Shown in pieces: positions 1-64,000 of a stretch of DNA of 64,000 nucleotides. Position 1 is the stretch's first letter. Each line of letters begins with the position of its first letter. The stretch comes from an uncultured Vicinamibacterales bacterium (GTDB lineage Bacteria > Acidobacteriota > Vicinamibacteria > Vicinamibacterales > UBA8438): positions 3,124,001 through 3,188,000 of the forward strand of contig OY282382.1 of the NCBI GenBank assembly GCA_958295905.1. The letters run 5' to 3'. The position numbers and the translations under genes were made by a program. A model generated the notes under the pieces. That model had not been told where the DNA came from. It was given only the letters and a program-made list of their open reading frames with translations, and ran no database searches.

Positions 1-3330
<3,330 letters not shown>

Positions 3331-3439
3331 TGCCCGGCCGCGTGCTTGACCCCGGGACCACGGATTTCAGGAAGCCCCTGCGGTCCTTGAGCGGCGGGCC
3401 GGTCACCGCGGCGGCCGGGCGCCGGCGGCGAATCCGGAT

Positions 3440-3838
3440 CTACGCGCCCCTGCGGTCCTTGATCATCCGGTCGATGCTCCAGTCGCCGGAATCGCGGCTG
3501 GCGAGGTACAGGAACAGGAAGCAGAAGAGGACGGCCGGCTCGCCCTGGTTCACGATCGGCCAGATGCTGCCGCGCGGCACGTGCGCAATGAAGAACGCCA
3601 CCGCCATCTGGCCGCTGGCGATGAACGCGGCCACCGGGGTGAACAGGCCGAGGGCGATCAGGGCGCCGGTGGCCATCTCGATGACCCCGGCGAGCCCGAG
3701 GCGGGAGGTCAGCTCGACGCTCTCCTCCATGCCGAGGATGCCGAAGATCTTCTGGGCGCCATGCTGGAAGAACAGCACCCCGGCGACGATGCGGACGGTA
3801 TCGTGGATGCACTCGGTGTAGGGCTTGAGGAACTGCAT
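3440..3838 (-). CDS. DoxX family membrane protein
   Basis: A 132-residue protein with four predicted hydrophobic helices and the DoxX-family N-terminal pattern (RIVAGVLFFQHGAQKIFG), which fits the small DoxX/YphA membrane proteins. Members sit in the inner membrane and are linked to redox or sulfur handling, but no reaction is established for this subgroup. It ends in a short charged tail (DRMIKDRRGA). GGAGGTGACTC lies just upstream of the ATG on the minus strand, a strong ribosome-binding site. It is convergent with ligA and divergent from the next gene. Confidence 0.85.
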   Translation of the reverse strand: MQFLKPYTECIHDTVRIVAGVLFFQHGAQKIFGILGMEESVELTSRLGLAGVIEMATGALIALGLFTPVAAFIASGQMAVAFFIAHVPRGSIWPIVNQGEPAVLFCFLFLYLASRDSGDWSIDRMIKDRRGA

Positions 3839-4064
3839 GAGTCACCTCCCGGTGGACGGCGGTTGACGGATACGAGAGCCCGTGGTGCGAACCCGCGTCG
3901 CACCGGTCGAATGGAGCGGCACCCATGCCGCGGGCTCCGTGGTGCTACGATGGTCGGCGGTAACGGCGTTCACGCCGGATGAAGGCCCGTGGCCGGGCGC
4001 GGTTTCGGCCGGGGCTCCCGACGGAAGCGCTCCCTTGAAGGTCGTGGCCGGGACGGAGAGAACG

Positions 4065-4463
4065 ATGCGGACAGCGTTGCGCTTGCTGATTGGCGGGGTT
4101 GCCGTGCTGGGCGCGGTCGCCGCGTCGGCGCAGTACGGACATCCCCTGAAGGGCTCGTGGAGCGGCGACTGGGGCCCCGACGAGGACAACCGCACCCGCC
4201 TGCTGCTCGTGTTCGACTGGGACGGCGAGGCGATCACCGGTACGATCAGCCCGGGGCCGAATGCGGTGCCGATTGCGGCCGCGTCGCTCGATCCGTCCAC
4301 GTGGACCCTCCACTTCGAGGCGGTGGGAGAGGACGCCGGCGGGAACCCGGTGCGGTACGTCGTCGACGGCGAACTGCAGAACATCGGTTCCTACAACCGG
4401 GTGGTCACCGGCTCGTGGACGCAAGGTGCGGTGACCGGCGACTTCACCATCATGCGGAATTGA
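4065..4463 (+). CDS. small secreted beta-rich protein, function unknown
   Basis: 132 residues. A signal peptide (MRTALRLLIGGVAVLGAVAASAQ) is followed by alternating strands with a lipocalin-like feel: GSWSGDWGPDEDN, LLLVFDWDGEAITGTISPG, WTLHFEA. Start ATG 4065 is preceded by GGAGAGAAC; the frame is open further upstream but that part has no protein character. Similar short secreted proteins are common in acidobacterial genomes, but I recognise no function. It stands alone between the divergent DoxX gene and a repeat-rich gap. Confidence 0.7.
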   Translation: MRTALRLLIGGVAVLGAVAASAQYGHPLKGSWSGDWGPDEDNRTRLLLVFDWDGEAITGTISPGPNAVPIAAASLDPSTWTLHFEAVGEDAGGNPVRYVVDGELQNIGSYNRVVTGSWTQGAVTGDFTIMRN

Positions 4464-4935
4464 ATCCGGCGTCCGACGATTGCGGCCTGCCAGCCCCGGA
4501 AATCGCCGCTTGCGGCTCCGATGGCCGCCCAACCCACCCTCCAGGCATCCGCGCCGTTCTACGGCGCAGACTCCTGAGGCCGCCGTTGGCGTTTCGACCC
4601 GGCCGCCGCCGGACGGTCGCCGCCGCCGGTCTTCCAGCCCGAATCTCCGCCGGGCTCCGCTTGCCGTCCTGCCGGTCTTGGCCGCCCGGTGGCCAAGGGT
4701 CCCGTGGCCTTCGACCGGCGGCGCATCCTGTCGCCGGTTAGGCCGCCGTCGGCGTTTCGACCCGGCCGCCGCCGCCGGGCTTCCAGCCCCCAATCTCCGC
4801 CTGCGGCTCCGTTTGCCGTCCTGCCGGTCCCGGCCGCCCGTGGCCGGGGTTTCGCGGCCTTCGACCGGCCGCGCATTCTGCGCCGCGCCGGTCTCGGTGC
4901 GACGCGGGGTTCCGGCACAGGCACACTACGGCACA
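4464..4935. repeat. intergenic gap with a 163-bp tandem repeat
   Basis: Two diverged direct copies, at about 4578-4740 and 4741-4902, share blocks such as GGCGTTTCGACCCGGCCGCC, CTTCCAGCCC and CCGTCCTGCCGGTC. At 4554-4576 there is a solo end of the CTAG mini-element found at 12434, 14755 and 45340 (GTTCTACGGCGCAGACTCCT). No gene is seen. Confidence 0.75.
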
Positions 4936-6033
4936 CTACCGGTTGCCGAAAATCGGTTGCCCGAAGTCGTCGGTCAGGTGATAGAGATAGAGGTTGTTGT
5001 CCTGACAGATGTACTCCATCAGCTCGCCGTCCGCGCGCCACGGGATGTCCCACGCGACCGTCCACGGTGCCGTGTACGCCCCCGGGTCGTCTATCGTCGC
5101 CTCGTAGCGCAACGTGTTCTTGTCCGGACGCGAGAACCGCTCGACGATGTGGAGCGCGTCGGTGTGGGGGTGGCCGAAGAAGTCGATCCAGGTCGTCTCG
5201 TTGAAGCCGACGACGTCGACGACGAGGGTATCCCCGTCCCAGTGGCCGACGGAGTGCCCGAGGAACGTGGGGTTCAGGGCGTCGCCTTCCGGGTGGGGGC
5301 GGCCGTCCATGTGGATCTCGCGCCAGACGTGGGTGGCGCCCTCGAAGATCATGATGATGCGCTCCTGCTCGGGAAGCTGAATGATCTCCATCGGGTACGG
5401 CGTCGCCATCATCCGGGGGCCGCCCGGCGGCAGGCAGTAGCCCTCGGGGTCGTACTTCGACTCGTTCTCCGAGTTGTAGTCGTAGAGCGCCGCCGTCCAC
5501 GGCATGAACGGAATGTGGGGCTCCGAGGCGGCCCCGCCGCGGGCCCCCCGCGAGCTGGCGGGCGTGTTCGGGGCGGCCGCCGGCTCGCCGTCCGGTCCGA
5601 TGGCGCGGGCGGCCATGTTGGTGATGTAGGGCACCGCCCAGACGCCCTTCTCGCCCGCGACCCGCCCGAGATTGGGGGTGCCGTCGGGCAGGCGCGGCGT
5701 CGGCTCGGCCGCCGGCGCGGTCTCGGGCGGTCCGCCCTGCGCGACCGCCGCGCCCGCGGCGCCGAGGCTGGGCGTTCCGCGGGACAGGCTCGGCTTCGGC
5801 TCGACGGCGGGCGCGGTCCCGGGCGGTCCTCCCTGCGCGACCGCCGCGCCCGCGGCGCCAAGGTTGGGGGTTCGGCGGGACAGGTTCGGCTGCGGCCCGG
5901 CCGCCGGCGCGGTCTCGGGCGGTCCTCCCTGCGCGGCCGCCGCGCCCACCGACAGGCTGGCGGCGAGGCCGCCCGCGGCCAGCGCCGCCGCGCCCCGCCG
6001 CCACGCGCTTTGCGTCCGCCGGCGCGCGGTCAT
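4936..6033 (-). CDS. secreted protein of the WDGDT family with internal repeats
   Basis: 365 residues, secreted. A signal peptide is followed by three copies of a roughly 31-residue Pro/Ala-rich repeat (AAAQGGPPETAP...PNLSRRTPNLG) and then the conserved domain. That domain carries the motif DGDTLVVDVVGFNETTWIDF and an HIVERF segment shared with the genes at 57684, 58633 and 62586. The family is common in Acidobacteriota; its function is unknown to me. Start ATG 6033 overlaps the stop of the upstream DUF6152 gene by four bases (ATGA), so the two are translationally coupled. Confidence 0.8.
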   Translation of the reverse strand: MTARRRTQSAWRRGAAALAAGGLAASLSVGAAAAQGGPPETAPAAGPQPNLSRRTPNLGAAGAAVAQGGPPGTAPAVEPKPSLSRGTPSLGAAGAAVAQGGPPETAPAAEPTPRLPDGTPNLGRVAGEKGVWAVPYITNMAARAIGPDGEPAAAPNTPASSRGARGGAASEPHIPFMPWTAALYDYNSENESKYDPEGYCLPPGGPRMMATPYPMEIIQLPEQERIIMIFEGATHVWREIHMDGRPHPEGDALNPTFLGHSVGHWDGDTLVVDVVGFNETTWIDFFGHPHTDALHIVERFSRPDKNTLRYEATIDDPGAYTAPWTVAWDIPWRADGELMEYICQDNNLYLYHLTDDFGQPIFGNR

Positions 6034-6428
6034 GGCGTCTGCCCCTGGCTCGAGGCCGCGAACAGGCGCGCCCCGCTCGCGGCGAGAAGCACCACGCGGG
6101 CATTGGCGCGGCTCGCCCCGTCCTTGGCGCGGCTGCCCTCGACGCTGACGACGTCGCCGATCTTCATCGAGTTCCGGGTCCAGCCCCGCCGCATGAGGCC
6201 GTTCGGGCTGCCCATCTCCCAGCCCCAGTTCGTCACCGCGCCGTCGTCGCCGGTGACGTCGATGAAGAACCACACGTGCGGATTCTTCCACTCGATGGTG
6301 GTGACCACCCCGGTGAGGGCGATCGGTTGATTGGCGTCGAACTCGGCCGAGAAGGAGTGGTGCGCAGACACCGTCCCCGCCAGGAGCAACGCCGATCCGG
6401 CCAACGCCGCCGGTAATCTCGCGCCCAT
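6030..6428 (-). CDS. DUF6152 family secreted protein
   Basis: 132 residues. A signal peptide ending in AHHSFSAEFDANQPIAL leads into the DUF6152 pattern: a strand with EWKNPHVWFFIDV, the block GWTRNSMKIGDVV, then SRAKDGASRANA. The domain is probably an OB-like beta barrel in the periplasm; no biochemical role is established. It is coupled by ATGA overlap to the WDGDT gene downstream. The same pairing recurs at 58633-60237, so the two families probably act together (inference). Confidence 0.85.
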   Translation of the reverse strand: MGARLPAALAGSALLLAGTVSAHHSFSAEFDANQPIALTGVVTTIEWKNPHVWFFIDVTGDDGAVTNWGWEMGSPNGLMRRGWTRNSMKIGDVVSVEGSRAKDGASRANARVVLLAASGARLFAASSQGQTP

Positions 6429-6476
6429 CAGAGCCTCCCGTTTCCTGTCTCCCGCGCCGCGCGGTACGTCCTCCGG

Positions 6477-8201
6477 CTATCTTCCCGGAACCTCGGCGCC
6501 GGCGGCGGGGTCGTCCTCGACGGCCAGCCCCCCCACGATACCCTCGACCCGGTGACCGATCTGGATCGCCCGCAGCCGCTCGATCTCGGACGGCGTGGCC
6601 GCCATCGGGTCGACGTCGCCGCACGTGAAGGCGCGGAGGGTGCATTCCGAGGTGGTGTGCGCGATCCCCCGTTCGTCCATCATGCGGGTCATCAGCGCGA
6701 CCGCCTCCTCCATCATCACGATCGCGTTGTTCGGGCGGAACGTGCCGACGCCGATGGCGTAGTCGATGGGCATCAACGGCTCGATGCTGCCCCCGAAGGC
6801 GCCGTCGTTCTTCTTGCCCAGGTCGTGCGCCCCGAGGTCGGCGCCCCGGTCGACGAGATACTGGATGATCGCGACGTCGCCCATGTTGGCGGCGACCATC
6901 AGCGGGGTGATGCCGGCGTCGTCGGCCCAGTTGACGTCGGCCCCCAAGTCCACGAGCAACCGGATGACGTCCAGCCGCTCCGCGAACGACTTGCCCTGGC
7001 TGTAGCCGTCGATCCAGCCGTGACCCGCCGCGGCCAGCAGCGGCGTCTCGTTGGCGCTCGACCGGATGCCGGGATCGGCGCCGTAGTCGAGCAGGAGCTG
7101 GACGAGTTCGAGGTCGGCCGAGTACGCGGCGCGCATGAGCGTGGTGGCGAACTGGATGCGCGGCGAGCCCCCGAAGTTGCGCCGCGAGCGCGGGGTCTTG
7201 TCGACGAACCGGTTCGGGTCCGCCCCCGCGTCCAGCAGCTGGCGTATCAGCGGCAGCGGATCGGCGGTCACCGTCCACGGGAAGCCGGGGTTCCACTCCA
7301 TGTTGCGCCGGTCGACGGCCCAGAACAGCGGGGTGAACCCCTCCGCATCGGGGTGGTCCACCCGCGACCCGCTGTCGAGCAGGAACGACGCCAGCTCGTA
7401 GTTGCCGTTGTAGACGGCGAGGCCCAACGGATCCTTCCCGTCCGCGGCCACCGCATCGACGTCGGCCCCGCCCGCGACGAGCACGCGCGCCGAGGCCAGA
7501 TCCCCTTCCCGAGCCGCGAACAGCAGCGGCGTGAACCCGCCGTTCGAGTACCCGACGGGCGCCGCGCCGGGGTCCGCGTCCTCGGGCTCGGGACCCTCGC
7601 TGCCGGCCGCGTCGGCCACCGGGTAGATTCTCGACCGCGCGTCGACGTCGGCGCCGTGGGCCACGAGCAGCTCGACCGCTTCGGCGTGGCGCTCGGCCAC
7701 CGCCCACATCAGGGCGGTGGTGCCGCCCCACGTCTCGGCCCGGTTGACGTCGGCCCCGCGCTCGAGCAGCACCCGGACGGCGTCGGGCCGGCCGGTGCGG
7801 GCGGCCATCATGAGGGCGGTGTCGCCGTGCGGGCCGAGCGCCGCGTCGGGGTCGACGCCCGCGTCGAGAAGACGCTCGATCATCGCGGTGCCGCCGTTGA
7901 GGGTGGCGAGCCGCATCGGGGTGGCCCCGGCGTGGTTCCCGGCCGCGGGCGACGCGCCCGCCCGGATCAGCAGCTCGGCCGTCTCGTGATCGTTCCAGCG
8001 GACCGCCCAGTGCAGGGCGGTGGTGCCGTCGGCCTGGGGCGCGTCGACATCCGCGCCCTGCTCCACCAGTCGGCGCACCGCGGCCGGGTCCCCCGCCATG
8101 GCCGCATCGGCCACCTCGCTGGTCGCGGCGCCCGCGGACGCGCACAGCCAGAGAAGGCCGGCCATGACCGATCCGCATGTCGTCGGGCGCGTCCAAGGCA
8201 T
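6477..8201 (-). CDS. secreted ankyrin-repeat protein
   Basis: 574 residues with a signal-type N-terminus (VMAGLLWLCASAGAATSE) and roughly ten ankyrin repeats, for example DGTTALHWAVRWNDHETAEL, LIRAGASPAAGN and GDTALMMAARTGRPDAVRVL. Ankyrin stacks bind other proteins; the partner is unknown. Start ATG 8201 has GGGAGA seven bases upstream; the frame is open further but that part overlaps the insertion sequence. It lies 48 bp upstream of the DUF6152 gene, on the same strand, and may form one transcript with it. Confidence 0.85.
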   Translation of the reverse strand: MPWTRPTTCGSVMAGLLWLCASAGAATSEVADAAMAGDPAAVRRLVEQGADVDAPQADGTTALHWAVRWNDHETAELLIRAGASPAAGNHAGATPMRLATLNGGTAMIERLLDAGVDPDAALGPHGDTALMMAARTGRPDAVRVLLERGADVNRAETWGGTTALMWAVAERHAEAVELLVAHGADVDARSRIYPVADAAGSEGPEPEDADPGAAPVGYSNGGFTPLLFAAREGDLASARVLVAGGADVDAVAADGKDPLGLAVYNGNYELASFLLDSGSRVDHPDAEGFTPLFWAVDRRNMEWNPGFPWTVTADPLPLIRQLLDAGADPNRFVDKTPRSRRNFGGSPRIQFATTLMRAAYSADLELVQLLLDYGADPGIRSSANETPLLAAAGHGWIDGYSQGKSFAERLDVIRLLVDLGADVNWADDAGITPLMVAANMGDVAIIQYLVDRGADLGAHDLGKKNDGAFGGSIEPLMPIDYAIGVGTFRPNNAIVMMEEAVALMTRMMDERGIAHTTSECTLRAFTCGDVDPMAATPSEIERLRAIQIGHRVEGIVGGLAVEDDPAAGAEVPGR

Positions 8202-8328
8202 CAGCGGTCTCCCGGCCGGTCGTCCGGCCCGCATCGTCGGTTGCGTTGTCCAGTCTTCTACCACTTTGGCTCTCGATGCACAAACCCGCCGGCTGGGACG
8301 GGTGCACGTCAGATTTGTGAGATGCCCC

Positions 8329-9552
8329 TCAAGCGGCCTTTGCGGCTCGTCGTTCCCAGAAATCCTCGAAGCGGCCGCTGAGCTTGCAGCACCGCAGGGC
8401 GATGATGGCGTTGGCGCCGGCCACCGTCCAGTGCATGCCGGCCCGCTTGAGCCGGGCGCCGATGGCGTGTTTGCATCCCGCCTCGACGACGCCCGATGAC
8501 ACGCAAAGACCCCACGCGCGGAACTCCGCATAGCGCATCCGGTGGCGGTTGCGGGTCAGGTAGTCGATACACTTGCGGGCTTCATCGCAGGTCTGGCGGT
8601 GGGGGCGCAGGGCGGTCAGGACCGCCCCGATCCGCCCCGCGTCCAACTCGTCCCGCCGGTCCTTGCCCCACCGGGCGGCGAGGTCCGTGCCGGCGCCGTA
8701 GACGGCCTTGGCCACATCGCACAGATGCCCCTTGGCGTGGTAGAGGTCGACGATTTCGATGGCGCCGGGGAACTGTTCGGCGGACAGATTCCAGATCCAC
8801 TCGGCCCCGTCGCCGATGACGACGCGACGCGACGCGGTGTCGAAGCCGCGCCGCCGCGCTTCGCGGTACGCCCGTTGCGCGAACGGGGACGGCTGCGGGT
8901 CGGCGTCGCGGCCGGCCGCGCTCTCGACCGCAGCGCTGTAGCTGACCGAACCGCGGTCCCGGACGGGCAGGCCGTCCCCGTCGCGCGTTTCCGCCGTCCA
9001 CACCGTGACCAGCTTGACCTCGCGGGTCTTGGCCGAACCGTCGGGCTGCTTGCCGCGCCGCCCGGCCGTCTCGGACTTGCGCACCGGCACCCCGGTGCCG
9101 TCCAACCCGAGGTACATCGTCGGCGCCGCGGCGGGGGCGGGTTCGACCACCCCGCGTTCGTCGGCCGCGACCGCGCATCCCAGCGCTTCGGCGGTACGCT
9201 CGACCTGCTTGGCCCCGATGCGCATCCCGGTCAAATCGCTCAACAACCCGCTCGCGTCGGCGAAGCTCCCATCCGCCGCCACCAGTCCCACCATCCGCGT
9301 GAGGGCGGGGGACAGCGCGGTGCCGTGCAGGCCCAACGCTTGGTCCCGCGGGCACACGCCCGCGCGGCAGGCGGCGCAGTAGTAGTAGGCGCGTTCCAGC
9401 GTCACCGGCCCCAGTACGGTGCCGAACGTCTTCGGGCGGCGGCCGGCGTAGCGCGCCGTCTGTCCGCAGGCGCACACCACCGTCGGGCCGCAGGAGTCGG
9501 TGCGGTCCGCGTTCAGTTGGTGCTCTACCTCCCCCGCGGCGGCGTCGAGCAC
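8329..9552 (-). CDS. ISKra4 family transposase, catalytic frame
   Basis: DDE-type transposase. From the internal ATG 9552 it is 407 residues, but the conserved sequence extends upstream in this frame to the frameshift site (GGPAEAFAAGINLKI, then QDFEAFEQAVRRGV). Seen: a CxxC pair region (CAACRAGVC), the DGTGVPVRKSE catalytic block, GRRGKQPDGSAKTREVKLVT, VVIGDGAEWIWN, YHAKGHL, and the C-terminal VSSGVVEAGCKHAIGARLK. These are hallmarks of ISKra4. The true product is most likely the frameshifted fusion starting at 10064. No stops or gaps interrupt it. Confidence 0.93.
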   Translation of the reverse strand: MLDAAAGEVEHQLNADRTDSCGPTVVCACGQTARYAGRRPKTFGTVLGPVTLERAYYYCAACRAGVCPRDQALGLHGTALSPALTRMVGLVAADGSFADASGLLSDLTGMRIGAKQVERTAEALGCAVAADERGVVEPAPAAAPTMYLGLDGTGVPVRKSETAGRRGKQPDGSAKTREVKLVTVWTAETRDGDGLPVRDRGSVSYSAAVESAAGRDADPQPSPFAQRAYREARRRGFDTASRRVVIGDGAEWIWNLSAEQFPGAIEIVDLYHAKGHLCDVAKAVYGAGTDLAARWGKDRRDELDAGRIGAVLTALRPHRQTCDEARKCIDYLTRNRHRMRYAEFRAWGLCVSSGVVEAGCKHAIGARLKRAGMHWTVAGANAIIALRCCKLSGRFEDFWERRAAKAA

Positions 9553-10064
9553 CCCGCGGCGGACGGCTTGTTCGAAGGCCTCGAAGTCCTGCCCGGACGC
9601 CCCCGGTCCGACGAGTTCGGCGATCCCGGTGGCAATCTTGAGGTTGATCCCGGCCGCGAACGCTTCCGCCGGGCCCCCTTTTTTTCCGCCGCGGCGGGGG
9701 GCGGCGGCGGAGCGGCGGGGCGCGGGCGCCCGGCCGCCAGCCGGGCTTCACTCAGCGCATCGCTGACCTCGATCAACGCTTTCGACAACTCCCGGAAGCG
9801 CCGGTACTCCGCGTTCTGCGCCTGGACTTCCGCACCCGCGTCCGCCGGAATCAGCCGCGTCACCGTCTTGCCGTCCTGCTTGCGCGTCAGCGACAGGACC
9901 GGGCCGCGTCCCGAGGCCCCCCGGTCGGCGCAACCACAGGATGCCTTGCCGCAGCGGCGGCACCGCTCCGTCAGCGTCCCTGAACGCATCTCGCCGACCG
10001 CGGCCAACTGACTCCGAAGGTGGGCGTGGCGCCGCTCCAGGGCGGCAATCTGCGCATCGGACAT
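9525..10064 (-). CDS. DUF6788-type N-terminal frame of the ISKra4 transposase
   Basis: 179 residues if read without frameshift. Begins MSDAQIAALERRHAHLRSQL, then ERCRRCGKASCGCAD, a likely zinc-binding Cys cluster, and SLTRKQDGKTVTRLIP, typical of DUF6788. After a Pro-rich stretch it reaches the heptamer A AAA AAG, beyond which the zero frame (RRKRSRPGSTSR onward) loses protein character. I therefore read the gene as the 5' half of a -1 frameshift fusion; the unshifted product would be a short regulatory protein. Confidence 0.85.
   Translation of the reverse strand: MSDAQIAALERRHAHLRSQLAAVGEMRSGTLTERCRRCGKASCGCADRGASGRGPVLSLTRKQDGKTVTRLIPADAGAEVQAQNAEYRRFRELSKALIEVSDALSEARLAAGRPRPAAPPPPPAAAEKKGARRKRSRPGSTSRLPPGSPNSSDRGRPGRTSRPSNKPSAAGCSTPPRGR
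9678..9684 (-). promoter_or_regulatory. programmed -1 frameshift heptamer A AAA AAG
   Basis: The minus strand reads GAA AAA AAG GGG GCC in the DUF6788 frame. Slipping back one base at A-AAA-AAG moves translation into the transposase frame, giving EKK then GGPAEAFAAG. The heptamer fits the canonical X XXY YYZ pattern and is followed by a G/C-rich stretch. Confidence 0.8.
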
Positions 10065-10176
10065 GATCGGGCTCCTCCAGGCTCAAAACAGCCTCCATAC
10101 TGATAGCATCGGTCGATCACGCCTTGCTCTACATCCCCAACGACATTCCCTAACCAACAAATCTGACGTGCACCCG

Positions 10177-10386
10177 GCTGGGAGCTGGGACGTCTTGTAC
10201 CTGGCGACCGTCAAGGCGAGATCGCTCGTCCAAGCCGGCAGGCGACAGAACCAAGTCCTCTACCAGTTCTACGTGGTTCCCCGGCCGGGCCGGAACCACC
10301 CCCGCCTGCGGACGCTGAAGCTGGTCATCCACGGCGGAGACAACGCAGAGCCGGTCGCGACGATTATGCTGCCGCACGAGGACTGA
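10177..10386 (+). pseudogene. C-terminal fragment of an unknown protein cut by the ISKra4 element
   Basis: About 70 residues of well-formed protein (SWDVLYLATVKARSLVQAG, then FYVVPRPGRNHPRLRTLK and VIHGGDNAEPVATIMLPHED) start right at the insertion-sequence target duplication. Joining the flanks in silico keeps the frame open into bases 8240-8298, where only a TTG could serve as start. I do not recognise the family. Confidence 0.45.
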
Positions 10387-10697
10387 CGGGCACCACACCC
10401 TCCAGAACCTCCTCAACCTCTACGCCCTCCCCGACCCCCGGAACGACCTCGGCATTTCTGAACCGCCGCGGCCGCCGCACTGCACACCACTGGGCGCGCA
10501 ACCGCTGCAAGATGAGAGCATCACCGGACCGGAGACTGCCGCCCGGCTCACCCCTTCCAAATCGTCCACCGATCCTGCCGGAACGCCAGTTGACCTGCCG
10601 TGCACCGGCTTACACCGAGGTGCTGATCGAGCCGCACCCGAGGATGACTTCCCACGATGGACGCCCGGGTACGAGTGAAGCGATGCGAGGGATATTG
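10387..10697. other. intergenic gap, no feature seen
   Basis: C-rich on the plus strand, with a continuous open frame that lacks protein character. No repeat or RNA gene was recognised. Confidence 0.4.
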
Positions 10698-11066
10698 ATG
10701 GACGAAACGGTCGCGAGCCTTGGAACCCACATGGAGCTGGACGACGCGCTGATGGAGATCCTGGGCGGCCAAGTGACCGTCCGGGGGCTGAACATCCGGG
10801 GAACGCCCGGCGAGTTGCGCAACGCGCTGTCTGCTGTCGCAGCAGGCGAGCAGCCGCGACGCGGACCCGGCCACCGGCAGGTCAGCGACGCAGCCCGCCG
10901 GCTCGCCGGAACGCTCGCCGATCGGATCCGGAACGCGATGCGCGAACACGGAGAACGGCTGATCGGAATCACCATCGCTCGCGAGCGATCGGCCACCTCC
11001 GCCGGGCACGCCGACGATGGCGACACGCACGCGGCTGCCCCCCCGACGACCCGACGACGACGCTGA
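10698..11066 (+). CDS. hypothetical protein upstream of a ComM-like gene
   Basis: 122 residues from ATG 10698 (GAGGG six bases upstream); an ATG at 10683 is the alternative. The middle is plausible protein (LDDALMEILGGQVTVRGLNI, then AARRLAGTLADRIRNAMREH, a likely helix), while the tail becomes Arg/Pro-rich. No family recognised. It shares strand and base composition with the ComM-like gene 345 bp downstream and may belong with it. Confidence 0.45.
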   Translation: MDETVASLGTHMELDDALMEILGGQVTVRGLNIRGTPGELRNALSAVAAGEQPRRGPGHRQVSDAARRLAGTLADRIRNAMREHGERLIGITIARERSATSAGHADDGDTHAAAPPTTRRRR

Positions 11067-11410
11067 ATCCACCAACCCCGGCCCGGCTCGCCCGCGACGG
11101 CAACGCCCGCCACCGAGACACGCCTCGACAACCGGAGCATCGCCCCGCCAAGTTCAAACTCCGCGCGACGCATCGTCCATGAACGGACGCGACCACGAAC
11201 GCACGAACCTTGCGGCGCCGCCCACCCATCACCCGCCGCCAAGGCGAACCTCCCGCTCGCTCGAACGCCTGACCAACGCCGCACGGGCCACCCGCCGGCG
11301 CGGGAAAGAGCACCCGCCCGTGGAACCGGTAAGGCGACCCCATCGGCGCAAGCGCCCGAACGGTATGCAACGGCCCGCCAGAGGCCCCATCAAGGAGACA
11401 TGACAGACCG
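11067..11410. other. gap before the ComM-like gene, nothing recognised
   Basis: Arg/Pro-rich translations in every frame; no repeats of the window's families were found. CAAGGAGACATGACAGACCG at 11390-11409 supplies GGAG close to the next start. Confidence 0.35.
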
Positions 11411-12305
11411 ATGACGATTCACTGCGCCTACACATCCGGAATCCAGGTCCACCTGTTCCGCCTGGAAGCCGAGCGCACCCCCGGCGAACGCGGCCTGCGC
11501 ATGACCGGACTGCCGACGACGGTCATCGACCAGACCGTCCAGATCGCCGGCGAGACGCTGAAGCACATGGGGATCGACAACCCCGGCACCCTGATTCGGT
11601 GCGAACGGGAAGATCCGAACGCCCCGCCGCTCGACCACGGCGGCTACATGCGGGCGGCCGACCTGCCCGCGGTGCTGGCCGTACTCGGCGCCCATGGCGT
11701 CATCCGGCCGGAGCGGCTCGAACGAACCGTGGCCGCCGCGGCGCTCGACCCGTACCGACCTGACGGAGGAAACACGCCCTGCGTGGCCATCTACGGGGCG
11801 ACGCCGATCGCCGAGCGGGCGGAACGGGCGGGACTCGACCTCATCGTCCCGCTCGACAACGGCGCCGCGGCCGCCGCCGAATGCACGCGGACGATCGCCG
11901 CCGCGACCACGGATGAAGTCGTCGCCGTCCTGACCGGCCGCCGGGAACCGGGCGCACCGCCGCCGAGCCGCCGCGACGGGCTGACGGACCTCTCGCGGCC
12001 GTGGTGGGGCATCACCGACGAAGACCTGCGGGCGCTGGAGATTGCCTGCGCGGGCCGCCACCACATGCACGTCGTCGGACCGCCGGGAAGGGACTCGACG
12101 CCGCGCTACGGACGCATCGCCCAGAGGCTCCTGCCAGACCTCGATACGGAACAGGCGCGCGAGACGACCCGGATCTACTCGGTGTCGAGACTCCTGCCGC
12201 CCCGGCTGCCGCGCGCGACCCGGCCGCCCCTGCGAGCGCCCCACTACACGGCGTCGGAGATCGCGCTGACCGGGAACCGGAGACATCCCGGGGAAGTGAG
12301 CCTAG

Positions 12306-12429
12306 TGGTCCGTCACGTCATAAGTTTCGGACAGACAGACTTAGGTCGAACGACGTATTTCTTCCGCATAGGACTCTTGCGGTTCGAGGTGAGTGCCCCG
12401 GAGACCCTATTTTTAATCGTGTCGATGCA
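12306..12429. mobile_element. 124-bp insertion between CTAG repeats
   Basis: Begins TGGTCCGTCACGTCATAAG and ends GTGTCGATGCA, bounded by CTAG at 12302-12305 and 12430-12433. It has no clear inverted repeats and no gene. It lies directly against the mini-element at 12434, so two insertions appear stacked at one CTAG target. Confidence 0.55.
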
Positions 12430-12433
12430 CTAG

Positions 12434-12542
12434 GAGTCTGCGCCGCAGAACGGTTTTGGGTCCGATCTGGCACAATATGTGGCGGTCAATCGCCTGCGCT
12501 TGTGCAATATATGGTGGTCATAATTTCCTGCGGCGCAGACTC
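12434..12542. mobile_element. CTAG mini-element (MITE-like), copy 1
   Basis: 109 bp with inverted ends GAGTCTGCGCCGCAG and CTGCGGCGCAGACTC, flanked by CTAG on both sides. It interrupts the ComM-like gene. Internal text GGTTTTGGGTCCGATCTGGC and ACAATATGT is shared in inverted orientation with the copy at 14755. No coding capacity. Confidence 0.85.
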
Positions 12543-13111
12543 CTAGCGCACAACGGGTTGTTGTTGATGGATCAGCCGACGGAGTTCAGCCGCAGCGTAC
12601 TGGTCGACGTTGTTCGGGCTGCCCGCGGCGGCAACGTCGAGTTCCTGCCACCAGCCGGCGGCCACGCTATCCGCTATCCGGCCCGGTTCCAGTTGATCGT
12701 GACCAGCCGGCACGAGGAAATGGAACGAGATCGGTGCCAGGCGCGCGCACTCTGTGAGCTGTGCGCGGTCGAGATCCGGACATCCGAAGATGCCCGGGCA
12801 CCCCGGAGAACTCTCGTCGAGTCCGCGGAGCGAGTCCGCGCCGCGCGGAGACGGCTGAGCCGCCGGCCGCCGACGGCGGCCAAGAACACCGGATTCCGCG
12901 TGCCGGACGGACCGACGAAGGAGATCGCACGGACCATCGCGGCGCTCGACGACAGCGGAGAGACGAGCCTGGAACACATCGAGGAGGCGCTGGTCATCGA
13001 GTGCACCAACCTGGGCCAGCCGTAGCGCAGCCCCGGCAGCAGGGGAGGCACGACGCGGAAGCGATACCCGCCCGAGGAAGCGCCGGGCTCCCTCGGGGTC
13101 CGGCGCAGACC

Positions 13112-13383
13112 GTAGACGCATCCGGCCCGAACGTCGACCGGATTCTCGACGGCATTTCCACGCACCTGCACAAGGTGGTCTCGACCGACCCCGACGAAGT
13201 GCACCTGTACTGCTACTCCGAGGAGTGCGCCAACAAGGAGCGGGCCATCGTCGAGTGTTTCGCTACCCGCTTCGAAGCCGCCCTGACCCGGCTCCACGAG
13301 GGGTTGAAGACAAAGCACCCCCGCGTCGCCTCCCACTACCAGATCGGGGTCACTGCGACGAGCCGGCGGTGCTGCGGCCGGAC
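13112..13383 (+). pseudogene. IS1634-type transposase fragment
   Basis: An internal piece of about 85 residues: VHLYCYSEECANKERAIVEC followed by a TRFEAALTRLHEGLKTKHP segment and VASHYQIGVTA. The KE-A-RFEAALTRLHEGL and VA-HYQI pattern matches the segment before the C-terminal catalytic part of IS1634 transposases. Both ends are missing, so it is a relic. The rest of 13026-13409 holds nothing recognisable. Confidence 0.6.
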
Positions 13384-13409
13384 GTGCCGAGGCTCTCGGA
13401 AAACACGAT

Positions 13410-14711
13410 TCACGCCCCATTTTCAATGTCGGGCTTCAAGAGTCGTACCAGCGCCGGGTCGAGGTCGGTCGCCCTTAGAGAAGCGCCGAGCTCCCGTCGT
13501 CGCCACTCGTCAAGGTCTTCTAGCCGCGCAACCATTGCCATTCGCTCAGCCGGTGATTTCTGGCCCTGGAAGAGATTACGAGCGACTCCGATCACATGCC
13601 AGCGGTTGTGATCCACGCCGACAATACCGACGGTCACGGCAAGCGCAGCTCGAATCTCCGGATCGTCAATTGCCTGGAAGATGGCCCTACACTGCCCGGC
13701 AATCTTGTCGGTGTAGGAGAAGCCCCATCTTCGGTCGGCGGTATCGTCCAAGAATTGATATAGCAATCTTTGCATCACCGAGGAGTGCATCTTGAGCAAG
13801 GCACTAATTACACTCGGGTGCACGGCCATCAACGTCTGGTGCAAGAGGTCTTCTTCCTTTTCGTGATACTTCGCAAGGAGGTGGATGAAGCGGTCGAGGT
13901 CTTCGGGTACTTGCTCCCCTGGAATCGACAACTGCGCCCGCAGTGCAAGGAGTTCCTGTAGCTGGCCCTGTGGCTGTCCGCTATCAGCAAGGCTGAGGAA
14001 TGCCCTTTTTAGGAGGCTAACGTTCGGGAATCGACTTGCAGGGTCCGGCTTGGTACAGCGATTGACGATCAAAGCGATGGCGTCCGGAAGTTGCGATGCG
14101 TCATGAGTCGCAGCTTCCGAGCCCGCATAAAGCATAAGGAGGATCCGTCCAAGGGAATATACGTCCGCTCGTTCGTCCACCTTTTTTAGATCCGTCCACT
14201 GCTCTGGAGCGGTGTAAAGCGGTGTGCCCATGACCATCTTGCTTTTCGTCAAGAGCGACTGCGAATCGAGCCGCCGACCTAGGCCAAAGTCCGACACAAC
14301 GACGTCACCGTCGTTGTTCATCAGAATGTTCCCCGGCTTCAGATCGCGATGGATCACGCCCTCGGCATGAGCGTATGCAACGCCATTGAGGATCGACGTG
14401 AATATCTTCGTGATGCGGTTCTCGTCACCAGCAATGCCCACCAGTTCTCTCTGCAAGGAAGTTCTGTAGAGAGGCATCACGTACGAAAGGGGCTCGGCGT
14501 CGAGTTGCATGGCGACGACCTTCACCACGTTGGGATGGTCCAGACTCGAGAGGATCTGTACTTCCCGTCGAAACCGTGCGACGGTGTCAGCTTCCTGCGT
14601 CGCCGCCAAGTCCTTCATCGCGAATTCCTCGCCGTCCGTTACGCGCTTGCAAACGAACACCTCGCCGAATCCGCCACGACCGAGAGAGTTAAGTTTCCTG
14701 TAATTTGCCAT
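13410..14711 (-). CDS. serine/threonine protein kinase with unassigned C-terminal domain
   Basis: 433 residues, cytoplasmic, no transmembrane helix. The kinase domain (1-about 255) is complete: glycine loop GRGGFGEV, catalytic lysine in FAMKDL, HRDLKPGNILMN, DFG, and TPLYTAPEQW. The C-terminal 180 residues are helical, with ISALLKMHSSVMQRLLYQFL and a YTDKIAGQCRAIFQAIDDP stretch; I recognise no named domain. Unlike membrane-bound PknB-type kinases it lacks PASTA or TPR parts. The gene is visibly less GC-rich than its surroundings and lies between an IS1634 relic and a mini-element, which points to transfer. A defence or stress-signalling role is possible but unproven. Confidence 0.88.
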   Translation of the reverse strand: MANYRKLNSLGRGGFGEVFVCKRVTDGEEFAMKDLAATQEADTVARFRREVQILSSLDHPNVVKVVAMQLDAEPLSYVMPLYRTSLQRELVGIAGDENRITKIFTSILNGVAYAHAEGVIHRDLKPGNILMNNDGDVVVSDFGLGRRLDSQSLLTKSKMVMGTPLYTAPEQWTDLKKVDERADVYSLGRILLMLYAGSEAATHDASQLPDAIALIVNRCTKPDPASRFPNVSLLKRAFLSLADSGQPQGQLQELLALRAQLSIPGEQVPEDLDRFIHLLAKYHEKEEDLLHQTLMAVHPSVISALLKMHSSVMQRLLYQFLDDTADRRWGFSYTDKIAGQCRAIFQAIDDPEIRAALAVTVGIVGVDHNRWHVIGVARNLFQGQKSPAERMAMVARLEDLDEWRRRELGASLRATDLDPALVRLLKPDIENGA

Positions 14712-14754
14712 ACGCAGATTTTACCATACTTGTGGATTCGTTTACCAGCCCGAG

Positions 14755-14871
14755 CTAGGAGTCTGCGCCGCAGGAAATCCTGACTACTATATGTTGTGCA
14801 AGCTCCGGCGACCGACCGCTACATATTGTGCCAGATCGGACCCAAAACAGTTCTACGGCGCAGACTCCCAG
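14755..14871. mobile_element. CTAG mini-element, copy 2
   Basis: About 117 bp, inverted relative to copy 1: CTAGGAGTCTGCGCCGCAGG at the left, ACGGCGCAGACTCCCAG at the right, with the shared core CCAGATCGGACCCAAAAC. It sits 44 bp upstream of the kinase start, so it may carry or disrupt that gene's promoter. Confidence 0.85.
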
Positions 14872-14878
14872 CGCTCAA

Positions 14879-16539
14879 TCACAGTTGACACAGGCAGGGG
14901 TGCGTGTAGAACGGATGCATGCGAATTGGTCTGCGGGTTTTGCGGCCGGAGACGGTGGAGTGGTTGCGCGGGGCGTTGGGGGCCGGGGAACTGTCGCGGG
15001 CTGCGCTGGGGCGTGAGTTGTGCGAGCGGGACGGGTGGCGCAACCCGCGGGGGGCGTTGTGCACGGCCTCGGCGCGCAAGGCGCTGCCGGAGCTGGCGGC
15101 GGCGTTGGGGTTGGGGCTGCCGCCCGCGCAATCGGGTCCGCCGCGTCGCGGTTGCGGTCCGTCGGCGTACGGGTCGCGGTTGCCGCTGACGGAATTCTGC
15201 GGCAGCTTGTCGTCGTTGGGGGCGGTCGATGTTCGGGTGGCGGAAACGGCGGCGGAGCGCCGGTTGTGCGGTCATCTGCTGGCGGCGTGCCATCCGCGGG
15301 GTCGGGGTCGTGCGCCGGGGTGCCGTCTGACGTATGTGCTGGAAGCGTCGTCGGGGGTGCTGGGTGTTCTGAGCTTCGTGTCGGCGCCGTTGCGGTTGGG
15401 TCCCCGCGACGCGCACCTGGGTTGGGACGACCGGACGCGGGGTGCTCACATCGGGCGGGTGGTTCCAACGACCGTTTTCCGCTGTTGCCCGGGGTTCGGG
15501 TGCCGCACCTGGCCTCGCACGTGTTGGGGCGGGCGGCGGGTCGTCTGGCGTCGGACTGGGAAGCGCGGCACGGGGTTGGGCCGGTGTTGGTGGAAACGTG
15601 CGTGGAGGCGTTCCGTCCGGCGACGAGCTACCGGGCGGCGGGCTGGCGGTGCGTGGGCCGGACGTCGGGTTTGCCGCCGGGGGCGTCGGCGCCGGTGGCG
15701 CCGAAGGGGGTGTGGCTGCGGGGCTTGGCGGCCGATTGGGAGGAGAGGCTGCGGCGGGCGCCGTTGCGGGCGCCGGGGTCTTTTCCGGCGCTTTCGGGGG
15801 AAGCCGAGCCGTGTTGGTCGCGGCGCGAGTTCGGGCGTTCGGACTTGGTCGACGGGCGTTTGCGGTCGCGGTTGGTGCGGTTGGGGGCGGGCTGGGAGCG
15901 GCATCCGGGGGAGCCGCTGCCGGCGATTTTCCCGGGCAGTGCCGAGCAACAGGCAGCGTATCGTTTCCTGCACAATAGCAAGGTGGACAGCGAGGACATC
16001 CTGCAACCGCACCGGGAGGCGCTGGTGGAGCGCTGCCGGTTGGCGTCGACGGTGCTGCTGGTGCAGGACACGACGACGCTGAACTACACGGGTCTGCGGG
16101 AGAGCACGGCGGGGTTGGGACCGCTTCGGGAGCGGACGGGCAGCGCGCGGGGTCTGTTCGTGCATGCGGCGGTGGTGTTCACCGAGGGCGGGCGGCCGGT
16201 GGGGGTGAGCGGGCTGGAGACGTGGGCGCGGCCGGAAGTGGAACCGGCGGCGGAACTTGAGAAGGAGAGTCGGCGCTGGTTCCGGGGCTTCGATCAGGGC
16301 CGGGCGTTGGGGCGGGCGAGTCCCGGGACGCGGGTGGTGGTGGTCGGGGACCGGGAGAGCGACATTTACGAGTTGTTGAAGTGGCAGGCGGCGCATGCGG
16401 ACGAGGCGGGGCTGGTGGTGCGGGCGAACGCGGGCCGGCGGCGGCGGGTGGAGGCGAAGCCACGCGGGCACCGTAGAACCGTCGAGCGGTTTCGCCGTGC
16501 AGTCCGCATGCCGGCAACCCGCTCCTGTGTCAACTGTGA
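14879..16539 (+). mobile_element. decayed IS4-type element with DruA-like transposase
   Basis: Bounded by 16-bp inverted repeats TCACAGTTGACACAGG (14879-14894) and CCTGTGTCAACTGTGA (16524-16539). It lies between mini-element copy 2 and a half copy at 16541. No target duplication is visible. The transposase is frameshifted and shortened, so the element cannot move on its own. Confidence 0.8.
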
Positions 16540-16570
16540 CCTAGGAGTCTGCGCCGCAGAACGGTTTTGA
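14919..16570 (+). pseudogene. IS4 transposase with N-terminal DUF4338 domain, frameshifted and truncated
   Basis: The N-terminal part has AAERRLCGHLLAACHPRGRG and PRDAHLGWDDRTRGAHIGRV, diagnostic of DUF4338 (the DruA domain). The frame breaks near 15473, where GTGGTTCC needs one more base; it resumes as NDRFPLLPGVRVPHLASHVL and AFRPATSYRAAGWRCVG. The catalytic half follows: EQQAAYRFLHNSKVD, VLLVQDTTTLNYT (first Asp) and VVVVGDRESDIYELLKW (second Asp). It ends at VVRANAGRRRRVEAKPRG, so the last part with the catalytic Glu is missing. The frame then runs out of the element into the half mini-element and stops at 16570. Confidence 0.85.
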
Positions 16571-16585
16571 GTCCGATTTGGGCGG
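16541..16585. mobile_element. half copy of the CTAG mini-element
   Basis: CTAGGAGTCTGCGCCGCAGA, then ACGGTTTTGAGTCCGATTTG, matches the left half of copy 1. The other half is absent. It abuts the right end of the IS4-type element. Confidence 0.75.
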
Positions 16586-16742
16586 GGGGAAGCTGGGGGC
16601 GGGCGGGTTTGGCGTGACGTACCCTGGCGTACGACCGGTTGCCGGACCGGCGGGTGGCCTTCCCAGACCCGGTCGACTCGAACTCGAGTCGCGCCCGCTG
16701 ACCGCCGGCTCCGGATGCGCAGGACGAATGGGCGTCAATTGC

Positions 16743-18401
16743 CTACCGGCGCGCACCCGGGCCGACCGGCTCGTCCGGATACAACTTCGTGTCGGATCCC
16801 AGCGCAACGATCAGTTTCGACAAACTTTCGACGCTGAACCCGGTTCGGCTTTCGGCCAAGTAGGTACTTGCGCCCAGCGATCGAACCGTTGCATGCGAGC
16901 CGAGCGCCCGTGAAATCCGCTCCGCAACTTCACCAGCTCGCATCGTCATCGCGTCCGCGCCGCCCTGAACGATAATTCTCCTCGCACCGGCGATCCCTGC
17001 GAAAGACGCGGGGGCGACGGGTTCCGACGACGATTCCCCGGCGACCGGTTCACCCTGTCCAGACGCAACCAGAGCAGCGAGCGCTCCTAGAGCATCCGGA
17101 AAATGGAGGACGAGGCCGGTCCGGGGATCCGTCGTTCGCTGTGCGGTAGCCCTCAACGCAGACTCGATCCCGTCCGCGGAGGCTGACGGAACTTGTGACC
17201 TGAGCAAGGCGAACAACCCGGCGACGTGGGGAGCCGCCATGGACGTACCGGTCTTCGGCCCGTAGCCTCCGGCGATCGCCGACACGATCTCCGTCCCCGG
17301 AGCCAGAAAATCAACGATCGCTGAAGTATTGGAGTACTCCAAATCGAGCGCGACCGTCTCCTTGAGCGATGCGCCCACCGTTATGGCCGCGGAGATGCAC
17401 GCGGGGGAATTGACCGCGTTGTAGAAACTATCGTTTCCGCTGGCGATAACCGCCAGAACGCCCGATTCCCTGAGCGCCAGAATCTCGTCCGTCAACGGGT
17501 TCGTCGAATCACACGCCACGTTGTGGTAACCGTCGCCGATGCTCATGTTGACGGAAGCAATCTCGTGCGACGCCGAGAGATCCCTGACGTGACGCAACGC
17601 CCTCAACTGATCCGAGGGAAAAGACTTGATGCATGGAACACCATTCGCCCCACACTCAAGGATATCGTTGAATTCCGTAAAGACCTGAATCGATATCAAG
17701 CCGGCGCCGGGCGCAACCCCCGAAATGACCTCACCGCCAACGGAGACCTGCGCTCCAACGGCGATTCCCGCAACGTGGGTTCCATGGTCGCAACCGGGCA
17801 AATCGCAATGGCGGCCCGCGCCCTCCGTCAAGTCCACATCCAGACCGTTGCCGCAGAGCGACGTTACTGAATGGACATCCGACGCGGCGGTGGAAAAACA
17901 CCCTTCCGCTCGAAGCTTCCCGCCGAAGAACGGGTGGTCGTAATCGACCCCGGTGTCTAGAACCGCGACGGAATAACCGGCGCCGAGCACATGCGTCGAG
18001 TGAACCTCGTCTATGCGCAGGGTCTTCAGCGAAGTCCCCAGCAGCAGCGGCGGCACCGGTTCGTCGGCGGCCACGTAGGCGACATGGGGATTGTCGACCA
18101 AGTCGGCAATGCCGCTCCGGTCGGTCTCGACGACCACGACGGGCAGATCGACGATTCGCTGAACGTGACGCCCCCGCTCGCCGAGAAGATCAGCAACGAA
18201 GCCGGCCGGCTCGCTGTAGGCGGCGGAAGACACTTCGCCGAGCTTCGGGGCGGTCATCATGACGAGCACACGTGCGTTCCCGATTTCGAACAGCGTCTGC
18301 TCTATTCTGGCGTCCAGTTTGGATTGACCGAATGCCGACGCCGTCAAGGCCGCCCAGGCGAGCACCGACGCCACGATCCCCCGTATCGTCGAAATGCGCA
18401 T
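16743..18401 (-). CDS. secreted S8 (subtilisin-like) serine protease
   Basis: 552 residues from ATG 18401, which has GGAGGG four bases upstream. A signal peptide (ends ALTASAFGQ) is followed by an inhibitor-I9-like propeptide region (LPVVVVETDRSGIADL) and the catalytic triad: Asp in AVLDTGVDYDHPF, His in DHGTHVAGIAVG, Ser in GTSMAAPHVAGLFALL, with the oxyanion Asn in VIASGNDSFYN. Extra Cys residues (EGCFS, SLCGNG, HCDLPGCDHG) suggest disulfides. The last 110 residues form an extra domain of unknown type. Probably degrades extracellular protein. Confidence 0.92.
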   Translation of the reverse strand: MRISTIRGIVASVLAWAALTASAFGQSKLDARIEQTLFEIGNARVLVMMTAPKLGEVSSAAYSEPAGFVADLLGERGRHVQRIVDLPVVVVETDRSGIADLVDNPHVAYVAADEPVPPLLLGTSLKTLRIDEVHSTHVLGAGYSVAVLDTGVDYDHPFFGGKLRAEGCFSTAASDVHSVTSLCGNGLDVDLTEGAGRHCDLPGCDHGTHVAGIAVGAQVSVGGEVISGVAPGAGLISIQVFTEFNDILECGANGVPCIKSFPSDQLRALRHVRDLSASHEIASVNMSIGDGYHNVACDSTNPLTDEILALRESGVLAVIASGNDSFYNAVNSPACISAAITVGASLKETVALDLEYSNTSAIVDFLAPGTEIVSAIAGGYGPKTGTSMAAPHVAGLFALLRSQVPSASADGIESALRATAQRTTDPRTGLVLHFPDALGALAALVASGQGEPVAGESSSEPVAPASFAGIAGARRIIVQGGADAMTMRAGEVAERISRALGSHATVRSLGASTYLAESRTGFSVESLSKLIVALGSDTKLYPDEPVGPGARR

Positions 18402-18681
18402 CGTACCCTCCACTGCCCTGCGGCCCGGCCCAACGGCGGGGACTGATGTTTGCTTGCTCCCGCCGGACAGGTTTAAAACGCTTGCAGGTTCATCATGACA
18501 TGTCTTCGATGAATGTGGTTTCCGTGCGGGTCATCGATGATGTGCGCTGTGGATACGGTGGAAATCCCGCGGCGCCAACAGGGTCGGCGCCGATCGCCCG
18601 CAAGATTCCAACGATCTGAGCGCCGGCCTCGCCGACCACCGGATGTGGGCGTAGCGGATCTCCACCGCGCGCCGGCCGATT

Positions 18682-18765
18682 GGAGGGCCTCGAAGCCGAG
18701 AACGGGACCGAAATCGCCAACCGACAGTGCCAGGGGCAGTCGTCTCACGAATCTGACGTACACCC
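18682..18765 (+). repeat. dispersed repeat R2, copy 1 (ISKra4-like end)
   Basis: 84 bp, GGAGGGCCTCGAAGCCGAG to ACGAATCTGACGTACACCC. The final 19 bases match the ISKra4 terminal repeat at 10157 with two changes; the interior does not match that element. Other copies are at 28611 and 57484. Confidence 0.75.
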
Positions 18766-18782
18766 CCGCCGGCGGCCGCAGG

Positions 18783-18946
18783 AGCATCCCACGCTGACTG
18801 CGCGTGACGGCTCGCCCCCGATTCAAGGGGGCGCCACCGTCTTGCCGACCGGCCGGCGCTGCGAGAGACCCACGATTCCGCACGTCCGGAGCCCCCAGGA
18901 CCCGCCACGATTCTGCCGTGCGCACGGCGGTGGCGGAGCGTTGGAT
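18783..18946 (+). repeat. dispersed repeat R3, copy 1
   Basis: About 164 bp. The left end is GCATCCCACGCTGACTGCGC; the right end GGCGGAGCG (T)TGGATGG mirrors it imperfectly. Nearly the same sequence occurs at 62293-62453 and inverted at 54909-55070. Non-coding. Confidence 0.8.
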
Positions 18947-19099
18947 GGCCCCGGCCGCCGGCGGCCGGGGCTTGCATTGACGGGGCGGTTCGCGCATAGT
19001 TGTCGGCAACCGTCGGCCGCGACGGCGCGGGAGGGGCGTTCGTCCGGCGGCGAGGCCGCGTTCGTCGCGGCGGTTCGGCCGCCGGGTCTGGAGTCGGCG

Positions 19100-21571
19100 A
19101 TGCTGCATCGACTCGTGGTCGGCGGTTTCGCGGTCATGACGGCGGGTGCCGGCATCGCGGCCGGCGCGGCGCCGCAGCCAGAGGGAGCCGGTTCGTCCGC
19201 TCCGCCGGCGGCGCATCGCGCGCTCGTCGAGCGGTACTGCCTGTCCTGCCACAACGATCGGACCCGCACCGCCAACCTGTCGCTCGAGGCCCACGACTTG
19301 GCCGCGGTGGGCGACAACCCCGAGCTGTGGGAGCGGGTGGTGCGCAAGCTGCGCGCCGGCATGATGCCCCCGCCCGGGGCGCGGCGCCCGCCGGAGGCGG
19401 ACTACGCGGGGTTCCGCGACTGGCTGGAAGCGGAGATCGACCGGTCGGCGGCGGTGAATCCGGGCGCCAAGGTGCTGCACCGGCTGAACCGGACCGAGTA
19501 CGCCAACGTCATCCGCGATCTGCTCGACCTGGAGATCGACCCGGCGACGCTGCTGCCGCCGGACGATTCGAGCCGCGGCTTCGACAACATCGCGGGGTCG
19601 CTGACGATCTCGCCGACCCTCCTCGAGACCTACGTCGGCGCCGCCGCCAAGGTCGCCCGCATGGCCGTGGGGTACTGGAAGACGCCGACCGAGGCGACCT
19701 ACATCAGCCGGACCGACAGCTCGCAGAACCTGCACCTCGCGGGCATGCCGCTGGGCACCCGCGGGGGGATGGCGGTGCGCCACGTGTTTCCGGGGGACGG
19801 CGACTACACGTTCACCATCCGGAACCTCGGCGTCGGCACCTACATCCCCGGCGAGCAGCTCGAGCTGTACATCGACGGCGAGCGGGCGCACGGGTGGCGC
19901 TATACCGGCATGGGCGCGTTCCGGGGCATGGACGCGGCGCGGGACGGGCACTTGGAGGTGACGCTGCCGGTGAAGGCGGGCTCGCGGCTGGTGGGCGCCA
20001 CGTTCGTGGCGACGAACTACCGGCCCAGCCTCGACGTGGCGAAGCACTTCGAGCGCAAGTCGCTCGAGAACGGCCGCGTGCGCGAGTTGACCACCTACCC
20101 GGCCATCGGGGCCTTGAACATCCAGGGCCCCTTCAGCGCCACCCGCGCCACCGACTCGCGGAGCCTGCGCAAGGTCCTCACGTGCCGGCCGTCCCGCGCC
20201 GATGAAGAGACGCCCTGCGCGCGCGAGATTCTGTCGGTGCTGGCTCGGCGCGCCTATCGGCGTCCCGCCACCGCGGACGACCTCGACGCCCTCATGCCTT
20301 TCTATGAGGAGGGGCGCGCGGGGGGGGGCTTCGAGGACGGCATCGAGCTGGCGCTGCGGCGCATCCTGGCCAGCCCCCAGTTCCTGATCCGGGTCGAGCG
20401 CGAGCCGGTGGACGCCGGGCCGGGCCTCGTGTACTCCGTCACCGACCTCGAACTCGCGTCGCGGCTGTCGTTCTTCCTGTGGAGCAGCATCCCGGACGAC
20501 GCGCTGATCGACGCGGCGGGCCGGGGCGCGTTGCGCGACCCCGCCGAGCTCGAGCGGCAGGTGCGCCGCATGCTCGCCGATCCGCGGTCGGCGAGCCTCG
20601 TGGAGAACTTCGCCCAGCAGTGGCTGTACCTGCGGAACCTGTCGACGACGGCGCCGGCCCAGGCGGTGTTTCCGGACTGGGACGACGAGCTGCGCGAGGC
20701 GTTCGCCCGCGAGACCGAGCTGCTCTTCGAGAGCGTCCTGCGCGAGGACCGCAACGTCCTCGACCTGCTGACCGCCGATTATGCGTTCCTCAACGAGCGC
20801 CTCGCCAAGCACTACGGCATTCCCGGCATCTACGGCTCGCACTACCGGCGCGTGCCCCTGGGCGCCGACCTCGACTACCGGCGCGGGCTGCTGGGGCAGG
20901 GCAGCTTCCTGTCGGTGACGTGGGTCCAGAACAACCGCACGTCGCCGGTCAAGCGGGGGGTCTGGGTGCTGGAGAACATCCTGGGGACGCCGCCCCCCGA
21001 GCCGCCGCCCAACGTCCCCGCCCTCGAGGAGACCGGCGACGGACCGGGCCGCGTGCTGACGTTGCGCGAGCAGATGACCCGGCATCGGGACAACCCCGCC
21101 TGCGCGAGCTGCCACCGCATCATGGATCCGATCGGTTTCGCGCTCGAGAACCTGTCCGCCGATGCGCAGTGGCGCCTCAAGGACGGCGGGGAAGGGGGCA
21201 CGCGGATCGACGCGTCGGCGGTGCTCCACGACGGCGCCGCGGTCGACGGGCCGGTCGCGCTGCGCCAGGCGCTGCTGCGCTACGCGCCGCAGTTCGTGCG
21301 CACGGTGACCGAGAAGCTGATGACCTATGGCCTGGGCCGCGGGGTCGAGCACTACGACATGCCGGTGGTCCGGGCCATCGTCCGGAAGGCGGCGGAGGAC
21401 GACTACCGGTTCTCGTCGATCGTGCTCGGCATCGTCGAGAGCGCGCCGTTCCGGATGCGGATGATGCCGGCCGCGGGGGCGGCTGCAGACGCCGGGGTGG
21501 TCGCCGACGCGGGCTCTTCCGCTGCCGCGGCCGACTCGGCCGGTGCGCGCCTGGTGTCGGCGGCGCGGTGA
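19100..21571 (+). CDS. DUF1592/DUF1588-type secreted cytochrome c protein
   Basis: 823 residues from ATG 19100; the open frame upstream covers repeats and is not used. A signal peptide leads into a Planctomycete-type cytochrome domain with heme motif CLSCH and axial-type Met in AGMMPPPGARRP. The order then follows the known array: DUF1587 (LHRLNRTEYANVIRDLL), DUF1595 (ILSVLARRAYRRPATADDL), DUF1592 (LASRLSFFLWSSIPDDALID), DUF1588 (RGLLGQGSFLSVTWVQNNRT, with CASCHRIMDPIGFALEN) and DUF1585 at the end (MTYGLGRGVEHYDMPVVRAI). The family is always paired with DUF1552, as here, 97 bp downstream. The function is unproven; a periplasmic redox role is likely. Confidence 0.92.
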   Translation: MLHRLVVGGFAVMTAGAGIAAGAAPQPEGAGSSAPPAAHRALVERYCLSCHNDRTRTANLSLEAHDLAAVGDNPELWERVVRKLRAGMMPPPGARRPPEADYAGFRDWLEAEIDRSAAVNPGAKVLHRLNRTEYANVIRDLLDLEIDPATLLPPDDSSRGFDNIAGSLTISPTLLETYVGAAAKVARMAVGYWKTPTEATYISRTDSSQNLHLAGMPLGTRGGMAVRHVFPGDGDYTFTIRNLGVGTYIPGEQLELYIDGERAHGWRYTGMGAFRGMDAARDGHLEVTLPVKAGSRLVGATFVATNYRPSLDVAKHFERKSLENGRVRELTTYPAIGALNIQGPFSATRATDSRSLRKVLTCRPSRADEETPCAREILSVLARRAYRRPATADDLDALMPFYEEGRAGGGFEDGIELALRRILASPQFLIRVEREPVDAGPGLVYSVTDLELASRLSFFLWSSIPDDALIDAAGRGALRDPAELERQVRRMLADPRSASLVENFAQQWLYLRNLSTTAPAQAVFPDWDDELREAFARETELLFESVLREDRNVLDLLTADYAFLNERLAKHYGIPGIYGSHYRRVPLGADLDYRRGLLGQGSFLSVTWVQNNRTSPVKRGVWVLENILGTPPPEPPPNVPALEETGDGPGRVLTLREQMTRHRDNPACASCHRIMDPIGFALENLSADAQWRLKDGGEGGTRIDASAVLHDGAAVDGPVALRQALLRYAPQFVRTVTEKLMTYGLGRGVEHYDMPVVRAIVRKAAEDDYRFSSIVLGIVESAPFRMRMMPAAGAAADAGVVADAGSSAAAADSAGARLVSAAR

Positions 21572-21668
21572 GGCGGGGCGGTCGGCCCGCCCCCGAGACG
21601 GTCGGGTTCGGTTACCGGTAAATGGCAGGATGACGCGAAGCGAATCGGATGCTGCCGAGGAGCCACCG

Positions 21669-23006
21669 ATGTTCAACACCAGGAAGCACATTCCCCGCCG
21701 TACGTTCCTGCGCGGCATGGGCGTCACCGTGGCGGTGCCGCTGCTCGACGCCATGGTGCCCGCCAGCACCGCGCTGGCGAGGACCGCCGCCGGTCCCGTG
21801 CCGCGGTTCGCGGGCATCTGGCATCCGCACGGCGCCTCGCCGGGCTACTGGAGCCCGCTCCAGTCGGGCCGCGACTTCGAGTTCTCGTTCATCACCAGGC
21901 CGCTCGAGCCGTTCCGCGACCGCACCGTGCTCATCAGCGGCCTCGACTGCACGGTCGCGTACTCGACGGTGGACGAGCCGGGCGGGAACCACGCCCGGGG
22001 CGCCGTCTTCCTGTCCGGCGCCAGGCCGAAGCGCGACGCCGTGACTCCGCATCTCGACGTCACGATCGACCAGACGATCGCCGAGCGGTGGGGCCGCGAC
22101 ACGCTGCTGTCGTCCATACAGCTCGGCATCGAGGACCCCAGCGGCAACAGCGGCAACTGCAACTGGGGCTACAGTTGCGCTTACACCAACTCGGTGTCCT
22201 GGTCCACGCCGACCACGCCGCTGCCGACCGAGATCAATCCGCGGATGGCGTTCGAGCGGATGTTCGGCGACGGCGCCAGCCCCGAGGAGCGCCGCGCGGG
22301 CCGGCTGCAGACGGTCAGCGTGCTCGACTCCGTGACCCACGAGCTGACCCGCTTCAAGAAGGACCTCGGCGCCGGCGACCGCAGCCGGCTCGACGACTAT
22401 CTAGAGAACGTCCGCGAGCTTGAGCGGCGCATCCGGATCGCGACCAGCAACCCCGAGGTGGAGCTGTCGGGCGAGGTGCCGTTCGGCATTCCCGAGGACA
22501 AGGACGTCCACTTCAAGCTGATGTACGACCTGATGGTGATGGCGTTCCAGGCCGACATCACCCGGTCGGCCACCCTCATGCTCGGCCGCGACCTGTCCGC
22601 GAGCAGCTTCCCCGAGTCGGGGTACGAGGGGGGTTGGCACGGGACGTCGCACCACGGCGACATTCCCGACAACAAGGCGAACTACGCCAAGGTCAATCGG
22701 TACCACGTGCAGAACCTCGCGTACTTCTGCGACAGGCTGCGGAACATTCCCGACGGCGACGGGACGCTGCTCGACCACGTGCTGATCTACAAGAGCAGCA
22801 ACATGGGCAACTCGCACCGCCACGCCCACGAGAAGGTGCCGGTGATTCTGGTCGGCGGCGTGGACGGGACGTTCAAGGGGAACCGCCACCTCGTGTTCCC
22901 CGACTCGACGGAGCGGACGTCCAATCTGCTTTTGAGCATCCTCGGGCTCTACGGCGTCGAGCGGAAGAGCGTGGGGGACAGCACCGGGGCGCTGTCCATC
23001 GCCTGA
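21669..23006 (+). CDS. DUF1552 family protein, Tat-type signal
   Basis: 445 residues from ATG 21669 (GGAG nine bases upstream). The N-terminus carries RRTFLRGMGVTVAVPLLDAM, a twin-arginine export signal, followed by the DUF1552 domain (IWHPHGASPGYWSP, DEPGGNHARGAVFLSGA, WHGTSHHGDIPDNKANYAKV). These proteins accompany DUF1592 cytochromes in Acidobacteriota and Planctomycetes. The upstream gene is the DUF1592 partner, so the pair is complete. The 3' end is duplicated immediately downstream (23010-23083). Function not established. Confidence 0.92.
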   Translation: MFNTRKHIPRRTFLRGMGVTVAVPLLDAMVPASTALARTAAGPVPRFAGIWHPHGASPGYWSPLQSGRDFEFSFITRPLEPFRDRTVLISGLDCTVAYSTVDEPGGNHARGAVFLSGARPKRDAVTPHLDVTIDQTIAERWGRDTLLSSIQLGIEDPSGNSGNCNWGYSCAYTNSVSWSTPTTPLPTEINPRMAFERMFGDGASPEERRAGRLQTVSVLDSVTHELTRFKKDLGAGDRSRLDDYLENVRELERRIRIATSNPEVELSGEVPFGIPEDKDVHFKLMYDLMVMAFQADITRSATLMLGRDLSASSFPESGYEGGWHGTSHHGDIPDNKANYAKVNRYHVQNLAYFCDRLRNIPDGDGTLLDHVLIYKSSNMGNSHRHAHEKVPVILVGGVDGTFKGNRHLVFPDSTERTSNLLLSILGLYGVERKSVGDSTGALSIA

Positions 23007-23009
23007 GGT

Positions 23010-23083
23010 GAGCGACCTCGGGCTCTGCGGCAGCGAGCGTAAGAGCGTCGGCGACAGCACCGGGCCCGCCGGCCATCGCCCGA
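23010..23083 (+). repeat. duplicated 3' end of the DUF1552 gene
   Basis: Diverged copy of 22934-23006: CTCGGGCTCT(A/G)CGGC, AAGAGCGT and GACAGCACCGGG recur in the same order with a unit of about 76 bp. It lies after the stop codon and is not expected to be translated. Confidence 0.75.
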
Positions 23084-23123
23084 GACGCGACGCGCAGAAC
23101 CGGGGGAGGAGGGAAGACCAGCC

Positions 23124-23717
23124 GTGTCGGGGTGGATGAAGTCGGCCGGGGCGCTGCGTCGAGGGTGGGCCGCGTCGGCGGTGGCGGCCGCTCTGCTCGT
23201 GGGGGCGGCGGCGCCCGCCGCGGCGCAACTCAACAACCGGCGCGCCGCCCGGCCCGAGGTGCGGCTGCCGGGGGGACCGGTCAGGCAGGTCATTCTCAGG
23301 TCGTGCACGATGTGCCACGGCATCGACGACTATGCCTACCAGGCGCTCGACCGCGCGGGGTGGCGCCGGCTCGTCGGCGCGATGCAGGAGAAGGGGGCGG
23401 TCATCTCGGACGGCGATCTGCCGGTGCTGCTCGACTGGCTGGTCGCCGAGTTCGGCCCTGATTCCACCCCGTTCCCCCGCGAATACGTCGTGGTCCCCGT
23501 CGACGACGCGGTCTTCGCCGATGCCGGCTTGGCCCGCGGCTATCTCGCCGCGACCTGCTCGGTCTGCCACTCGCTCGACCGGATCGAGACGGCCCGGTTC
23601 GACGAGAGGCGGTGGCGGGTGACGGTGGCCGACATGCGGGCCAAGGGCGCGGCGGTGGCCGACGAGAACGTGGACGCCCTCGTGGGCTATCTGGCCCGGA
23701 CCCGCGGCGCGGAGTGA
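23124..23717 (+). CDS. secreted diheme cytochrome c-like protein
   Basis: 197 residues. GTG 23124 (GGAGGAGGGAAG upstream) or ATG 23136 are possible starts. A signal peptide ends at APAAAQ. Two heme-attachment motifs lie in the two halves, CTMCH and CSVCH, each followed by a similar segment (WRRLVGAMQEKGAVISDGDL and WRVTVADMRAKGAAVADENV), so the protein is an internal duplication. The repeat resembles the small cytochrome domains that accept electrons from PQQ or amine dehydrogenases. It follows the DUF1592/DUF1552 pair on the same strand. Confidence 0.8.
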   Translation: MSGWMKSAGALRRGWAASAVAAALLVGAAAPAAAQLNNRRAARPEVRLPGGPVRQVILRSCTMCHGIDDYAYQALDRAGWRRLVGAMQEKGAVISDGDLPVLLDWLVAEFGPDSTPFPREYVVVPVDDAVFADAGLARGYLAATCSVCHSLDRIETARFDERRWRVTVADMRAKGAAVADENVDALVGYLARTRGAE

Positions 23718-23719
23718 GG

Positions 23720-23866
23720 TCGCTCCACGCGCGGACGGCCTTCAGCCGCCGTCAAGGATGGCAACGTCCCCGTCGTCGGCGGGTCGCTTCACGCGCGGAC
23801 GGCCTTCCGGTGCGAAGCATGGCGCCGGGTTGAACCTCTCCGGTCGCCTCACGCGCGGACGACCTG
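23720..23866 (+). repeat. three spaced copies of a 24-bp motif
   Basis: TCGCTCCACGCGCGGACGGC and close variants occur at about 23720, 23784 and 23843, spaced 64 and 59 bp. They lie in the gap before the propeller gene. No protein is encoded. Confidence 0.6.
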
Positions 23867-23981
23867 CATCTCGCCCCCATCGGGTCGGGGTGATCGAGGC
23901 GGCGGCCGTTTCTGGGCGTACGGCGTCATCCCCGCCGGCTGCGCCATCCCATGACCTGTCAGCGAAACGGGAGATGTCGAC

Positions 23982-25856
23982 ATGACCAGAACAGGGGCGG
24001 TGGGCGCGGCGATGATTCTCGGAATCGGGCTGCAGGGGGCCGCGCAGTCCACCCGCGGGCCGGGTGCCGTTCCCGGTGCGCAGTCGGGTGCGCCCGCGGC
24101 GGCCGGGCATCGAGTGCTGTTCAACCGGTATCAGACCCCGGTGATGACCGTCTTCATCGCCGACGCGGACGGCGCGAACGCGCGGGCGCTGGCGCCGGCG
24201 TGGGGGTTGGAGTACTCCCCGTCCTTTTCCGCCGACGGGCGGTGGGTCGTCTTCACGGCCGAGCCCGACGGGCAGGCCGACCTCTATCGGATTCGTCCCG
24301 ACGGCGCCGGGCTTGAGCAGCTCACCGATCATCCCGCGTTCGACGATCAGGGCGTCCTGTCGCCGGACGGGCGGACCTTGGCGTTCGTCTCCACGCGGGA
24401 GCGGGGCACGGCGGACATCTGGCTGCTCGACCTCGCCTCGAAGACCGCCGCGAACCTGACCGACCACCCGTCGGGCGACTTCCGGCCCCGCTGGTCGCCC
24501 GACGGGGCGTGGATCGCGTTCACGTCGGATCGGGACGCCGAGCCCGGGGACCAGCCCGGCCAGTGGGAGCATCTGCAGTCCACCGGCGTCTATCTCGTCC
24601 GGCCGGACGGGTCCGGGCTGCGCCGCCTGACGGCCCCGGGCGGGGTGGCGGGCAGCCCGTCGTGGTCGGCGGACGGCCGGCGCCTGCTGTTCTACGAGAC
24701 CGACCCGGTCGGCGCCTATCTCGCGAAGAGCGGCCGGTCCCGCACCGAGCTCGCCTCGGTGGACGTCGCCACCGGCGAGCGCGTCCAGCTCACCGCCTCG
24801 CAGGAGACGAAGCTCTCGCCGGCGTGGCTGTCGGGGGGGCGCATCGGCTATGTGAGCCGCGCCGACGGAGACCGGGGCGGTCTCAGGGTCCGGCATCCCG
24901 ACCGGCGGGTCGAGACGGTGATCGCGGGCGCGGTGCGCAGTCCGAGCTGGTCTCCGGACGGCCGGCAGGTGGTGTACGAGCGCATCGAGCGGCTCGGCTA
25001 CACCCAGCACCTCGTTCCCGCCTTCAGTCCCGACCCCGAGTTCGAGCTGTTCCTGCACGAGCCGTTCGTGTCGTTCTCGCCGGACGGCGCGCGGATGATC
25101 TTCAGCCAGTACGGCGACCGGGTCTCGAACGCCACCGGGCTCGCGTCGTCGAACCCGATGAACGCCAGCATCGAGATCATGGCGGTCGACGGCACGGACC
25201 GGCGGACGCTCTTCCACCGCGAGGGGGTCAGCGCTTTCGCCGCCGTGTGGTCGCCGGCCGGTGACGCGATCGCCCTCTCGTTCGGGCGCTACTTCCGGCC
25301 CGCCGGCCTGCCGCCGGCCCAGATCGGGGTGATCGATCCCGACGGCTCCAACCTGCGGCTGGTCGTCGACGACGAGGTGAACAACGGCTTCCCGAGCTGG
25401 TCGCCGGACGGCCGCCGTCTGGTGTTCAAGGGCGGGCGCCGGCTCTTCGTCGTCCCCGCCGCGGGGGGCGAGCCGGTGGCGCTGACCGGGCCCGGCTACT
25501 ACAGCAACTTCCCGGAGTGGTCGCCGGACGGCGGCCGCATCCTGTTCACCTCGAACCGCGGGGGCGACTTCGACCTCTACACGGTCCGGCCCGACGGCGC
25601 CGATCTCCGGCGCCTGACCCACGCCACCGGGAACGATGCCCACTCGTCCTGGTGCGCGGGCGGCGACTGGGTCGTCTTCAGCAGCGCGCGCATGGGGTTC
25701 AAGGACGAGATGGCCCTGTACGACTCGGTGCCTCAGCCCTACGGCGAGATCTTCGCGATGCGCGCCGACGGCACCGACCTGCGCCAGCTCACCGACAACA
25801 AGTGGGAAGACTCGGGCGCGGTCTGCGTTCCCGACGGCGTGGGCGGCTTCCGATAG
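23982..25856 (+). CDS. secreted TolB/PD40-type beta-propeller protein
   Basis: 624 residues. A signal peptide (LGIGLQGAAQS) is followed by about ten PD40 repeats with the usual S-P-DG-R pattern: SFSADGRWVVFTAEPDG, VLSPDGRTLAFVSTRERG, WSPDGAWIAFTSDRD, WSPDGRQVVYERIE, WSPDGRRLVFKGGRRLF. The blades alternate with DADGANARAL or RPDGSGLRRLT strands, as in TolB. Likely a periplasmic binding scaffold; no enzyme domain is present. GGGAGATG precedes the start. Confidence 0.88.
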   Translation: MTRTGAVGAAMILGIGLQGAAQSTRGPGAVPGAQSGAPAAAGHRVLFNRYQTPVMTVFIADADGANARALAPAWGLEYSPSFSADGRWVVFTAEPDGQADLYRIRPDGAGLEQLTDHPAFDDQGVLSPDGRTLAFVSTRERGTADIWLLDLASKTAANLTDHPSGDFRPRWSPDGAWIAFTSDRDAEPGDQPGQWEHLQSTGVYLVRPDGSGLRRLTAPGGVAGSPSWSADGRRLLFYETDPVGAYLAKSGRSRTELASVDVATGERVQLTASQETKLSPAWLSGGRIGYVSRADGDRGGLRVRHPDRRVETVIAGAVRSPSWSPDGRQVVYERIERLGYTQHLVPAFSPDPEFELFLHEPFVSFSPDGARMIFSQYGDRVSNATGLASSNPMNASIEIMAVDGTDRRTLFHREGVSAFAAVWSPAGDAIALSFGRYFRPAGLPPAQIGVIDPDGSNLRLVVDDEVNNGFPSWSPDGRRLVFKGGRRLFVVPAAGGEPVALTGPGYYSNFPEWSPDGGRILFTSNRGGDFDLYTVRPDGADLRRLTHATGNDAHSSWCAGGDWVVFSSARMGFKDEMALYDSVPQPYGEIFAMRADGTDLRQLTDNKWEDSGAVCVPDGVGGFR

Positions 25857-25926
25857 TCCAGGGCCAATCCCACGTTCGTGTCTCGGCCTGCGCCCGACTC
25901 GTGTGCGGCGTCAGGCCCCCGGCCGG

Positions 25927-26586
25927 TCAGTCGGTAGGGTGCTCCGAAGGAGGCGGATAGACCCGGCCCTCCGGACCGTGGCCTCCGAGGAAACGGACCG
26001 CACGCACCAGACTGCCGAAGCACGCCACCTGCGCCGCATCGAGTTCGGCGAAGTCAATCAATTGCGTCATCGGTTTCTGATCCGTGGTCGGCTTGTAGCT
26101 CCTGCCGCGCGGAAGCTGGCCGCTGAGCCAGCCCTTGATGTCCCGTCGCGCCTCCCAGTTCTTACCGTCCCATCGCGTACGAGGCGGGAACCCGAAGCCC
26201 TGCATACGATGCAGACAGGGCAGAAAGAGCACCTCGTACTCGGGACGCAGCAGGGTCACGGCAGTTCGGAACGGGAGGTTGAGATTGCGGATGAGTGTCG
26301 AAATCCCGGGAGCAGTCAGCCTGGGGCAGAGATCGTCTTCGTCGCGCAGCACCAGAACGCCGCCCACATCGCGCTTGCTTCGCATGAGCTCCAGTCCTTG
26401 CAGCAAGCCGCCACGCCCTCCATGGCCCGGTTTCCAAAGATGAATGTTCTTCCAGCGTAGCGTGCCGGCCCAAGGGATGCGCATACCCAGGTGATGCGCG
26501 AGCCCCGCCAGAAGGACCGGCACCGCCTTCACTTCGCCGTGTCCCTCGACGAGGACATGGAATTGCAGGGTCGCCAATCGCTTCAT
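25927..26586 (-). CDS. DUF4276 (Toprim-like) partner protein
   Basis: 219 residues. The N-terminal strand with VEGHGEVKAVPVLL matches the Toprim-type glutamate motif of DUF4276, and VLVLRDEDDLCPRL supplies the acidic DxD. Known members are usually encoded next to AAA ATPases of the OLD/AAA_21 kind. Here the start codon overlaps the ATPase stop (ATGA at 26583-26586), so the two are made together. The expected role is a nuclease or effector gated by the ATPase, which is inference. Confidence 0.82.
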   Translation of the reverse strand: MKRLATLQFHVLVEGHGEVKAVPVLLAGLAHHLGMRIPWAGTLRWKNIHLWKPGHGGRGGLLQGLELMRSKRDVGGVLVLRDEDDLCPRLTAPGISTLIRNLNLPFRTAVTLLRPEYEVLFLPCLHRMQGFGFPPRTRWDGKNWEARRDIKGWLSGQLPRGRSYKPTTDQKPMTQLIDFAELDAAQVACFGSLVRAVRFLGGHGPEGRVYPPPSEHPTD

Positions 26587-27713
26587 TGCAGATCGGGTTG
26601 GAGTTGGAGATCCCCCGAAAGGTAGAGATCGCCGAGGGAGAGCAGCTTCTCGCGGACCGGCACCAGTTGCTCGTTCGACACGCGTTTCATGCTGGTTTGC
26701 CCATCATGGCGTTCGACCACGATGATATGGTCACGTTCGAGATCGGCAACGTCCAGAATGATCGGACTGTGCGTGGTGATGATGACCTGTGAGACTTCGC
26801 TTGCCTGCACGAGGTAGTCATACAGCATGGGGAGTGCGCCCGGGTGCACCGTCAACTCGGGTTCTTCGATGCCGACGACGGGTATGATGGGCTCTTGCAG
26901 CAGCGCGGTCAGCAGGCCGGCGACGCGCAGCGTCCCATCCGATTGCCGGCCTGCCGGAAACCATTTCTTTCTCTTGTTTCTGTCGTGCGGTACGAGTTGC
27001 TTGAATTCCGCGACCAGGAATCCGGCGGCGCTGCTGACCCGGGCGTCCTCGATGTCGCCGGTCAGTTCCTGAAGGCCGGAAATGAGTTCGCCCTTCTCTT
27101 TCCTCTTCAAGAGCTCTCGCAGAATCGAAACCCAGTTTTCGCCGTGCCGCTTCATGGGCGACGCTGAATCGAACGTCTGAGGCGCCCGAAGCACGTCGGG
27201 GAAGATGGAGTAGACGCATATGCGTCCGAGAAAGTCGGCCAGCGGCTTGAAGCGGGTATCCCCGGCGAGCGCCGTCAGTTCGAGAGCTTCGTCGTCCAAA
27301 CGGGGCGCGTAACCGGCGGGACCACTCCATCGTCTTCCTTCGCGCCGGAACTGATGTGTCTCCTGCTTCACGCGTACGGAGGCGGATTCTGATTTGACCC
27401 GATATTCCTCGGTTCGGTCGCCGGTGATTTGAAGGGCATATGTCGCGGGTTCATTCTCGATGACCATCTCCAACGAGATGCTCACGTTGTAAGGGTGACC
27501 GCCGCTGTGCCTGCGAATGCTGTCGATGCCCTCGCGGTGCGTAATGGCGGCCGGCAGTCCCTGCAGGACGGCGTCGCGGATGAAGCTCAAGGCGTCCAGC
27601 GCGTTGGACTTGCCGGATCCGTTGGGACCGATTAGGACGGATATCCTCCCGAAACGCAACGCAATGTTTCGTCCGAGGCTCCTGTAGTTGGAAATCCGTA
27701 ATCGCCGAAGCAT
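26583..27713 (-). CDS. AAA_21-type ATPase (OLD/RecF-like)
   Basis: 376 residues. Walker A IGPNGSGKSNALDALSF at about residue 28, signature-like RQSDGTLRVAGLLTAL, Walker B IIPVVGIEEPELTVHPG, then a His-loop VIITTHSPIILD. This is the SMC/RecF-like ABC ATPase seen in anti-phage pairs such as PARIS and in OLD-type systems. GGAGAGG precedes the ATG. Translationally coupled to the DUF4276 gene. Composition is less GC-rich than neighbours. It lies between the propeller gene and pcaC, which are otherwise unrelated. Confidence 0.88.
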   Translation of the reverse strand: MLRRLRISNYRSLGRNIALRFGRISVLIGPNGSGKSNALDALSFIRDAVLQGLPAAITHREGIDSIRRHSGGHPYNVSISLEMVIENEPATYALQITGDRTEEYRVKSESASVRVKQETHQFRREGRRWSGPAGYAPRLDDEALELTALAGDTRFKPLADFLGRICVYSIFPDVLRAPQTFDSASPMKRHGENWVSILRELLKRKEKGELISGLQELTGDIEDARVSSAAGFLVAEFKQLVPHDRNKRKKWFPAGRQSDGTLRVAGLLTALLQEPIIPVVGIEEPELTVHPGALPMLYDYLVQASEVSQVIITTHSPIILDVADLERDHIIVVERHDGQTSMKRVSNEQLVPVREKLLSLGDLYLSGDLQLQPDLQ

Positions 27714-27818
27714 GTCCTCTCCACGGTTGGTCGTTGAACCCGCCGAGGAATCAACGTGTCAGACGCGATCTTTCCGTGCGTCGGGGAGTCGTAGTCCAAG
27801 ACCTGGAGCGTTCCCGGG

Positions 27819-28199
27819 TCACCCCGACTCCGCAAGCAGCTCGCGCGTGATGCGCATGGCGGTATGGGCGGCCGGCGCCCCGCAGTAGATCGCCTGCTGC
27901 AGGATGATCTCTTGCAGGTCGTCCGCGGTGAAGCCGCCCTCCGCCAACGCCGCGCGGGCATGGAGCCGGAACTGGTCCCACTGCTTGAGGGCCAGCAGGG
28001 TGCCGATGACCAGCACCCGGCGGGTCCGCTCGTCGAGGCCCGGGCGGGTCCATATCTCGCCCCAGGCATAGCGGGTGATCAGGTCCTGAAAGTCGCTGCC
28101 CGCGTCGGTGGTGTCCGCGACCACCCGGTCGACGTAGGCGTCGCCGAGAATCCCGCGCCGCATCCGCATGCCCGCCGCGTGTCGTTGTTTCTCGTCCAT
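27819..28199 (-). CDS. pcaC: 4-carboxymuconolactone decarboxylase
   Basis: 126 residues. Converts 4-carboxymuconolactone to beta-ketoadipate enol-lactone with loss of CO2. Seen: the conserved N-terminal GDAYVDRV, the FQDLITRYAWGEIWTRPGLD block, RRVLVIGTLLALKQWDQF, and the C-terminal EIILQQAIYCGAPAAHTAMR with the family Cys. Start ATG 28199 is well placed; the longer frame runs into repeats. It is the third step after PcaG/H and PcaB, consistent with the pcaD and pcaB genes on the same strand. Confidence 0.93.
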   Translation of the reverse strand: MDEKQRHAAGMRMRRGILGDAYVDRVVADTTDAGSDFQDLITRYAWGEIWTRPGLDERTRRVLVIGTLLALKQWDQFRLHARAALAEGGFTADDLQEIILQQAIYCGAPAAHTAMRITRELLAESG

Positions 28200-28449
28200 C
28201 AAGCGTCCCGGCTCGAGTGCGGCGGCGTCTTTCGGGATCGGCTCGTCAACGGCCACCAAGGCGATGCGATCGAGGACCGATGCAGCGCGCTGAAGGGGCC
28301 GGGAGTCGGAATCCCGCACAGGGTAGCATGTTCCGCTTCCCGGCAAGAGCCGTGGGCCGAAGATGGGTGCGTGACAAGAAAGTGAGGCGCCGCCGCTGGA
28401 GTATCCGGCGTGGCCGGTCCCCGAGGCATCCCTGGCGCCAAGCCCCAAC
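28200..28449. other. gap upstream of pcaC, no gene
   Basis: The reading frames here are shadows or extensions of pcaC. No promoter is obvious; an R1 repeat starts at 28450. Confidence 0.4.
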
Positions 28450-28596
28450 AGTCCGTGGCCGAAGTTGCGCTGCATCCGGCCGGGCCGTACTCGGCTCAAG
28501 AATGTTCGTGCAGCGGTCGAAATCCGGCCGAACCGAGCCGTTTCCGCGCCGCCGCCGGCCAGTTCCGGCGCGCCGCGGAGTTTTACCACGGGCTGC
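28450..28596 (+). repeat. dispersed repeat R1, copy 1
   Basis: About 147 bp. Shares blocks AGTCCGTGGC, TGCATCCGGCCGGG, CAGCGGT(C)GAAATC, CGAGCCGTTTCCGCGCC and GGCGCGCCGCGGAGTTT with copies at 28842 and 57054. Non-coding. Fourteen bases later an R2 copy begins. Confidence 0.8.
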
Positions 28597-28610
28597 CAAG
28601 GGTCCCTTCG

Positions 28611-28694
28611 GGAGGGCCTTGATGCCGATAACGGCACGGAAATCGCCAACCTGACGGGGCCGGGGCAGTCATTTCACAAATCTGACGTGCACCC
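28611..28694 (+). repeat. dispersed repeat R2, copy 2 (ISKra4-like end)
   Basis: 84 bp ending at ACAAATCTGACGTGCACCC (28676-28694), identical to the ISKra4 terminal repeat at 10157-10175. Only the terminal repeat is shared; the interior is R2-specific. Confidence 0.82.
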
Positions 28695-28841
28695 GCCGGA
28701 GATCATCCCGGGAGTGGTCCGTGCCATACGAAGCCGGCCGGACCACTGTCTTCCACGGCGGCCTGTGGCGCTCGAACGATCTCGTTGGCGGGCTTCCGGA
28801 TGGGCCGGGAGCTGAACGGCAGGCGGCGAACTCGGGCTAAC

Positions 28842-28997
28842 AGTCCGTGGCAGAAGTTGTGCTGCATCCGGCCGGGGCCGGATTCGGCCCAAGAACGTGT
28901 CGTACAGCGGTAGAAATCGCCGAATCCGGCCGATCCGAGCCGTTTCCGCGCCACCGCTGGCCAGTTTTGGCGCGCCGCGGAGTTTGGCCACGGGCTG
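28842..28997 (+). repeat. dispersed repeat R1, copy 2
   Basis: About 156 bp, abutting the stop codon of pcaD. Same blocks as copy 1, AGTCCGTGGCAGAAGTTGTG to CGCGCCGCGGAGTTTGGCC. Any terminator for pcaD would have to lie in or beyond it. Confidence 0.8.
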
Positions 28998-29789
28998 CTA
29001 ACGTGGCGGGACACGGGATAGAAAGCGAAGCACCCCCGCGGTGAAGGCATCGGGTTGTTCGACGTTCGCGAGGTGGGCGGCGTCGAGCGCGAGCAGTTCG
29101 GCCCCCGCGACCCGTCGGCGGATGAACGCGCCGTCGGCCGGCGGAGTGGCGGGGTCGTGGGCGCCGGCGATGACCAGCGTCGGCCTCCGAATGCGGTGCA
29201 GGTCCGCGCGCAGGTCCGCATCGCGCAGGGCGGCGCAGCAGCCGGCGTACCCGGCTGGGGAACCGTCGCGCAACATCCTTCTGAACCGGTCGACGGTCTC
29301 CGGATGCGCCTGCCGGAACCGGGGGGTGAACCACCGGGCCAGCGCCGGCTCGGCGAGGGCCGGCATGCCCAACTCGCCGGCGTCGTGGATGCGCTGGTCC
29401 CAGAGCCCGGTACTGCCGATGCGGACCCCGGTGTTCGCGGCCACCAGGCGGTTCACGCGGTCGGGCGCGTGGAGGCCAAGCCAGAGGGCCGTCTGTCCGC
29501 CGAGGGAGACGCCGCAGACGTGCGCGCGGGAGACGCCGGCGACGTCGAGAACCGCCAGGGCGTCGCGCCCGAGCCGGTCGAGGGTATAGGGGCGGGCCGG
29601 CGCGTCGGACGCGCCGTGTCCGCGGGTGTCGAATCGAATGACCCGGAAGGCGGCGGCGAGGCGGTCGATCTGCGGTCTCCACAGGTCGACGGTCGTGCCC
29701 AGCGCGTTGAGGAGCAGGAGGGCGGGCGCGTCCGCCGGTCCGCCCGCGGTCCAGGACAGGCGGCATCCGTCCGCGTCGAGTTCAGGCAT
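28998..29789 (-). CDS. pcaD: 3-oxoadipate enol-lactonase
   Basis: 263 residues, alpha/beta hydrolase. Opens beta-ketoadipate enol-lactone to beta-ketoadipate. Seen: LLLLNALGTTVDLWRPQ (oxyanion region), FDTRGHGASD, the nucleophile elbow GVSLGGQTALW (Ser), the acid GAHDPATPP and the histidine in DAAHLANVEQP. The start ATG 29789 retains a junction pattern, ATGCCTGA, that repeats upstream at the end of pcaB. Three extra 66- to 52-bp copies separate the two genes. Confidence 0.93.
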   Translation of the reverse strand: MPELDADGCRLSWTAGGPADAPALLLLNALGTTVDLWRPQIDRLAAAFRVIRFDTRGHGASDAPARPYTLDRLGRDALAVLDVAGVSRAHVCGVSLGGQTALWLGLHAPDRVNRLVAANTGVRIGSTGLWDQRIHDAGELGMPALAEPALARWFTPRFRQAHPETVDRFRRMLRDGSPAGYAGCCAALRDADLRADLHRIRRPTLVIAGAHDPATPPADGAFIRRRVAGAELLALDAAHLANVEQPDAFTAGVLRFLSRVPPR

Positions 29790-29965
29790 CGTCGTCGGCC
29801 CGGTCGAGGACGCGCTATCCGTCCGCGTCGGGTTCAGGTATCGTCGTCGGCCCGGTCGAGGACGCGCTCGATGAAGCGCCGCGCCCGTCCGCGTGGAGTT
29901 CAGGCATCGTCGTCGACTTGGTCGAGGACGCGCTCGATGAAGCGCCGCGCCCGTCCGCGTGGAGT
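29790..29965 (-). repeat. tandem copies of the pcaB-end/pcaD-start junction
   Basis: The segment carrying the last codons of pcaB and the first of pcaD (minus strand GACGACGATGCCTGAACTC) appears four times, at about 29781, 29833, 29899 and 29965, spaced 52, 66 and 66 bp. Copy 29833 has ATA in place of ATG. Originally the pcaB stop and pcaD start overlapped (ATGCCTGA). Confidence 0.85.
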
Positions 29966-31321
29966 TCAGGCATCGTCGTCGACTTGGTCGAGGACGCGCT
30001 CGATGAACCGCCGCGACACCCCCAAGTAGTTGTCGGGTGAGAGCAGCTCCTCGATCCGTGCGTGATCGAGATGATGGCTGACGGTGGTGTCCTCGGCGAG
30101 GAGGTTGGCCAGGGGCCGTTCCTCTTCGGCGGCGCGGCGGCAGGCGGCCGCGACGCAGGCGTGCGCCTCGTGCTTGCCGACCGCCTCGGCCAACGCCATC
30201 GCCACCGCCTCGGCCAGCAGCCCGCCGCCGGTCGCGGCGAGGTTGGCGCGCATGCGGCCGGTGTCGACCGACAGCGTCTCGAGCGCCTCGGCGGTCGCCC
30301 GGGTCCCCCCGGCGGTCACCAGCACCAGCTCGGGCAGCACGTCCCACTCGACCTGCCAGCCGCCCAGCCCCCGCTCGTGCTCCTGCACCATCGCGCCGAG
30401 CAGGGCCGCGACGAGACCCGGCGTTCGCCCGGCCGCGGCCAGGGCCACCGAGGCCGACACGGGATTGCGCTTCTGCGGCATCGTCGACGAGCCGCCGCGC
30501 CCGCGGACCGCGCGTTCCGCGACCTCTCCGACTTCCGTCTGGGCCAGCAGAGACACGTCGCGGGCGATCTTGCCGGCCGCGCCGGCCGCGACCCCCAGCG
30601 CGCACCCCAGGTGAACGAACCGGTCGCGGTGGGCATGCCAGGGCGTCGCCGCCGGCTGGAGACCGAGGCGGGCCGCGAGCGCGTCGGTTACGGCCAGACC
30701 CCGCGCGCCGAGGGCGGCCAGCGTGCCCGCGGCGCCGCCGAGCTGCAACACGAGGGCGCGGTCGACAGCCGTCTCCACCTCGCGGCGGGTCCGGCCGAGG
30801 GCGTCCGTCCAGCCCGCCGCCTTGAGTCCGAACGTGATCGGCGTCGCCTGCTGCAGCCACGTGCGGCCGGCCATGGTGGCGTCGGCGTAGCGGCGTGCGA
30901 GGCCGGCCGCGGCCCTCTCGGCGCGCCGGAGATGGCCGGAAATGGCCGGCGCCGCGGCCCGAAGCTGCAACACCAAGCCGGTGTCCAGGATGTCCTGGCT
31001 CGTCGCGCCCCAGTGCACGTAGCGCGCCGCGTCGGGGTCGGCGGCGGCGACCCGCGCGGTCAGATGACGCACCACCGGGATGACCGCGTTGCCCGCGCCG
31101 GCCGCCTCGTCGGCGATCTGCGTCCGGTCGTACAGGTCGGCGTTCGCCGCCGCCCGGATCGGGGCGACGCAGGAGGTGGGCACGACGCCGGCCGCCGCTT
31201 CCGCCTCGGCCAGCGCCGCCTCGACGTCCAGCATCGCCTGAAGCTGCGCCCGCCCGCCGAACCGTTCCCTGATGTCCGGGTCGCCGAGCAGGCGGTCGTG
31301 CAGGCGGCTGTCGGCGGTCAT
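29966..31321 (-). CDS. pcaB: 3-carboxy-cis,cis-muconate cycloisomerase
   Basis: 451 residues, fumarase/aspartase superfamily. Turns 3-carboxymuconate into 4-carboxymuconolactone. Seen: YVHWGATSQDILDTGLVLQL (region 1), RTWLQQATPITFGLKAAGW (region 2), and the signature loop GSSTMPQKRNPVSA with the catalytic Ser. The C-terminus SRRFIERVLDQVDDDA is the part duplicated downstream. Start ATG 31321 is the only good one; the second ATG codon of the upstream frame is in a shadow. Confidence 0.93.
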   Translation of the reverse strand: MTADSRLHDRLLGDPDIRERFGGRAQLQAMLDVEAALAEAEAAAGVVPTSCVAPIRAAANADLYDRTQIADEAAGAGNAVIPVVRHLTARVAAADPDAARYVHWGATSQDILDTGLVLQLRAAAPAISGHLRRAERAAAGLARRYADATMAGRTWLQQATPITFGLKAAGWTDALGRTRREVETAVDRALVLQLGGAAGTLAALGARGLAVTDALAARLGLQPAATPWHAHRDRFVHLGCALGVAAGAAGKIARDVSLLAQTEVGEVAERAVRGRGGSSTMPQKRNPVSASVALAAAGRTPGLVAALLGAMVQEHERGLGGWQVEWDVLPELVLVTAGGTRATAEALETLSVDTGRMRANLAATGGGLLAEAVAMALAEAVGKHEAHACVAAACRRAAEEERPLANLLAEDTTVSHHLDHARIEELLSPDNYLGVSRRFIERVLDQVDDDA

Positions 31322-31426
31322 GATCGGCCGTGGGCCTGGATCGCAAGGAGCATCCGGTTACGATGGGGTGCGAAGGCCGGACGAACCCTATCACACCGCC
31401 GGCTGTAAGGAGCCGTAAGGGCCGTA

Positions 31427-31561
31427 ATGACCCACCACGCGGAGATCCTCGCCATCGAAGGACCGAGCTATCGTCGCCGCGAGGCCGAGCTCACCCGGCA
31501 GCAGTGCAGCCGCAAACGTCTGTCCCGAAAACAGGCAGCCGACAACGGCGGTCAGCAGTGA
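31427..31561 (+). pseudogene. IstB (IS21 helper ATPase) C-terminal fragment
   Basis: 44 residues, MTHHAEILAIEGPSYRRREA then SRKRLSRKQAADNGGQQ. This matches the extreme C-terminus of IS21-family IstB (LLHH...I.GESYRLKEK). Everything upstream, including the ATPase core, is missing, and no IstA is nearby. The remainder of 31322-31706 shows nothing. Confidence 0.6.
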
Positions 31562-31706
31562 GCACAGTCGATGGCGGTGCAGAAATGATCACTTTCAGGC
31601 GCTCGACAACATCAGTGCTTCCCCCGTTGGACCCTTCTTTACTGAACAGGACTCTACCGAACGACGGGAATCCGTAGAGGAAGAGGTTCGCCGCCGCTAT
31701 GCCCGC

Positions 31707-33974
31707 TCACTCTTCGTGTAGCACGAGGTCACCCCCGCCCTTCCGGATCGCACGACCGACCAACTGCCGCACCTCTCCCAGAAACGCAGACGCAGCTTCT
31801 GACAGCTCGACCCCAGGAATGGGCGCGGCCGCTCCGTAAATTCCGCGCAATTCCAGTGCTCGCTTGCGCGTGGAACCTCGACCGGCGTAGCGGTGAGCCT
31901 GTGTCCATTCGGTCAGATGCCGCTCAACGATTCGCTCCATCGCGAACGAGTGTAGCGTGTTGTTCACCTCGGTGCGGATTCGGTTCACGGCGGTAGTGGA
32001 TTCGTCGCCGCTCTTTGCAGGTGGATCCCACCTCGCCGGGGCATCGAGAAACCGGGAGATCGCTTCCTGGAGTCTCCCGATGAGTTCCGCGACAGGCATG
32101 AGGTGTTTGTATTCATAGTTGTCCATGCGAAGCTCGACTCTGCGTGTCAACGCCTTTATTCGAGCCCAATGCTCTTGACTGACGCCGTCCCGGTGTCGGT
32201 ACCCGAGTCGTGCGTTCCACAGTGAATGGAAGTCACCCGCGGCGGACTGCACTGCAAACGAAAGGCCGGCGGGGTCGTAGAGGGGTCTAGCTTCGGGAGG
32301 CGTCGTCGGCGCGATGGCGGCAGCGAAGCAGCCTGCCAGATCCGCGAGTTGCTTCCGCGCTCCGGCCGGGATTTTCGTCGTCGGCCGGTCGAGCCAGCCG
32401 AGCATGAAGCAGCGCCGATCGATCCGGCGCTCAAGGCCACTCACGACATCACCAAGGTCTCGGAGGCTGTTGAGAGCGCTCTTGACCGACCCGACGACGT
32501 GATCCCGTTTCGCCGGGAATCCCCGAAGGTTGTCACCCTTGACAGCATCGAAGTGCGTGAACGCGATCGCGAGTTTCTCTTGGTGCCCGCTCGTCGCCAC
32601 GGAGCGGAGCACAGAGAGAGCGGCGGCCTGCATCGGCTGCTTGGCATTGTCGACGAGCAGTATTACGTCGACAGACCGGTAACGGGACGTGTAGTGGGTG
32701 CTTACGTTCACGACGGATTCTGGAGTGTGGCCGAGCCCCTCGCCGTCGATGAGTACCAATCTAGGGACCTTGTCCATGAAGTCCGGCGCGAGTGGTCCCT
32801 TGACCCGGATGCCCTGAACGAGGGGGGTCAATAGCCGTCCCCACACCTTGAAGTGGTTGCTGGAAAACCACCGAATCTGACGCAAAAAGTCATCTCGGTC
32901 GGAGTCGGAAAACATCCACTTCTCTGGCCAACCACTCCGCTTCGTGAGCTTGCCCTCCTTCAAGTAGTCGAAGCAGGAGAGCACCCGATCGAAGATCGTC
33001 TTAGCAAGCTCGGAGAATCCCGGTAGCTTCTCCACTCGTTCCAGAAGCAGGGCAATGGCTGCCTCTTGTTCATCTCCGCTCAGCTTCTTCAGGTGCTCGC
33101 CCAGATCGTGTGAGAGCTGGGCGTCGGCGGAATCGGCGAGATCGCGGATCTCCTTGAGGTAGGTCCCAAGGTCTCGCTGCGTCGCAGACCGCTCTTCGGT
33201 CGTCGGGAATGAGCCGGGATCCGGTTCGTCCTTAGAATCCTCGTCCTCGGTTGCCTCGTCCCAGTCGCCTTCGTCCGGTACCTGGTTGCTCGGTGCCCAA
33301 TCTCCGAGAAGGTAGCTGAGTCGGAAGCGCTGATCCTTGTGATTGAGGAGGTCGCGGACCACTTGGTCATCGGACCCACCGCCCCACGCGGTCTTGCAGG
33401 CCTCTAGCACCGATTCGTAAATGTACGTACGGATGAGCCGTCGCGGGAAAAAAGTCACCACGGCCTCAAAATCTCCGGGGCTGGTGATCACCTCAATGTC
33501 GGCGATGGTGGTCTTGTTGGCCGATGTCGAGGGGAAGCGGTCGGTTTTCGGATGCGAGCCGATCAGATGGCGCAGCAAGGATGTCTTTCCGGTTCCGGTG
33601 GTCCCGATGAACAGGACCCTGGAATAGCCGTCGTCGGCGTCCGGGAGAGGCATTTCGCCGTCGCGAATGGCGGTCGGGTCAGCAGGAGCGGGGCTCTCCA
33701 TGGGTTCATAGAACGCCCGTACGACCGCCCTGCTGAAGTGTTGCTCGGCACGGGGCCGCTCGGTGATGTTCCAGTAGCTCTCGTCACCGAGCAGGGTATT
33801 CATTTCCTTCACCAAGGCATCGGCGGAGGACTCATCACTGGTACCCAGTCCCCGCCGAACCTTGACACCTGGACGACCCTCGTCGTCGCGGCGAAGGGGG
33901 TGTCGGAACGTCAGGGTCCAGGCACTCCGGCCCTGGGTTCGAGATTTCGTTGCGCTATACCTCGCATCTGTCAT
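31707..33974 (-). CDS. large P-loop GTPase, family unrecognised
   Basis: 755 residues from ATG 33974 (GGAGG seven bases upstream). The N-terminal 75 residues (SAWTLTFRHPLRRDDEGRPG, VRRGLGTSDESSADALVKEM) look like a small DNA-binding domain of the phage-integrase arm type, a weak impression. The G domain follows: Walker A FIGTTGTGKTSLLRHLIG, a switch I threonine in NKTTIADIEV, DxxG as DGEGLG, and a G4-like THFD in AIAFTHFDAVKGDN. An acidic stretch (DWDEATEDEDSKDEPDPG) and a helical middle interrupt the G domain, and a helical C-terminal third follows. No transmembrane helix. It is less GC-rich than the pca genes flanking it. Function unknown; anti-phage or membrane-remodelling roles are guesses. 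Confidence 0.75.
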   Translation of the reverse strand: MTDARYSATKSRTQGRSAWTLTFRHPLRRDDEGRPGVKVRRGLGTSDESSADALVKEMNTLLGDESYWNITERPRAEQHFSRAVVRAFYEPMESPAPADPTAIRDGEMPLPDADDGYSRVLFIGTTGTGKTSLLRHLIGSHPKTDRFPSTSANKTTIADIEVITSPGDFEAVVTFFPRRLIRTYIYESVLEACKTAWGGGSDDQVVRDLLNHKDQRFRLSYLLGDWAPSNQVPDEGDWDEATEDEDSKDEPDPGSFPTTEERSATQRDLGTYLKEIRDLADSADAQLSHDLGEHLKKLSGDEQEAAIALLLERVEKLPGFSELAKTIFDRVLSCFDYLKEGKLTKRSGWPEKWMFSDSDRDDFLRQIRWFSSNHFKVWGRLLTPLVQGIRVKGPLAPDFMDKVPRLVLIDGEGLGHTPESVVNVSTHYTSRYRSVDVILLVDNAKQPMQAAALSVLRSVATSGHQEKLAIAFTHFDAVKGDNLRGFPAKRDHVVGSVKSALNSLRDLGDVVSGLERRIDRRCFMLGWLDRPTTKIPAGARKQLADLAGCFAAAIAPTTPPEARPLYDPAGLSFAVQSAAGDFHSLWNARLGYRHRDGVSQEHWARIKALTRRVELRMDNYEYKHLMPVAELIGRLQEAISRFLDAPARWDPPAKSGDESTTAVNRIRTEVNNTLHSFAMERIVERHLTEWTQAHRYAGRGSTRKRALELRGIYGAAAPIPGVELSEAASAFLGEVRQLVGRAIRKGGGDLVLHEE

Positions 33975-34512
33975 GGAAAACCTCCGAGCGTTGTCTGCGT
34001 TGTTCCGTGTTGTTCCAATGATACGCGCGCTCGGCCTCGAGTGCAACTGTTTCGGACCCAGGGTGTTGAGAACTGCCGAGGGTGTACGGCGGAGGACCGA
34101 CTGGGCGGGCGACCGCGGGGGCGGTGGACGCGGACGGTGCTGGAGGCTTCGTGTGGCTGAATCGTCCGGGCCGGCTGCCTCGGAGCCCAGCGTGGAACTC
34201 CTGCGGCCGTGTTGTCCCGTTTGCTCCGTCGATACGCTTTTCGACGGTGGTTGGTCGGCGTCGGATCGGAGATGGGTCGATCCGATCTTGGATCTAATGC
34301 TGTGTCACCAACAAATATTAGAGCCGTCGGCACTCACCTCGAACCCAGGAGACCCAGGTAGAGTTCCCCATGCAGGAGCGCGGCTACGCCGCCGATCTTG
34401 AGGCGCGATTGGCGAGCACGAACCCGGTGCACAGTTCATCGATGACCTCGCATTCGCGGAGGGCCGCCTTCTGCACGTTCCCGCTCCAACGTCATCGAGT
34501 AGAGGTCCGAGG
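33975..34512. other. gap between the GTPase and pcaG
   Basis: No gene called. A minus-strand stretch at 34385-34470 translates as ALRECEVIDELCTGFVLANR, protein-like but short, with no start, so it may be a relic. No dispersed repeats were found here. The island boundary with the pca cluster is probably inside this gap. Confidence 0.35.
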
Positions 34513-35070
34513 TCACACGTCGAAGAACACGGTCTCCTGCGGTCCCTGGAGGGCGATGTCGACGCGGTAGACGCCGCCACCCCGGGACGTTGCGACGAGG
34601 GTCGGGCGGCGGTCGGGGGGAACGCGGTCGAGGATCGGGTCGCCGGCGTTGGACGGCTCGTCGTCGAAGTAGATGCGCGTGACCAGTCTCGCCAGCAGGC
34701 CGCGCGCGAACAGGCCGACCAGCAGGTGCGGTGCCTGCAGCCGCCCCGGACCGGGCACGCGGCCGGGCTTGATCGTTTCGATGGCGAAGCGCCCCGCGGC
34801 GTCGGTGTGGACTTGGCCGAAGCCCGCGAACGACGGGTTCGGTCCGCCGCCCCGCGGGTCTTCCGGGTGGTTGCAGCGGCCGGCCGCGTCGGCCTGCCAG
34901 ATCTCCAGCAGCGCGTCGGGGACGGCGCGCCCCTTCCCGTCCCGGACGCATCCTTCCACCTCGATCGGCACGCCGGGGGCGCCGCCGCCGCGCAGGCGCA
35001 GGCGGTCGCGCACCGGCACGAGGATGGCGAAGAACGGGCCGACGGTCTGTGACGGCGTCAGCGGCGGCAC
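34513..35070 (-). CDS. pcaG: protocatechuate 3,4-dioxygenase, alpha subunit
   Basis: 185 residues from GTG 35070. With PcaH it forms the iron-containing intradiol dioxygenase that opens protocatechuate to 3-carboxymuconate. Seen: the N-terminal TPSQTVGPFFAI, LLEIWQADAAGR and FAIETIKPGRVPGPGRLQAP, RIYFDDE. As usual for the alpha subunit the iron ligands are not kept. The pcaH stop lies five bases upstream, so the two are translated together. Confidence 0.94.
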   Translation of the reverse strand: MPPLTPSQTVGPFFAILVPVRDRLRLRGGGAPGVPIEVEGCVRDGKGRAVPDALLEIWQADAAGRCNHPEDPRGGGPNPSFAGFGQVHTDAAGRFAIETIKPGRVPGPGRLQAPHLLVGLFARGLLARLVTRIYFDDEPSNAGDPILDRVPPDRRPTLVATSRGGGVYRVDIALQGPQETVFFDV

Positions 35071-35075
35071 CGGGG

Positions 35076-35792
35076 TCAGGTCTCCATCGGCGTGGCGTCC
35101 CGCCCGCGCAGCACGAGGTCGAAGCGGTAGCCGAGCGCCCAGCCGGGCTCGGTGGCGCCGAGCTCGAAGGACGCGATCAGGCGCCGGCGGGCGGCCTCGC
35201 CGGGAACCGCATTGAAGATCGGATCGAAGGCGAGGAGGGGGTCGCCGGGAAAGTACATCTGGGTCACCAGCCGGGTCAGGAAGCTGGGTCCGAACACCGA
35301 GAAGTGCACGTGCGCGGGCCGCCAGGCGTTCTCGTGGTTCCGCCACGGATAGGCGCCGGGCTTGATGGTCAGGAACCGGAATTCGCCCTTCGCGTTCGTC
35401 ATCGCGCGCCCGCACCCGGAGAAGTTCGGGTCGAGGGGCGCCTCGTGCCGGTCCTCGGCGTGCGCATAACGGCCGGCCGCGTTGGCCTGCCAGACCTCCA
35501 CGAGGGTCTCGGGAACGGGCCGTTCGTCTTCGTCCAGGACCCGGCCGGCGACGATGATGCGCTCGCCGAGCGGCTCGCCGGGGTGCTGGCGGGTCAGGTC
35601 GTGATCCATCGGTCCGGGGTCGCGGTGGCCGTACATCGGTCCGGTGATCTCGGAAAGCGTCTGCGGGATCACCACCAGCGGCCGGGTCGGATGCCGCGCG
35701 GCGGTGGACCGGTAGCCGGGCGCGTCGTTGGGCGGATGACAGTCCGCCGGCGGACGTCGATACCCGTGAATCGGAACCTTCGTGTTTCTCAT
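35076..35792 (-). CDS. pcaH: protocatechuate 3,4-dioxygenase, beta subunit
   Basis: 238 residues. Carries the iron site: tyrosines in AAGRYAHAED and KPGAYPWRNHE, histidines in WRPAHVHFSVFG. Also the LVVIPQTLSEITGPMYG and TLVEVWQANAAGRYAH blocks of the intradiol dioxygenase family. It is first in the minus-strand cluster. The start ATG 35792 sits at the edge of a triple 112-bp repeat, so the promoter must lie inside or beyond that repeat array. Confidence 0.95.
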   Translation of the reverse strand: MRNTKVPIHGYRRPPADCHPPNDAPGYRSTAARHPTRPLVVIPQTLSEITGPMYGHRDPGPMDHDLTRQHPGEPLGERIIVAGRVLDEDERPVPETLVEVWQANAAGRYAHAEDRHEAPLDPNFSGCGRAMTNAKGEFRFLTIKPGAYPWRNHENAWRPAHVHFSVFGPSFLTRLVTQMYFPGDPLLAFDPIFNAVPGEAARRRLIASFELGATEPGWALGYRFDLVLRGRDATPMET

Positions 35793-36129
35793 CAGCCCGC
35801 GGCGAAAATCCCGCCGCATTCGAGCGGCGGAGCTTCCCGCCTGCCTGCGCCGCCCGCCGGATTGCCGGCGTCCGCGGTTGCGATCGGCGCGATAGGCGCC
35901 ATCCTCAGCCCGCGGCGAAAATTCCCGCCGCATTCGAGCGGCGGAGCTTCCCGCCTGCGCCTCCCGCCGGATTGCCGGCGTCCGCGGTTGCGATCGGCGC
36001 GTATAGGCGCCATCCTCAGCCCGCGGCGAAAATTCCCGCCGCATTCGAGCGGCGGAGCCTCCCGCCCGCCTGCGCCTCCCGCCGGATTGCCGGCGTCCGC
36101 GGTTGCGATCGGCGCGATAGGCGCCATCC
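35793..36129 (-). repeat. three tandem ~112-bp repeats upstream of pcaH
   Basis: Units start at about 35793, 35906 and 36017, each opening CAGCCCGCGGCGAAAATTCC and ending GCGATAGGCGCCATCCT. Differences are mainly indels of CCTGC. Inside each unit GGCGGCGAA-like and GCCGCCGCTC-like arms form a palindrome-prone stretch (CCGCCGCATTCGAGCGGCGG), which could fold on RNA. Confidence 0.9.
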
Positions 36130-36655
36130 TCACGCCTTTGTCAGGCGGGCATCCGGCCGCCCGTGCCGCTCTACGCCTTTGTCGGGCGGGCATCCGGCCG
36201 CCCGCGCCGCTCTCGTCGTGGACAGATGCCTGCACCGTCGGCGAATCGGAGGCGTCCTGCCGCCCGCGCCGCTCTCGGGGCGACGTGGGATTCCACCGCG
36301 GGCGGTGATGCCCGTCGTGCGCCGGGACCTTGCCGGGCGGCGGCGTCCGTTGCCCATGGCTGCCCATCGCTGCCGGGATCTGCGCGCGTAATTGTATGAT
36401 AAACAAACGGCCGCTTTGCGGGTGGGCTCTTGCGCGGCTGGTTTGCCGTTGCGTCGCGGGCGAACGTCGGCGGCGATCCGTGAGACAGGCTGCCGGCTGC
36501 GGTCTTGCGGGGCAGGCGGGCCTCGGCGGCGGGACCGGCTGCCGGCTACGGACCGGGCGGGCAAGGCGTATTGCGATCGGCCTCGCGGACCGATAAGAAG
36601 TACGGGGAAGAACTGTTGGCGGTTCGGTCGGACCGCTTGCCGGGGGGATGAGACA
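36130..36655. other. leader region of the DUF5916 gene
   Basis: Begins with two 42-bp direct repeats (CGCCTTTGTCAGGCGGGCAT..., 36133 and 36175). At 36391-36410 an AT-rich island ATTGTATGATAAACAAACGG with TATGAT at 36395-36400 is the best promoter candidate, 256 bp ahead of the start; no clear -35. No gene seen. Confidence 0.5.
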
Positions 36656-39637
36656 TTGCTTTCGAGGAAGTCGCATTCGCGTCGCGCCATCGAGTCGATT
36701 CTCGTCGTGGGGATGCTGGCGGCGGGAGGAGGCGCGTCCGCCCAGCCGAGTCGGGGCGGCGAGCCGGCGCTGCGGCTTGCCGCCGATGCCCGGCCGGTGG
36801 TTGCCGTCGCGCCCTTCGCGAACGTCTCGGGTCGGCCCGGCGACGACTGGCTGGGGGCCGGGATCGCGGAGACGGTCATTTCCGGCATGCAGCGGTCGGG
36901 CCGGCTGTCGGTCGTCGACCGTTGGGCAGGCGGCGCCGGCGCACCGGGCGCCGGCCCGGGGGGCGACCCGGATCGCGTGCGCGCCGAAGCGCGGGACGCC
37001 GGCGTGTCCTGGCTGGTGGCCGGCGGGTTTCAGCGGGCGGCCGAGCGGTTGCGGATAATCGCGCGCGTCATCGACGTCGAGACGGGAACGGCCCGGGAGA
37101 TCGCCAAGGTCGACGGCCACGCCGACGAGCTGTTCGCCCTCCAGGATCGGGTCGTGACCGAGGTGGCGGAGGGGCTCGCCGGCTTGGCGGGCGCCGAGCG
37201 GCCGGCCCCGGCCGTCCCGCGGGCGGAGCGGACGCCGGCGGAGCCCCGTGCGAGGCCGAACCCGGGCGGTCGCCGGGCCGCGGGCCGGCCCCGCCCCGTC
37301 ACGCCGTCGGCCGTCGGACGCTCCACCGGCGCTCTCACGGCGGAGCGCGCCCCGCGGCGGGCCGCGGCCGGCGCCGGCGCGGCCGGCCGGGTCGCGGGAT
37401 TCGCCGCGGCCGCTCCGGCCGGAGACGCCGGTGTGCTCACGGGGCGGGTGACGGTGCGGCCGCGCCGGACCACGACCCCCCCGACCGTCGACGGCCTGCT
37501 GGACGATGCCGTCTGGGGCAACGCGGCTCGCATCACCGAGTTCGTGCAGCGGGAGCCCGTCGACGGGGCGCCGGCCAGCGAGGACACCGACGTCTACATC
37601 GCCTATGACGACACGAACCTCTATCTGGCGTTTCATGCCAAGTACGACAACCCGGAGGCCATGCGGGCGAATCGGGTCGACCGCGACCGGGCGGGCTTCG
37701 GCGACGACACGATCTCGGTCTACTTCGACACGTTTCTCGATCAGCAGCGCGCCTACGTGTTCTCGGTGAACGGCTACGGCGTGCAGGGCGATTCGATCGT
37801 CTCCGGCGGCCGCGGCGGCGGGTTCAGCGGCGGCGGGCGCGGCGGCGTTCCGCGCGGCGACCGGTCGTGGGACGCCCTCTTCCTGAGCGGCGGCCAGCCC
37901 GTCGCGGACGGGTTCACGGCCGAGATGGCGATACCGTTCAAGAGCCTGCGGTATCCGGCCCGGCCCGGCAATGCGCCGCATACGTGGGGATTCCAGATCG
38001 TCCGCCAGGTCAGGGACAAGGACGAGACGATCGTGTGGTCGCCGGTCTCGCGGGACATCGCCGGGTTCCTGCCCCAGATGGGGGTCCTCGACGGGATGAG
38101 CGGCCTGTCGACGAGCCGCAACCTGGAGATGCAGCCGACGTTCACCGCGTTCCGGTACGGCACGTTCGACGAGGCGGCGGGGCGGGTCGTCGACGGCGAT
38201 CCGCGTCCCGACCTGGGCGCCAACTTCAAGTACGGCGTGACCCCGAACCTCATCGCCGACTTCACCCTCAACCCCGACTTCTCGCAGATCGAATCGGACC
38301 GCCCGCAGGTCGAGGTGAACCAGCGTTTCGCCCTCTATTACCCCGAGCTGCGCCCGTTCTTCCTGGAGGGGGCCGAGATCTTCCAGATTACGGCGCCGGT
38401 CACCGTCGTGCACACCCGGACCATCGTCGATCCGCAGTACGGGGCCAAGCTGACCGGCAAGGCCGGCAAGACCACGCTGGGGGTGTTGTTCGCCAACGAC
38501 GAGGGCGCCAGCCTGGGCGTGGACGACCGCAGCGACCCGGCGTTCGGGCAGTCGGCGCAGACCTTCGTGGGCCGTGTCCGCTACGACCTATACTCCGAGT
38601 CGTACATCGGGGGGGTCGTCACCGACCGCGAGTTTCTCGACGGGTACAGCCGTCTCGTCGGCGTGGACAGCAACTTCCGGATCGGCTCCACCCACCAGTT
38701 GGGTTTCCGCGCCTTCGGTGCCGACCGGCGGGTGGCGCAGGGAGGCGGGGAGAACGACGGCTATGCGCTGGACTTCGGTTTCCGGAAACGGGGCCGCAAC
38801 CTGAGCTACTCGATCGACTCGTTCGCCCTGTCTCCCGACTTCCGGACCGACGTCGGGTTCGTGCGGCGGACCGACCAGCGCGAGACCGAGGCGCGGCTCG
38901 ACTACCTGTGGTGGCCGCAGACCTGGGTGATCAGTTGGGGGCCGGAGTTGCGGTACGGCCGCAACTACAACTTCGATCGGGTGCTCGAGGACGAGAACTT
39001 CCGGGCCGGCGTCAGCGCCAACTTCGCGAAGAACGTCCGCTACAGCTTCGATCTCGACCAGGACATGGAGCGCTACTACGGCGTCGACTTCGACAAGCGG
39101 CGCTACCGGATGTTCGGCAACGTCAGCACGAGCCGGATCTTCTCGTTCGGCACCGGGTTCGACTGGGGTGACGAGATCTATTTCGACCAGGCCAACCCGT
39201 TTCTCGGGCGCGAGAGCGGCTTCCGCACGTTCATCAACTTTCGGCCGGTGTCACGTTTCGCCACCAACATCAACATCACGACCAGCCGCTTCACCGATCC
39301 GCGGCGCTTCTTCGTGGACGGGCTCAACCGGGGCGAGCGAAGCGGCGAAGGCGAGATCTTCGACGTGAACATCTTCCGCGCCCTCAACACCTATCAGGTC
39401 ACCGACCGGCTGGCGCTGCGCAACATCACCGAGTTCAACACCTACGACCGCACGGTCGGGCTGAACCTGCTGGCCACCTACCGCGTCAACTCCGGGACCG
39501 CGTTCTACATCGGGTACGACGATCACTACCAGCAGCACGAGCAGTTCTACGACGACCAGGTGAACATCACCGATCGCGGCTACCTGCAGACGAATCGCGC
39601 GATCTTCACCAAGATTCAGTATCTGTTCCGGTACTGA
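36656..39637 (+). CDS. TolB-like / DUF5916 outer-membrane fusion protein
   Basis: 993 residues. Start TTG 36656 has GGGGGGATGA eight bases upstream; the ORF itself opens earlier without a better start. After a signal peptide (VVGMLAAGGGASAQ) comes a FlgO/TolB-N-like domain (PVVAVAPFANVSGRPGDDWL, GIAETVISGMQRSGRLSVVD) to about 180, then an Ala/Pro/Arg linker. The rest is a CBM9-like domain (DGLLDDAVWGNAARITEFVQ) followed by a DUF5916 beta-barrel ending in the aromatic terminal strand TKIQYLFRY. DUF5916 proteins usually lack the first domain, so this is an unusual fusion. Role probably in outer-membrane sensing or transport. Confidence 0.85.
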   Translation: MLSRKSHSRRAIESILVVGMLAAGGGASAQPSRGGEPALRLAADARPVVAVAPFANVSGRPGDDWLGAGIAETVISGMQRSGRLSVVDRWAGGAGAPGAGPGGDPDRVRAEARDAGVSWLVAGGFQRAAERLRIIARVIDVETGTAREIAKVDGHADELFALQDRVVTEVAEGLAGLAGAERPAPAVPRAERTPAEPRARPNPGGRRAAGRPRPVTPSAVGRSTGALTAERAPRRAAAGAGAAGRVAGFAAAAPAGDAGVLTGRVTVRPRRTTTPPTVDGLLDDAVWGNAARITEFVQREPVDGAPASEDTDVYIAYDDTNLYLAFHAKYDNPEAMRANRVDRDRAGFGDDTISVYFDTFLDQQRAYVFSVNGYGVQGDSIVSGGRGGGFSGGGRGGVPRGDRSWDALFLSGGQPVADGFTAEMAIPFKSLRYPARPGNAPHTWGFQIVRQVRDKDETIVWSPVSRDIAGFLPQMGVLDGMSGLSTSRNLEMQPTFTAFRYGTFDEAAGRVVDGDPRPDLGANFKYGVTPNLIADFTLNPDFSQIESDRPQVEVNQRFALYYPELRPFFLEGAEIFQITAPVTVVHTRTIVDPQYGAKLTGKAGKTTLGVLFANDEGASLGVDDRSDPAFGQSAQTFVGRVRYDLYSESYIGGVVTDREFLDGYSRLVGVDSNFRIGSTHQLGFRAFGADRRVAQGGGENDGYALDFGFRKRGRNLSYSIDSFALSPDFRTDVGFVRRTDQRETEARLDYLWWPQTWVISWGPELRYGRNYNFDRVLEDENFRAGVSANFAKNVRYSFDLDQDMERYYGVDFDKRRYRMFGNVSTSRIFSFGTGFDWGDEIYFDQANPFLGRESGFRTFINFRPVSRFATNINITTSRFTDPRRFFVDGLNRGERSGEGEIFDVNIFRALNTYQVTDRLALRNITEFNTYDRTVGLNLLATYRVNSGTAFYIGYDDHYQQHEQFYDDQVNITDRGYLQTNRAIFTKIQYLFRY

Positions 39638-39656
39638 CCGGCCGGCGGACAAGCAG

Positions 39657-40391
39657 TTGAAGGCTCACGGCCCGCATCCGTGGCGCGTCTCCCATGCGCA
39701 GGCGGTCGGGATACAGGACGCGTTGCGTCCGCGGCTCGTCGCCGCCCCGTTGCCGAAGGACCCGCGGCGGGTGGCGGGGGCCGACGTGGCGTACTCGCGA
39801 CGCACCCATCGGGTGTACGCCGCCGTCGTGGTGGTGGCGCTGCCGTCACTGGAGACGGTCGAGACGGCCGGCGTCACGCGGCCCGCGACCTTCCCGTACA
39901 TTCCCGGGTTGCTCTCGTTCCGGGAGGTGCAGCCCCTGCTCGACGCCTTCGAGCAGATCGCGCAGGCGCCGGACGTGGTGGTGTTCGACGGACAGGGGCT
40001 GGCGCACCCGCGCCGGTTCGGTCTCGCCTGTCACGCCGGACTGCTGCTCGACACGCCGTCCGTCGGGTGCGCGAAGACCCGGCTCGTGGGCGAGCACGGC
40101 GCGGTGCCGGACCGCCGGGGAGCCTCCGTGCCGCTTCGGGTGGAGGGGGAGACGGTGGGGGCCGTGGTCCGCACCCGCCGGGGGGTGAACCCGGTCTTCG
40201 TGTCGCCGGGACATCGGGCGGATACGCCGTCGGCCGTCGATCTCGTGCTCGCCCTCACCGTGGGCTACCGGCTTCCCGAACCGCAGCGCCGGGCCCATCA
40301 GGCCACCGCCGCCCTGCACGCAGGAGACCGCGGCCGGCCCGCGCCCGGCGTCAGGACCTATCCCGACTTCGTGCCGAAGCGCCCGCGGTGA
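39657..40391 (+). CDS. nfi: endonuclease V
   Basis: 244 residues. Cleaves DNA 3' to deoxyinosine and other deaminated bases. Seen: first catalytic Asp in AGADVAYSR, the YIPGLLSFREVQPLL strand with Glu, VVFDGQGLAHPRRFGLACH with the second Asp, and GCAKTRLVGE. The C-terminal LVLALTVGYRLPEPQRRAH matches the family. The first usable start is TTG 39657 with no strong ribosome-binding site, 20 bp after the DUF5916 stop, so expression is probably coupled. Confidence 0.93.
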   Translation: MKAHGPHPWRVSHAQAVGIQDALRPRLVAAPLPKDPRRVAGADVAYSRRTHRVYAAVVVVALPSLETVETAGVTRPATFPYIPGLLSFREVQPLLDAFEQIAQAPDVVVFDGQGLAHPRRFGLACHAGLLLDTPSVGCAKTRLVGEHGAVPDRRGASVPLRVEGETVGAVVRTRRGVNPVFVSPGHRADTPSAVDLVLALTVGYRLPEPQRRAHQATAALHAGDRGRPAPGVRTYPDFVPKRPR

Positions 40392-40454
40392 AACGGCCGC
40401 GCCCGGCGCCGGCGGGGGGGCTTCCGCGCCGGCGCCGGCAGCGGCGGATGCGGC

Positions 40455-41393
40455 CTACTGCTGCGGCATCCGGGCCGGGACGTTGCCGTCCAGGGTGGCG
40501 AGCATCTGCAGCCCCGGCCGCTCCGTGGCGACGCCGATGGCCGGCTGCAGGGACGGGTTGCGGGGCTGCCGATAGGTGATGCGGTACTGATTGCTCACGA
40601 AGCGGTGCTTCCGGGCGATGTCCCGGCCCAGCTCGGCCAGCTTCTCGATGATGGCGGTGCCGACGGCGATTCGTTCGAAGCTGCCGCGGGTGATCTGCAT
40701 GAGCGCGTTGCCGAAATTCGCCTGCTGGGCGGCCACACCGAGCCCTTGACCGCTGACGAACAGCAGCGTGTGAACCTCCACCGAGTTTTCCACCATCCGT
40801 TCCACCATCCGGTCCACGCGTCCCTGCTGACTCGAGCTGTTGTCCGCTCCGTCGGCGCTGACCATGACGACGACCGGATAGTACTGACGCTCGTCGTCGT
40901 CGTCGATGCGGTTCGCCTCCTCGATGAGCGCGTCCATGAACCGCGCTCCGGTGCCGCTATCCGGGGTGATCAGGGGGATGCCCCGCTCCAGCTCCGCCCG
41001 GTCGGACGTGTACCGGGTAATCCAGCGCGGTTGCCGGGCCAGGGTCAGGATGGCGACCTCGATCTCGGCCGGGAGCTGCCGCAGCAACGCCTGCACGCCG
41101 TCGCGCATCTGCGGCACCACGCCAAGCGCCCCTTCGCTGTTGTCGACGAACACGGTGAGCCGAACCGGCCAGTCAACCGGCTCGAACTCGATCGTCTGCA
41201 GGTTCTCGCCGTCCCACTGCACGACGATGTCGTCTTCCGTGAGGCCGGCCACCGGATTGCCCTGGCTGTCCGCGACGGCCACGTGCAGGACGTGCTCCTG
41301 AGCCTGCACGGGCTGCGGGGCGCCGACGAAGCAGAGCGCGACGATGAGCAACGCTGTGCGCGCCTGCTGGAGACGCCGGAACGAGATCGGCAT
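40455..41393 (-). CDS. VWFA-related secreted protein
   Basis: 312 residues. A signal peptide (FVGAPQPVQAQ) leads into an Ig-like strand pair (VLHVAVADSQGNPVAGLTED) and a von Willebrand A fold. The metal site is partly kept: VFVDNSEGALG replaces the DxSxS motif with DNSEG, and MVSADGADNSSS supplies the second Asp. The C-terminal VSNQYRITYRQPRNPSLQPA is the acidobacterial VWFA-related tail. Possibly a periplasmic adhesion or scaffold protein. Convergent with nfi. Confidence 0.85.
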   Translation of the reverse strand: MPISFRRLQQARTALLIVALCFVGAPQPVQAQEHVLHVAVADSQGNPVAGLTEDDIVVQWDGENLQTIEFEPVDWPVRLTVFVDNSEGALGVVPQMRDGVQALLRQLPAEIEVAILTLARQPRWITRYTSDRAELERGIPLITPDSGTGARFMDALIEEANRIDDDDERQYYPVVVMVSADGADNSSSQQGRVDRMVERMVENSVEVHTLLFVSGQGLGVAAQQANFGNALMQITRGSFERIAVGTAIIEKLAELGRDIARKHRFVSNQYRITYRQPRNPSLQPAIGVATERPGLQMLATLDGNVPARMPQQ

Positions 41394-42090
41394 GGGAACC
41401 TCCTGTTCCTGCCAGCGGATGGGCGAAACGGCGCCGCGCGACGGAACGGCGCCGCCGCGAGGCCCCCATTGTAGCCGCTCCGCCGGCGTCGGGGGGAAGA
41501 CGGCGATGCCGGGGAGGACTGCGCGCGCCTCGCGCCGGGCTCGCCGATCCGGACGCTATAATGAGCCGTTTCGCGGGGCGGATGGCGCAGTCGGCACGCG
41601 GACTGCGGATGGCCGATGGTGGAATCACCCCGACACGCCGTGGTACCGGCAGGTCGACGGGCGGCAGCGGCGTGCGTTCCCCGCCGCCTTGCCTGCGCCG
41701 GCTGGTCGACGGGTTCGACTTCACCATCATGACGTTCATCCTGATCGACATCCAGGAGAGCTGCACGGTCGATGCGGCGCCGGTCGGGGCGCTCGGCGCG
41801 GTGACCTTGTTCTTCCGGCGGGCCGGGGGGCCGGGGGCCGGCATGACGGCGGATCGGCGGGGGGCGGAAGCTCCCGCTGATGCTGTTCAGCCTCTGGTTC
41901 TTCTGGTCCGCGTTCCTCCGCGGTTCTCCACCGCCTGCGCTCTGCTGTTCGCGTGCCGCGCCCGGTTCGGCGTGGGCGGTGTGGGGGCGGCGGGCATGCC
42001 GCCGGCCGGGACCCGGGACGCGCGGGCGGCGCTTCAGCGCCATCGATGAGACGGAAGCGGCGGAGAGCGCGCGAGAGCCGGGGAGTCGAC
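41394..42090. other. divergent intergenic gap, promoter candidate
   Basis: A perfect TATAAT lies at 41555-41560 on the plus strand with no good -35 element. A 162-codon frame begins at 41561 (MSRFAGRMAQSARG), but apart from FDFTIMTFILIDIQES it is unconvincing and I do not call it. No repeat families were found. Confidence 0.4.
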
Positions 42091-42807
42091 ATGAGACAGG
42101 GATGGCTGGTGGGGGCGATGCTGGCGGCGTCGCTGATCGGCGGGGCGGTGTCGAACGTGCTGCTGACGGCGCGGCTCGGCGCGCAGGGCGCGGGGGTCGT
42201 CACCGCCTCGCAGGTGAACATCGTCGACGGGTCGGGGCGGTTGCGGGCGGTCCTGTCCGGCGACGACGAGCGGGGACTGGCGTCGCTGGCGTTCTACGGG
42301 CCCGACGGGGTGTTTCGGGGGCTGGTGGGGGTGGACGCGGACGGGCATCCGGTCCTGCGGTTCAACGATCCGGACGGCGCCACCCGGCTTCTCGCGACGG
42401 TCCGCGAAGAGGCGGTGGTCGCGGCCGGGGACGAGCGCGCGCGCCACGTCCTCATGGGTTCGCAGGCCGGCACCCCGTTCGTCGGCTTGGCGGACGGTCG
42501 ACGCGTCCCGCTGCAATTGACCCTGGGGGACCAGGGACAGCCGCGGGTGAACCTGTTCAACCGCCGGGGGCGGCCGGGCATCGGGATGGTCGTGGGCGCG
42601 GACGATGCGCCGTTCCTGTCGGTGTTCGACCCCGCCGGTTCGCAGCGTCTCGCGTTGGGGACGGTGCAGGGCTCGACCGTGGTCAACCTCACGGACGGCG
42701 CCCGGCCGCGGCTGGTGTTGGGCGTCGCCGAGAACGGCCGGGCCACCGTCGACTTCTATGACGAAGCGGGTGGCATCGAGCGGCAGGTCGCGGCCGACAC
42801 CCGGTGA
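42091..42807 (+). CDS. secreted/anchored repeat protein, function unknown
   Basis: 238 residues from ATG 42091 (GGGGAG upstream). One N-terminal transmembrane segment (GWLVGAMLAASLIGGAVSNV) and then about five degenerate strand-rich repeats, for example NIVDGSGRLRAVLSGDDERG, VGVDADGHPVLRFNDPDGAT, TLGDQGQPRVNLFNRRGRPG and NLTDGARPRLVLGVAENGRA. The pattern fits a solenoid of short beta hairpins on the periplasmic face. Family not recognised. Confidence 0.7.
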   Translation: MRQGWLVGAMLAASLIGGAVSNVLLTARLGAQGAGVVTASQVNIVDGSGRLRAVLSGDDERGLASLAFYGPDGVFRGLVGVDADGHPVLRFNDPDGATRLLATVREEAVVAAGDERARHVLMGSQAGTPFVGLADGRRVPLQLTLGDQGQPRVNLFNRRGRPGIGMVVGADDAPFLSVFDPAGSQRLALGTVQGSTVVNLTDGARPRLVLGVAENGRATVDFYDEAGGIERQVAADTR

Positions 42808-43017
42808 CGGCCGCGCCTGCGCAACCGCCGGGGGCTGCGCCGGCGCGGCCGGTCGAGGGGCAAACGGCGCTGCCGGCGGCGACTTCCGGGCGGGGAGTCC
42901 GCGTTGGAGCCGCGGGACTCCGGCCGCGGGCTTCCCGCGTCCCCGGCGGTGGATTCGGCCGGTATGCGGCGAAGGCGGTCAAGCCTGTCCCGGGAGCTGT
43001 CTGCCGGTCCGATTTCG

Positions 43018-43077
43018 GTGAGGACCGCGCCGGTGAGGACCGCGCCGGTGAGGACCGCGCCGGTGAGGACCGCGCCG
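43018..43077 (+). repeat. four 15-bp tandem repeats
   Basis: Four perfect GTGAGGACCGCGCCG units, then a partial one broken by GTCACGACC. They end ten bases before a TATAAT box, so copy number could alter the promoter spacing region. Confidence 0.95.
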
Positions 43078-43087
43078 GTCACGACCG

Positions 43088-43093
43088 TATAAT
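43088..43093 (+). promoter_or_regulatory. TATAAT -10 element upstream of dienelactone hydrolase
   Basis: A perfect TATAAT, 29 bp before the start codon of the dienelactone hydrolase. The -35 position falls in the 15-bp tandem repeat and reads GAGGAC, so the promoter would need an activator or be weak. Confidence 0.6.
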
Positions 43094-43121
43094 GTGAGGC
43101 GTCCGCGACGGAGGTCATCGA

Positions 43122-43802
43122 ATGCCCGGAACCATGGTGGAGTTTGCGAGCAACGGCGCGACGGGCGGCGGCTACCTGGCGACGCCCGCGTCCGGCAACG
43201 GCCCGGGGGTCATCGTGCTGCAGGAGTGGTGGGGGCTCGTCGATCACATCAAGGACGTGGCCGACCGTTTCGCCGCCGAGGGGTTCGTGGCGCTGGCGCC
43301 GGACCTCTACCACGGCGAGAGCACGACGAGTCCCGACGACGCCGGCAAGCTGATGATGGCCCTCGACATCGGACGGGTCGAGAAGGACCTGCGGGGCGCC
43401 ATCCAGTACCTGCTCGGACGCGCGGAGGTCACGACGGCGCACGTGGGCACGGTGGGCTTCTGCATGGGAGGCCAGTTGTCCCTCTATGCCGCCTGCGAGA
43501 ACCCCGCCGTCGGCGCCTGTGTCGTCTTCTACGGAATCCATCCGAACGTCGCGCCGAACCTGTCGGCGCTTGAGGCGCCGGTGCTCGGGTTTTTCGCCGG
43601 GCGCGACGAGATCGTCCCGCCGTCGGCGGCGCGGCAGCTCGAAGCGGACCTCGCGGCGGCGGGCAAGTCCGCCGACATCACCGTGCTCGACGGCGTCGAT
43701 CACGCGTTCTTCAACGATACGCGTCCCGACGTGCACGATGCCGGACACGCCGCCGCCTGCTGGTCGCGCATGCTGGCGTTCTATCGTGAGCATGTCCAGT
43801 AA
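43122..43802 (+). CDS. dienelactone hydrolase family protein
   Basis: 226 residues, alpha/beta hydrolase. Seen: LQEWWGLVDHIKDVADR with the conserved Glu, nucleophile elbow GFCMGGQLSLY (Cys), acid in FFAGRDEIVPPS and histidine in DGVDHAFFND. This Cys-Asp-His set with an added Glu is diagnostic. Members hydrolyse dienelactones from chloroaromatic degradation, but many are promiscuous; no chloroaromatic genes are nearby. GGAGGTCATCGA precedes the ATG. Confidence 0.9.
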   Translation: MPGTMVEFASNGATGGGYLATPASGNGPGVIVLQEWWGLVDHIKDVADRFAAEGFVALAPDLYHGESTTSPDDAGKLMMALDIGRVEKDLRGAIQYLLGRAEVTTAHVGTVGFCMGGQLSLYAACENPAVGACVVFYGIHPNVAPNLSALEAPVLGFFAGRDEIVPPSAARQLEADLAAAGKSADITVLDGVDHAFFNDTRPDVHDAGHAAACWSRMLAFYREHVQ

Positions 43803-43998
43803 TCCGGATGGCCGCGGTCTCTTCGCCTGGCTGTCGGGCCTGCGCTCGTGGCAGCTCTTTCTCGTCGCGGCCGGGCTGTTCGTGGCCGATCTGCTGGTCC
43901 CGGACCCCATCCCGCTCATCGACGAGATGATGCTGGGCCTCGCGACCCTGCTGCTGGGCCGGTGGAAGCGCCGCCGGGACGTGATCGATCCGCAGTGA
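43792..43998 (+). CDS. small membrane protein, DUF6116-like
   Basis: 68 residues. Start ATG 43792 overlaps the end of the dienelactone hydrolase gene by 11 bases. The chain FLVAAGLFVADLLVPDPIPL forms one membrane helix, followed by LIDEMMLGLATLLLGRWKRR, a second helix with a basic end. This resembles DUF6116 proteins; the match is from memory. Likely co-translated with the hydrolase. Confidence 0.65.
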   Translation: MSSNPDGRGLFAWLSGLRSWQLFLVAAGLFVADLLVPDPIPLIDEMMLGLATLLLGRWKRRRDVIDPQ

Positions 43999-44054
43999 CC
44001 TGCGGGCTGCCTCCGGGGAAGGCGCGCACCGGATTCGGAACCTGAGATCGATCC

Positions 44055-45191
44055 ATGCCCGGCGACTCGTTCGGACACAGCTTCCGCATCACCACCGCCG
44101 GCGAATCGCACGGTCCCGGCAACGTCGTCATCATCGACGGGTGTCCCCCCGGCATCCCCTTGGCCGAGTCGGATCTGACCGGGGATCTCGCCCGGCGCCG
44201 CCCCGGCCAGAGCCGGATCGTGACGCCGCGGAAGGAGCCGGACGCGCCGGAGATCCTGTCCGGCGTCTTCGAGGGGAAGACCACCGGAACCAGCATCGCG
44301 ATTCTCATTCGCAACGTCGATCAGCGCGGCCGCGACTACGCCGACATCCGGGACAAGTACCGGCCGGGTCACGCCGACTACACCTACGACGCGAAGTACG
44401 GCCGGCGCGACTACCGCGGCGGGGGACGCGCGAGCGCGCGCGAGACCTCGGTCCGGGTGGCGGCCGGGGTGGTCGCGAAACGGATCATCGCCTCGGCGTT
44501 CGGCGGCCGGGTGATCGGCTACGTCCGCCAGGTCGGGGACGTCGTGGCGGAGGTGCCGGACCCCGCCGCGGTGTCCCCCGAGCGGGTGGAACGCTTGCCC
44601 GACGGCGCGCCGAACATGGTCCGGTGTCCCGACGCGGCCCGCGCGGCCGAGATGGTGGCGTTGATCGACCGGGTGCGCGAGGCGCGCGACTCGATCGGCG
44701 GCGTCGCCGAGATCGTGGCCGTCGGGGTGCCGCCCGGGCTCGGAGAGCCGGTCTTCGACAAGCTGAAGGCGGACCTCGCGAAGGCTCTGTTCAGCCTGCC
44801 GGCGGTGCTCGGGGTCGAGTACGGCGTGGGGTTCGGCTGCGCGGCGTTGCGCGGCAGCGAGAACAACGACCTGTTTCGTCCCGCCGAAGGCGCCGCGCCG
44901 CCGGCCGGCCCGCGCGTCGTCACCGGCACCAACCGCCACGGCGGCATGCTCGGGGGCATCTCGAGCGGCATGCCCATCGTGTTGCGGGCCGCCGTGAAGC
45001 CGACGAGCAGCCTGCCCCGCGAGCAGGCGACGGTGACCACCGGCGGCGGGCCCACGACCATCCGGACGAAGGGGCGCCACGACCCCTGCCTGCTGCCGCG
45101 GTTCGTCCCGATGGCGGAGGCGATGGTCGCCATCGTCCTCGCCGACCATTGGTTGCGCTGGCGGGCGCCGGCGGGGCCGCAAGACGTCTGA
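44055..45191 (+). CDS. aroC: chorismate synthase
   Basis: 378 residues. Last step of the shikimate pathway, converting EPSP to chorismate with reduced FMN. Seen: the N-terminal GHSFRITTAGESHGPGNVVI, the RRRPGQSRIVTPRKEPD block, HADYTYDAKYGRRDYRGGGR with the flavin and phosphate residues, and the C-terminal NRHGGMLGGISSGMPIVLRA. All regions are intact. The start is ATG 44055. No other aro gene is visible in the window. Confidence 0.96.
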   Translation: MPGDSFGHSFRITTAGESHGPGNVVIIDGCPPGIPLAESDLTGDLARRRPGQSRIVTPRKEPDAPEILSGVFEGKTTGTSIAILIRNVDQRGRDYADIRDKYRPGHADYTYDAKYGRRDYRGGGRASARETSVRVAAGVVAKRIIASAFGGRVIGYVRQVGDVVAEVPDPAAVSPERVERLPDGAPNMVRCPDAARAAEMVALIDRVREARDSIGGVAEIVAVGVPPGLGEPVFDKLKADLAKALFSLPAVLGVEYGVGFGCAALRGSENNDLFRPAEGAAPPAGPRVVTGTNRHGGMLGGISSGMPIVLRAAVKPTSSLPREQATVTTGGGPTTIRTKGRHDPCLLPRFVPMAEAMVAIVLADHWLRWRAPAGPQDV

Positions 45192-45339
45192 CGCGGTGCG
45201 CGCGGGACCCCTCCGGCCCGTCCGTCGATGCGGGTGGGCACGCACTCGTGTCTGACGTTTGCGCGGGATCCCCAGGGTCGCGGGGGGCGGGGTGCGTTTC
45301 CGGGGGCGCGCGGACCCCGCGGCGTTCGATGCCGCGAGT

Positions 45340-45453
45340 CGGAGTCTGCGCCGTGGAACGTTGGGGCACGATTGGACCCCTGTATATAGTAGTCTCAGAC
45401 CTTCAACTCCACTGTATGCGGGGGCTGATTTTCCCTGCGGCGCAGACTCCTAG
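45340..45453. mobile_element. CTAG mini-element, copy 3 (diverged)
   Basis: 114 bp with left end GGAGTCTGCGCCGTGGAACG and right end CTGCGGCGCAGACTCCTAG; interior more diverged (GGACCCCTGTATATAGTAGT). A near-direct repeat CGCGAGTCGG lies at both edges (about 45334 and 45455), possibly a target duplication. Confidence 0.75.
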
Positions 45454-45655
45454 CGCGAGTCGGGCGGTGGTGTGTCAAAATGTCCTGCTGGCGGGCAGGG
45501 CCCCGCTCCGAACGTGCGGGCGAAGCGGCCCCGGGCCGCCGGAGCCTGCGGCGCAGAACCGGCATGGACGCCCGGAGGGTCGTTGGGCTGAACGAGGTGG
45601 GGGCCGCCGATTGCCGGCTGGGTAAATGGGAACCGTTCAACAACGTGGAGAAGGC

Positions 45656-46804
45656 ATGATCATGCGCAACGCCGTTCGTATTCTGCTCGCCGTCGCGATG
45701 GGCGGCATCCTCACCGGCTCCGCCTCGGCGCAGGACCTGGGGCCGACGGTGCCGGCGCCCTACGAGGCGGTCGAAGGCTGGCTGAAGCCGTTCGCGGGCG
45801 AGGGCTTCGCCTTCGGCGGGAACTCCGGGGTGTTTCCCGAGTCGCCCGACCGCATCTTCATCCTGCAGCGGGGCGAGACCCGCCTGCCCGACCCCGTGCC
45901 CGCCGGGTTCGAGGGCTATGCCGGCTCCATCGGCATCAATACGCTGCAGGAGGCCGAGCGGCGGACGTGGCAGAACTGCATTTACGTCGTCGACGGCGAC
46001 GGGAACGTCATCGAGGTCTGGGACCAGTGGGATCATCTGTTCGAGGGCTCGGACGGACCGGGGCCGCACCGCATTCGCATCAGCCCCCACGACCCGGATC
46101 GCCGGGTGTGGGTGGTGCACGAATCGGGTCACCAGATCTTCGTGTTCTCGAACGACGGCAGCGAACTGCTGATGACCCTCGGCGAGAAGAACGTCCCGGG
46201 CGACGACGAGACCCATCTCGGGGGGCCGCAGGACGTCGCGTTCCTGCCCGACGGCCGCGTGCTGGTGGCCGACGGGTTCATCAACTCGCGGGTGATCATT
46301 CTCGACGCCGAGGGTAACTACCTGGACGAGTTCGGCCGGGCGGGCGACGGACGCGGCGAGTTCAACGTGGTGCACTCGCTGGCCGTCGGCCCCAACGGAC
46401 GGATCTTCGTCGCCGACCGCAACAACCGCCGCGTGCAGGTGTTCAACCAGACCACCCGCGCCGCCGCCTGGTATCACCCGAACATCGCTCCCATCGCGAC
46501 TTGGCCGGGATTCACCCTGCCGCTCGACGTCATCGTGAACCAGTACGAGGTCTGGGTGACGGACCTCGGCCCGGCCAGGATCGTCAAGCTCGATCTGAAC
46601 GGCAACCCCTTCGCCAACTGGGAGCTCGATCAGGAAGGGCCGGGTGAGTTCATCGAGATGCACTCGTTCGCGGTCGACGCCGAAGGCAACCTGTACGGGG
46701 CGGACAACCAGTACGGCCGAGTCCAGAAGCTGACGCCGAAGGCGGACGCGGACCCCGCAATGTTGATTGGACAGCCGTTCGTGGAGGCCGGCGCGGGGCA
46801 GTGA
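45656..46804 (+). CDS. secreted NHL-repeat propeller protein
   Basis: 382 residues from ATG 45656 (GGAGAAGG just upstream). Signal peptide ends GSASAQ. Six-bladed NHL-type propeller: CIYVVDGDGNVIEVWDQWDH, RVLVADGFINSRVIILDAEG, RIFVADRNNRRVQVFNQTTR, and NLYGADNQYGRVQKL. Similar proteins in Acidobacteriota are annotated as peptidyl-alpha-hydroxyglycine alpha-amidating lyase-like; the metal and catalytic residues cannot be checked here. Extracytoplasmic. Confidence 0.85.
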   Translation: MIMRNAVRILLAVAMGGILTGSASAQDLGPTVPAPYEAVEGWLKPFAGEGFAFGGNSGVFPESPDRIFILQRGETRLPDPVPAGFEGYAGSIGINTLQEAERRTWQNCIYVVDGDGNVIEVWDQWDHLFEGSDGPGPHRIRISPHDPDRRVWVVHESGHQIFVFSNDGSELLMTLGEKNVPGDDETHLGGPQDVAFLPDGRVLVADGFINSRVIILDAEGNYLDEFGRAGDGRGEFNVVHSLAVGPNGRIFVADRNNRRVQVFNQTTRAAAWYHPNIAPIATWPGFTLPLDVIVNQYEVWVTDLGPARIVKLDLNGNPFANWELDQEGPGEFIEMHSFAVDAEGNLYGADNQYGRVQKLTPKADADPAMLIGQPFVEAGAGQ

Positions 46805-47277
46805 GCCTCGACAGCCCGTGGTGAAACCCCGCGTCGCCCCGAGAGCGGCGGGGGCGCCGGCGGGCTGAAGAGCGCCGGCGGGCGAAGAACGCCCGTGCCG
46901 GACAGGGCGTGAGGAGGGCGCCTGTTGCTGTGGAAAACAGGTCCCGGCGTTTCGTGGCGTCGGGTGATTGGCGTCCCGAATCAGGACGGTTTGGGGCATA
47001 GGTAACCGACGGAACAACGCAGTCAGGCCGGATGCATCGCCGCTCGAAGGCAGCGGGGACCCCGCCACGGGCCGTCAAGGCCCCGGTCGGGCGGGGAGCC
47101 GAGCCGCAGAGCGGCGATTTCCGGGTCTCGCCGCCCCCGCGGCGGGCATCGAGCGGTTGGTTCATCTGCGGAGGTGGATGTCGTGCGCGGCCGGCGCAGC
47201 CGGCGCCGGTCGGTGTGGGGCATCCGCGGCCGCCCGCGGGCGGTCGTCGCGCGTCTGACGACGGGGAGGATTTCGAG
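46805..47277. other. gap with no recognised feature
   Basis: Contains short GCCGGCGGG repeats near 46855-46890 and a GC-rich stretch; the frame open into the next gene lacks protein character. No promoter stands out. Confidence 0.4.
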
Positions 47278-47790
47278 ATGGCAACGGGCAACATCGTGAA
47301 GATCGTCGCCGGCGCGGTGGCGCTGGCGGTGACGTTCGGGCTCGGCTGGGTGGTGGCGAAGTCCGGTGCCGGCCAGGGGGTTCCGGTGGCGTCGCTGACG
47401 GACCTCGAGCGGGATTTCGCCGACCGGATGCAACAGGTGGTGCTCGTCGGCAACTTCACCGTCGACGGGCGCGAGACCGGCGGTGCCAGCCCCGAGCGCT
47501 ACGAGATCGCCGGTGTCTCCAAGGTGGGCGACGACCGGTGGCGGTTCGATGTGCGTATGGTCTACGCCAGCGTCGACGTCACCCTCCCGGTGGTCGTCCC
47601 CCTCGTCTGGGCCGGCGACACCCCGATGGTCTCCATCACCGACTTCGGCATTCCGGGGCTCGACGGCACCTTCACGGCGCGCGTGTTCTTCTACGAGGAT
47701 CGCTACGGCGGCTCGTGGGAGCACGCCATGGAGCGGGGCGTGTTCGGCGGCCTCATGTACGGCCACATCGAGCCGATGGCCGCCGGGTGA
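47278..47790 (+). CDS. membrane-anchored protein of unknown function
   Basis: 170 residues from ATG 47278 (GGGGAGGA upstream). A single N-terminal helix (KIVAGAVALAVTFGLGWVVA) is followed by a beta-rich periplasmic domain with DRMQQVVLVGNFTVDGRETG, YEIAGVSKVGDDRWRFDVRM, and TFTARVFFYEDRYGGSWEHA. No family recognised. Neighbours are unrelated. Confidence 0.65.
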   Translation: MATGNIVKIVAGAVALAVTFGLGWVVAKSGAGQGVPVASLTDLERDFADRMQQVVLVGNFTVDGRETGGASPERYEIAGVSKVGDDRWRFDVRMVYASVDVTLPVVVPLVWAGDTPMVSITDFGIPGLDGTFTARVFFYEDRYGGSWEHAMERGVFGGLMYGHIEPMAAG

Positions 47791-47939
47791 TCCCGAACCC
47801 GGGGCAGATCCGGCCGGGGTGTTGACGCCGCCGACGAAGTGGCGAGGCGATGCTTGGCATCGTTCTTGATTGTCCGCGGGTGAGGATTGCGGTGCGAGTT
47901 CGACCGGGACGGTGTGGACGTCGTCCGCGCGAGAGAGCC

Positions 47940-48184
47940 GTGGACGTGAACACGCTGTTCGGGATCAACATCACGGTAACCTTGGCGTTGCCCTCTTGTT
48001 GTGGCGGGGGTTGTCGGCCAGGGGCGATGGCCTCAAGGACTGCGTCACGGCGCAGTACGGCGGGTTGTCGAGCCGGAGCGATGGTCTTAAAGACGACCTG
48101 TCGGTCCAGCACGACGGCCTGTCGGCCCGACTCGACGGGTTGACGATGACGGTTGGACGGATAGAGGGCGTGGCTCGAACGTGA
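47940..48184 (+). pseudogene. small membrane coiled-coil protein, frameshifted
   Basis: Starts as VDVNTLFGINITVTLAL (GTG 47940), a membrane helix, in one frame and continues in another as LLLWRGLSARGDGLKD, then YGGLSSRSDGLKDDLSVQHD and LDGLTMTVGRIEGVART. The switch is near 47990 and needs one extra base. The heptad-like DGL repeats predict a coiled coil, like small anchored proteins of the DUF1640 type. The rest of 47791-48585 shows nothing. It may be a base-calling error. Confidence 0.45.
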
Positions 48185-48585
48185 CCGGATAGAGCGACGA
48201 GACCCGGAATCGCCTTCGTGACCTGCCGGCCTAACCAAGCTTTCCGTCCGACCGACGGTCCCCGCGCTGCCCCGCAACACTCCCTTCGACGGCTGGCCGA
48301 CAACCTTCAGACTGCTCCGCGCCCCCGGGCATCCATCTGTCACCCTGTCGAACCCCGGTTTCGTGACTACCGGGTCCGGCGCCGCCGGGTGGAGAACTAA
48401 ATCGGAACTCGATGTCTGCCGATAAGACGGGCGGCTGTCGCGTGCAGGACATGACGGGCGACCCTGACGCTTTCCGGGCGCCAGCCTTGCGCCTCAGGGG
48501 CTCTGTCGGTCTTGGACTACGACAGGAACGGGGACAGGTCTGGACGACCGCGGCGGGACGAATGCGTGGCACGGAGGATGCCGGG

Positions 48586-49383
48586 ATGGCGGACTCGACG
48601 ATCGAGTGGACCGACGCGACGTGGAATCCCGTTGCAGGCTGCACGATTCTCTCGCCCGGCTGTGCGAACTGCTACGCAATGCGCATGGCGGCCCGGCTGG
48701 CCGCCATGGGCCAGGAGAAGTATCGCGGTCTCACGCGTCAGAGCGGCGGCCGGCAGGTGTGGACCGGCGGGATACGGTGCGACGAGGCGAGCCTTGATGC
48801 GCCTCTTCGTTGGCGAAGGCCGCGTCTCGTGTTCGTCAATTCCATGAGCGACCTGTTTCATCCCGACGTGCCTGACTCATTCATCGATAGGGTATGGGCG
48901 ACGATGCGGGCGGCGCGACGGCACACGTTCCAGATCCTCACCAAGCGGCCCGAGCGCATGCGGCAAGTTGCTGAACGGATGGATCTCCTGACCAACGTCT
49001 GGCTTGGAACCAGTGTCGAGGCGTCCGAGTACCTGTGGCGTCTTCGGGAGCTTCGAGCCACTCGCGCGGCGGTGCGGTTCGCGTCCTTCGAACCGTTGCT
49101 CGGTCCGATCATCAAGGCCGACCTCACCGGCGTGCACTGGGCCATCGTCGGGGGCGAGAGCGGTCCCGGGTCACGTCCAATGAAGGGGGAATGGGTACGT
49201 GCGCTTCAGGTTCAATGCGAGGAACAGGGGGTCGCATTCTTCTTCAAGCAATGGGGCGGGACGCGAAAGAAGCGCGCGGGCCGGGAGTTCGACGGCCGGA
49301 CGTGGGACGCGATGCCTTCGGCGCCGGATCGGCCGCGGCGGCAACTCTCCACGGCTGCCGTAGCAGGGAGAGTCTCACAATGA
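48586..49383 (+). CDS. DUF5131 (phage Gp37/Gp68) protein with three-Cys motif
   Basis: 265 residues from ATG 48586 (GGAGG upstream). The N-terminus has WTDATWNPVAGCTILSPGCA then NCYAM, the three-Cys pattern C-x6-C-x2-C. Further DUF5131 blocks: RRPRLVFVNSMSDLFHPDVP, FQILTKRPERMRQVA, NVWLGTSVEASEYLWRL, GVHWAIVGGESGPGSRPMKG and FFFKQWGGTRKK. The Cys set and fold look related to radical SAM proteins but no function is proven. It overlaps the next gene by four bases (ATGA), the partner family. Confidence 0.9.
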   Translation: MADSTIEWTDATWNPVAGCTILSPGCANCYAMRMAARLAAMGQEKYRGLTRQSGGRQVWTGGIRCDEASLDAPLRWRRPRLVFVNSMSDLFHPDVPDSFIDRVWATMRAARRHTFQILTKRPERMRQVAERMDLLTNVWLGTSVEASEYLWRLRELRATRAAVRFASFEPLLGPIIKADLTGVHWAIVGGESGPGSRPMKGEWVRALQVQCEEQGVAFFFKQWGGTRKKRAGREFDGRTWDAMPSAPDRPRRQLSTAAVAGRVSQ

Positions 49384-50282
49384 TAGACCAGGAACAGCTT
49401 GCCTTGTTCGATCTCCCCGATGCGTCCCCTCAGCAGAAGGTATTTTCCTCCATCGACCGAGCGCTGTGGACCGAGCACAAGGCAAAGTTGATCAGCCGCT
49501 ACCTGTACTATTTCGTTCTGATTACAAGGCATGGCGTCTATATCGACGGCTTTGCCGGACCACAAAATCCGGATCAACCGGATGGCTGGGCGGCGAAGCT
49601 GGTTCTTGAAAGCGAGCCTCGGTGGATGCGAGAGTTTTTTCTCTGCGATAACGACGCCGGACAGGTGAAGGCTCTGAAGAAACTCCGGGATGCTCAGATG
49701 GAAACCGCCGGACGGATCGTACACGTCCTCCATGGCGATTTCAACATACGGGTCGCCACCATTCTCGACACAGCGAGGATTGGTGAGAAAACGGCTACGT
49801 TCTGTCTTTTGGACCAGAGAACGTTCGAATGCGACTGGGAAACGGTGCGGAGGGTCGCGCACCGCAAAAAAGAGAGAAAAATAGAGATTTTCTACTTCGT
49901 GCCGACGGGTTGGCTTGCGCGTTCGATGTCTGGGTTAGGGAAGCCGGAAATCAAAATGTCTCACTGGTGGGGCAAGGACGGGTGGCGGGACTTGCAAGGT
50001 ATGAGTAAGTCTCAAGTCGCGGAGTCGTTCCGGCAGCGCTTTAAGGAGGAGTTCGGGTACAAGCATGCCCACCCTTGGCCAATTTACGACAGACAGGGTA
50101 GTCAGAAAATCATGTACCACATGGTGCACGCCAGTGACCATGACGAGGCTCCCAATTTGATGTCTCGCGCCTACAAGACGGCTACACGGCGAACCGAGCC
50201 ACGGAAGCAGTTCGAGTTTGCGTTCGATCCATTCGTGAGAGACTCCGATCGGACGATCGAGACGGGCAATTTGTCGGACTGA
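49380..50282 (+). CDS. tcmP: three-Cys-motif partner protein TcmP
   Basis: 300 residues. Recognised from AKLISRYLYYFVLITRHGVY, then IDGFAGP, the FFLCDNDAGQVKALKKL segment and FCLLDQRTFECDWETVRRVA. TcmP proteins are named for co-occurring with DUF5131-type three-Cys proteins; the molecular role is unknown, though these pairs are often found in accessory or defence regions. Start ATG 49380 overlaps the upstream stop. The gene is less GC-rich than most of the window. Confidence 0.88.
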   Translation: MIDQEQLALFDLPDASPQQKVFSSIDRALWTEHKAKLISRYLYYFVLITRHGVYIDGFAGPQNPDQPDGWAAKLVLESEPRWMREFFLCDNDAGQVKALKKLRDAQMETAGRIVHVLHGDFNIRVATILDTARIGEKTATFCLLDQRTFECDWETVRRVAHRKKERKIEIFYFVPTGWLARSMSGLGKPEIKMSHWWGKDGWRDLQGMSKSQVAESFRQRFKEEFGYKHAHPWPIYDRQGSQKIMYHMVHASDHDEAPNLMSRAYKTATRRTEPRKQFEFAFDPFVRDSDRTIETGNLSD

Positions 50283-50319
50283 GTTGTCAACCGACGACGG
50301 CGAGTAGCGTAATACTTGC

Positions 50320-50577
50320 TCAGCGCAGGGACAGGATCGCTGCGATGCGGCGCGCGGTTTGCCGCGCCGTGTAGAGGCCGAAATCGGGATGGCCGGCGCC
50401 CTGGTCGGCGAGTTCACCGACGCAGAACACCTTGGGCCTGAGCAAGCCGCCGACGGCGTTCAGAAGGTTGGCGAGCGGCGTGTAGACCAACCGTTCGCCG
50501 GTTGCTCCGCCGGACGCGCGAATCCTCTGCAGGTCGGCAAGGTAGTGCTCTGCCGCCGTGGTCAACCGGTTGCTCAT
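50320..50577 (-). pseudogene. N-terminal stub of a restriction-modification type protein
   Basis: 85 residues: LADLQRIRASGGATGERLVY, PLANLLNAVGGLLRPKVFC, ELADQGAGHPDFGLYTARQ, then an unrelated tail TARRIAAILSLR. The pattern is that of the N-terminal portion of large DNA-methyltransferase or type IIL restriction proteins, which continue for hundreds of residues. All of that is missing, so it is a remnant or a fused stub. It overlaps the AbrB gene by four bases. Confidence 0.6.
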
Positions 50578-50816
50578 TCTCCGATCGGCGCCGATCCGGA
50601 CGCGGCCGCAAGGACTTGGTGCTCCTTCGGCATTCGGGATACCAGCGCGCGCAGGTCATGCCTGTCGCGCACGCGGGATGCGGGCTCGACGATGATGCGC
50701 TCATCCCGGACTGACACGCGCACCTGATCGCCGGCGTTGATCCGGCCCTCCTCCAGAACCGACTTGGCGAACCGAAGCCCCTGACTGTTCCCCCGCTTCC
50801 GGACTCTGATCACCAT
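50574..50816 (-). CDS. AbrB/MazE-type antitoxin domain protein
   Basis: 80 residues. A SpoVT/AbrB fold: MVIRVRKRGNSQGLRFAKSV then INAGDQVRVSVRDERIIVEP, followed by a tail that would bind a toxin (DLRALVSRMPKEHQ). The next gene starts within its stop (ATGAGCAACCGG). In usual MazEF operons that position is filled by a toxin; here it is the restriction-modification stub, so the toxin may have been lost. Confidence 0.8.
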   Translation of the reverse strand: MVIRVRKRGNSQGLRFAKSVLEEGRINAGDQVRVSVRDERIIVEPASRVRDRHDLRALVSRMPKEHQVLAAASGSAPIGE

Positions 50817-50836
50817 TTCTGCCCTGCGACTCAATG

Positions 50837-51622
50837 CTACCCCCGCTTCCGGTCGAGGAACGCCTGCATGCGCTGGCGCGGCTCGTCGGTGTGGTAGGCG
50901 GTTGCGAACGAGCGGATGCCGACCTGGATGGCGTGGTCGAGCGGCAGCGTCTCCCACCGCTGGACGAGCGCCTTCTGCAGCCGGATGGCGCCGGGGGCGG
51001 CGGCGGCGATGGCGTCCACCCACTTCCGGGTCGCGGCGTCAAGCTCGGCGGCGGGCACGACGCGTTCCACGAGGCCGTAGCGCTCGGCCTCGGCCGCCGA
51101 GATCGGCTCGCCGGTGTACACGAGCTCGCGCGTGCGGCCGGTCCCGATGAGCCGGGGCAGCAGGGCCGCCTCGATGACCGAGGGGATCCCCACCTTGACC
51201 TCCGGCATGCCGAAGGTCGCGTCGTCGCTGGCCACCCGGAGGTCGCACGAAGCGGCGATCTCGACGCCGGCGCCGAGACAGTAGCCGCGAATCCGGGCGA
51301 TGACCGGCACGGGGAGCCGGCGAATCGCGGCGCAGGCGAGGTGCAGCCGGCTGATGAAGGGATGCGTCGTCTCGGGGGAGAGCCCGGCCAGCTCGCGGAT
51401 GTCGGCCCCGCCGACGAAGGCGCGCGGGCCCGATCCGGTCAGCACGACGCAGCGCAGCTCGTGCTCCCCCCCCAGTTCGCGGAACGCGGTGAGGAGTTGA
51501 CGGATGAGGTTGCTGTCGAGCACGTTGAGGCGCGCCGGGTTGCGCACGGTGACGCGCGCCAGCCGGCCCGTGTCGCCGAGCGGTTCGATTTCGGTGCGGA
51601 CTTCCGGGGAATCGTCAGGCAT
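50837..51622 (-). CDS. enoyl-CoA hydratase/isomerase family protein
   Basis: 261 residues, crotonase fold. Seen: NPARLNVLDSNLIRQLLTAF, the oxyanion loop GPRAFVGGADIRELAGLSPE, IARIRGYCLGAGVEIAASCD, GMPEVKVGIPSVIEAALLPR (the position of the catalytic Glu), and ERVVPAAELDAATRKWVDAI. Probably hydrates enoyl-CoA esters; the substrate is unknown. Start ATG 51622 is preferred over ATG 51649. Divergent from the PQQ dehydrogenase gene. Confidence 0.9.
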   Translation of the reverse strand: MPDDSPEVRTEIEPLGDTGRLARVTVRNPARLNVLDSNLIRQLLTAFRELGGEHELRCVVLTGSGPRAFVGGADIRELAGLSPETTHPFISRLHLACAAIRRLPVPVIARIRGYCLGAGVEIAASCDLRVASDDATFGMPEVKVGIPSVIEAALLPRLIGTGRTRELVYTGEPISAAEAERYGLVERVVPAAELDAATRKWVDAIAAAAPGAIRLQKALVQRWETLPLDHAIQVGIRSFATAYHTDEPRQRMQAFLDRKRG

Positions 51623-51696
51623 GGTGGGCTCCGTGGTCGCGGGTGGCACGAGAAGTCGCCGCGCGCGGCGCGGGACGACGGACGTATACTGACGCC

Positions 51697-53760
51697 ATGC
51701 CCAAGTGTAACGACATCGCCGGCCTGCTTGCAGGCGTATTTCTCTCGATCTCGGCGCTGGCCGCCGCCCAGACCGGTGCGGCCGGGGGCGAGTGGCCGAC
51801 GTACGGCGGCGACCTCGGCCACACCCGGTACTCCCCGCTCGACGCGATCACCGCGGACAACTTCGCGGACCTCGAGATCGCGTGGCGGTTCGGGACCGAC
51901 AATCTCGGGCCGGTGCCGGAGACCCGCTTCCAGTCGACGCCGCTCGTGGTCGACGGGGTGCTGTACTCGACCGCGGGGTCGCGGCGGGCGGTGGTCGCCC
52001 TGGACGCGGCGACCGGCGAGCTGCTGTGGATGCATCGCCTCGACGAGGGAGCGCGGGGCGATGCCGCCCCGCGGCAGCTCTCGGGCCGCGGGCTGGCCTT
52101 CTGGGACGGGGGCGCGGCGGGCGGGCCGCCGCGGGTGATCTACGTGACCCCGGGATATCGGCTGGTCGCGCTCGACGCCGCCACCGGCCGCCGCGTCCCG
52201 GGGTTCGGGAGCGGAGGCGTGGTCGATCTGAAGCGGGACAACGACCAGCAGATCGATCCGGTGACGGGCGAGGTCGGTCTGCATGCGACCCCCATCGTCG
52301 CCGGCGACGTCGTCATCGTCGGCGCCGCCCACCGCACCGGGGGGAACCCGCGGAGCCGGGCCAACGTGAAGGGCTACGTCCGCGGCTACGACGTTCGCAC
52401 CGGCGAACGGCTGTGGATCTTCCACACGATTCCGCGTCCCGGCCAGCTCGGGCGCGAGACGTGGCTGAGCGACTCGGCCGTCTACACCGGCAACACCGGG
52501 GTGTGGGGACAGATCTCCGTCGACGTCGAGCTGGGGCTGGTGTACCTGCCGGTCGAGGCGGCGACCGGCGACTACTTCGGGGGCCACCGGCCCGGCGACA
52601 ACCTGTTCGCGGAGAGCCTGGTCGCGGTCGACCTGTATACCGGTGAGCGCCGGTGGCACTATCAGCTCGTGCACCACGGCATCTGGGACCACGACATCCC
52701 GTGCGCGCCGATCCTGCTCGACGTCGTGATCGACGGGGAGACCGTCAAGGCGGTGGCGCAGCCCACCAAGCAGGTGTTCCTGTACGTCTTCAATCGCGAG
52801 ACCGGCGAGCCGATCTGGCCCATCGAGGAGCAGCCGGTGCCGGCCGGCGACGTGCCCGGCGAGTGGTACTCTCCCACGCAGCCCATCCCGACCCGTCCGC
52901 CCGCCTACGACCGGCAGGGCGTCACCCTCGACGATCTGATCGACTTCACGCCGGAGCTGCGGGCCGAGGCCGAGGAATGGGCGTCGTTCTACCAGCTGGG
53001 TCCGATGTTCACGCCCCCGGTGGTCAGCCGCCTCGACGGGCCGCTCGGCACGCTGATGGCGCCGGCCCAGGGGGGCGGCACCAACTGGCCGGGCGGGTCC
53101 TACGATCCCGAGACCGGCATCCTCTACGTGTCGTCGAACAGCTCGCTGGGGTTGCTCGGCATCGTGCCGCCGTATCCCGGCCAGTCCGACATGGCGTACA
53201 TCCAGGGTAACGCGGTGACCGGCCCCCGCACCACCGGCGGGGCGGGGTCGGCCGCCGGCGGCGGCCGGACGAGCTTCACGGTGCCGCCCCGCCCCCGCCT
53301 GTCGGAGGAACAGCGCCGGCGCGCGCGGCTCACGATCCGGGGGCTGCCGCTCCTGAAGCCGCCCTACGGCGCCATCAGCGCCATCGACATGGCCCGGGGC
53401 GGGATTCTGTGGCAGATTCCCCACGGCGAGACCCCCGACCACATCCGGAACCACGAGGCGTTGCGCGGGCTCGACATCCCCCGCACCGGCCAGCCCGGCA
53501 GCGTCGGCACGCTGGTGACCAAGACCTTGCTCATCGCCGGCGACCCCCAGACCCACACCAACGCCGCGGGCGGCCGCGGGGCGATGCTCAGGGCCTACGA
53601 CAAGGCGACGGGGGCCGAGCGCGGCGCCCTGTTCATGCCGGCGCCGCAGAGCGGATCGCCGATGACGTATCTCCTGGACGGCGTGCAGTATCTGGTCGTG
53701 GCCATCAGCGGGGGCGGCCGATCGGGGGAGCTGCTCGCCTTCCGGCTCCCGCCGGAGTAG
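51697..53760 (+). CDS. PQQ-dependent dehydrogenase, soluble type
   Basis: 687 residues. Signal peptide ending AAAQ, then the eight-bladed quinoprotein propeller: WPTYGGDLGHTRYSPLDAIT, LEIAWRFGTDNLGP, VALDAATGELLWMHRLDEGA, WIFHTIPRPGQLGRETWLSD, and HGIWDHDIPCAPILLDVVID. TGPRTTGGAGSAAGG is a Gly-rich loop. No CXXCH heme motif occurs, so electrons probably go to a separate cytochrome. It resembles the membrane-free glucose/alcohol dehydrogenases of Acidobacteria. A -10-like TATACT lies at 51684-51689, very near the start. Confidence 0.9.
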   Translation: MPKCNDIAGLLAGVFLSISALAAAQTGAAGGEWPTYGGDLGHTRYSPLDAITADNFADLEIAWRFGTDNLGPVPETRFQSTPLVVDGVLYSTAGSRRAVVALDAATGELLWMHRLDEGARGDAAPRQLSGRGLAFWDGGAAGGPPRVIYVTPGYRLVALDAATGRRVPGFGSGGVVDLKRDNDQQIDPVTGEVGLHATPIVAGDVVIVGAAHRTGGNPRSRANVKGYVRGYDVRTGERLWIFHTIPRPGQLGRETWLSDSAVYTGNTGVWGQISVDVELGLVYLPVEAATGDYFGGHRPGDNLFAESLVAVDLYTGERRWHYQLVHHGIWDHDIPCAPILLDVVIDGETVKAVAQPTKQVFLYVFNRETGEPIWPIEEQPVPAGDVPGEWYSPTQPIPTRPPAYDRQGVTLDDLIDFTPELRAEAEEWASFYQLGPMFTPPVVSRLDGPLGTLMAPAQGGGTNWPGGSYDPETGILYVSSNSSLGLLGIVPPYPGQSDMAYIQGNAVTGPRTTGGAGSAAGGGRTSFTVPPRPRLSEEQRRRARLTIRGLPLLKPPYGAISAIDMARGGILWQIPHGETPDHIRNHEALRGLDIPRTGQPGSVGTLVTKTLLIAGDPQTHTNAAGGRGAMLRAYDKATGAERGALFMPAPQSGSPMTYLLDGVQYLVVAISGGGRSGELLAFRLPPE

Positions 53761-53790
53761 CGGCCGCGCCGCCGGGACCGGCACCTGCGC

Positions 53791-53960
53791 GCGGCGCCCT
53801 GTTCATGCCGGCGCCGCAGAGCGGATCGCCGATGACGTATCTCCTGGACGGCGTGCAGTATCTGGTCGTGGCCGTCAGCGGGGGCGGCCGATCGGGGGAG
53901 CTGCTCGCCTTCCGGCTCCTGCCGGAGTAGCGGCCGCGCCGCCGGGACCGGCGCCTGCGC
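53791..53960 (+). repeat. 170-bp tandem duplication of the PQQ dehydrogenase 3' end
   Basis: 53621-53790 (last 46 codons, stop and downstream spacer) is repeated almost unchanged at 53791-53960, with a third copy beginning at 53961 (GCGGCGCCTT). Differences are a few substitutions such as CATCAGCGG to CGTCAGCGG. The copy retains a translatable frame (GALFMPAPQSGSPMTYLLDG) but has no start. The rest of 53961-54146 shows nothing. Confidence 0.92.
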
Positions 53961-54146
53961 GCGGCGCCTTCCGCCCCCCGCGCGGCCTCGACGGTCGGCA
54001 TCGGGCTGGCCTCGTATCGTCCGTCCAGGGGAGGTGCCGCCCGCGGCGGCCGAAGTTGGCGCGTTCGGAAGCGAGACGCCTCTGTCGCGGCGGCTGAACG
54101 TGCCGGCGATCGACTGAACAGGAAAGATCCCGCAGGAACGGGGTCG

Positions 54147-54848
54147 TCATCCCGTGGTCTGGAAGTCCCGTTCGTAGCGCCAGCCGCCGTCGAGCATCCA
54201 GATGCGGTGCCGCGGGCCGGAGCAGTCGAGGTCGCCCGTCTCGTAGCCGCAGTCCTCCGCGTAGAGCGCGACCCGCCCGCCGTCCGTCGGGTGCAGGCGT
54301 CCCAGCAGGCGTTCGCGGGGCCAGGCGTCGACGGCCGCGAGGGCGTCGGCGACGGTGGCGTGTCCGGAGAGCCGGATGCTCAGGGCGAACGTGGGATTCG
54401 CGAACTGGATGCGCCGGTCGCGATGCGCCTGGAGGGCGTCGGTCGGCCGCCACCACCGGTGGTCCTGGATCTCGACGCCGTCGACCCGGACGGCGTCGGG
54501 GTCGGCGGCGGCCGCGAAGAACCAGGTGGCGAATCGGATCGGGCTCGTGGCCGGCGTCGTCCACTGACACATCGGATGCAGGGCGGCCGGGTCGACGGCC
54601 ACCCCGGCTTCCTCGAGCGCCTCCCGGGCCGCCGCCTCCCGGGCCGCGGCCAGCTCGTCGGCTCCGCCGCCCGGCCGGTGATCGCCGGGGTCGATGCGTC
54701 CGCCGGGGAACACCCAGTAGCCGCCCATGAACTTGAGGTCCGCGCTGCGGCGCACGTAGAGAATCTCGGGTCCTCCGGGGGTGTCCCGCAGGAGCGCCAC
54801 GGAGGCGGCCGGGCGCGGCGTCACGACGGGTCGAGGCTGATCGTTCAC
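54147..54848 (-). CDS. NUDIX hydrolase
   Basis: 233 residues from GTG 54848. NUDIX box with an insertion: WVFPGGRIDPGD, then AAREAAAREALEEAGV, carrying the REALEEAG metal-binding core. The gap between the two parts is wider than in typical MutT, as in NUDT7/NUDT19-like CoA hydrolases. The C-terminal half holds a conserved HRWWRPTDALQAHRDRRIQF. Substrate unknown; a CoA-type nucleotide is one option. Confidence 0.88.
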   Translation of the reverse strand: MNDQPRPVVTPRPAASVALLRDTPGGPEILYVRRSADLKFMGGYWVFPGGRIDPGDHRPGGGADELAAAREAAAREALEEAGVAVDPAALHPMCQWTTPATSPIRFATWFFAAAADPDAVRVDGVEIQDHRWWRPTDALQAHRDRRIQFANPTFALSIRLSGHATVADALAAVDAWPRERLLGRLHPTDGGRVALYAEDCGYETGDLDCSGPRHRIWMLDGGWRYERDFQTTG

Positions 54849-55360
54849 AGCCTTTAGTTTATCCGCCCGGCGGCACGGCGCGCGGCGGCGGCCGGCCCGC
54901 GGCCAGGACCATCCCACGCTCCGTCACCGCCGTGCGCAGGCGGAATCGTGGCGGGTCCTGGGGCTCCGGACGTGCGGAATCGTGGGTCTCACGCGGCGTC
55001 GGCGGGTCGGCAAGACCGTGGCGACCCCTCGAATCGGGGGCGAGCCGTCACGCGCAGTCAGCGTGGGATGCCCCTGGCCCGCGGCGGCCTGCTGCCGGCC
55101 GCGGCGGCCGCTCCAGAGTCCTTGAGCGGCCGGGATCTTCACAGGTGAGTCAAGTTTGATCGTGTTTTGTCGCTGCCCTGGCGACCTCGGCATCGGCGAC
55201 GGCGCAGACCCGCGTGCCTCCGTCGGTCTGAGGCGGGGCCTTGAAGCGGCCACTCCCGCGCGGACCCGTGTGTTACGCTTTCCGGTTGCCCGCACGCGGC
55301 TGGCGTCCCTCCCGGTGGCGGGACGGCCGCGTTCCGGCCCGCGGTGGCCGCAACCCATCC
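54849..55360. repeat. gap holding an inverted R3 repeat
   Basis: R3 copy 3 lies at 54909-55070 on the minus strand relative to copies 1 and 2; its ends ATCCCACGCT and AGCGTGGGAT are inverted repeats. The rest, 55071-55360, has no recognised feature and leads to the TauE start. Confidence 0.75.
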
Positions 55361-56083
55361 ATGTCCTCCCTCGATCTCGCCGTGGTCGTGCTGTGCAGCG
55401 TGGCCGGATTCACCCTGCAGGGCGCCGTCGGCTTCGGGATGGGCATTCTGGGGTCGCCGATCCTCATCCTCGTCGATCCCCGGCTCGTCCCCGGTCCGGT
55501 GCTCGCCTCGACGATGGTGTTCACCCTGATGGTGACGGTTCGGGAGCGCCGCGGCATCGATCTCGGCGGGCTCGGTTGGGCGCTGGCCGGCCGTATCGCG
55601 GGGACGTTCCCGGCCGCGGCCCTCCTGGCGGTGCTGCCGGAGAGCCAGTTGAGCCGGGTGTTCGGCGTGATGGTGATTCTGGCCGTGGCGATCAGCGTCT
55701 CGGGAGTGCATATCCGTCCCCGTCCGCTGACCCTGCTCGGTGGGGGCGTGCTGTCCGGGCTGCTGGGCACGGTGGCCGCGATAGGGGGGCCGCCGATCGC
55801 GTTGCTGTATCAGCATGCCTCCGGCGCGCGGTTCCGCGGCACGTTGTCGAGCCTGTTCTTCGTCGGCACCATCATCTCGATCGCCGCGCTGGTGCCGGCG
55901 GGCCGGTTCGGGGCGCAGGAGCTCCGCCTGACACTGTTCATGCTTCCGGGCGCGGCATTCGGCTTCCTGGTGTCGCGCCGCCTTGCGCGGCGGCTCGATC
56001 GCGGCTACACCCGGCCGGCGGTCCTCGCGGTGGCGGGGGGCGCGGGGCTGATCGTGGTGGTGCGCTCCTTCGTTGCGCCCTGA
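55361..56083 (+). CDS. TauE/SafE family membrane permease
   Basis: 240 residues from ATG 55361. About seven to eight hydrophobic helices with the duplicated motif of the family: FTLQGAVGFGMGILGSPIL and VLSGLLGTVAAIGGPPIALL. Members export sulfite or organosulfonates. No sulfonate genes are nearby, so the substrate is open. Alone in its transcription unit. Confidence 0.88.
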   Translation: MSSLDLAVVVLCSVAGFTLQGAVGFGMGILGSPILILVDPRLVPGPVLASTMVFTLMVTVRERRGIDLGGLGWALAGRIAGTFPAAALLAVLPESQLSRVFGVMVILAVAISVSGVHIRPRPLTLLGGGVLSGLLGTVAAIGGPPIALLYQHASGARFRGTLSSLFFVGTIISIAALVPAGRFGAQELRLTLFMLPGAAFGFLVSRRLARRLDRGYTRPAVLAVAGGAGLIVVVRSFVAP

Positions 56084-56191
56084 CCGACCGTGGCGTGTCC
56101 CGTCCTCGGTGCGCGGGGCGATGGCGGCCCGAAGCGGCCGCGGCTCCGTGCCGGACTAAAGTCCCGCGCCGGGTCGGCCGACATCGCGTGT

Positions 56192-57037
56192 ATGGGGAAT
56201 TGCACCGTCTTTGCCGCGGAGCTCCGCTCGTCCGCCCGCCGGCGCGTCAGGCAACGGACGTCGTGGGCGCCGCCGTCGTGGCGCCGGTCCGTGACCGCGC
56301 TTCTGGCCCTCGGTCTGTCGCTCGGCGCGGCGCAGGGCGGGACGTCGGCCCAGAGTCTGCGGGGCAGCGCCTCGTCGCTGGATCGCCAGGTCGCGCAGGC
56401 GCGGCGGCACGACTTCACCCATCTGACGAACGCGCGGCAACTGCGCCGGTTCGTCGACGCCGGTCTGCTCGTGCATGTCGCCGGGAATCGGGACTACACC
56501 CTGGTCGACGTGTCGTTCCCGTTCGCCCGTCCCGAGGCGCGGCTGTTCATCGAACGGTTGTCGGCGCAGTACCGCCGGGCGTGCGGCGAGCGGCTGGTGG
56601 TGACGAGCCTGACGCGGCCCCGATCGCATCAGCCCCGCAACGCCTCCGACCGCTCCGTTCATCCCACCGGCATGGCGATCGACCTCCGCCGTCCCGGGGG
56701 GCGCTGCCGCGCCTGGCTTGAAGGCGTGCTGCTGTCCCTGGAGGCCGAGGGCGTGATCGAGGCGACGGCCGAGCGCCGGCCGCCGCACTATCACGTGGCG
56801 GTGTTCCCGAAGCCCTACGCGGCCTATGTGAGACAGTTGACGGCCCGGGCCGCCCGCGGGGACGGGGAGACCCCGGCGGAAGCGACCGCCCTCCACGTGG
56901 TGCGCCGGGGCGACACCTTGGCCCGGATCGCCCGCCGCCACGGCGCGTCGATCGAGGCCCTCCGGCGCGCCAACGGACTCACCTCGTCCCTCATCCATCC
57001 GGGGCAGGCGCTTCGCGTGCCCCTGGCGCGGCGTTAG
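56192..57037 (+). CDS. DUF5715 / LysM secreted protein
   Basis: 281 residues from ATG 56192, with a long N-region before a hydrophobic signal segment (SVTALLALGLSLGAAQGG). The body has DUF5715 features, LVVTSLTRPRSHQPRNASDR, SVHPTGMAIDLRRPGG and PPHYHVAVFPKPYAAYVRQ, a His/Asp pattern reminiscent of D-alanyl-D-alanine carboxypeptidase-type metal sites (HPTGMAID, HYHVAVF). A C-terminal LysM domain (HVVRRGDTLARIARRHGASI, LRRANGLTS, LIHPGQALRVP) binds peptidoglycan. Likely cell-wall acting. Confidence 0.85.
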   Translation: MGNCTVFAAELRSSARRRVRQRTSWAPPSWRRSVTALLALGLSLGAAQGGTSAQSLRGSASSLDRQVAQARRHDFTHLTNARQLRRFVDAGLLVHVAGNRDYTLVDVSFPFARPEARLFIERLSAQYRRACGERLVVTSLTRPRSHQPRNASDRSVHPTGMAIDLRRPGGRCRAWLEGVLLSLEAEGVIEATAERRPPHYHVAVFPKPYAAYVRQLTARAARGDGETPAEATALHVVRRGDTLARIARRHGASIEALRRANGLTSSLIHPGQALRVPLARR

Positions 57038-57683
57038 TCGGCGCGACCTTACCCGTCCGTGGCGGAAGTCGTGCCGCCTCCGGCCGGGGCCGTATTCGGC
57101 CCGAGAACGTGTCGCGCAGCGGTCGAAATCGCCGAAATCCGACCGATCCGAGCCCCTTTCCGCGCCACTGCCGGCCGGTTCCGGCGCGCTGCGGAGTGGC
57201 CGCGGGCGGTTACGGTCGTGTCGGAAGGTCGCCGGGCGCGAAACTTCTGCGGCGCAAGCTCCCGGTCCGGATATCGCCTCGACGGTCCGCCCGACCCTTG
57301 CCTGCGGGGAGTCGGCGTCTCCACGGTGGGCGGCCCTGTTCTGCGGCGAAGACGCTTGGTCGACTTCCCCGCGCGGTTCTGCAACCGCCGCGAAGGGGGC
57401 ACGTCAAAGTAAAGTGAGGCGTCGCAGAAACTGGCCTCCGAGGGATCCCCAGGCACCCAAAGCCCCAAGAAAAAGCCTGTTCGGGAGGGCCTCGATGCCG
57501 AGAACGGCACGGAAATCGCCAACCTGACGGTGCCGGGGGCAGTCATTCGACGAATCTGACGCGCACCCCGCCGCGAAGAACTGCTGTGTATTTACCGGAA
57601 CGGCCGGTTTAGAATATCGGACTACGGCGCGGATCGGGCTCGCCGTGTCCGGCGGGCCGCGACGTGCCCTGGAGTGGTGATAA
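57038..57683. repeat. gap with R1 copy 3, R2 copy 3 and a short repeat
   Basis: R1 copy 3 at 57054-57212 and R2 copy 3 at 57484-57568 (ending ACGAATCTGACGCGCACCC). Between them AACTTCTGCGGCGCAA (57242-57257) matches motifs at 60362 and 60412. A possible -10 TAGAAT at 57610-57615 precedes the next gene. Confidence 0.8.
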
Positions 57684-58529
57684 ATGAAGGTATCGGCCGG
57701 TGTACTGACGGTGGCGTTGGGATTGATCGGAGCGGCGGCCTCGGCCCCGGCGCAGGAAGGCGGCGTGCCGCGGCTGTCGAACGGGCTTCCCGACATGAAC
57801 GGCATCTGGCAGGTGCTGAACGAGGCCAACTACGACCTCGAGCCGCACATGGCCCGGCACTCGATGCAGATGCGGCCGGGGCCGGTGAACCCGGTGCCCG
57901 CGATTCCCACGCTGCGTCTCGGCGCGGTCGGCGCGGTGCCGGGCAGCCTGGGGGTCATCGTCGGCGGGGGCGGGATTCCCTACACCCCGGAGGCGCGCGC
58001 CCTCAAGGAGGAGAATCGCGCCAACTGGATCGACCGCGACCCCGAGGTGAAGTGCTACATGCCGGGGGTTCCGCGGGCCACCTACATCCCCATGCCCTTC
58101 CAGATCATCCAGAGCGAGAACGACTTCTTCATCGCCTACCAGTTCGCGGGCGCGGTGCGCGACGTCTATCTGGACAATCCCGGGCCCTCGCAGGTCGACT
58201 CGTGGATGGGGTGGTCGGTCGGAGAGTGGGACGGGGACACCCTCGTGGTGGACGTGACCGGTCTCCACGACGCCACCTGGTTCGACCGGGCGGGCAGCCA
58301 TCACAGCAACCAGCTCCACGTCGTGGAGCGCTACACGATGCTGGGGCCGAACCACATCGACTACGAGGCGACGATCGAGGATCCGGCGGTGCTGACCGAG
58401 CCGTTCACCATCAAGATGCCGCTCTATCGCCGCCTGGAAGAGAACGCCCGGCTGATGGACTTTCGCTGTGTCGAGTTCGTCGAAGAGTTGTTGTTCGGCG
58501 AGTGGCGCCGGGAGCCGCTGCCGCGATAG
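57684..58529 (+). CDS. WDGDT family secreted protein
   Basis: 281 residues. Signal peptide to APAQEGG, then LSNGLPDMNGIWQVLNEANY, EVKCYMPGVPRATYIPMPFQ, WSVGEWDGDTLVVDVTGLHD, SHHSNQLHVVERYTMLGPNH and IKMPLYRRLEENARLMDFRC. The family is shared with 4936, 58633 and 62586; the WDGDTLVVD strand and an H-V-ERF block are always kept. Function unknown. GGAGTGGTGATAA upstream. First of three adjacent genes of this kind plus DUF6152. Confidence 0.8.
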   Translation: MKVSAGVLTVALGLIGAAASAPAQEGGVPRLSNGLPDMNGIWQVLNEANYDLEPHMARHSMQMRPGPVNPVPAIPTLRLGAVGAVPGSLGVIVGGGGIPYTPEARALKEENRANWIDRDPEVKCYMPGVPRATYIPMPFQIIQSENDFFIAYQFAGAVRDVYLDNPGPSQVDSWMGWSVGEWDGDTLVVDVTGLHDATWFDRAGSHHSNQLHVVERYTMLGPNHIDYEATIEDPAVLTEPFTIKMPLYRRLEENARLMDFRCVEFVEELLFGEWRREPLPR

Positions 58530-58632
58530 CGCGGCCGCGCGGCCTGACGGCCGCGTGGGGAGTTCGCCGGCGCGAAACGCCGGCGGCGAACTCCCCGGAA
58601 GCTTTCGCGCGTATTCGGGCCAGGAGGTTGAG

Positions 58633-59733
58633 ATGGGTAGTCGAATCGCAATCGGTTTCGGCGCGCTGGCGGTGGTCGGATTGGCGGCGTCGGCGGCGGC
58701 GCAGAGCGGTGACATTCCCCGCACCCCGAGCGGCCGTCCGGATCTGTCGGGCACCTACGACGTGTCGACGCTGACTCCCATGCAGCGGCCGACCGAGCTC
58801 GGGGAGAAGATGTCGCTGACCGACGAGGAGGCGGCGTCCATCGCGGCGGCCGAGGCGCAGCGCATGGCCGAGCGCAACGCCCCCAGCGACCCCAACCGCG
58901 GGGCGCCGCCCCAGGGCGGAGACGGGTCGGCGGGCGCGGCCGGCAACGTCGGCGGATACAATTCGTTCTGGATTGATCGCGGCACCGGCGCGTTCCGGAT
59001 CGGGGGCGAGTGGCGGACGTCGATTCTCATCGACCCGCCGAACGGCCGTTTCCCCCCGGTCACCGAGGAGCGGCAGGCGGCGTTCAGGGCGGCGCGGGAA
59101 GCCGGCCCTCCGCGGCGCGCGCAGAACGACGGGACCGCCTATTGGCTCGAAGCGGGGCTCGATGCGCCCGGTCCCTACGACAACATGGAGCAGCGGCCCT
59201 ACGCCGAGCGGTGCATCCTCAGCTTCGGCTCGACGTCGGGACCGCCGATGCTGCCGGCGCTGTACAACAACCACAAGCGGATCGTGCAGGGCGGGGACAC
59301 CATCATGATCCTGATCGAGATGGTGCACGACGCCCGCATCGTCCGGATGAACGCCGAGCACGATCCGCCGGAGATCAAGAAGTGGCTGGGCGATTCGATC
59401 GGCTGGTGGGAGGGCGACACATTGGTCGTCGAGACCACCAACTTCATGGACCGGCCGGCGTTCCGCCAGGGGAGCGGCAACATGACCGTGACCGAGCGTT
59501 TTCGCATGCAGGATGCGGACACGCTCATCTACACCTTCACGGTCGAGGATCCGTCGGTGTGGACGGCGCCGTTCACCGGCGAGTACGCTTGGCCCCGCAG
59601 CGACAACAAGGTGTTCGAGTACGCCTGCCACGAGGCGAACTACGCGCTCGAGGGCATCATGAAGGGGGCCCGGCTGCTGGAGGCGGACTTCCGCGGCGAG
59701 CAGCCCGAGGGCGTGGCCAATCCCACCAGATAG
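58633..59733 (+). CDS. WDGDT family secreted protein, longer form
   Basis: 366 residues from ATG 58633 (GGAGGTTGAG upstream). Signal peptide ends AAAQSG. Contains RPDLSGTYDVSTLTPMQRP, ILIDPPNGRFPPVTEERQAA, RCILSFGSTSGPPMLPALYN, and GWWEGDTLVVETTNFMDRPA. Closest in layout to the gene at 62586, with which it shares RTSLIVDPPDGR-type blocks. Function unknown; probably periplasmic. Confidence 0.82.
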   Translation: MGSRIAIGFGALAVVGLAASAAAQSGDIPRTPSGRPDLSGTYDVSTLTPMQRPTELGEKMSLTDEEAASIAAAEAQRMAERNAPSDPNRGAPPQGGDGSAGAAGNVGGYNSFWIDRGTGAFRIGGEWRTSILIDPPNGRFPPVTEERQAAFRAAREAGPPRRAQNDGTAYWLEAGLDAPGPYDNMEQRPYAERCILSFGSTSGPPMLPALYNNHKRIVQGGDTIMILIEMVHDARIVRMNAEHDPPEIKKWLGDSIGWWEGDTLVVETTNFMDRPAFRQGSGNMTVTERFRMQDADTLIYTFTVEDPSVWTAPFTGEYAWPRSDNKVFEYACHEANYALEGIMKGARLLEADFRGEQPEGVANPTR

Positions 59734-59781
59734 CATGAGGCGATCCGGGCGATCCGGATTCGACAGTCAGGAGAAGGGACG

Positions 59782-60237
59782 ATGCGCAAGCAGACCCGGG
59801 TGCGGTTCGGAATCGGTATGGCCATCACTCTCGTCGTGGCCGGATTGGCGGTGATCGGCGGCGTGCCGGCGCAGGCGCATCACGCCTTCGGCGCGGAGTT
59901 CGACCCCAACCGCCCCGTCGTGCTGCGGGGCCCGGTGGTCCGGGTGGAATGGGTGAACCCCCACACCTGGATCCACGTGGAACATACGGCCGAGGATGGG
60001 AGCAAGCAGGTCTGGATGGTCGAGGGCGGCACGCCGAACACCTTGCTGCGGCGCGGATTGACCCGCGACACGATTCCCGTCGGCGCGATGATCGTGGTCG
60101 ACGGCTACCAGAGCAAGGACCGCAGCGCCCGGGCCAACGGCCGCGACGTGACCTTCGAGGACGGCCGGAAGTTCTTCATGGGCTCGTCCGGCACCGGCGC
60201 GCCCCTCGACGGCCGCGACCCGACCGAGCCGCGCTAG
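59782..60237 (+). CDS. DUF6152 family secreted protein
   Basis: 151 residues. Signal peptide (VIGGVPAQAHHAFGAEFDPN), then EWVNPHTWIHVEHTAEDGSK, LLRRGLTRDTIPVGAMIVVD, and GYQSKDRSARANGRDVTFED. Same family as 6030-6428. It follows the WDGDT gene by 48 bp, so the two form a pair as before, but in reverse gene order. Confidence 0.87.
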   Translation: MRKQTRVRFGIGMAITLVVAGLAVIGGVPAQAHHAFGAEFDPNRPVVLRGPVVRVEWVNPHTWIHVEHTAEDGSKQVWMVEGGTPNTLLRRGLTRDTIPVGAMIVVDGYQSKDRSARANGRDVTFEDGRKFFMGSSGTGAPLDGRDPTEPR

Positions 60238-60562
60238 TGCGGCCGCGCGGCTTGGACGGTCGCGTTGGAAGTGTCGCCGGGCGCGAACTTCTACGGGCGC
60301 AAAAGCGCTTGGCGACCTGACGATCGCCGCAGGAGTTTTTGCTTTCTTGGCGGGGGGTGAAACTTCTGCGGCGCAAGCGCGGCGCGCACGCCGCCGTTGG
60401 CGGGGGTGGGGGAACTTCTGCGGCGCAAACGTCTGGTGCGACCTTTCGGGTCGCGTCGGGAGTCTCGCGGGCGCAAACGCTTGGTCGCTTCCACCCGGAC
60501 CCTTCGGGAGTCCGGCGCGCTCCGGCGGCGCAGACTCCCGGCGTCGCGTCAGGGTAGGTGAA
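60238..60562. repeat. cluster of GGCGCAA-type short repeats
   Basis: The motif ACTTCTGCGGCGCAA or variants occurs at about 60285, 60362, 60412 and 60465, often followed by AACGCTTGGTCGC. A solo mini-element-like end GGCGGCGCAGACTCCC is at 60525. No gene seen. Confidence 0.7.
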
Positions 60563-61462
60563 TCACGCAGCCCGACTGAACGTCAGACCGGCCGCCTCCA
60601 GCGCGCCGGGGGCGGTCGACCGGCTCTGCGGGCGGGGAGAGCGGGGCAGGACCGTCGTGCGCTCCAGCAGCCACACGACGTTGACGGCCACCGGGGCGCC
60701 CCCCGCCCGGGCCGGCACGAAGCGGACGTCGGACGCCAGCCGCGACAGCGCCCGCTGAAGCTCGGCGTCGGGGGTGGTCCCGTTGCGGACGCCGGAGCTC
60801 TCCGGCGAACCGCGGGTGCCCTCGCGGAGGGTAGCGCCCCGAGCCTCCACCGAGTGCTGCCGCAGCACCTCGACGGACGCGAGCAGGCCTTCGCGGGTCA
60901 CCACCGCCGACAGCGCCAGATTCTTCAGCACGAGCGGCGGAAGCGGCTGAATCAACATGGCGGCGGCCTGGGTGTCGGCCGACACATGGGGCAGACTCAC
61001 CCCGGTCTCGAATCCCAGCAAGGGATTGGCGTTCGATCCGAGGCTGTTGGACCCCTGCAGGAATCCCGCCAGCGAGTGCGGGTGGACCGGCGGCGAGAAG
61101 CTCAGGGCCATGGCCACGAACAGGCCGGCCACCAGTATCGAAGCGGCCGCCCCCCCCAACACGCACAAGCGCTGTCCGTCCGCGATGACCTCGCGAAGCG
61201 GCCGGCGAGGTCCGGGCGGCACGGCTTCGAGCGCCTTCGACGCCAGCCCCGCGCAGTCCGTCTCGTCCGGCCGGTGCTCGGTCGCGTACTCACGCAGAGC
61301 GATGCCGATGGCCGTAAGCTCGTGCCGCGCGCCGCGGCAATCCCCGCAGGTCTCCAGATGGGCGTCCAAAACCACCTGGCGCGCGACCGGGAGCTCGCCG
61401 TCATGAGCCGCGGTCAGCCAGTCACGCGCGGTGCGGCAGCGGAGTGATCTCATACCAGTCAT
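60563..61462 (-). CDS. anti-sigma factor with zinc-finger domain
   Basis: 299 residues. The N-terminal ZAS-like zinc site reads HLETCGDCRGARHEL (H-x3-C-x2-C) with a helix before it. One transmembrane segment follows (GAAASILVAGLFVAMALSFS), and the rest is a periplasmic domain with VVTREGLLASVEVLRQHSVE. It binds and restrains the sigma factor encoded just upstream. Its start overlaps the sigma stop (ATGA), as in classic ECF operons. Confidence 0.88.
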   Translation of the reverse strand: MTGMRSLRCRTARDWLTAAHDGELPVARQVVLDAHLETCGDCRGARHELTAIGIALREYATEHRPDETDCAGLASKALEAVPPGPRRPLREVIADGQRLCVLGGAAASILVAGLFVAMALSFSPPVHPHSLAGFLQGSNSLGSNANPLLGFETGVSLPHVSADTQAAAMLIQPLPPLVLKNLALSAVVTREGLLASVEVLRQHSVEARGATLREGTRGSPESSGVRNGTTPDAELQRALSRLASDVRFVPARAGGAPVAVNVVWLLERTTVLPRSPRPQSRSTAPGALEAAGLTFSRAA

Positions 61463-62055
61463 CCGAGGGCGTGCCTCAACTCTGTGCGCAAGGTCTGACG
61501 GGCGCGCGCCAGTCGTGATTTCACTGCGGCGGTCGAGATGCCCAGCGAGAACGCGATCTCGGCGTACCGCATGCCGTGCAGTTCACGCAGCACGATGGCC
61601 GATCGCTGCTCGAACGGCAGGCGGCGCAACGCCCGCCACAGCCGTCGCCGCAGCTCTTTCCGGTCGAGGGCGCGCTCGGGCGACGTCGTCGCCTCCGGCG
61701 CCGGGGGGTCGACGAACACCGTCTCCAGCGACACCTGATCGGACCGTTTGCGGCGGCGCCACCAGCGCTGCTGATTGCGGGCTTGGTTCACCGCGATGCG
61801 GTAGATCCAGGTCTGCAACGCCGAATCGCCGCGGAACCGGTGAATCGAGCGAAACACCGTGAGGAACACATCCTGCGACAGGTCGCGGGCATCTTCCGGG
61901 TTGCCGAGCAGTTGCAGCGCGAGGTGATACACCATCCTCTGGTGGCTGTGGACCAGCTCCCGACAGGCCTCGGTGTCGCCGACGGCGCAGCGCTCCGCCA
62001 AGTCGCTCTCGGAGGTTGTCGTTTCCGCCCAGTCGATGGCTCGAACCGGTTTCAC
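61459..62055 (-). CDS. ECF RNA polymerase sigma factor
   Basis: 198 residues from GTG 62055 (GGGAGG five bases upstream). Region 2: HQRMVYHLALQLLGNPEDAR, DLSQDVFLTVFRSIHRFRGD; region 4: LPFEQRSAIVLRELHGMRYA, EIAFSLGISTAAVKSRLARA. Standard sigma-70 family ECF. Regulates an unknown regulon with the anti-sigma partner. The upstream frame is only shadow. Confidence 0.92.
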   Translation of the reverse strand: MKPVRAIDWAETTTSESDLAERCAVGDTEACRELVHSHQRMVYHLALQLLGNPEDARDLSQDVFLTVFRSIHRFRGDSALQTWIYRIAVNQARNQQRWWRRRKRSDQVSLETVFVDPPAPEATTSPERALDRKELRRRLWRALRRLPFEQRSAIVLRELHGMRYAEIAFSLGISTAAVKSRLARARQTLRTELRHALG

Positions 62056-62292
62056 CCTGCCTCCCGTGCCGGCGTCTCCCGCGTCAGGGCGGTCGGCGCG
62101 CCGCTCACGCGCCGGAGCTGTGCCTTTGGACGACCATCGTAGCGCATCGCGGGCGTCCGGCGGTTCGGAACACCGGCCGCGGCCTCGGAGCGCGGATTCT
62201 CGATGGGCTCTCCAGTTATAGTTGGATGCCGTTCGGCGCGGAAAGTTCCGGGCGGGGGCGTGACGCGGTGTCGAGGCGTTTCCGCAACAGGA

Positions 62293-62453
62293 GCATCCCA
62301 CGCTGACGGCGCGTGACGGCCCGCCCCCGATTCGAGGGGTCGCCACCGTCTTGCCGACCGGCCGGCGCTGCGTGAGACCCACGATTCCGCCCGTCCGGAG
62401 CCCCAGGACCCGCCACGATTCCGCCTGCGCACGGCGGTGGCGGAGCGTGGGAC
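62293..62453 (+). repeat. dispersed repeat R3, copy 2
   Basis: About 161 bp, ATCCCACGCTGACGGCGC to GGCGGAGCGTGGGAC, nearly identical to copy 1 at 18783. The terminal ATCCCACGCT / AGCGTGGGA pair is inverted. Otherwise 62056-62585 holds no gene. Confidence 0.85.
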
Positions 62454-62479
62454 GGCCCTGGTTTCCGCAAGGCGCATCG

Positions 62480-62508
62480 TTGAACCGCCGGCCGGGGCGG
62501 GGTAGGAT
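62480..62508 (+). promoter_or_regulatory. sigma-70-like promoter for the WDGDT gene at 62586
   Basis: TTGAAC (62480-62485), 17-bp spacer, TAGGAT (62503-62508). The start codon is 78 bp downstream. It lies just outside the R3 copy. Confidence 0.6.
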
Positions 62509-62585
62509 ACACGGATCGAACGGGGCAATCAGGCCCCGCGGCCCCGGGGTGATTTCGGGGCCGGTGAAGTAGACGGGGGGCGGAC

Positions 62586-63581
62586 ATGCTCAATCATAGT
62601 CGCGTGACGGCCGGCATCGCCGGCGTAGCGGTGGCGCTCATTGCCGCGCCGGTTGCGGCGCAATCCGGGGCGGCGGCGCAACGGACGCCGCACGGCGATC
62701 CGGATATCTCGGGGATTTTCACGTTCCGGACCATCACGCCGTTGGAGCGGCCGGAGGCGCTGGCCGACAAGGCGAACCTGACCGCGGAGGAGGCCGCCGC
62801 CTTCGAGGCGTCGGAGCGCACGCGGCTGAACCGCGATCTGTTCGACCCGGAGACGGGCGCGCCGAACGCCGGCTATCAGTCGCGGGCGGAAGGCGGGGTG
62901 TTGTCCTACAACGAGTTCTGGTACGAGCGCGGCATCGAGTTGACCGCCGACAAGCGGACCTCGCTGATCGTCGATCCGCCGGACGGCCGGCTGCCCTGGC
63001 GCGAGGAGAGCCGCAGGGCGCGCGCCCTGAACCGGCTGAACCTGCGCAACGGCTTCGCCGACCACTATACCGACCGCAGCTTGTCTGACCGCTGCATCAT
63101 GGGGTTCAACTCGGGACCGCCGATGACCTCCGGGGCGTACAACAACAACGTGCTCATCCTGCAGATCCCCGGCTATGTCGTGATCCAGAACGAGATGGTA
63201 CACAACGCCCGCGTCATTCCGCTCGACGGGCGCCCCCACGGCGGGGTTCGACAGTGGGCCGGCGACTCCCGCGGGCACTGGGAGGGCGACACGCTGGTCG
63301 TCGAGACCACCAACTTCCTGCGCGAGACCGCCGCCCGCGGGTCGAGCCGGGACACGCAACTGGTCGAACGGTTCCGGCGCGTCGATCCGGATACGGTGCT
63401 GTACGAGTTCACCTTCGAGGACACCAACCACTTCACCCGCCCCTGGACCGCGGCCATGCCGTTGCGCCGGACGGACGGGCCGCTGTTCGAGTACGCCTGC
63501 CACGAAGGCAACATCGGCATGCACGGCATCATGGCCGGCGCCCGCGAGCTCGACACGCAGCCGGTCGAGGGAACCCGCTAG
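62586..63581 (+). CDS. WDGDT family secreted protein
   Basis: 331 residues. Signal peptide ends AAPVAAQSG; then TPHGDPDISGIFTFRTITPL, RTSLIVDPPDGRLPWREESR, RCIMGFNSGPPMTSGAYNNN, RGHWEGDTLVVETTNFLRET and FEYACHEGNIGMHGIMAGAR. Closest to 58633. Function unknown; the family may bind a carbohydrate or lipid (guess). GGGGGGCGGAC precedes the ATG. Confidence 0.82.
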   Translation: MLNHSRVTAGIAGVAVALIAAPVAAQSGAAAQRTPHGDPDISGIFTFRTITPLERPEALADKANLTAEEAAAFEASERTRLNRDLFDPETGAPNAGYQSRAEGGVLSYNEFWYERGIELTADKRTSLIVDPPDGRLPWREESRRARALNRLNLRNGFADHYTDRSLSDRCIMGFNSGPPMTSGAYNNNVLILQIPGYVVIQNEMVHNARVIPLDGRPHGGVRQWAGDSRGHWEGDTLVVETTNFLRETAARGSSRDTQLVERFRRVDPDTVLYEFTFEDTNHFTRPWTAAMPLRRTDGPLFEYACHEGNIGMHGIMAGARELDTQPVEGTR

Positions 63582-63760
63582 CGCCTGCTCCGGCATGGGG
63601 GACTCTCCCGGGTTCGAGGAGAGGTGACGAACCGCGTCCCGTCCCGCGGGTCGAAGGCGGCGGGGCTTTCGCCGCGGGGCCCGGCCGGGCCCCGCGGCAC
63701 CGGGAGCAGGACGGATTGACTGGTCAGAGGATCGCGGGCGGCCAGGCAGTCCGGTAATCC

Positions 63761-64000
63761 ATGGACTGGACGGCGCTCTCGGACGTTCTCCGGTTCCGCG
63801 CGGAGGAGCTGCTGCGGACCGAGCTCGACCAGATCCGGTTCACCGACATCGGTCTCACCTACTGGTTGTCGGTGGCCGTGGTCCTGGTCGGGGTCGCGAC
63901 CCTGGCCCGCCTGTGGGGGATCGCCCGCATCCACCATCGACAGCATTCCGGACATCGCATCGACCGGCGCTTCCGGCGCGGGGCGCTGGGCCGCACCCTG
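63761..64000 (+). CDS. membrane protein, N-terminal part only
   Basis: 80 residues visible, running off the window end. Starts MDWTALSDVLRFRAEELLRT, followed by a single hydrophobic helix GLTYWLSVAVVLVGVATLAR and a basic segment (HRIDRRFRRGALGRTL). Topology suggests a membrane-anchored protein of the BatA/VWA kind, but nothing conclusive is visible. Confidence 0.5.
   Translation, partial: MDWTALSDVLRFRAEELLRTELDQIRFTDIGLTYWLSVAVVLVGVATLARLWGIARIHHRQHSGHRIDRRFRRGALGRTL

Follow-up and report, generated by a model that had tools for sequence, protein, structure and literature searches.

A P-loop GTPase gene inserted in the pca operon of an uncultured Vicinamibacterales bacterium belongs to a real mobile gene family that is, as far as could be searched, undescribed, and nearly all full-length members of this family carry the same arrangement of paired short sites around their promoter. 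Taken together, the evidence makes it probable, though well short of certain, that the family is a mobile, self-regulated and usually single-gene anti-phage cassette in which a dynamin-like GTPase is fused to its own DNA-binding domain. The gene had been singled out within a 64,000-nucleotide stretch of the genome (hereafter, the window) by a sequence-only reading, in which the upstream operator was absent; this operator is the strongest evidence in the present analysis.

The GTPase gene and its insertion in the pca operon

The gene is an intact minus-strand open reading frame (start ATG at 33974, stop at 31707-31709), flanked by pcaB (29969-31321) and pcaG (34513-35079). The motifs by which the sequence-only reading had recognized a 755-residue P-loop GTPase are all present (GTTGTGKT at residues 124-131, DGEG at 410-413 and THFD at 473-476) and, in an alignment of 16 homologues, are invariant or nearly so, with some members reading DGQG for DGEG. 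The coordinates of this gene and of the associated features are collected in Table 1.

Table 1. Features of the GTPase locus, in window coordinates.
Feature	Position	Strand	Basis
GTPase coding sequence, 755 codons	31707..33974	-	Open frame; motifs kept in homologues of several phyla
3.19-kb insertion between pcaG and pcaB	31322..34512	none	pcaG and pcaB adjacent in same-family genomes
Relic of IS21-type IstB C-terminus, 19 codons	31427..31483	+	tblastn E 0.002 (3.2-kb subject), 53% identity over 19 residues
Terminator-like hairpin, 3' of GTPase gene	31538..31556	-	Pattern scan; weak (3 found versus 2.0 expected in shuffles)
C-terminal helical region, residues 561-755	31710..32294	-	AlphaFold2 model
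G domain, second half, residues 340-560	32295..32957	-	Conserved in alignment; aligned to mitofusin, Fzo1 and 5oxf
Helical insertion in G domain, residues 178-340	32955..33443	-	Secondary structure and pLDDT of the model; acidic residues modeled at low confidence at about 224-258
G domain, first half, residues 113-175	33450..33638	-	Model and conservation; P-loop GTTGTGKT at 33582-33605, FPSTxxxKTT switch
N-terminal domain, residues 1-66, b-b-b-alpha, basic; putative DNA-binding	33777..33974	-	AlphaFold2, whole protein and domain alone; pI 9.5
Operator pair GGAACAAC-AC-GGAACAAC	33999..34016	-	25-42 nt upstream of ATG; conserved upstream of homologues
Putative promoter	34018..34046	-	TTGCAC 34041-34046, 17-nt spacer, TATCAT 34018-34023; by analogy with TTGAC of homologues

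A search for PcaB in 28 genomes of the same family returned a match in 19, of which only contigs covering the junction are informative. In at least 16 same-family genomes pcaG is followed contiguously by pcaB without the GTPase gene, usually across a gap of about 20 bases or less, and the order pcaH-pcaG-pcaB is found in relatives from which the GTPase is absent. Because these relatives keep pcaG and pcaB adjacent, the GTPase stretch is an insertion into the pca operon, as the sequence-only reading had proposed in describing the operon as split. The lower GC content reported for the gene was also confirmed (0.58-0.64 within the insertion versus 0.70-0.78 in the pca flanks), and the IstB relic reported beside it is real but tiny. 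For the 3.2-kb insertion, a search for a target-site duplication and for terminal inverted repeats gave nothing convincing. An IstB fragment also lies directly 3' of the GTPase gene in L083 (3767-4390), a parallel to the scrap found in the window.

The gene is rare. It was detected in 4 of the 396 genomes sampled from the window's phylum, in 5 of 385 from the class of Albimonas, and in 1 of 296 and 1 of 244 from the phyla of Gordonia and Phormidium, respectively, where the lone match is the genome used as centre. These numbers are too sporadic for a housekeeping gene. A housekeeping role and a conserved place in pca clusters, the two outcomes named by the sequence-only reading as speaking against its proposal, were both rejected, since the pca genes of relatives lack the GTPase and the GTPase is rare.

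Two further features of the window were recorded. An AAA ATPase with its partner, matching the PADLOC models HEC-01A (3e-94; 26583-27713, minus strand) and HEC-01B (3e-27; 25927-26586, minus strand), occupies a stretch of reduced GC content some 4 kb away from the GTPase gene, and GC-rich tandem arrays with periods of 52, 66, 111 and 41 are located at 29765-30015 (pcaB/pcaD junction) and 35792-36213 (upstream of pcaH).

Predicted structure and family status

The protein was modeled with AlphaFold2 using 16 homologues (mean pLDDT 81, pTM 0.77). In the model, a small N-terminal domain precedes a G domain whose second half holds DGEGLGHT (DGEG at 32736-32747) and THFD (32547-32558). Structural comparison yielded matches led by bacterial dynamins and mitofusins: in a Foldseek search against the PDB the Campylobacter dynamin pair 5oxf (E 2.4e-5) and IniA (2.6e-4) ranked at the top, followed by mitofusins, MxA, Fzo1 and LeoA. 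VIA-align returned Z scores of 15.3 over 220 residues for mitofusin 1, 14.5 over 237 for Fzo1 and 13.8 over 255 for 5oxf; EF-Tu reached a similar Z of 14.9, but over just 167 residues. Among viral structures, the best match was a giant-virus dynamin.

Sequence profiles join the GTPase to dynamins at the P-loop only. The Pfam Dynamin_N model scored 15.9 bits against the GTPase, below its 27-bit cut-off, and matched weakly in 7 of 16 members (best E 8e-4), while hhalign against the bacterial dynamins of related genomes aligned 28 P-loop columns only, at a probability of 34%. Since the predicted structure matches dynamins whereas the profiles meet at the P-loop, the protein is described here as dynamin-like in fold and as a putative member of the dynamin superfamily by descent. 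Pfam, NCBIfam and PADLOC profiles gave only P-loop-level or partial matches, and no model of PADLOC 2.0.0 matched over the full length (mad8 8.6e-5; LeoA, a member of its defence set, 0.0016 over 25 residues; PtuA 0.055). An already-named family was thus ruled out, upholding the earlier statement that the GTPase falls outside named families, and a search of the mostly open-access literature returned no description of the GTPase family, of PDC-S68, or of a prophage GTPase with a DNA-binding domain.

The closest structural matches are bacterial dynamin-like proteins (Campylobacter DLP1/DLP2, IniA, LeoA), with which the GTPase would share a long helical region behind the G domain. It differs from them in the large helical insertion predicted inside its G domain, in the extra N-terminal domain and operator of its own, and in that no hydrophobic paddle was found. 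A search for a hydrophobic membrane segment was negative, with no 19-mer scoring above 0.91 on the Kyte-Doolittle scale. Mx-type dynamins are likewise not known to have a membrane paddle or transmembrane segment. Protection by a bacterial dynamin has a precedent in B. subtilis DynA, which confers phage resistance (PMC8844932). Eleos and 'Dynamins', mentioned as defence systems in PMC11811056, likewise place a dynamin-like GTPase in defence; the present family differs in that its gene is mostly alone and in that it matched the LeoA model at the P-loop level only.

The N-terminal domain had been called integrase-arm-like. The shape holds in the model, which predicts a three-strand sheet and helix like that of the arm-binding domain of tyrosine integrases; a firm tie to integrases was given by no search. 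Integrase ancestry was left unconfirmed by tblastn against phages and plasmids, in which no integrase was found, by PHROGs and by Pfam, where DUF6538 matched in 2 of 15 members (best E 0.005), and a structure search with the domain returned no significant match.

Paired sites around the promoter

Upstream of nearly all full-length homologues the same layout was identified: GTTGTTCC-(2-3)-GTTGTTCC, TTGAC, a spacer, a -10-like hexamer, GGAACAAC-(2-3)-GGAACAAC and, close by, the ATG. The promoter is flanked in this way by paired inverted sites (GTTGTTCC twice and GGAACAAC twice) in homologues from several phyla, and the starts of paired half-sites are separated by 10 or 11 bp, one helical turn. 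The outer pair of one homologue (L084) is oriented the other way round. For a quantitative comparison, homologues were clustered at 80% identity, and an operator was counted when at least two half-sites, with at most one mismatch, were present within 130 nt. On this count the operator was found in 18 of 19 clusters encoding the N-terminal domain versus 0 of 4 clusters without it (Fisher P 5.6e-4), and the single miss, L017, carries diverged sites of the same type, GATGTTCC and GGTACATC. Shared descent may explain part of this correlation, since the copies lacking both domain and operator are all actinobacterial; the Gordonia copy (L009), which is actinobacterial as well, has both. On an Azospirillum plasmid the sites precede a DUF4258 gene that is the first of a two-gene operon, with the GTPase gene following, as expected of an operon operator. 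We infer from the model and from these data that the N-terminal domain binds DNA and that its target is likely to be this operator.

The sites are specific to the gene. A scan of 2.9 million viral contigs for the outer pair plus TTGAC returned 11 matches, all 11 of them on contigs carrying the GTPase, which makes the paired sites a signature that finds the gene with zero false matches in that collection. In the 6.3-Mb genome of the window a perfect site pair occurs once, ahead of the window's GTPase gene, and that pair is the sole match in the window when up to two mismatches are allowed (0.04 expected). The candidate promoter of the window copy (Table 1) was not called by a consensus promoter scan.

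The window copy has kept the gene-proximal pair and lacks the outer one and, because only the proximal pair remains, its control may be partly decayed. The loss of the promoter-distal pair and the IstB scrap within the insertion would both fit a neutral or decaying passenger, that is, an insertion relic with an already damaged control region. The 755 intact codons, the retention of the family-invariant residues and the 66% identity to L006 speak against such a relic, which we regard as highly improbable.

A similar placement of repeats is known from BstA, a prophage-encoded abortive infection protein with an aba element, in which repeats lie by its own start (PMC8585504). The main rival to the preferred reading accepts the same mobile gene and holds that the paired sites serve mainly as a self-immunity element of this kind, switching the protein off on its own replicon, with the consequence that the carrier prophage replicates and foreign phages are blocked. 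A single prophage-borne gene with short direct repeats beside its start, encoding a protein that possibly reads DNA, reproduces the BstA/aba layout (PMC8585504), and the sites are private to the GTPase gene and vary with the homologue (e.g. GGTACAAC in L014). On the other hand, the sites stand on either side of the promoter core at distances that vary little, as in a transcription operator, and lie outside the coding sequence, whereas aba is partly inside it; the protein is here a GTPase, and its gene is widespread in several phyla on both plasmids and chromosomes, with many carriers that are not prophages. We consider self-immunity as the main role of the sites unlikely, and note that it is compatible with autorepression.

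The same sites bear on a third alternative, in which the protein would be an NTPase that assists transposition or integration by selecting targets in the manner of IstB or TnsC, its arm-like domain binding element ends. The arm-like N-terminus, the IstB scraps beside two copies (window and L083) and an IS21 near L016 would agree with this function; the repeats, however, are on the promoter side only, with no matching pair within 500 bp of the 3' end, a transposase or integrase partner is not conserved, and the fold matches are GTPases rather than AAA+ proteins. Such a role is very improbable.

Distribution, genomic contexts and proposed function

Homologues of the window GTPase occur in different phyla at 36-66% identity. 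They include a paralogue in the same genome (40% identity, G000:C1:5798751-5801012), copies in Candidatus Azophilus (66%), Albimonas, Phormidium, Gordonia and Skermania, eleven plasmid records from Rhizobium, Bradyrhizobium, Azospirillum, Agrobacterium, Caballeronia and Rhodococcus, and sixteen contigs of IMG/VR; no homologue was detected by tblastn in GenBank phage records. The Skermania homologue (L010 9977-12009) lacks the N-terminal domain and its C-terminus runs on in another frame, a change that is due to a frameshift or a sequencing error.

Neighboring defence genes were listed copy by copy, without a matched background. On several prophage contigs the GTPase gene stands alone and reversed between a tail gene and head-tail genes, in a neighborhood of portal, head, tail terminator and tape measure genes; the Albimonas copy comes after genes for terminase, portal and head. 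In Phormidium the gene lies between HmaB and HmaC, in a Hma locus that also contains PD-Lambda-2, and location within such a locus ('guilt by embedding') is an accepted way of nominating defence candidates (PMC12988326). In Caballeronia a CBASS phospholipase and cyclase are immediately 3' of it, and the Rhodococcus plasmid copies adjoin BREX/AbiE, AbiD, a type I methylase and type I R-M. The RecD-like helicase PDC-S68 directly follows the second GTPase gene of the window's genome and the GTPase gene of G005, where it scores 1515 bits against the PADLOC model. The family thus resembles the PADLOC candidates that are embedded in Hma loci or consist of single genes (HEC, PDC) in having one homologue inside a Hma locus and another in an operon with PDC-S68, and differs from them in that PADLOC 2.0.0 holds no model for it. 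No obvious defence gene was found within 10 kb of the GTPase gene in L009 and L014.

Several observations concern the genes that follow the GTPase gene. In L011 and L013, PDC-S68, a protein with a putative C-terminal nuclease, forms an apparent operon with that gene. In L006 a gene after it on the same strand (12417-18614) encodes a 2065-residue protein that matched HTH_upst_double_PIN in Pfam (3e-9) and nothing in PADLOC. In L027 the following gene (10244-10900), a weak match to GIY-YIG nucleases, shares 4 bases with the end of the GTPase gene, which suggests that the downstream partners are exchangeable.

Carriage by conjugative plasmids and prophages, together with a self-contained operator, could also indicate a selfish element or a plasmid or prophage maintenance gene, acting in the exclusion of related elements or in replicon control rather than in general defence. 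Elsewhere, however, the gene stands alone in a chromosome, lies within a Hma locus or shares an operon with PDC-S68, and it is bound neither to a single replicon type nor to replication genes, and a maintenance function is accordingly judged improbable. Defence remains the best reading of the family. The earlier proposal of an undescribed, possibly defensive system is thereby upheld as regards the lack of a curated family, the dynamin-like structure matches and the homologues in defence islands, plasmids and prophages; anti-phage action itself is probable.

In the mechanism that we propose, the product would be a large soluble dynamin-like GTPase fused to a small DNA-binding domain, which would bind the paired GGAACAAC sites around its own promoter and, through this autorepression, keep GTPase expression low. 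Phage infection would lift the repression and trigger GTP-dependent assembly of the GTPase, and the assembled protein would stop phage production, probably via abortive infection. A bolder version, which we hold to be doubtful, is that of a dynamin-type immune GTPase with direct reading of DNA: its N-terminal domain would bind its own paired sites and couple their occupancy to GTPase assembly, combining sensor, repressor, self-immunity switch and effector in one protein.

Dynamin-like GTPases are ancient antiviral proteins, as illustrated by Mx in animals and DynA in Bacillus. If the proposed function is correct, a compact dynamin-like GTPase that moves horizontally, together with a DNA-binding domain of its own and a private operator conserved from phylum to phylum, would constitute a self-contained immune module, and would open to test the standing question of how bacteria silence potentially toxic defence proteins until infection.
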